A DNA stretch of 15,787 bases from contig JALHTN010000327.1 of assembly GCA_022865865.1 (NCBI GenBank), positions 1-15,787 on the forward strand. The letters are read 5' to 3'. Shown here piece by piece: positions 1 to 15,787 of this stretch. Each line of letters begins with the position of its first letter. Position 1 is the first letter of the stretch. The notes beneath the pieces are model-generated. The model did no database searches. It saw nothing but the letters and a program-made list of their open reading frames with translations, and was not told where the DNA came from. The position numbers were made by a program, and so were the translations under genes. The DNA is from Anaerolineales bacterium (GTDB lineage Bacteria; Chloroflexota; Anaerolineae; Anaerolineales; UBA4823).

Positions 1-1074
1 CAATCCAGGACCGCTTTTTGCTTCCAATAACTCCTGGAGAGAGACTTCGCCCCAATGGATCTCCAGAAAGCCGTTTTCACGCATCCACTTGTCGTCAAAG
101 ACTTTTGATAAATAGCGCGAGCCTGAATCAGGCAGCAGCACTACAACCAAACGCTCCGCATCAAGATCTTGGGCATAACGCACTGCAGCTGCTACCGCCG
201 ATCCTGATGAGCCTCCGCAAAAAATACCCTCTTCTCTGACCAGGCGTCTTGTCCACAGGAAAGACTCTTTATCGGTTACCCGCACGACCTGGTCAATAAC
301 GGATAGATCCAGTGAGGAGGGTAGAAAATCCTCCCCGATCCCTTCTACTTTGTAGGTGGTTGCCTGTACATCATCAGGAACCTGGCCTGCTTGCCAGGTT
401 TCCAATAGGATTGAGCCGGTTGGATCGACTCCAACCATGCGAATATTGGGATTTTGTTCCTTGAGGTACTTTCCAACGCCGCTGATCGTGCCTCCAGTGC
501 CCATACCAACGACAACATCGGTCACCTTTCCTTGTGTTTGCTCCCAAATTTCCGGACCGGTGGTCAGGTAATGACTACCCGGGTTTTGCGGGTTATGGTA
601 CTGGTTAGCGAGGATGGCATTGGGTGTCTCGGCGACGATCCGATTGGCGACGCTGTAGTATGAACGTGGATCATCTGGTGCAACAGCAGTTGGCGTGATT
701 AAAACCTTTGCTCCGAAGGCGCGCAGCAGCTGGATTTTCTCCTGGCTCATCTTGTCTGGCATCACGAAAATCGTTTTGTAGCCTTTAATCGCACAGGTGA
801 TCGCCAACCCAACTCCAGTATTGCCTGAGGTTGATTCAACTACGGTACCACCCGGTTTCAAACGCCCGCTGTTTTCTGCTTCGGCAATCATGGCTGTGCC
901 GATGCGATCCTTGACCGAGCCGCCCGGATTCAAGAACTCAATTTTGGCATAGATTGGGCAGGAGACGCTGCGCCCAACCCGGTTGAGACGCACCAGTGGA
1001 GTGTTTCCGATCACCTGCAGAATATTGTCGTAAACTCTCAGTTCAGTGGAACTGGTTAACTTGGAAGCTGGCAT
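1..1074 (-). CDS. cbs: Cystathionine beta-synthase-type PLP enzyme (partial, 3' end off window)
   Basis: A pyridoxal-phosphate fold II enzyme that joins serine (or an activated serine) to homocysteine or sulfide in cytoplasmic sulfur amino acid metabolism. The 358 visible codons are open to the left edge, so the C-terminus is missing. Visible motifs are the PLP lysine in NPGGSVKDRIG (Lys55), the phosphate-contacting STSGNTG loop, and the glycine loop GMGTGGTISG. The segment VEGIGEDFLPSSLDLSVID and a later LPDSGSRYLSKVFDDKWM resemble cystathionine beta-synthase more than plain cysteine synthase CysK, and residues after about 335 look like a linker to C-terminal CBS domains, which would lie off window. 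The ATG has a GGAG ribosome-binding site about 9 bases upstream. It lies behind degV on the same strand, but a terminator separates them. O-acetylserine sulfhydrylase activity cannot be excluded. Confidence 0.9.
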   Translation of the reverse strand, partial: MPASKLTSSTELRVYDNILQVIGNTPLVRLNRVGRSVSCPIYAKIEFLNPGGSVKDRIGTAMIAEAENSGRLKPGGTVVESTSGNTGVGLAITCAIKGYKTIFVMPDKMSQEKIQLLRAFGAKVLITPTAVAPDDPRSYYSVANRIVAETPNAILANQYHNPQNPGSHYLTTGPEIWEQTQGKVTDVVVGMGTGGTISGVGKYLKEQNPNIRMVGVDPTGSILLETWQAGQVPDDVQATTYKVEGIGEDFLPSSLDLSVIDQVVRVTDKESFLWTRRLVREEGIFCGGSSGSAVAAAVRYAQDLDAERLVVVLLPDSGSRYLSKVFDDKWMRENGFLEIHWGEVSLQELLEAKSGPGL

Positions 1075-1104
1075 AGACTGGTTCTCCGTAATAATTGGAC
1101 TAAA

Positions 1105-1110
1105 ATAGTA
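1105..1110 (-). promoter_or_regulatory. Possible -10 box of the cystathionine beta-synthase gene
   Basis: On the minus strand this reads TACTAT, 31 bases before the ATG. No convincing -35 hexamer sits 16-18 bases upstream. A perfect 10-bp palindrome, AATCCGGATT (1129-1138), lies just upstream where an activator or repressor could bind. A promoter is expected here because a terminator isolates this gene from degV, but the assignment is weak. Confidence 0.3.
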
Positions 1111-1144
1111 TTAATTAAGCCTACCACGAATCCGGATTGGGGTC

Positions 1145-1173
1145 AAAAAAAACCTCCCACTGCGCGTGGGAGG
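1145..1173 (-). terminator. Rho-independent terminator of degV
   Basis: Read on the minus strand, an 8-bp perfect stem (CCTCCCAC / GTGGGAGG, 1153-1160 and 1166-1173) with a 5-base loop is followed directly by eight T residues (1145-1152). It begins about 25 bases after the degV stop codon and separates degV from the downstream cystathionine beta-synthase gene. Confidence 0.93.
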
Positions 1174-1197
1174 CTATTCATGTGTTTTGGAAGGTTT

Positions 1198-2046
1198 CTA
1201 CATACCGGCTAAGTAGGCCAATCCTACGACTCCCGGTCCTGCATGAGTGCCAACCACGGGACTGACTTCCGCGTAAATTTTCTCATCCGGATTGAGATGA
1301 GCACAGCCGACATCCAGCAGCCAGCGGGCATCTTCTTCGGCTTTGGCGTGCAGAGTCGCCAGGTGCAGCGGCTTGCGCCCATCAACGCGTTCCTCGACCA
1401 ATCTGATCAACTGGGCTAGCGATTTCTTGCGGGTTCTTACCCGTTCCACAGATTCAATGCCCCCATCACGGATCTCAAGGATGGGTTTGAAATTTAAAGC
1501 TGTACCCAGGAATTTTGCTCCTCCACCGATGCGGCCGCCGCGGTGCAGGTACTCCAGTGTATCGACCGCGAACACTACACCGGTCATGGGTTTCGCCTTT
1601 TCAGCTACTTCCCTGCACTCCGCCAACGAGGCTCCTTCTTTTGCAGCCCGGGCAGCCATCAGTGCCTGCCAGCCCAAACCCATGGCAACCGATCCAGAAT
1701 TGAATACTTCGATGGCTGCATCTGGGTGCATATCCTTGATCTGGTTGGCTGAATCAACCGTCCCGGATAATTTCGGGGATACCAACACCGCCAGGATATC
1801 ATACCCATCATCCAATAATTGACCAAATAGCTTCTGAAATGAAGCTGGCGTAACCTGGGAAGTAGTTGGGTGGATGGGATCGGTTTCCAAACGCTCGTAA
1901 AACTCACTAGGCTGAATATCGATCCTATCTTCCAGTGCCTCTTCGCCGAAAATCAGCACCTGGGGTGCCTCCCAGAGGGGGTATTGGTCAAGAAGTTCTG
2001 TTGGTATCCCAGCAGTGCTGTCTGTCACAACCGCGACTTTTGCCAT
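1198..2046 (-). CDS. DegV family fatty-acid-binding protein
   Basis: A 282-residue protein of normal DegV length. DegV/FakB proteins bind a single fatty acid and, in Firmicutes, present it to the kinase FakA so that the acyl phosphate can enter phospholipid synthesis. Family motifs run in order: N-terminal VVTDSTAGIP, TTSQVTPA near residue 60, VSPKLSGTVDSA, FNSGSVAMGLGWQ, VDTLEYLHRGGRIGG, LNFKPILEIRDGGI, and C-terminal VGTHAGPGVVG. The ATG has AGGAGA about 9 bases upstream. No FakA-like kinase is in the window, so the specific partner is unknown. It is monocistronic here, ended by the terminator at 1145-1173, and diverges from ffh across a 283-base spacer. Confidence 0.95.
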   Translation of the reverse strand: MAKVAVVTDSTAGIPTELLDQYPLWEAPQVLIFGEEALEDRIDIQPSEFYERLETDPIHPTTSQVTPASFQKLFGQLLDDGYDILAVLVSPKLSGTVDSANQIKDMHPDAAIEVFNSGSVAMGLGWQALMAARAAKEGASLAECREVAEKAKPMTGVVFAVDTLEYLHRGGRIGGGAKFLGTALNFKPILEIRDGGIESVERVRTRKKSLAQLIRLVEERVDGRKPLHLATLHAKAEEDARWLLDVGCAHLNPDEKIYAEVSPVVGTHAGPGVVGLAYLAGM

Positions 2047-2329
2047 AACGAGTGTCTCCTTTTACATATTATTAGGAAGAATGATGAAATAATGGTAGAT
2101 AAAGGCATATCTCCATAAGATACATAACCCCCCCAACTGTGATAAGTTTCTCGATGGGCGCGCGTTAGTTCCTTCTGCTGCAGGTCCCGTGTATATCTAC
2201 CTCGGTAAATGGCCGGATATGTGAGATTTATCAGTAAGTTTACCTGGAATGCCCTACCTCTTGACCATTCACAACTCCCACAGTACAATCCAATGCTATA
2301 CAAATTTAGAAATATAAGGTTTATGGATT
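2047..2329. other. Divergent degV-ffh intergenic spacer
   Basis: A 283-base stretch without a convincing gene. The right end contains the ffh promoter (2261-2289). The left 200 bases must hold the degV promoter, but I see no good -35/-10 pair. A run of seven C residues lies at 2128-2134, and GGTAAA (2204-2209) with TTTACC (2239-2244) could pair across a long loop. I looked for the conserved SRP RNA core (AGGTCCGGAAGGAAGCAGC type) on both strands and did not find it. Short frames crossing the spacer have no family features. Confidence 0.6.
2261..2289 (+). promoter_or_regulatory. Sigma-70-type promoter of ffh
   Basis: TTGACC (2261-2266), a 17-base spacer and TACAAT (2284-2289). Each hexamer differs from consensus at one position and the spacing is ideal. 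Transcription would start near 2296, giving a leader of about 35 bases before the ffh GTG. It probably drives ffh and the following ribosomal genes. Confidence 0.8.
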
Positions 2330-3652
2330 GTGTTTGAGAATCTCACCGACAGATTAAACGGTGTCTTTAAGCAGCTCAGCCGCCGTGGCAAGCTATCAGA
2401 AAATGATGTTGACGCAGCGATGCGAGAAGTGCGCTTGGCCTTGCTGGAAGCCGATGTGCATTACAGTGTTGTCAAGGACTTCGTCGCCCGCGTACGTGAG
2501 CGATCTGTAGGACAAGAAGTTTCCAAGGCGCTTAATCCGGCACAACAAGTGATTAAGATCGTCAATGAAGAGCTGGTAGCAACCCTTGGTGAACCAGAAC
2601 GCCTGAACTTGAGCGGACCTAAACCCAGGGTGATCATGCTGGTTGGTCTTCAGGGTTCAGGTAAAACCACTGCAGCTGGAAAGTTAGCTCGTATGCTGCG
2701 TTCTCAGGGGGAGCGGGTGATGTTAGTTGCCGCCGACCCGTACCGACCTGCTGCGGTTACCCAACTGGAAACCTTGGGTGCAAGCTTGAATGTACCCGTC
2801 TACTCCGAGCCCGGGGTTGCTCCACCAGAATTAGCAGCTCATGCTTTCCAGAAAGGTGAGAATGGTGGGTACACTGTCCTGATTCTCGATACAGCTGGCC
2901 GTTCTCAATTAGACGATCAATTGATGGATGAATTGCAAGCCATCACCGACCAGGTGGAACCTGTGGAAGTGCTTCTGGTCGTAGACTCGATGATCGGTCA
3001 GGAAGCGGTAAATATCGCCAATGGCTTCCGAGACTCAGTAAATTTGACGGGTTTAGTACTTACCAAGATCGATGGTGATGCGCGCGGGGGTGCTGCCATC
3101 TCGATTCGTTCTGTTACTGGGGTTCCGATCAAGTTTCTTAGTACGGGTGAAGGGTTGGATGCGATCGAGGTATTCGATCCGGGACGGCTTTCTTCCCGAA
3201 TTTTAGGAATGGGGGATGTCCTGGGCTTGATCGAACGAGCTGAGGCGAATTTCGACGAACAAACTGCCCGCACACAAGCGGAGCGCTTGATGAGCGGCGA
3301 GTTTACCCTTGAAGATTTCGCTGAACAGCTCAAACAAGTGCGCAAAATGGGCCCAATCAGCCAATTAATGGGCATGTTACCTGGCGGAATGGGGCAGATC
3401 GCCAATCAAGTCGACCCCCATGATGCTGAGAAACAGCTCAAAAAAACTGAGGCGATTATCAGTTCTATGACTCAAGGAGAACGTCGAAATCCGAAAATCT
3501 TGAACGCCAGCCGTCGCAGGCGAATTGCCCGCGGTTCTGGGACCGAAGTTCAAGATGTCAATCGTCTGCTAAAGCAATTCAAGCAAGCCCAGAGAATGTT
3601 TAAGAGCTTGAATAAAACTGGAATGCGAGGCATGCCGCGTATTTTCGGTTAG
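2330..3652 (+). CDS. ffh: Signal recognition particle protein Ffh (SRP54)
   Basis: The 440-residue GTPase subunit of the signal recognition particle. It binds signal peptides of nascent membrane and secreted proteins and docks the ribosome at FtsY. The N domain spans about residues 1-95. The G domain carries GLQGSGKTT (106-114), DPYRPAAVTQL (136-146), DTAGR (187-191) and TKIDGDARGG (245-254), followed by RILGMGDV. The methionine-rich M domain (about 300-440) includes KMGPISQLMGMLPG and the RNA-binding stretch around SRRRRIARGSG. Length and all motifs are normal. The start is GTG at 2330 with a modest TAAGGT ribosome-binding site about 10 bases upstream. An ATG at 2323 is out of frame and leads only to a four-codon frame. 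ffh is the first gene of the plus-strand block; the 4.5S/SRP RNA gene was not found in the window. Confidence 0.98.
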   Translation: MFENLTDRLNGVFKQLSRRGKLSENDVDAAMREVRLALLEADVHYSVVKDFVARVRERSVGQEVSKALNPAQQVIKIVNEELVATLGEPERLNLSGPKPRVIMLVGLQGSGKTTAAGKLARMLRSQGERVMLVAADPYRPAAVTQLETLGASLNVPVYSEPGVAPPELAAHAFQKGENGGYTVLILDTAGRSQLDDQLMDELQAITDQVEPVEVLLVVDSMIGQEAVNIANGFRDSVNLTGLVLTKIDGDARGGAAISIRSVTGVPIKFLSTGEGLDAIEVFDPGRLSSRILGMGDVLGLIERAEANFDEQTARTQAERLMSGEFTLEDFAEQLKQVRKMGPISQLMGMLPGGMGQIANQVDPHDAEKQLKKTEAIISSMTQGERRNPKILNASRRRRIARGSGTEVQDVNRLLKQFKQAQRMFKSLNKTGMRGMPRIFG

Positions 3653-3714
3653 AATACCCTATTGAAGGCACCTATGGCTTACGAGCTGTAGTAGATTGAT
3701 GCCCGCTGAGCTGC

Positions 3715-3771
3715 ACCGGAGGACTTGCGTGCCCTTCCACGCCACCTCTGCCCCGGTCGTTTGCCCGGCAG
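3715..3771 (+). promoter_or_regulatory. Candidate structured RNA leader upstream of rpsP
   Basis: The gap between ffh and rpsP is more G+C rich than its surroundings and folds by eye into nested stems. GCGTG/CACGC (3727-3731 with 3738-3742, loop CCCTTC) lies inside GAGG/CCTC (3719-3722 with 3745-3748), inside ACCG/CGGT (3715-3718 with 3754-3757, with a five-base bulge). An alternative pairing, CTGCC/GGCAG (3748-3752 with 3767-3771), competes with the outer stems. It ends about 20 bases before the rpsP ribosome-binding site. This could be an S16 autoregulatory leader or simply a processing hairpin. Covariation was not tested. Confidence 0.35.
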
Positions 3772-3807
3772 AAAAACTGTTATGAAAATCGAAGGAGATT
3801 GAAATTT

Positions 3808-4644
3808 ATGGTACGTATTCGTTTACGCCGTGTTGGCGGAAAAAAGCAGCCCAGTTACCGGATTGTTGCCGCTGACAAAGAAAGTCCTCGTGATGGTCGT
3901 TTTCTAGAAAACCTGGGGTACTATAACCCTCGCACGGAACCGACTACTCTGAGAATGAAAGAAGATCGAATTTATGACTGGATGAGCAAAGGTGCTCAAC
4001 CCAGTGATTCGGTCAAGCAATTGTTCCATTCCGCTGGACTGCTGGATCGGTTTGCTCGTTTCAAGGAAGGCGAATCGCTCGAAGTGTTAATAGAAGAAGC
4101 TGAGGCAGCTGAACAGGTACGCTCCGGAAGTGTGAAGACCACTGGAGCTACACCGACTAAGAAATCCAAACCCGGTGCAAAAGAAGCAGCTGAGACCGAA
4201 GTGGAAGCTGAAGCAGTAGTAGAAACAGTAGTAGAAGCGGAAGTGGAAGCTGAAGCTGAAGCGGAAGTAGAAGCTGAGGCAGAAGCGGAAGCAGAAGCTG
4301 AGGCAGAAGCGGAAGCAGAAGCTGAAGTGGAAACAGAAGTAGAAGCTGAAGTGGAAGCGGATGTAGAAGCAGAAGCGGAAGTGGAAACAGAAGTAGAAGC
4401 TGAAGTGGAAGCGGAAGTAGAAGCAGAAGCGGAAGTGGAAACAGAAGTAGAAGCTGAAGTGGAAGCGGATGTAGAAGCTGAAGTGGAAGTGGAAGCAGAA
4501 GCGGAAGTGGAAGCAGAAGCGGAAGTGGAAACAGAAGTAGAAGCAGAAGCTGAAGCAGATGTGGAAGTAGAAGCAGAAGCGGAAGTGGAAGCTGAAACTG
4601 AGGATGAACCTGCTGCTGAATCTGAACCAGAAGATAAAGATTAA
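3808..4644 (+). CDS. rpsP: 30S ribosomal protein bS16 with a very long acidic Glu-Ala/Val repeat tail
   Basis: Small-subunit ribosomal protein bS16, needed for 30S assembly. Residues 1-90 form a normal S16 core (MVRIRLRRVGGKKQPSYRIV, later DGRFLENLGYYNPR and a DWMSKGAQPSDSV segment). A basic linker follows (about 105-125, TPTKKSKPGAK), then residues 127-270 are almost strictly Glu alternating with Ala or Val, with occasional Thr or Asp, ending in a Pro/Glu/Asp-rich terminus. Bacterial S16 is usually 80-100 residues; this is 278. I start at ATG 3808 rather than an in-frame TTG at 3799, because AAGGAG (3792-3797) is ten bases before the ATG and the family begins MV(R/K)IRL. The repeat stays in frame throughout. 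khpA follows after 56 bases. Confidence 0.97.
   Translation: MVRIRLRRVGGKKQPSYRIVAADKESPRDGRFLENLGYYNPRTEPTTLRMKEDRIYDWMSKGAQPSDSVKQLFHSAGLLDRFARFKEGESLEVLIEEAEAAEQVRSGSVKTTGATPTKKSKPGAKEAAETEVEAEAVVETVVEAEVEAEAEAEVEAEAEAEAEAEAEAEAEAEVETEVEAEVEADVEAEAEVETEVEAEVEAEVEAEAEVETEVEAEVEADVEAEVEVEAEAEVEAEAEVETEVEAEAEADVEVEAEAEVEAETEDEPAAESEPEDKD
4270..4575 (+). repeat. Nested tandem repeats encoding the S16 acidic tail
   Basis: Two perfect copies of a 24-bp unit (4270-4293, 4294-4317) are followed by three tandem copies of a 54-bp unit beginning GAAGTGGAAACAGAAG (4324-4377, 4378-4431, 4432-4485, the third diverging at its end). Two perfect copies of an 18-bp unit follow (4492-4509, 4510-4527), overlapping a decayed fourth 54-bp copy starting at 4522. 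All units are multiples of six bases, so gain or loss keeps the Glu-X dipeptide frame. The coding strand is purine-rich. The pattern suggests growth by slippage or unequal recombination. Confidence 0.93.
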
Positions 4645-4673
4645 AGTGTCCGGCAGAAATTGGAATTAATCGG

Positions 4674-4694
4674 CCTCAACCGGTTAACCGGAGG
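4674..4694 (+). promoter_or_regulatory. Palindrome overlapping the khpA ribosome-binding site
   Basis: CCGGTTAACCGG (4680-4691) is a perfect 12-base palindrome that runs into the GGAGG ribosome-binding site (4690-4694), six bases before the khpA GTG. In RNA it could form a CCGG/CCGG stem with a TTAA loop. An upstream CCTC (4674-4677) could instead pair with GAGG (4691-4694). Either form would mask the ribosome-binding site, so translation of khpA may depend on ribosomes arriving from rpsP. This is inference from base pairing only. Confidence 0.4.
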
Positions 4695-4700
4695 TATGTT

Positions 4701-4937
4701 GTGCAAGATTTAATCGAATATATTGCTCTTTCTTTGGTTAATGATCCACTTCAAGTACGGGTGAGCCAGGAGCAACGTGGTCCCAATGTTGACATTCGGT
4801 TGCAGGTAGCCAAGGAAGACATGGGTCGTGTGATTGGGAAACACGGGCGGGTAGCAAATTCAATGCGCAACTTGCTGCGTGTCTCAGCGGCTCGAGAAGG
4901 TAAACGCGCCACTTTGGATATCATGGAACCAGAATGA
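4701..4937 (+). CDS. khpA: KH-domain RNA-binding protein KhpA
   Basis: A 78-residue single-KH-domain protein of the KhpA (YlqC) family, which binds RNA, commonly with its partner KhpB, and affects cell division and elongation in Firmicutes. The GxxG loop is GKHG within GRVIGKHGRVANSMRNLL (about residues 43-60), and the N-terminal LIEYIALSLV..P..V.V matches the family. The start is GTG with GGAGG six bases upstream. It lies between rpsP and rimM, its usual position in many bacteria, and its TGA stop overlaps the rimM ATG (ATGA), implying translational coupling. No KhpB gene is visible here. Confidence 0.95.
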   Translation: MQDLIEYIALSLVNDPLQVRVSQEQRGPNVDIRLQVAKEDMGRVIGKHGRVANSMRNLLRVSAAREGKRATLDIMEPE

Positions 4938-5506
4938 CATCCAAGTCTGCACGAATGCACGACGATAATCATTCAGGCTCGTCATCCCCCGGCGAGCCTG
5001 AATTCTTGGTGGTTGGTAAATTGGGGAGGCCGCATGGTATGCATGGTGAAATTGTGCTGGATGTATACACTGATTTTCCCGAGCGACTGAAGCCAGGCGT
5101 GAAGGTCTATCTCGGTCCGCAGTTTCAACCCCTGCAGATCACCAGGCGCCGACCACACTCGCGCGGCATGCTGTTGTACTTTGATGGTTATCAAACCAGG
5201 GAACAGGTTGCCGTACTCCGAAACTTGCTTGTGCATGTCCTTACCGTGGATCGACCGCAATTACCGGAAGGGGAATTCTACCACCACCAATTACTCGGAC
5301 TCGAGGTGATTGATGAGAATGACGCAAGATTAGGTTGGGTCACTGAAATCCTCGAGACTGGTGCAAACGAGGTCTATATCGTAAAGGATAGTGATGGGTC
5401 CGAGCTCCTGATTCCAGCTATTGAATCAGTGATCCTGGACATCGATTTAGCGAGCAATCGAATCCAAGTACATCTGCTTCCCGGCCTGCTCCAGGATAAA
5501 AACTGA
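4934..5506 (+). CDS. rimM: Ribosome maturation factor RimM
   Basis: A 190-residue 30S maturation factor that binds ribosomal protein S19 and assists folding of the 16S rRNA 3' domain. The N-terminal RimM barrel contains FLVVGKLGRPHGMHGEI (about residues 24-40). The C-terminal PRC-barrel-like domain begins near YHHQLLGLEVID and continues through GANEVYIVKD and LLIPAIESVI. The first 20 or so residues (Ser/Asp/Gly-rich) precede the conserved fold; the ATG at 4934 is chosen because of the ATGA overlap with khpA, though an in-frame ATG at 4955 is also possible. The trmD and rplS genes that usually follow rimM are absent, and the next gene has its own promoter 10 bases downstream. Confidence 0.96.
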   Translation: MTSKSARMHDDNHSGSSSPGEPEFLVVGKLGRPHGMHGEIVLDVYTDFPERLKPGVKVYLGPQFQPLQITRRRPHSRGMLLYFDGYQTREQVAVLRNLLVHVLTVDRPQLPEGEFYHHQLLGLEVIDENDARLGWVTEILETGANEVYIVKDSDGSELLIPAIESVILDIDLASNRIQVHLLPGLLQDKN

Positions 5507-5516
5507 TCGACTTTGC

Positions 5517-5546
5517 TTGACAGCGGAGAAAGTCCTGTGGTATTCT
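5517..5546 (+). promoter_or_regulatory. Strong sigma-70-type promoter of dprA
   Basis: A perfect -35 TTGACA (5517-5522), an 18-base spacer and -10 TATTCT (5541-5546), with an extended -10 TG at 5538-5539. The predicted start near 5553 gives about 50 bases of leader. The leader holds a small hairpin GAAGC/GCTTC (5576-5590) directly before the dprA ribosome-binding site. The promoter begins 10 bases after the rimM stop, so dprA-manC-topA can be transcribed independently of the ribosomal genes. Confidence 0.8.
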
Positions 5547-5603
5547 ATTCGCCGTGTTTCAACCATTAAATGAAGGAAGCTGCTTGCTTCTAGGAGCATT
5601 CAG

Positions 5604-6731
5604 GTGCGTGATCCCAAGCAATATTGGGTAGCATTTTCTCTGGTAAAAGGAATTGGCCCTGTCCGCTTCCAGGCTTTATTAAATTATTTCGGTGATCCAC
5701 AAGTAGCCTGGGGTGCTCCTATCGAGGCTTTAAAAGCAGCCGGTCTCAGCGATAAGATCATTGAGAATCTCGTCGTAATGCGCTCCTCGATTGACCTGGA
5801 TAAGGTCTGGGAACAGATCGAAGCGAAAGGAATTTCGGTCATCATCCAAACGGATGAAACCTATCCGAAGCGGCTCGAAGAGATTGAACAACCACCACCT
5901 GTTTTGTATACACAGGGCGACCTAATCGCTGATGATGAATGGTCCGTAGCCATTGTTGGGACCAGACGGGTAACAGCATACGGAAGGCAGGTTGCAGAGG
6001 ATATCGCAGGTAGTTTGGCTAGAAATGGTCTTACCATAATCAGTGGGTTAGCGCGAGGTGTGGATTCGATCGCCCATCAGGCAGCGCTTGATGCTGGAGG
6101 AAGAACGATTGCAGTATTGGGTAGTGGTATCGACCGGATATACCCGCCAGAAAACAAGCTCCTGGCCGACAAGATTAAAGCTAACGGGGCGCTAATCAGC
6201 GAATACTCCCCGGGGACACCTCCCGAAGCCTCTAACTTCCCTGTGCGTAATCGTTTGATATCTGGTTTATCTCTAGCTGTCGTGGTTGTTGAAGCAGGGC
6301 AGACAAGCGGTGCTTTGATCACAGCAGCTTTTGCTGCAGATCAGGGTCGAGAGGTTTTTGCGGTTCCAGGCAACATTACCTCTCCTGGAAGTGTGGGCAC
6401 CAATCGCTTGATCCAAAACGGAGCCTATCCCTTACTGAGTGCTGAACAGGTATTGGAAACCCTGGAGCTGAGTATGGTTGCAGAACACCGGGCTGCCCGG
6501 GTAACTTTACCCAGTGATGCGGTTGAAGCTCAACTCTTCGAGACCCTTGGAGGCGAGCCATTACACATTGATGAAATCACAAACCGGACAGAGATTCCGG
6601 TTGAGAAAGTAACTGCCACCCTGGCGTTGATGGAGCTCAAGGGTATGGTCCGCCAGGTGGGGGGCATGCAGTACATCGCATTACGAGAGGTACGAGAAGC
6701 ATATAAAGATGTTGATGAAAACACAAATTGA
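5604..6731 (+). CDS. dprA: DNA-processing protein DprA (Smf)
   Basis: A 375-residue single-stranded-DNA-binding protein that loads RecA on incoming DNA during natural transformation and is kept in many bacteria not known to be competent. An N-terminal helix-hairpin-helix-like segment contains LVKGIGPVRFQALLNYFGD (about 13-31). The Rossmann-like core includes VAIVGTRRVTAYGRQVAE (115-132), IISGLARGVDSIAHQAAL (145-162), GSGIDRIYPPEN (173-184), NFPVRNRLISGLS (211-223) and VEAGQTSGALITA (229-241). A C-terminal winged-helix domain (about 308-365) contains HIDEITNRTEIPVEKV. The start is GTG with AGGAG about 7 bases upstream. The following manC gene begins 14 bases after its stop. Confidence 0.97.
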   Translation: MRDPKQYWVAFSLVKGIGPVRFQALLNYFGDPQVAWGAPIEALKAAGLSDKIIENLVVMRSSIDLDKVWEQIEAKGISVIIQTDETYPKRLEEIEQPPPVLYTQGDLIADDEWSVAIVGTRRVTAYGRQVAEDIAGSLARNGLTIISGLARGVDSIAHQAALDAGGRTIAVLGSGIDRIYPPENKLLADKIKANGALISEYSPGTPPEASNFPVRNRLISGLSLAVVVVEAGQTSGALITAAFAADQGREVFAVPGNITSPGSVGTNRLIQNGAYPLLSAEQVLETLELSMVAEHRAARVTLPSDAVEAQLFETLGGEPLHIDEITNRTEIPVEKVTATLALMELKGMVRQVGGMQYIALREVREAYKDVDENTN

Positions 6732-6745
6732 TACTTGGAGATTGC

Positions 6746-7834
6746 ATGCAAGATAATTATTATGCAGTGATCATGGCTGGTGGTGGTGGAACACGTCTTT
6801 GGCCCCTCTCCCGGGCGACAAAACCAAAGCAGATGCTGCAATTGATTGATGATCAAAGCTTGTTTCAGATCGCTGTGCGGAGGTTGGCCGGGGAATTTCC
6901 TGCTGAACGAATTTTGATCGTCACAATCGCAGACCAAGCTGATGAATTACGTGAGCAAGCTCCAGAGATTCCAGCCGAGAATTTCATCCTTGAGCCAATG
7001 CCACGCGGTACCGCTTCTGTGATCGGTTTGGCGGGCATTGTTTTACAGGAGCGGGATCCAGATGCAGTGATGGCGGTATTAACCGCGGATCATTTCATTG
7101 GTAATGAAGATAAATTTCTCCGCTTGCTGCGGGCAGCATACCAGGTAGCCCAAGACGATTATCTGGTTACTCTGGGGATTGAACCGACGGCGCCGGCAAC
7201 TGGATATGGCTATATTCACCAAGGAGAACTGATCGGTCAAACCGACCAGCTGAATGTCTATCAAGTACTTAAATTTAAGGAAAAACCGGATCTAGCTCAA
7301 GCAAAAACGATGCTGGAATCGGGTGACCATGCTTGGAACTCCGGTATGTTTGTTTGGCAGGTCAACCAAATCATGGACGAATTTGCTCGCCAGATGCCGG
7401 ACCTCTCAGCCAGGTTAGGAAACATCTCCAGAGCCAGGAATACCCCGGAATCTGAGATGGTCATCAACCAGGAGTGGCCCGCAATCAAACCAGAGACCAT
7501 TGATTATGGGATCATGGAAGGAGCCCGGAATGTAGCAGTTATTCCAGCAGAAGGCCTGCGCTGGAACGACGTTGGCAGCTGGGATTCGCTCTTTGATGTA
7601 TTTGAGCCCGATAAAGATGGAAATATTGTGATCGGAGGCCAGCATATTCTCAGTGAAACCCAGGATTCTCTGGTTTACCAAAACCAGGACCAGCGCCTGA
7701 TCGTTACCATAGGTGTTGAGAATCTTGTTGTTGTTGATACTGGAGATGTACTGCTGGTTTGCCATAAAGATGCTACCCAGAAGGTTCGCCAAGTTGTCAG
7801 CCAGCTGCGTGCAGATGGAGAGAAATACGTTTAA
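6746..7834 (+). CDS. manC: Mannose-1-phosphate guanylyltransferase (GDP-mannose pyrophosphorylase)
   Basis: Makes GDP-mannose from mannose-1-phosphate and GTP, supplying glycan, glycolipid or compatible-solute synthesis. The 362-residue protein is a single nucleotidyltransferase domain without the C-terminal isomerase fused in some ManC proteins. Visible motifs are AGGGGTRLWPLSR (11-23) followed by KPKQM (26-30), LTADHF (112-117), GYGYI (153-157), FKEKPD (177-182), NSGMFVW (198-204) and, near residue 270, WNDVGSWDSLF. I start at ATG 6746, five bases after GGAG, rather than the TTG at 6728 that overlaps the dprA stop. It is 15 bases ahead of topA, so it is probably cotranscribed with dprA and topA. 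This is an uncommon place for it. Confidence 0.95.
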   Translation: MQDNYYAVIMAGGGGTRLWPLSRATKPKQMLQLIDDQSLFQIAVRRLAGEFPAERILIVTIADQADELREQAPEIPAENFILEPMPRGTASVIGLAGIVLQERDPDAVMAVLTADHFIGNEDKFLRLLRAAYQVAQDDYLVTLGIEPTAPATGYGYIHQGELIGQTDQLNVYQVLKFKEKPDLAQAKTMLESGDHAWNSGMFVWQVNQIMDEFARQMPDLSARLGNISRARNTPESEMVINQEWPAIKPETIDYGIMEGARNVAVIPAEGLRWNDVGSWDSLFDVFEPDKDGNIVIGGQHILSETQDSLVYQNQDQRLIVTIGVENLVVVDTGDVLLVCHKDATQKVRQVVSQLRADGEKYV

Positions 7835-7849
7835 AGTGAGGTATTTATT

Positions 7850-10168
7850 GTGGAAGCTTATTGTGTAAAGTGCAAAACAAAACGGGAAATGCTGGACCCG
7901 AAACCAGAATATACAGCAAATGCAACCCCTGGTACTCGGGGTACTTGTCCGGTTTGCGGGACGACCCTGTTCCGCATGGGCAAGACTGAAGCTCATGAAG
8001 GAATTCCCAAACCTGAGAAGGTAAAGAAGACTCGCAAGAAAAAAAGCAAAGGTAAATTGGTGATTGTTGAATCCCCAGCCAAAGCGCGCACTGTTGGGAA
8101 TTTTCTCGGTAAAGGGTATACCGTGAAGGCTTCAGTTGGGCATGTACGTGATTTATTACGTTCGCAATTATCGGTGGATGTCGAAAACGGATTTTCCCCG
8201 AAGTATAGAGTACCGAATGATAAGCGCCCGGTGGTAAAGGAGCTCAAGAAGCTCGCCCAGGATGCTGCCGAGGTATATTTGGCGACAGACCCCGATCGCG
8301 AAGGTGAAGCTATCGCCTGGCATCTCGTCGAATCGGTTGAAATAGACCCCAAGATCACCCAGAGGGTGATTTTCCATGAGATCACACAACCAGCCATTGC
8401 CGAGGCATTTGAACAGCCAAGGGAAATCAACATGGATCTGGTAAATGCACAACAAGCTCGACGAATTCTCGACCGGTTGGTTGGCTATAACTTAAGCCCA
8501 TTATTGTGGCGAAAGGTGCGCAGCCGCTTATCTGCTGGGCGAGTACAGTCCGTCGCTCTGCGATTAATCGTCGAACGAGAACGCGAAATTGAAGACTTCA
8601 ACCCTGTAGAATATTGGTCTATTAAAGCTGAATTTCAACCAGATGGGACACGGGATTCTTTCATTGCAAAATTGATCCGTATCGATAAAGAGGAAGCAGT
8701 TCTTGGAAACGAAGCGCAAGTTCAGCCAATCCTGGCTGATATGGATAAAACTGATTATAAGATCACAAAGATTAAACGCGGGGAACGCAAACGCAAACCG
8801 CGGCCACCTTTCATCACCAGCACGCTGCAGCAAGAAGCATCTCGCCGGCTCGGATTCAGCGCACGCCGTACAATGGCGCTCGCTCAGCAGCTCTATGAGG
8901 GCATTGATGTCGGGAATGGGGGATTGGTTGGATTGATCACATATATGCGAAGCGATTCCACCAATGTATCATCCATTGCTCAAAATGAAGCTGCCAAATT
9001 TATCGTTTCGGAATATGGTGAGAATTACCTGCCAGCGAAAACCCCGGTTTACAGCAAGAGAGCTCGCGGGGCTCAAGAAGCGCATGAAGCCATTCGACCC
9101 ACATCGGTCTGGCGGCAACCAAAAAAGATCACGAAACATCTTTCCCGCGATCAACTTCGCCTTTACCGCTTGATTTGGCAGCGTTTCGTAGCTTCCCAGA
9201 TGGCCTCCGCAATTTATGATACCTTAGCGGTCGATGTAACTGGTACAAACGAGACTCATGAGTACCTTCTGCGTGCCTCAGGTCAAACGATCCGCTTCCA
9301 GGGTTTCATGATCATTTATGAAGAAAAGCGGGATGAGGAAAAGGAGGCTGCTGCAGGTGAACATGTGCAAATCCCCTCCAGCATTGAAGAAGATCAGCCC
9401 CAGAAACTCCTGCAGCTGATCCCCGAACAGCATTTCACCCAACCACCGCCCCGATACTCTGAGGCTTCATTAGTTCGTACGTTAGAGGAAAATGGTATCG
9501 GGCGGCCATCAACATATGCACCCATTCTTGGGACAATCCAACAGCGGGGATATGTCTATCAAGAGAGCAGGCGCTTATTTCCAACCGAAACAGGAATCCT
9601 GGTGAATGATTTGCTGGTCGAACATTTCCCAGACGTAATTGAAGTTGGTTTCACCGCACGCATGGAATCTGATCTGGACCGGATTGCTTCTGGGGATGAA
9701 CAATGGGCAAACGTAATCGAAAGATTCTACAAACCATTTGAAGAAGATGTCAAGGCTGCTGAAGAAAAAATTCCCGAGATGAAAATGGAGCTGGAACTCA
9801 TCGGGCGCGCCTGTCCGAAATGTGAACATGATCTTGTGATCCGCTGGGGGCGCTATGGTAAATTTATCAGCTGCAGCAATTTCCCAGAGTGCCGCCATAC
9901 AGAGCCCTGGTTGGAGAAGATTGGTGTCACCTGTCCGCTGGATGGTGGTGATGTGGTTGATAGGAAAACTCGTAAAGGGCGTACTTTTTATGGCTGTTCA
10001 AATTATCCCGAATGTGACTTCACATCCTGGAAAAAACCTTTGCCCATACCATGTCCCAATTGCGGTGGTTTGCTAGTTGCAGCCAACAAAAGACATGCCC
10101 AATGTACCCAATGTAAAGAACAATTCTCGCTGGATGAATTATCCTCGGAAGAAGTTCCGACCAATTAA
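7850..10168 (+). CDS. topA: DNA topoisomerase I with N-terminal DUF5679-type zinc ribbon
   Basis: A type IA topoisomerase that relaxes negatively supercoiled DNA. Residues 1-45 form a separate four-cysteine module (YCVKCKTKREM, then GTCPVCGTTLFRMGK; Cys5, Cys8, Cys33, Cys36) matching the small DUF5679 family. A lysine-rich linker (54-68) follows. The Toprim domain begins KLVIVESPAKA (Glu74) and includes DPDREGEAIAWHL (147-159). The catalytic tyrosine is Tyr365 in LITYMRSDST. A GIGRPSTYAPI motif follows, then three C-terminal zinc fingers from Cys655 onward (CPKC...CSNFPEC, CPLDGG...CSNYPEC, CPNC...CTQC). At 772 residues it is within the family range once the extra N-terminal domain is allowed for. 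The start is GTG, with GTGAGG ending 8 bases upstream. Confidence 0.97.
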   Translation: MEAYCVKCKTKREMLDPKPEYTANATPGTRGTCPVCGTTLFRMGKTEAHEGIPKPEKVKKTRKKKSKGKLVIVESPAKARTVGNFLGKGYTVKASVGHVRDLLRSQLSVDVENGFSPKYRVPNDKRPVVKELKKLAQDAAEVYLATDPDREGEAIAWHLVESVEIDPKITQRVIFHEITQPAIAEAFEQPREINMDLVNAQQARRILDRLVGYNLSPLLWRKVRSRLSAGRVQSVALRLIVEREREIEDFNPVEYWSIKAEFQPDGTRDSFIAKLIRIDKEEAVLGNEAQVQPILADMDKTDYKITKIKRGERKRKPRPPFITSTLQQEASRRLGFSARRTMALAQQLYEGIDVGNGGLVGLITYMRSDSTNVSSIAQNEAAKFIVSEYGENYLPAKTPVYSKRARGAQEAHEAIRPTSVWRQPKKITKHLSRDQLRLYRLIWQRFVASQMASAIYDTLAVDVTGTNETHEYLLRASGQTIRFQGFMIIYEEKRDEEKEAAAGEHVQIPSSIEEDQPQKLLQLIPEQHFTQPPPRYSEASLVRTLEENGIGRPSTYAPILGTIQQRGYVYQESRRLFPTETGILVNDLLVEHFPDVIEVGFTARMESDLDRIASGDEQWANVIERFYKPFEEDVKAAEEKIPEMKMELELIGRACPKCEHDLVIRWGRYGKFISCSNFPECRHTEPWLEKIGVTCPLDGGDVVDRKTRKGRTFYGCSNYPECDFTSWKKPLPIPCPNCGGLLVAANKRHAQCTQCKEQFSLDELSSEEVPTN

Positions 10169-10202
10169 TCCTTCCGGCATGAGTCTTGCAACATAAGCGA
10201 TG

Positions 10203-10230
10203 ATAGATTTTCGCACTTTTGTGCTAAAAT
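10203..10230 (+). promoter_or_regulatory. Possible promoter with overlapping dyad
   Basis: An extended -10 box, TGCTAAAAT (10222-10230), lies 44 bases before the next ATG, without a clear -35. It overlaps a near-perfect dyad, TTTT-n-GCAC-TTTT-GTGC-n-AAAA (10208-10229). A repressor bound there would block the promoter. The dyad could instead be a poor terminator for topA, but no T run follows it. Confidence 0.4.
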
Positions 10231-10273
10231 TTGGTTTAGACTGAAATTTTTAGAATTGATCGGAGAGAGGAAA

Positions 10274-11257
10274 ATGGATGACATCCGTGAGCAACTCAAT
10301 AAACCACTTTGGATCGGGATCATCGGCTTTGTTGTTGGTCTGCTGATCGGCCTGGTTGTATTAGGCTGGTGGTTGTGGCCTGTGCAATGGACAGATGCTG
10401 GACCTAGCGATTTACGTATCGAATACCAGGAAACTTACCTGCGTATGGCGATCGATTCCTACACGCTAAACCAAGATGCAGCTAGCGCCCAACAGCGAAT
10501 CGCCGAAGTAGGAGAAAATTCCGCTGAAATCCTGGCGAATATTGCCGCTGACCCCGGTACCCAAAATACTGATTCAATTCAGGCATTTATGCTCTTCTCT
10601 GGGACCGAGCCAGTGGAAGAAGTGGAGGCAACTCCCACGCCGGAGGAGGAGCCCAGCCTGGCACGAAGATGGCTTCCCTGGTTATGTCTGATTACTTTCT
10701 TGCTTGCCGGGGCTTTAGTGATCGTCTTCCTCGTCCGGAACCGTTCCTTCAATTTTAGCCTTCCTTCAACCCGCAAGGAAGCACCCTCGGAGGCGGAGTA
10801 TCCTGAATATACCGCCACCCAAGATGAACCGCCTTTGGCCCAGTTCATGACAACCTACCAGGTTGGAAACGACCTCTTCGATGATTCGTTCAGCATTGAC
10901 TCCCCAGCAGGTGAATTCCTCGGTGAGTGTGGGGTGGGAATCTCGGAGACGATCGGAGTTGGTGAGCCAAAGAAAGTCACTGCGTTCGAGGTCTGGTTAT
11001 TTGATAAGAATGATATTCAGACTGTGACAACAGTCTTGATGAGCAAGAATGCTTTTGAGGATGATGCCACCAGACAGCGCCTATCCGCTAAGGGTGAGCC
11101 AGTCCAGGCTGAACCAAGCCGGGAACTGATCCTTGAGACGGCTACCTTGCGACTCGAAGCACGCGTGGTTGACATGTCATATGGCTCAGGTGGATTACCG
11201 CCGGAAAGCTTCTTTGACCGTGTAACACTTGAGCTGGTTGCCTGGCCAAAAGGATAA
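10274..11257 (+). CDS. Two-pass membrane protein of unknown function
   Basis: I do not recognise a family. The 327-residue protein has a short charged N-terminus, a strongly hydrophobic segment (residues 12-35, rich in Gly/Leu/Val, ending WWLWP), then about 90 residues that look helical and acidic (LRIEYQETYLRMAIDSYTL, then AQQRIAEV). A Pro/Glu/Thr linker (112-127), a second membrane segment (133-154) and a C-terminal domain of about 130 residues (from about 200, FMTTYQVGNDLFDDSF through FEVWLFDK to the end) follow. The most likely topology is N-in, middle region outside, C-terminal domain in the cytoplasm. I start at ATG 10274, behind a GGAGAGAGG ribosome-binding site, rather than TTG 10256. 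It follows topA by 105 bases with a possible own promoter, and its 3' end has a clear terminator. Confidence 0.85.
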   Translation: MDDIREQLNKPLWIGIIGFVVGLLIGLVVLGWWLWPVQWTDAGPSDLRIEYQETYLRMAIDSYTLNQDAASAQQRIAEVGENSAEILANIAADPGTQNTDSIQAFMLFSGTEPVEEVEATPTPEEEPSLARRWLPWLCLITFLLAGALVIVFLVRNRSFNFSLPSTRKEAPSEAEYPEYTATQDEPPLAQFMTTYQVGNDLFDDSFSIDSPAGEFLGECGVGISETIGVGEPKKVTAFEVWLFDKNDIQTVTTVLMSKNAFEDDATRQRLSAKGEPVQAEPSRELILETATLRLEARVVDMSYGSGGLPPESFFDRVTLELVAWPKG

Positions 11258-11278
11258 ACTGTTAATTAATAGATAAAC

Positions 11279-11311
11279 AAAAAGCAGTGAGCATATTCCT
11301 CACTGCTTTTT
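11279..11311. terminator. Bidirectional rho-independent terminator
   Basis: A 13-bp perfect inverted repeat (AAAAAGCAGTGAG at 11279-11291 and CTCACTGCTTTTT at 11299-11311) with a 7-base loop. A T run ends the hairpin on both strands. It lies between the convergent membrane-protein gene (stop at 11257) and greA (stop at 11339), so it ends both transcription units. Confidence 0.95.
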
Positions 11312-11338
11312 GATTTAATAAACCAGGCGATTCAGCGT

Positions 11339-11806
11339 TTATTCGATCTTTAGTATTTTCAAGCTGATTTGACCAGCAGGTGTTTCAGCGATCACCTCTT
11401 CGCCTTCCTTACCACCGAGAAGCGCAGCCCCGAAAGGTGATTGATTCGAAATCCGCCCATTTTTGGGATCCGCTTCCTTGGCGCCCACGATATCGTATGT
11501 TTCGGGTGGGTAATTCGCTTCCTGAATGGTCACTTTTGTACCAACGGTCACGACTCCTCGATCACTCTTCAACTCTTCAATAATCACAGCATTCTTAAGC
11601 ACGAATTCCAATTCCTGAATCTTACCTTCCAAGAATGCCTGATATTCCTTCGCTGCGTGATAATCCGCATTTTCGGATAAATCTCCCATTTGGATGGCAG
11701 AGCGCAAGCGTTTGGCGAGCTCATCCCTTTCGGGACCTTTTAATCGTTCGAGTTCTGCGCGCAAATTTTTTGCGCCTTCATAAGTTAAATACTGTTCGTT
11801 ACCCAT
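11339..11806 (-). CDS. greA: Transcription elongation factor GreA
   Basis: A 155-residue factor that enters the RNA polymerase secondary channel and stimulates cleavage of backtracked transcripts. The N-terminal coiled coil (about 1-75) carries the tip motif MGDLSENADYHAAKEY with the metal-assisting acidic residues Asp42 and Glu45. The C-terminal FKBP-like domain contains VTVGTKVTIQE, TYDIVGAKEADPKNGRIS and SPFGAALLGGKEGEEV. Length is normal. The ATG has TTGGAG about 8 bases upstream and a promoter with a perfect -10 box. It is the last gene of the minus-strand block and ends at the shared terminator. Confidence 0.97.
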   Translation of the reverse strand: MGNEQYLTYEGAKNLRAELERLKGPERDELAKRLRSAIQMGDLSENADYHAAKEYQAFLEGKIQELEFVLKNAVIIEELKSDRGVVTVGTKVTIQEANYPPETYDIVGAKEADPKNGRISNQSPFGAALLGGKEGEEVIAETPAGQISLKILKIE

Positions 11807-11826
11807 AATTTAGCTCCAAGGGGCGT

Positions 11827-11855
11827 ATTATACTGCGAAATATGAATCGTGACCA
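11827..11855 (-). promoter_or_regulatory. Promoter of greA
   Basis: On the minus strand a perfect -10 TATAAT (11827-11832), a 17-base spacer and a -35 TGGTCA (11850-11855, four of six matches). The start would fall about 12-15 bases before the greA ATG, giving a very short leader that just includes the ribosome-binding site. The inverted repeat CCACAA-N6-TTGTGG (11860-11877) lies immediately upstream of the -35. Confidence 0.65.
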
Positions 11856-11859
11856 CATT

Positions 11860-11877
11860 CCACAAAATCAATTGTGG
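11860..11877. repeat. Inverted repeat CCACAA-N6-TTGTGG between dgt and greA
   Basis: Perfect 6-bp arms separated by AATCAA. It lies 19 bases after the dgt stop and just upstream of the greA -35. It may be a weak dgt 3' hairpin (there is no T tract after it) or an operator for greA. Confidence 0.5.
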
Positions 11878-11896
11878 CGGAGTTATGTGCAGTAAA

Positions 11897-13048
11897 TTAA
11901 GGCAAAGATGCTGGATCGAAAAGCTTGTTATGTTCTTGAAGCGCGTAGCGGTCTGTCATACCGGCAATATAATCACATATGGTGCGTTCCAATCCGCGCG
12001 TTTCAATGAAATCTTGCACGTGTTGGGGCAGCATGGAAGATTCTGATTGGTAAGCAGTAAATAAATCGGTGATGATGCGTTCGGCTTTTACCGCCATCCG
12101 CACCACCCGGTGGTGACGGTACATGTTTGCGTACAGGAAATCTTTCAAATGGCGGTTTCGGCGCTGCATATCTTCGCTGAATCCAATCACATTGAAAGCG
12201 AGTTTTTGTAATTGCTCAACAGAGCGGATACTATTCTCCCGTAAACATTGATCTGTGGAGGTAACCAGATCAGTGACTTCCAATCCAATCAGGCGGCGGA
12301 TCAACCTGTGGCGGGACAAATCATCCAATTGACCACCATGCCACCCGACACTTTTTACCAGGATTTCCCACAAAGTTATACCTTCAAGCATCCTGGGTGT
12401 GATCATTCCTGAGCGTAAACCATCATCCAAATCGTGGGCGGTATAGGCCAGCTCATCAGCTGCATTGGCAATCTGAGCTTCTAAATGTCCACGCAGGTCT
12501 GGGTTGTAATCGGATGCATCGGAAATATCGTACTCGGATTCGTGTTTAACGATGCCTTCACGGACTTCCCAGGTAAGGTTTAAACCTGGAAAATCCGGGT
12601 AACGCTCTTCAAGATCGGTGACAATACGCAGGGATTGTCTGTTGTGGTCAAAACCACCAGAATCCTTCATCAAACGGGTCAGAGCTACTTCACCGGAGTG
12701 CCCAAATGGTGAGTGACCTAGATCGTGAGCCAGGCAAATCGCTTCTTCTAAATCCTCGTTTGCCCCCAGGGCTCGAGCAATGGTGCGTCCGATTTGAGCT
12801 ACTTCCAAAGTGTGAGTCAGCCGTGTCCGGTAGTAATCGCCCTCGTGGATGATAAAAACTTGAGTTTTGTACTCCAGACGGCGAAAAGCTGTCGTGTGAA
12901 GAATCCGGTCCCGATCACGTTGAAATGCAGTCCGATAGAGAGGTTCATCCTCCGGGTAGAAGCGGCCTTTTGTGGCCGCGCTGTGCAAGCCGTAAGATGC
13001 TAAATTGTGCTGCTCATTGGCTTCTAATTGTTCGCGTGTGAAGTACAT
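11897..13048 (-). CDS. dgt: dGTPase-family HD hydrolase
   Basis: A 383-residue deoxynucleoside triphosphate triphosphohydrolase-like protein. Members cut dNTPs to the deoxynucleoside and triphosphate, limiting dNTP pools. Metal-binding HD residues are visible: His79 in RTRLTHTLEV, His108-Asp109 in CLAHDLGHSPFGHSGE, and Asp206 in AYTAHDLDDG. Other family marks are RDRDRILHTTAFRRLEYKTQVF (about 44-65) and FDHNRQSLRIV (133-143). The length fits the shorter dGTPase-like group rather than the 505-residue E. coli Dgt, so the preferred dNTP is uncertain. The ribosome-binding site is weak (GAGA, about 5 bases before the ATG). It lies 137 bases after the isopentenyl phosphate kinase stop and probably has its own promoter. 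Confidence 0.94.
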   Translation of the reverse strand: MYFTREQLEANEQHNLASYGLHSAATKGRFYPEDEPLYRTAFQRDRDRILHTTAFRRLEYKTQVFIIHEGDYYRTRLTHTLEVAQIGRTIARALGANEDLEEAICLAHDLGHSPFGHSGEVALTRLMKDSGGFDHNRQSLRIVTDLEERYPDFPGLNLTWEVREGIVKHESEYDISDASDYNPDLRGHLEAQIANAADELAYTAHDLDDGLRSGMITPRMLEGITLWEILVKSVGWHGGQLDDLSRHRLIRRLIGLEVTDLVTSTDQCLRENSIRSVEQLQKLAFNVIGFSEDMQRRNRHLKDFLYANMYRHHRVVRMAVKAERIITDLFTAYQSESSMLPQHVQDFIETRGLERTICDYIAGMTDRYALQEHNKLFDPASLP

Positions 13049-13124
13049 AATATCTCAATTACTGCTGTCCTTACAGAGAGTGGATCAGATAAGCAATGGT
13101 TAATTCAGAGTGATATCGGCTATT

Positions 13125-13153
13125 ATTATAACTTAAGCAGACCTGACAGCATC
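13125..13153 (-). promoter_or_regulatory. Possible promoter of dgt
   Basis: A perfect -10 TATAAT on the minus strand (13125-13130) with a poor -35, GATGCT (13148-13153), 17 bases away. It is 77 bases before the dgt ATG, in the only sizeable gap of this strand's gene cluster. The weak -35 suggests an activator or low basal use. Confidence 0.35.
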
Positions 13154-13164
13154 CCGAAGGGCAT

Positions 13165-13182
13165 TTCAAGCAATCTCTTGAA
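13165..13182. repeat. Inverted repeat TTCAAG-N6-CTTGAA after the kinase gene
   Basis: Perfect 6-bp arms around CAATCT, beginning 3 bases beyond the stop codon of the isopentenyl phosphate kinase gene. It could be a 3' hairpin that stabilises or partly ends the isoprenoid operon transcript. It lacks the T tract of a standard terminator. Confidence 0.5.
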
Positions 13183-13185
13183 CAC

Positions 13186-14010
13186 TTATTCTGCACTTGA
13201 GATTACTGTCCCAGAGCTTGATCCGAGCAGCACATCCAAGACAGTTCCAGGCTGATCCCCTGAGAAGATTAGAATCTCCATATCCGGGATAGCGCGGCTT
13301 AAGGATACACACTGCTCAACTTTGTTTTCCATGCCGCCGGTGACATCAGTTGCCGCTGAGCCGCTCAGCGCGGGTAGCACATCCCTGAAGTTCTGCGGGG
13401 TTATCTTAGGTATGATGGTCGATTGATTTGGAAAATCCTGCCAAACGCCTTGCTCCATCCCCGCTAATAACATCCTGTCGGAATGGAAGTGCCTGGCCAG
13501 ATGGGAGAATAAATCCTCGGTGGACAGGATCGTTCCCCCGAGTGACCGGTCAAAAATCACATCTCCATGGATAACAGGTAATAATCCGGCACGGAGAGCT
13601 GCGTTTAGCGGTCCCAAATCCCAATGCTCAACTTGGCCGTTTCTGGCGATAACAGCAGCTGATGGCGGCAGAGCAATGACGGGTAATGCGACCGCTCTTA
13701 ATGCCTCAACTACCAATCGATTGAGAATGGCCGCATCCCACCATACCTCCGCAAAACCATACCATTGGTCTGGGGTTGTGACACCCTGCCTGGTACCATG
13801 CTTCTTGGCAGACACATGTGCAAATGAACCCGCGCCATGCCCGATCACCAGGCGTAAGGATGGTTGTTGTTCCAGCGCAGAAGCGATTTCTTCTGCCAGG
13901 CGGACCAGAGTTTTTCGCCTCAGCGTACGAGGGCGTTTCTTATCGGTGATCAATGATCCCCCTAATTTCAGCAATACAAGTTGTTTGGGAAATTCCTCGA
14001 GAATCTTCAT
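13186..14010 (-). CDS. ipk: Isopentenyl phosphate kinase
   Basis: An amino-acid-kinase-fold enzyme that phosphorylates isopentenyl phosphate to isopentenyl diphosphate with ATP, the last step of the alternative (archaeal-type) mevalonate pathway. The 274-residue protein shows the nucleotide loop LLKLGGSLITDK (13-24, Lys15), GHGAGSFAH (57-65) with His65 at the place of the family's catalytic histidine, LPVIHGDVIFDRSLGGTILS with the conserved GDV, STEDLF, and DVTGGMENKV near residue 220. The histidine and the Gly-Asp-Val motif separate it from glutamate-5-kinase and UMP kinase. The ATG lies 24 bases after the mevalonate kinase stop, with a modest AAGGCGAG ribosome-binding site. The context with mevalonate kinase strongly supports the call. 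Confidence 0.93.
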   Translation of the reverse strand: MKILEEFPKQLVLLKLGGSLITDKKRPRTLRRKTLVRLAEEIASALEQQPSLRLVIGHGAGSFAHVSAKKHGTRQGVTTPDQWYGFAEVWWDAAILNRLVVEALRAVALPVIALPPSAAVIARNGQVEHWDLGPLNAALRAGLLPVIHGDVIFDRSLGGTILSTEDLFSHLARHFHSDRMLLAGMEQGVWQDFPNQSTIIPKITPQNFRDVLPALSGSAATDVTGGMENKVEQCVSLSRAIPDMEILIFSGDQPGTVLDVLLGSSSGTVISSAE

Positions 14011-14034
14011 TTGCTCGCCTTGAAGTTTGACTGG

Positions 14035-14994
14035 TTAACTGTTGACCGTAGTAATGATAATGTTCGTTGCACCCGCGGCGGTTAAAGCTTTGGCAATCTG
14101 TTGGGCAGATTCCTTTGGTACCAGCGCGATCATATTGCCGCCGCGACCGCCTCCGGAGAGCTTGGCGCCATTGGCACCTGCCTGGCGAGCAGCTTGAACG
14201 AGTCGGTCCAGCTCGAATGACGATATACCCATTTTCTCCAATAGGGATTGGTTCTCGTTCATCAGCGGACCGAGAGCGGCAATATCACCGTTTTCAATCG
14301 CCTGCCGAGCTTGATAGACGATCTTACCGGTGCTATTAAAAAGATCCTGGAAAAGCATGCTATCTTCCTGCCAGGCTTTGCGAACATCTGCCACTGCTGC
14401 TGCGGTAGGGCTGGGGATGCCTGTGTCGCCAATCACAATAGTGAAAGGTTTTGATACATGAAAAGGCTCCATCATTCCTTTCTGGTCAGTATCCTTCCTG
14501 GTAAAGAAAATTGGTTTCTCATATGTGATCACCGTATTGTCGATCCCCGATGGGGTACCATGATACAGTTTTTCGATTTCAAAGGCTAAATCCGAAATGT
14601 CTTCGTCCAATAGAGGTCGTCCTAAGAACTCGGAAAGTGCACGAATCATTGCTACAGACACCGCGGCTCCAGAACCTAATCCAGCTGCGATAGGTATCGA
14701 GGATGAGACTCGGATCGTCATGGCGGGGGGCTGATAAATCTGCGTAGCTTCAAGTACTCCCCGTACAACTAAAACCAGGGGATGATCCGCAGGTAAATCA
14801 TCCCAGTTCTTTTCAAGCCTGATATCAGGGGCTTGAAAGTTTACCCAACCTCGTGGTTGATCAGGTCGGGCTGAGATGATGGCCCTGGCTTTCACCTGGT
14901 TCACAGGCACAGCAATGGCTGGTTGTCCATATACCACAGCATGTTCACCGAACAAGATTATCTTCCCGGGAGCAGTTGCAGTGATTGCAGGCAT
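14035..14994 (-). CDS. mvk: Mevalonate kinase
   Basis: A GHMP-family kinase that phosphorylates mevalonate to mevalonate 5-phosphate. The 319-residue protein has APGKIILFGEHAVVYGQPAI (motif 1, with Lys11), PIAAGLGSGAAVSVA (ATP-binding motif 2; Gly where many members have Ser in GLGSSAA), FEIEKLYHGTPSGIDN with Glu141 and catalytic Asp152, and a C-terminal glycine-rich KLSGGGRGGNMIAL (motif 3). The HGTPSGIDN signature separates it from galactokinase and phosphomevalonate kinase. Its ATG is six bases after the UbiA-like gene stop with no clear ribosome-binding site, which suggests translational coupling. Gene order within one operon is UbiA-like, mevalonate kinase, isopentenyl phosphate kinase. 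Confidence 0.95.
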   Translation of the reverse strand: MPAITATAPGKIILFGEHAVVYGQPAIAVPVNQVKARAIISARPDQPRGWVNFQAPDIRLEKNWDDLPADHPLVLVVRGVLEATQIYQPPAMTIRVSSSIPIAAGLGSGAAVSVAMIRALSEFLGRPLLDEDISDLAFEIEKLYHGTPSGIDNTVITYEKPIFFTRKDTDQKGMMEPFHVSKPFTIVIGDTGIPSPTAAAVADVRKAWQEDSMLFQDLFNSTGKIVYQARQAIENGDIAALGPLMNENQSLLEKMGISSFELDRLVQAARQAGANGAKLSGGGRGGNMIALVPKESAQQIAKALTAAGATNIIITTVNS

Positions 14995-15000
14995 GTCAGT

Positions 15001-15787
15001 TTAGAATAAATAGAGGATCAGTACGACAACCAGTCCCCATAACAAGATGGTGATTTGCAGAGGTCGATCAGAGAGCAGTTCTTCCTCCGGGGCACCACCA
15101 CCGTGATTGGTCTGGATCAGGTACAAATAACGCAATATACCGTAGATCGCAAAGGGGATGGTGAGCATCATGGCATGATTAGCAGGTAGATTAGGCGCGG
15201 AGAAGGTATACAAGCTATAAGCCACAACGGTGGTTGCTGAAACTATGGTGATGTATTGGTCTAAGAGAGGCAGGCTATATCCATCCAGTACCCTGCGGTG
15301 GGACTGTGCCCCTTCTGATAAAAGCGTTAATTCCGCCCTGCGTTTCCCTAATCCAATATACAGGGCTAACAGCGTGGTGACAACATAAAGCCAGGGTGAA
15401 AACCGAGCTACCTCGATTAATGTCAATCCAGCAACCACGCGAATTACATAGAAGCTGGCCAAGACGAAGACATCGATAATGATCACATGTTTGAGCCAAC
15501 GGGAGTAACCGAGGTTGAGGACGAGGTAAATAAGAAGGATCAAACAAAAACTCGGTGAGAGCAGATAGGCAAGGGGATAAGAGATAAACAACAGGAGCAG
15601 AACAGCCCAGCGCGCAGTTGAAACCTTCAGTGCTCCGGAGGCGATTGGTCGATTTCTTTTTTTTGGGTGATGGCGGTCTGCCTCGACATCGGTGATGTCA
15701 TTTAACAGATACACCGAGCTGGAGATTAGGCAAAAGAGGATAAAACCCGAGAAAGTAACCAGAAAAGCCTGAATATCCAGCAACTTC
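15001..15787 (-). CDS. UbiA-family prenyltransferase, decaprenyl-phosphate phosphoribosyltransferase-like (partial, 5' end off window)
   Basis: A polytopic membrane prenyltransferase. It is open through the right edge, so the N-terminus is missing. The in-frame TTG at 15783 is preceded by a sense codon and family members have roughly 35-45 further residues, so I do not take it as the start. The first Asp-rich motif is VYLLNDITDVEADRHHPKKR with NRPIASG after it (around 15640-15710), and the second cytoplasmic motif is LGKRRAEL (about 15330-15350). At least seven hydrophobic segments follow one another to the C-terminus. These features match the subfamily containing mycobacterial DPPR synthase, which transfers phosphoribose to decaprenyl phosphate. 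The substrate here is not shown; a quinone or lipid prenyltransferase is the main alternative. Confidence 0.88.
   Translation of the reverse strand, partial: KLLDIQAFLVTFSGFILFCLISSSVYLLNDITDVEADRHHPKKRNRPIASGALKVSTARWAVLLLLFISYPLAYLLSPSFCLILLIYLVLNLGYSRWLKHVIIIDVFVLASFYVIRVVAGLTLIEVARFSPWLYVVTTLLALYIGLGKRRAELTLLSEGAQSHRRVLDGYSLPLLDQYITIVSATTVVAYSLYTFSAPNLPANHAMMLTIPFAIYGILRYLYLIQTNHGGGAPEEELLSDRPLQITILLWGLVVVLILYLF

Follow-up and report, generated by a model that had tools for sequence, protein, structure and literature searches.

A bS16 ribosomal protein with a long and extremely regular acidic tail encoded by a tandem DNA array in an Anaerolineales bacterium

The window analysed here, a stretch of 15,787 nt from an Anaerolineales bacterium, contains rpsP, the gene for the 30S ribosomal protein bS16, in the gene order ffh-rpsP-khpA-rimM, with all four genes in one direction. 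The upstream neighbour ffh (SRP54; 2330..3652, + strand) and the downstream neighbours khpA, for a KH domain protein (4701..4937, +), and rimM (4934..5506, +) were assigned by profile matches, and among 81 loci compared, including the window, matches to khpA and rimM lie beside rpsP in 80 and a match to ffh in 52. The rpsP coding sequence occupies 3808..4644 (+). The ATG at 3808 is its likely start, since an SD-like AAGGAG stands ahead of it at 3792-3797, and translation from there yields 278 residues. The product is a genuine bS16, scoring 82.6 bits with PF00886 (cut-off 27) and 100.2 bits with TIGR00002 (cut-off 45.3). Each of the five nearest genomes has a single S16 match, the window's own genome lying outside this comparison. 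Elsewhere in the window, a topoisomerase I at 7850-10168 has an N-terminal DUF5679 domain (residues 4-43) preceding its Toprim domain, and 10256-11257 encodes a 333-residue protein without a Pfam match, in which we noted by eye hydrophobic stretches with a short Pro/Glu/Thr stretch between them. On the minus strand, adjoining genes at 13186-15783 encode an isopentenyl phosphate kinase (NF040647, 172 bits; cut-off 120), a mevalonate kinase (TIGR00549, 263 bits; cut-off 163) and a UbiA-type prenyltransferase (best model NF008977, 231.5 bits, just below its cut-off of 234); these three are possibly part of an archaeal-like isoprenoid route.

The bS16 protein can be divided into four segments. The conserved core (residues 1-84; 3808..4059, +) covers the Pfam stretch, carries a net charge of +8 and has pLDDT block means of 78-98. 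It is followed by a proximal extension (residues 85-109; 4060..4134, +), delimited by the AF2 model and alignments, with a predicted helix at residues 91-106; short S16 relatives also extend this far. Next comes a basic linker, KTTGATPTKKSKPGAK (residues 110-125; 4135..4182, +), and finally the acidic tail (residues 126-278; 4183..4641, +), in which 75 of 153 residues are Asp or Glu. Within the linker, T111 is invariant across 51 tailed or long S16s (alignment A1), and a Lys/Arg-Thr pair occurs beyond residue 100 in 56 of 61 short S16s. The charge thus passes from +8 in the core to -66 for the whole protein, and the pI from 9.9 for residues 1-125 to 4.05 for the full length. This anatomy agrees with a preliminary description of the DNA, which had read here an S16 with a normal core, a basic linker and a polyanionic tail. 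It had also spoken of a tripling of the usual length; the factor is about 2.4 against the local norm of about 114 residues and about 3.4 against the 82-residue chain 10fz_P, which we take to be the length of E. coli S16.

The AF2 model assigns low confidence to the tail, which is probably disordered in the cell. In the available part of the report on the Cutibacterium acnes ribosome, the distal end of bS16 likewise has no density (PMC10085706), and from these two observations together the tail probably extends into solvent, as had been proposed. A PDB search with residues 81 onward returned nine low-complexity or repetitive matches (for example eL29) and no S16, and a further search with the database protein P0004 added nothing.

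The composition of the tail (153 residues) is E 69, D 6, A 40, V 27, T 7, P 2, S 1 and K 1, and 71 of its 75 acidic residues fall in a single parity. By residue count, acidic and non-acidic residues alternate without a break for 122 residues (4234..4599, +). From residue 125 onward there are 67 acid-x-acid triplets, whereas 5000 shuffles of the tail's own letters averaged 18.6 and never exceeded 32. The alternation previously described as about 140 residues of Glu with Ala or Val is therefore borne out, although the tail is nearer 150 residues long and also includes Thr and Asp. Across 201 S16 entries (the window, 80 loci and 120 database proteins, some of which duplicate one another), the 122-residue run is the longest and the next is 58, which upholds the claim of unusual regularity. 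The same cannot be said of length, which had also been called unusual: near relatives reach 286-288 residues, and a protein search with the S16 core, limited to lengths of about 154-491 residues, gave 1030 matches with E of 1e-3 or below out of 1093 candidates. L004 (288), L046 (287), L001 (286) and P0097 (312) all exceed the 278 residues of the window protein, and in acidic residues after position 105 it ranks fourth among the 201 entries, with 75 behind 87, 82 and 82. The tail is thus typical of its clade in length and extreme in regularity. Another very acidic tail is that of L050, with 79 acidic residues among the 101 after position 120; the isolate, GSL_GB14_7, may come from a salty source, a guess from its name.

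At the DNA level the tail corresponds to a tandem array (4198..4596, +) with periods of 24, 30 and 54 nt in Tandem Repeats Finder, the 54-nt row ending at 4579. The longest stretch repeated exactly measures 53 nt and lies at 4363 and again at 4417, a lag of 54 nt. Glutamate is written as GAA 65 times and as GAG four times, a GAG share of 0.06 against 0.38 in the aligned neighbouring genes; together with the 53-nt exact repeat at the 54-nt lag, this shows recent re-amplification of the array. The corresponding shares in relatives are 0.19 against 0.40 in L001, 0.05 against 0.41 in L002 and 0.22 against 0.47 in L003. In L004 (0.29 against 0.37) and L005 (0.35 against 0.41) the tails look older, judging by their codons, and their acid fractions are 0.49 and 0.44. 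Since Glu third positions are well below flank usage in the window and in L001-L003, only two of these six tails are old enough for selection to be visible by this measure.

A repetitive stretch of this kind raises the question of whether assembly or sequencing created it. Such an artefact is hardly credible here: the copies have diverged (82% matches at the 54-nt period), no exact repeat exceeds 53 nt, the frame is open throughout and the same kind of tail occurs in the five nearest genomes, although the copy number of the array, taken alone, could be off in the assembly. The coding strand over 4198-4596 is 79% purine, and one might therefore suppose that the repeat acts in mRNA or DNA and not as protein. 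We consider this very unlikely, as relatives keep the acidity with more varied codons.

Tail length also differs between proteins that otherwise scarcely differ. Database S16s with no differences in their first 110 residues are 248, 262 and 280 residues long, and those of a second set, with one or two differences over the same 110 positions, are 168, 188 and 206 residues long. Tail length in S16 therefore changes at a much higher rate than the core sequence. The chief rival to the explanation favoured below builds on exactly this: an array coding for Ala, Val and Glu would grow and shrink unhindered at a solvent-exposed C-terminus, and the tail would do little. Both length series, the recent 54-nt amplification and the homogeneous Glu codons of the window are in keeping with such near-neutral expansion, which we rate only a little less probable than the favoured explanation.

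The spread of the tail among relatives bears on the same question. A genome scan gave 173 relatives, of which the best 80, bearing the names Chloroflexota or Chloroflexi, Anaerolineae-type names or those of genera of that phylum, were kept. Among the resulting 81 loci, 20 have an S16 of at least 150 residues (one of them, L071, ends at a contig edge) and 61 have one of 103-128 residues, 29 of these being exactly 114; this sample leans towards the window, since it was drawn by core similarity. That 61 of 81 relatives manage without a tail favours near-neutral expansion. On a quick tree built from the S16 core, KhpA, RimM and Ffh, the tailed S16s form four groups that contain no untailed member. 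The window clusters with L001-L005 (SH-aLRT 100), whose S16s have 168-288 residues. The preliminary description had named short S16s in close relatives as a sign against the tail; the five nearest genomes, at 168-288 residues, have none, and the short forms lie among the other loci compared. Tails have been kept in the window and in all five nearest genomes, which is not what indifference to the tail would lead one to expect. Nevertheless, the branches with good support require no more than a single change of the trait, so that a single origin with losses is possible and repeated origin is not established. In a broader class sample S16 is present in 282 of 298 genomes, and among the 150 matches listed, 41 open frames have at least 150 residues, 15 at least 200 and 4 at least 250, with a longest of 329; these lengths are a rough guide, as open frames overstate length, the list is ordered by Pfam score and is thus not random, and the 30 loci fetched from the class sample, of which 13 were read and 17 in reverse orientation were left aside, enter no tail count. 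The 329-residue open frame, G042:C49:28563-28739, exceeds every S16 compared.

Charge is kept more faithfully than length. In all 20 tailed loci, spread over the four groups, the tail carries a net negative charge, and 18 of them have a net positive charge over the 24 residues counted from the Lys-Thr pair. For the database comparison we used the best 120 of the 1030 core matches; 119 were long enough to be assessed; the tail is net negative in 114 of these and the linker positive in 102. The five exceptions are P0002 and P0029, which by eye look truncated or frameshifted, and P0060, P0098 and P0111, which are Lys-rich. From these counts over 20 loci and 119 database proteins, a basic segment followed by an acidic one is the rule in the compared material. 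We further counted as acidic-phase sites those flanked on either side by acidic residues at distances of two and four, with no more than one acidic residue in the other phase. In the window and the five nearest genomes, 174 of 190 such sites are acidic, whereas of 197 sites in the other phase 72 carry a residue other than Ala or Val. For 31 database proteins the acidic count is lower, 313 of 406; shuffled tails contain far fewer qualifying sites (about 49 on average), of which about 46% are acidic. This contrast between phases is not a clean dN/dS, since duplicated units share their mutation history. Selection on the negative charge of the tail is thus indicated, not proven, by the sequences. 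The stronger retention of the acidic phase, the persistence of Glu in L004 and L005 after codon homogeneity has largely decayed, and the uniform sign of the tails in four groups, 18 of 20 behind a positive linker, all speak against near-neutral expansion. We found no support for the idea that the ribosome has become acidic as a whole: in G004 and G005 no protein of the S10-spc cluster bears such a tail or exceeds 9 acidic residues in any stretch of 30, and the S6 proteins of four relatives lack a long tail as well.

Our best explanation, to which we assign a probability of roughly 0.38, is a bS16 with a uS4-docking extension, an rRNA-touching linker and a polyanionic tail that is selected as an RNA mimic. 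By analogy with actinobacterial ribosomes, the helical proximal extension may bind uS4 next to a shortened 16S helix 17, and the basic linker likely touches rRNA. The earlier suggestion that the tail is repelled by rRNA is plausible for the tail itself, although it ignores these two segments. The tail has grown by in-frame tandem duplication of hexanucleotide-based units, and selection would hold it acidic while its length drifts. In free S16 the tail would occupy the basic core and linker in competition with RNA, and this competition would limit non-specific RNA binding and aggregation; during assembly the cognate 16S helices would take its place, and once the 30S is complete the tail would project from the body as a disordered negative brush. 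Against this explanation stand the 61 tail-less S16s, the single forced change on the tree, the five database tails that are not net negative, the incomplete acidic phase in the database proteins and the codon homogeneity of four of the six tails. To these must be added the opinion stated in the consulted part of the C. acnes report, that contact of bS16 with helix 17 more likely concerns translation initiation than rRNA assembly (PMC10085706).

Thirdly, the tail could lie outside the 30S and bind basic partners or buffer Mg2+ locally, tuning translation like the Glu chain of S6. According to the available text of the relevant study, RimK adds glutamates to the S6 C-terminus and deletion of rimK lowers several ribosomal proteins (PMC4741518), and the bS16 extension is placed near the mRNA entry side in the accessible part of the C. 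acnes report (PMC10085706); the S6 of four relatives, as noted, has no long tail of its own. The lability of tail length speaks against a specific binding surface, and we consider this recruitment or ion role unlikely. Distinctly less probable still is a length dial, in which the in-frame six-base array would tune the length of the 30S brush between close strains and leave the core untouched. Six-base units keep the frame, so such a dial would be safe in an essential gene, and heritable differences in brush length would then tune assembly or translation. Whichever of these applies, the locus encodes a 30S protein of +8 in its core and -66 overall in a class of proteins usually treated as near-invariant. 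Tail-length variants at identical first 110 residues offer a natural series for testing acidic disordered tails in ribosome assembly. In this group, furthermore, the length of an S16 should serve neither as a marker nor as evidence of misassembly.

Among the open-licence papers searched, at the level of titles and opening lines, none deals with an acidic or repetitive S16 tail. The mammalian large-subunit protein eL29, one of the PDB matches, likewise bears a regular low-complexity tail, but this is rich in Lys, Gln and Ala, is non-acidic and has no kinship to S16. Closer are the Bacteroidota bS16s of Porphyromonas gingivalis (192 residues) and Flavobacterium johnsoniae (188 residues), whose matches extend into the window tail (query 3-185 and 2-188); they are shorter proteins, and the likeness seen is in the extent of the match. 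NF011094/PRK14521, which we take to be the model of Bacteroidota bS16, matches window residues 5-185 with 108 bits, below its cut-off of 209. RimK-glutamylated bS6 resembles the window S16 in that a negative Glu chain ends a 30S protein. That chain, however, is added to S6 enzymatically after translation, whereas the window tail is encoded in the S16 gene and is thus not a RimK-type poly-Glu tail. The idea of a mimic comes from Hfq, an unrelated protein with an acidic disordered tail on a basic RNA-binding core, whose acidic C-terminal tip is proposed, in the part of the study available, to act as a tethered nucleic-acid mimic (PMC5606850).

The actinobacterial bS16s provide a structural precedent for an extended S16. 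The accessible parts of the two ribosome reports give chains of 147 residues with an extension of 65 in C. acnes (PMC10085706) and of 156 residues with an extension of 74 in Mycobacterium smegmatis (PMC6133939), and for such actinobacterial ribosomes, of Cutibacterium and Mycobacterium, the extension is described as binding uS4 beside a shortened 16S helix 17. These proteins share their core with the window S16, and their extensions run the same way; aligned as structures, they cover model residues 1-118 and reach 114-118 at rmsd 3.1-4.0, the range being that of the first and last aligned residue only. Among six further Anaerolineae genomes, with the window's genome outside the comparison, the five with a 16S match have a short V3/helix 17, as does C. 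acnes; no 16S match was found in the sixth, that of L067, or in G001-G005. We rejected a coupling of the acidic tail to helix 17, as the helix is equally short with a tail (L016 and L069, neither in the window's clade) and without one (L019, L030 and L042), so that a short helix 17 can bear only on the proximal extension. The window S16 differs from the actinobacterial proteins in its 150-residue tandem-repeat polyanion, which is absent from the portions of those reports available to us. Thus, acidic S16 tails are common in the window's clade and are paralleled in other phyla; the window copy is remarkable for its extreme regularity, and the tail type for a length that varies at identical first 110 residues.
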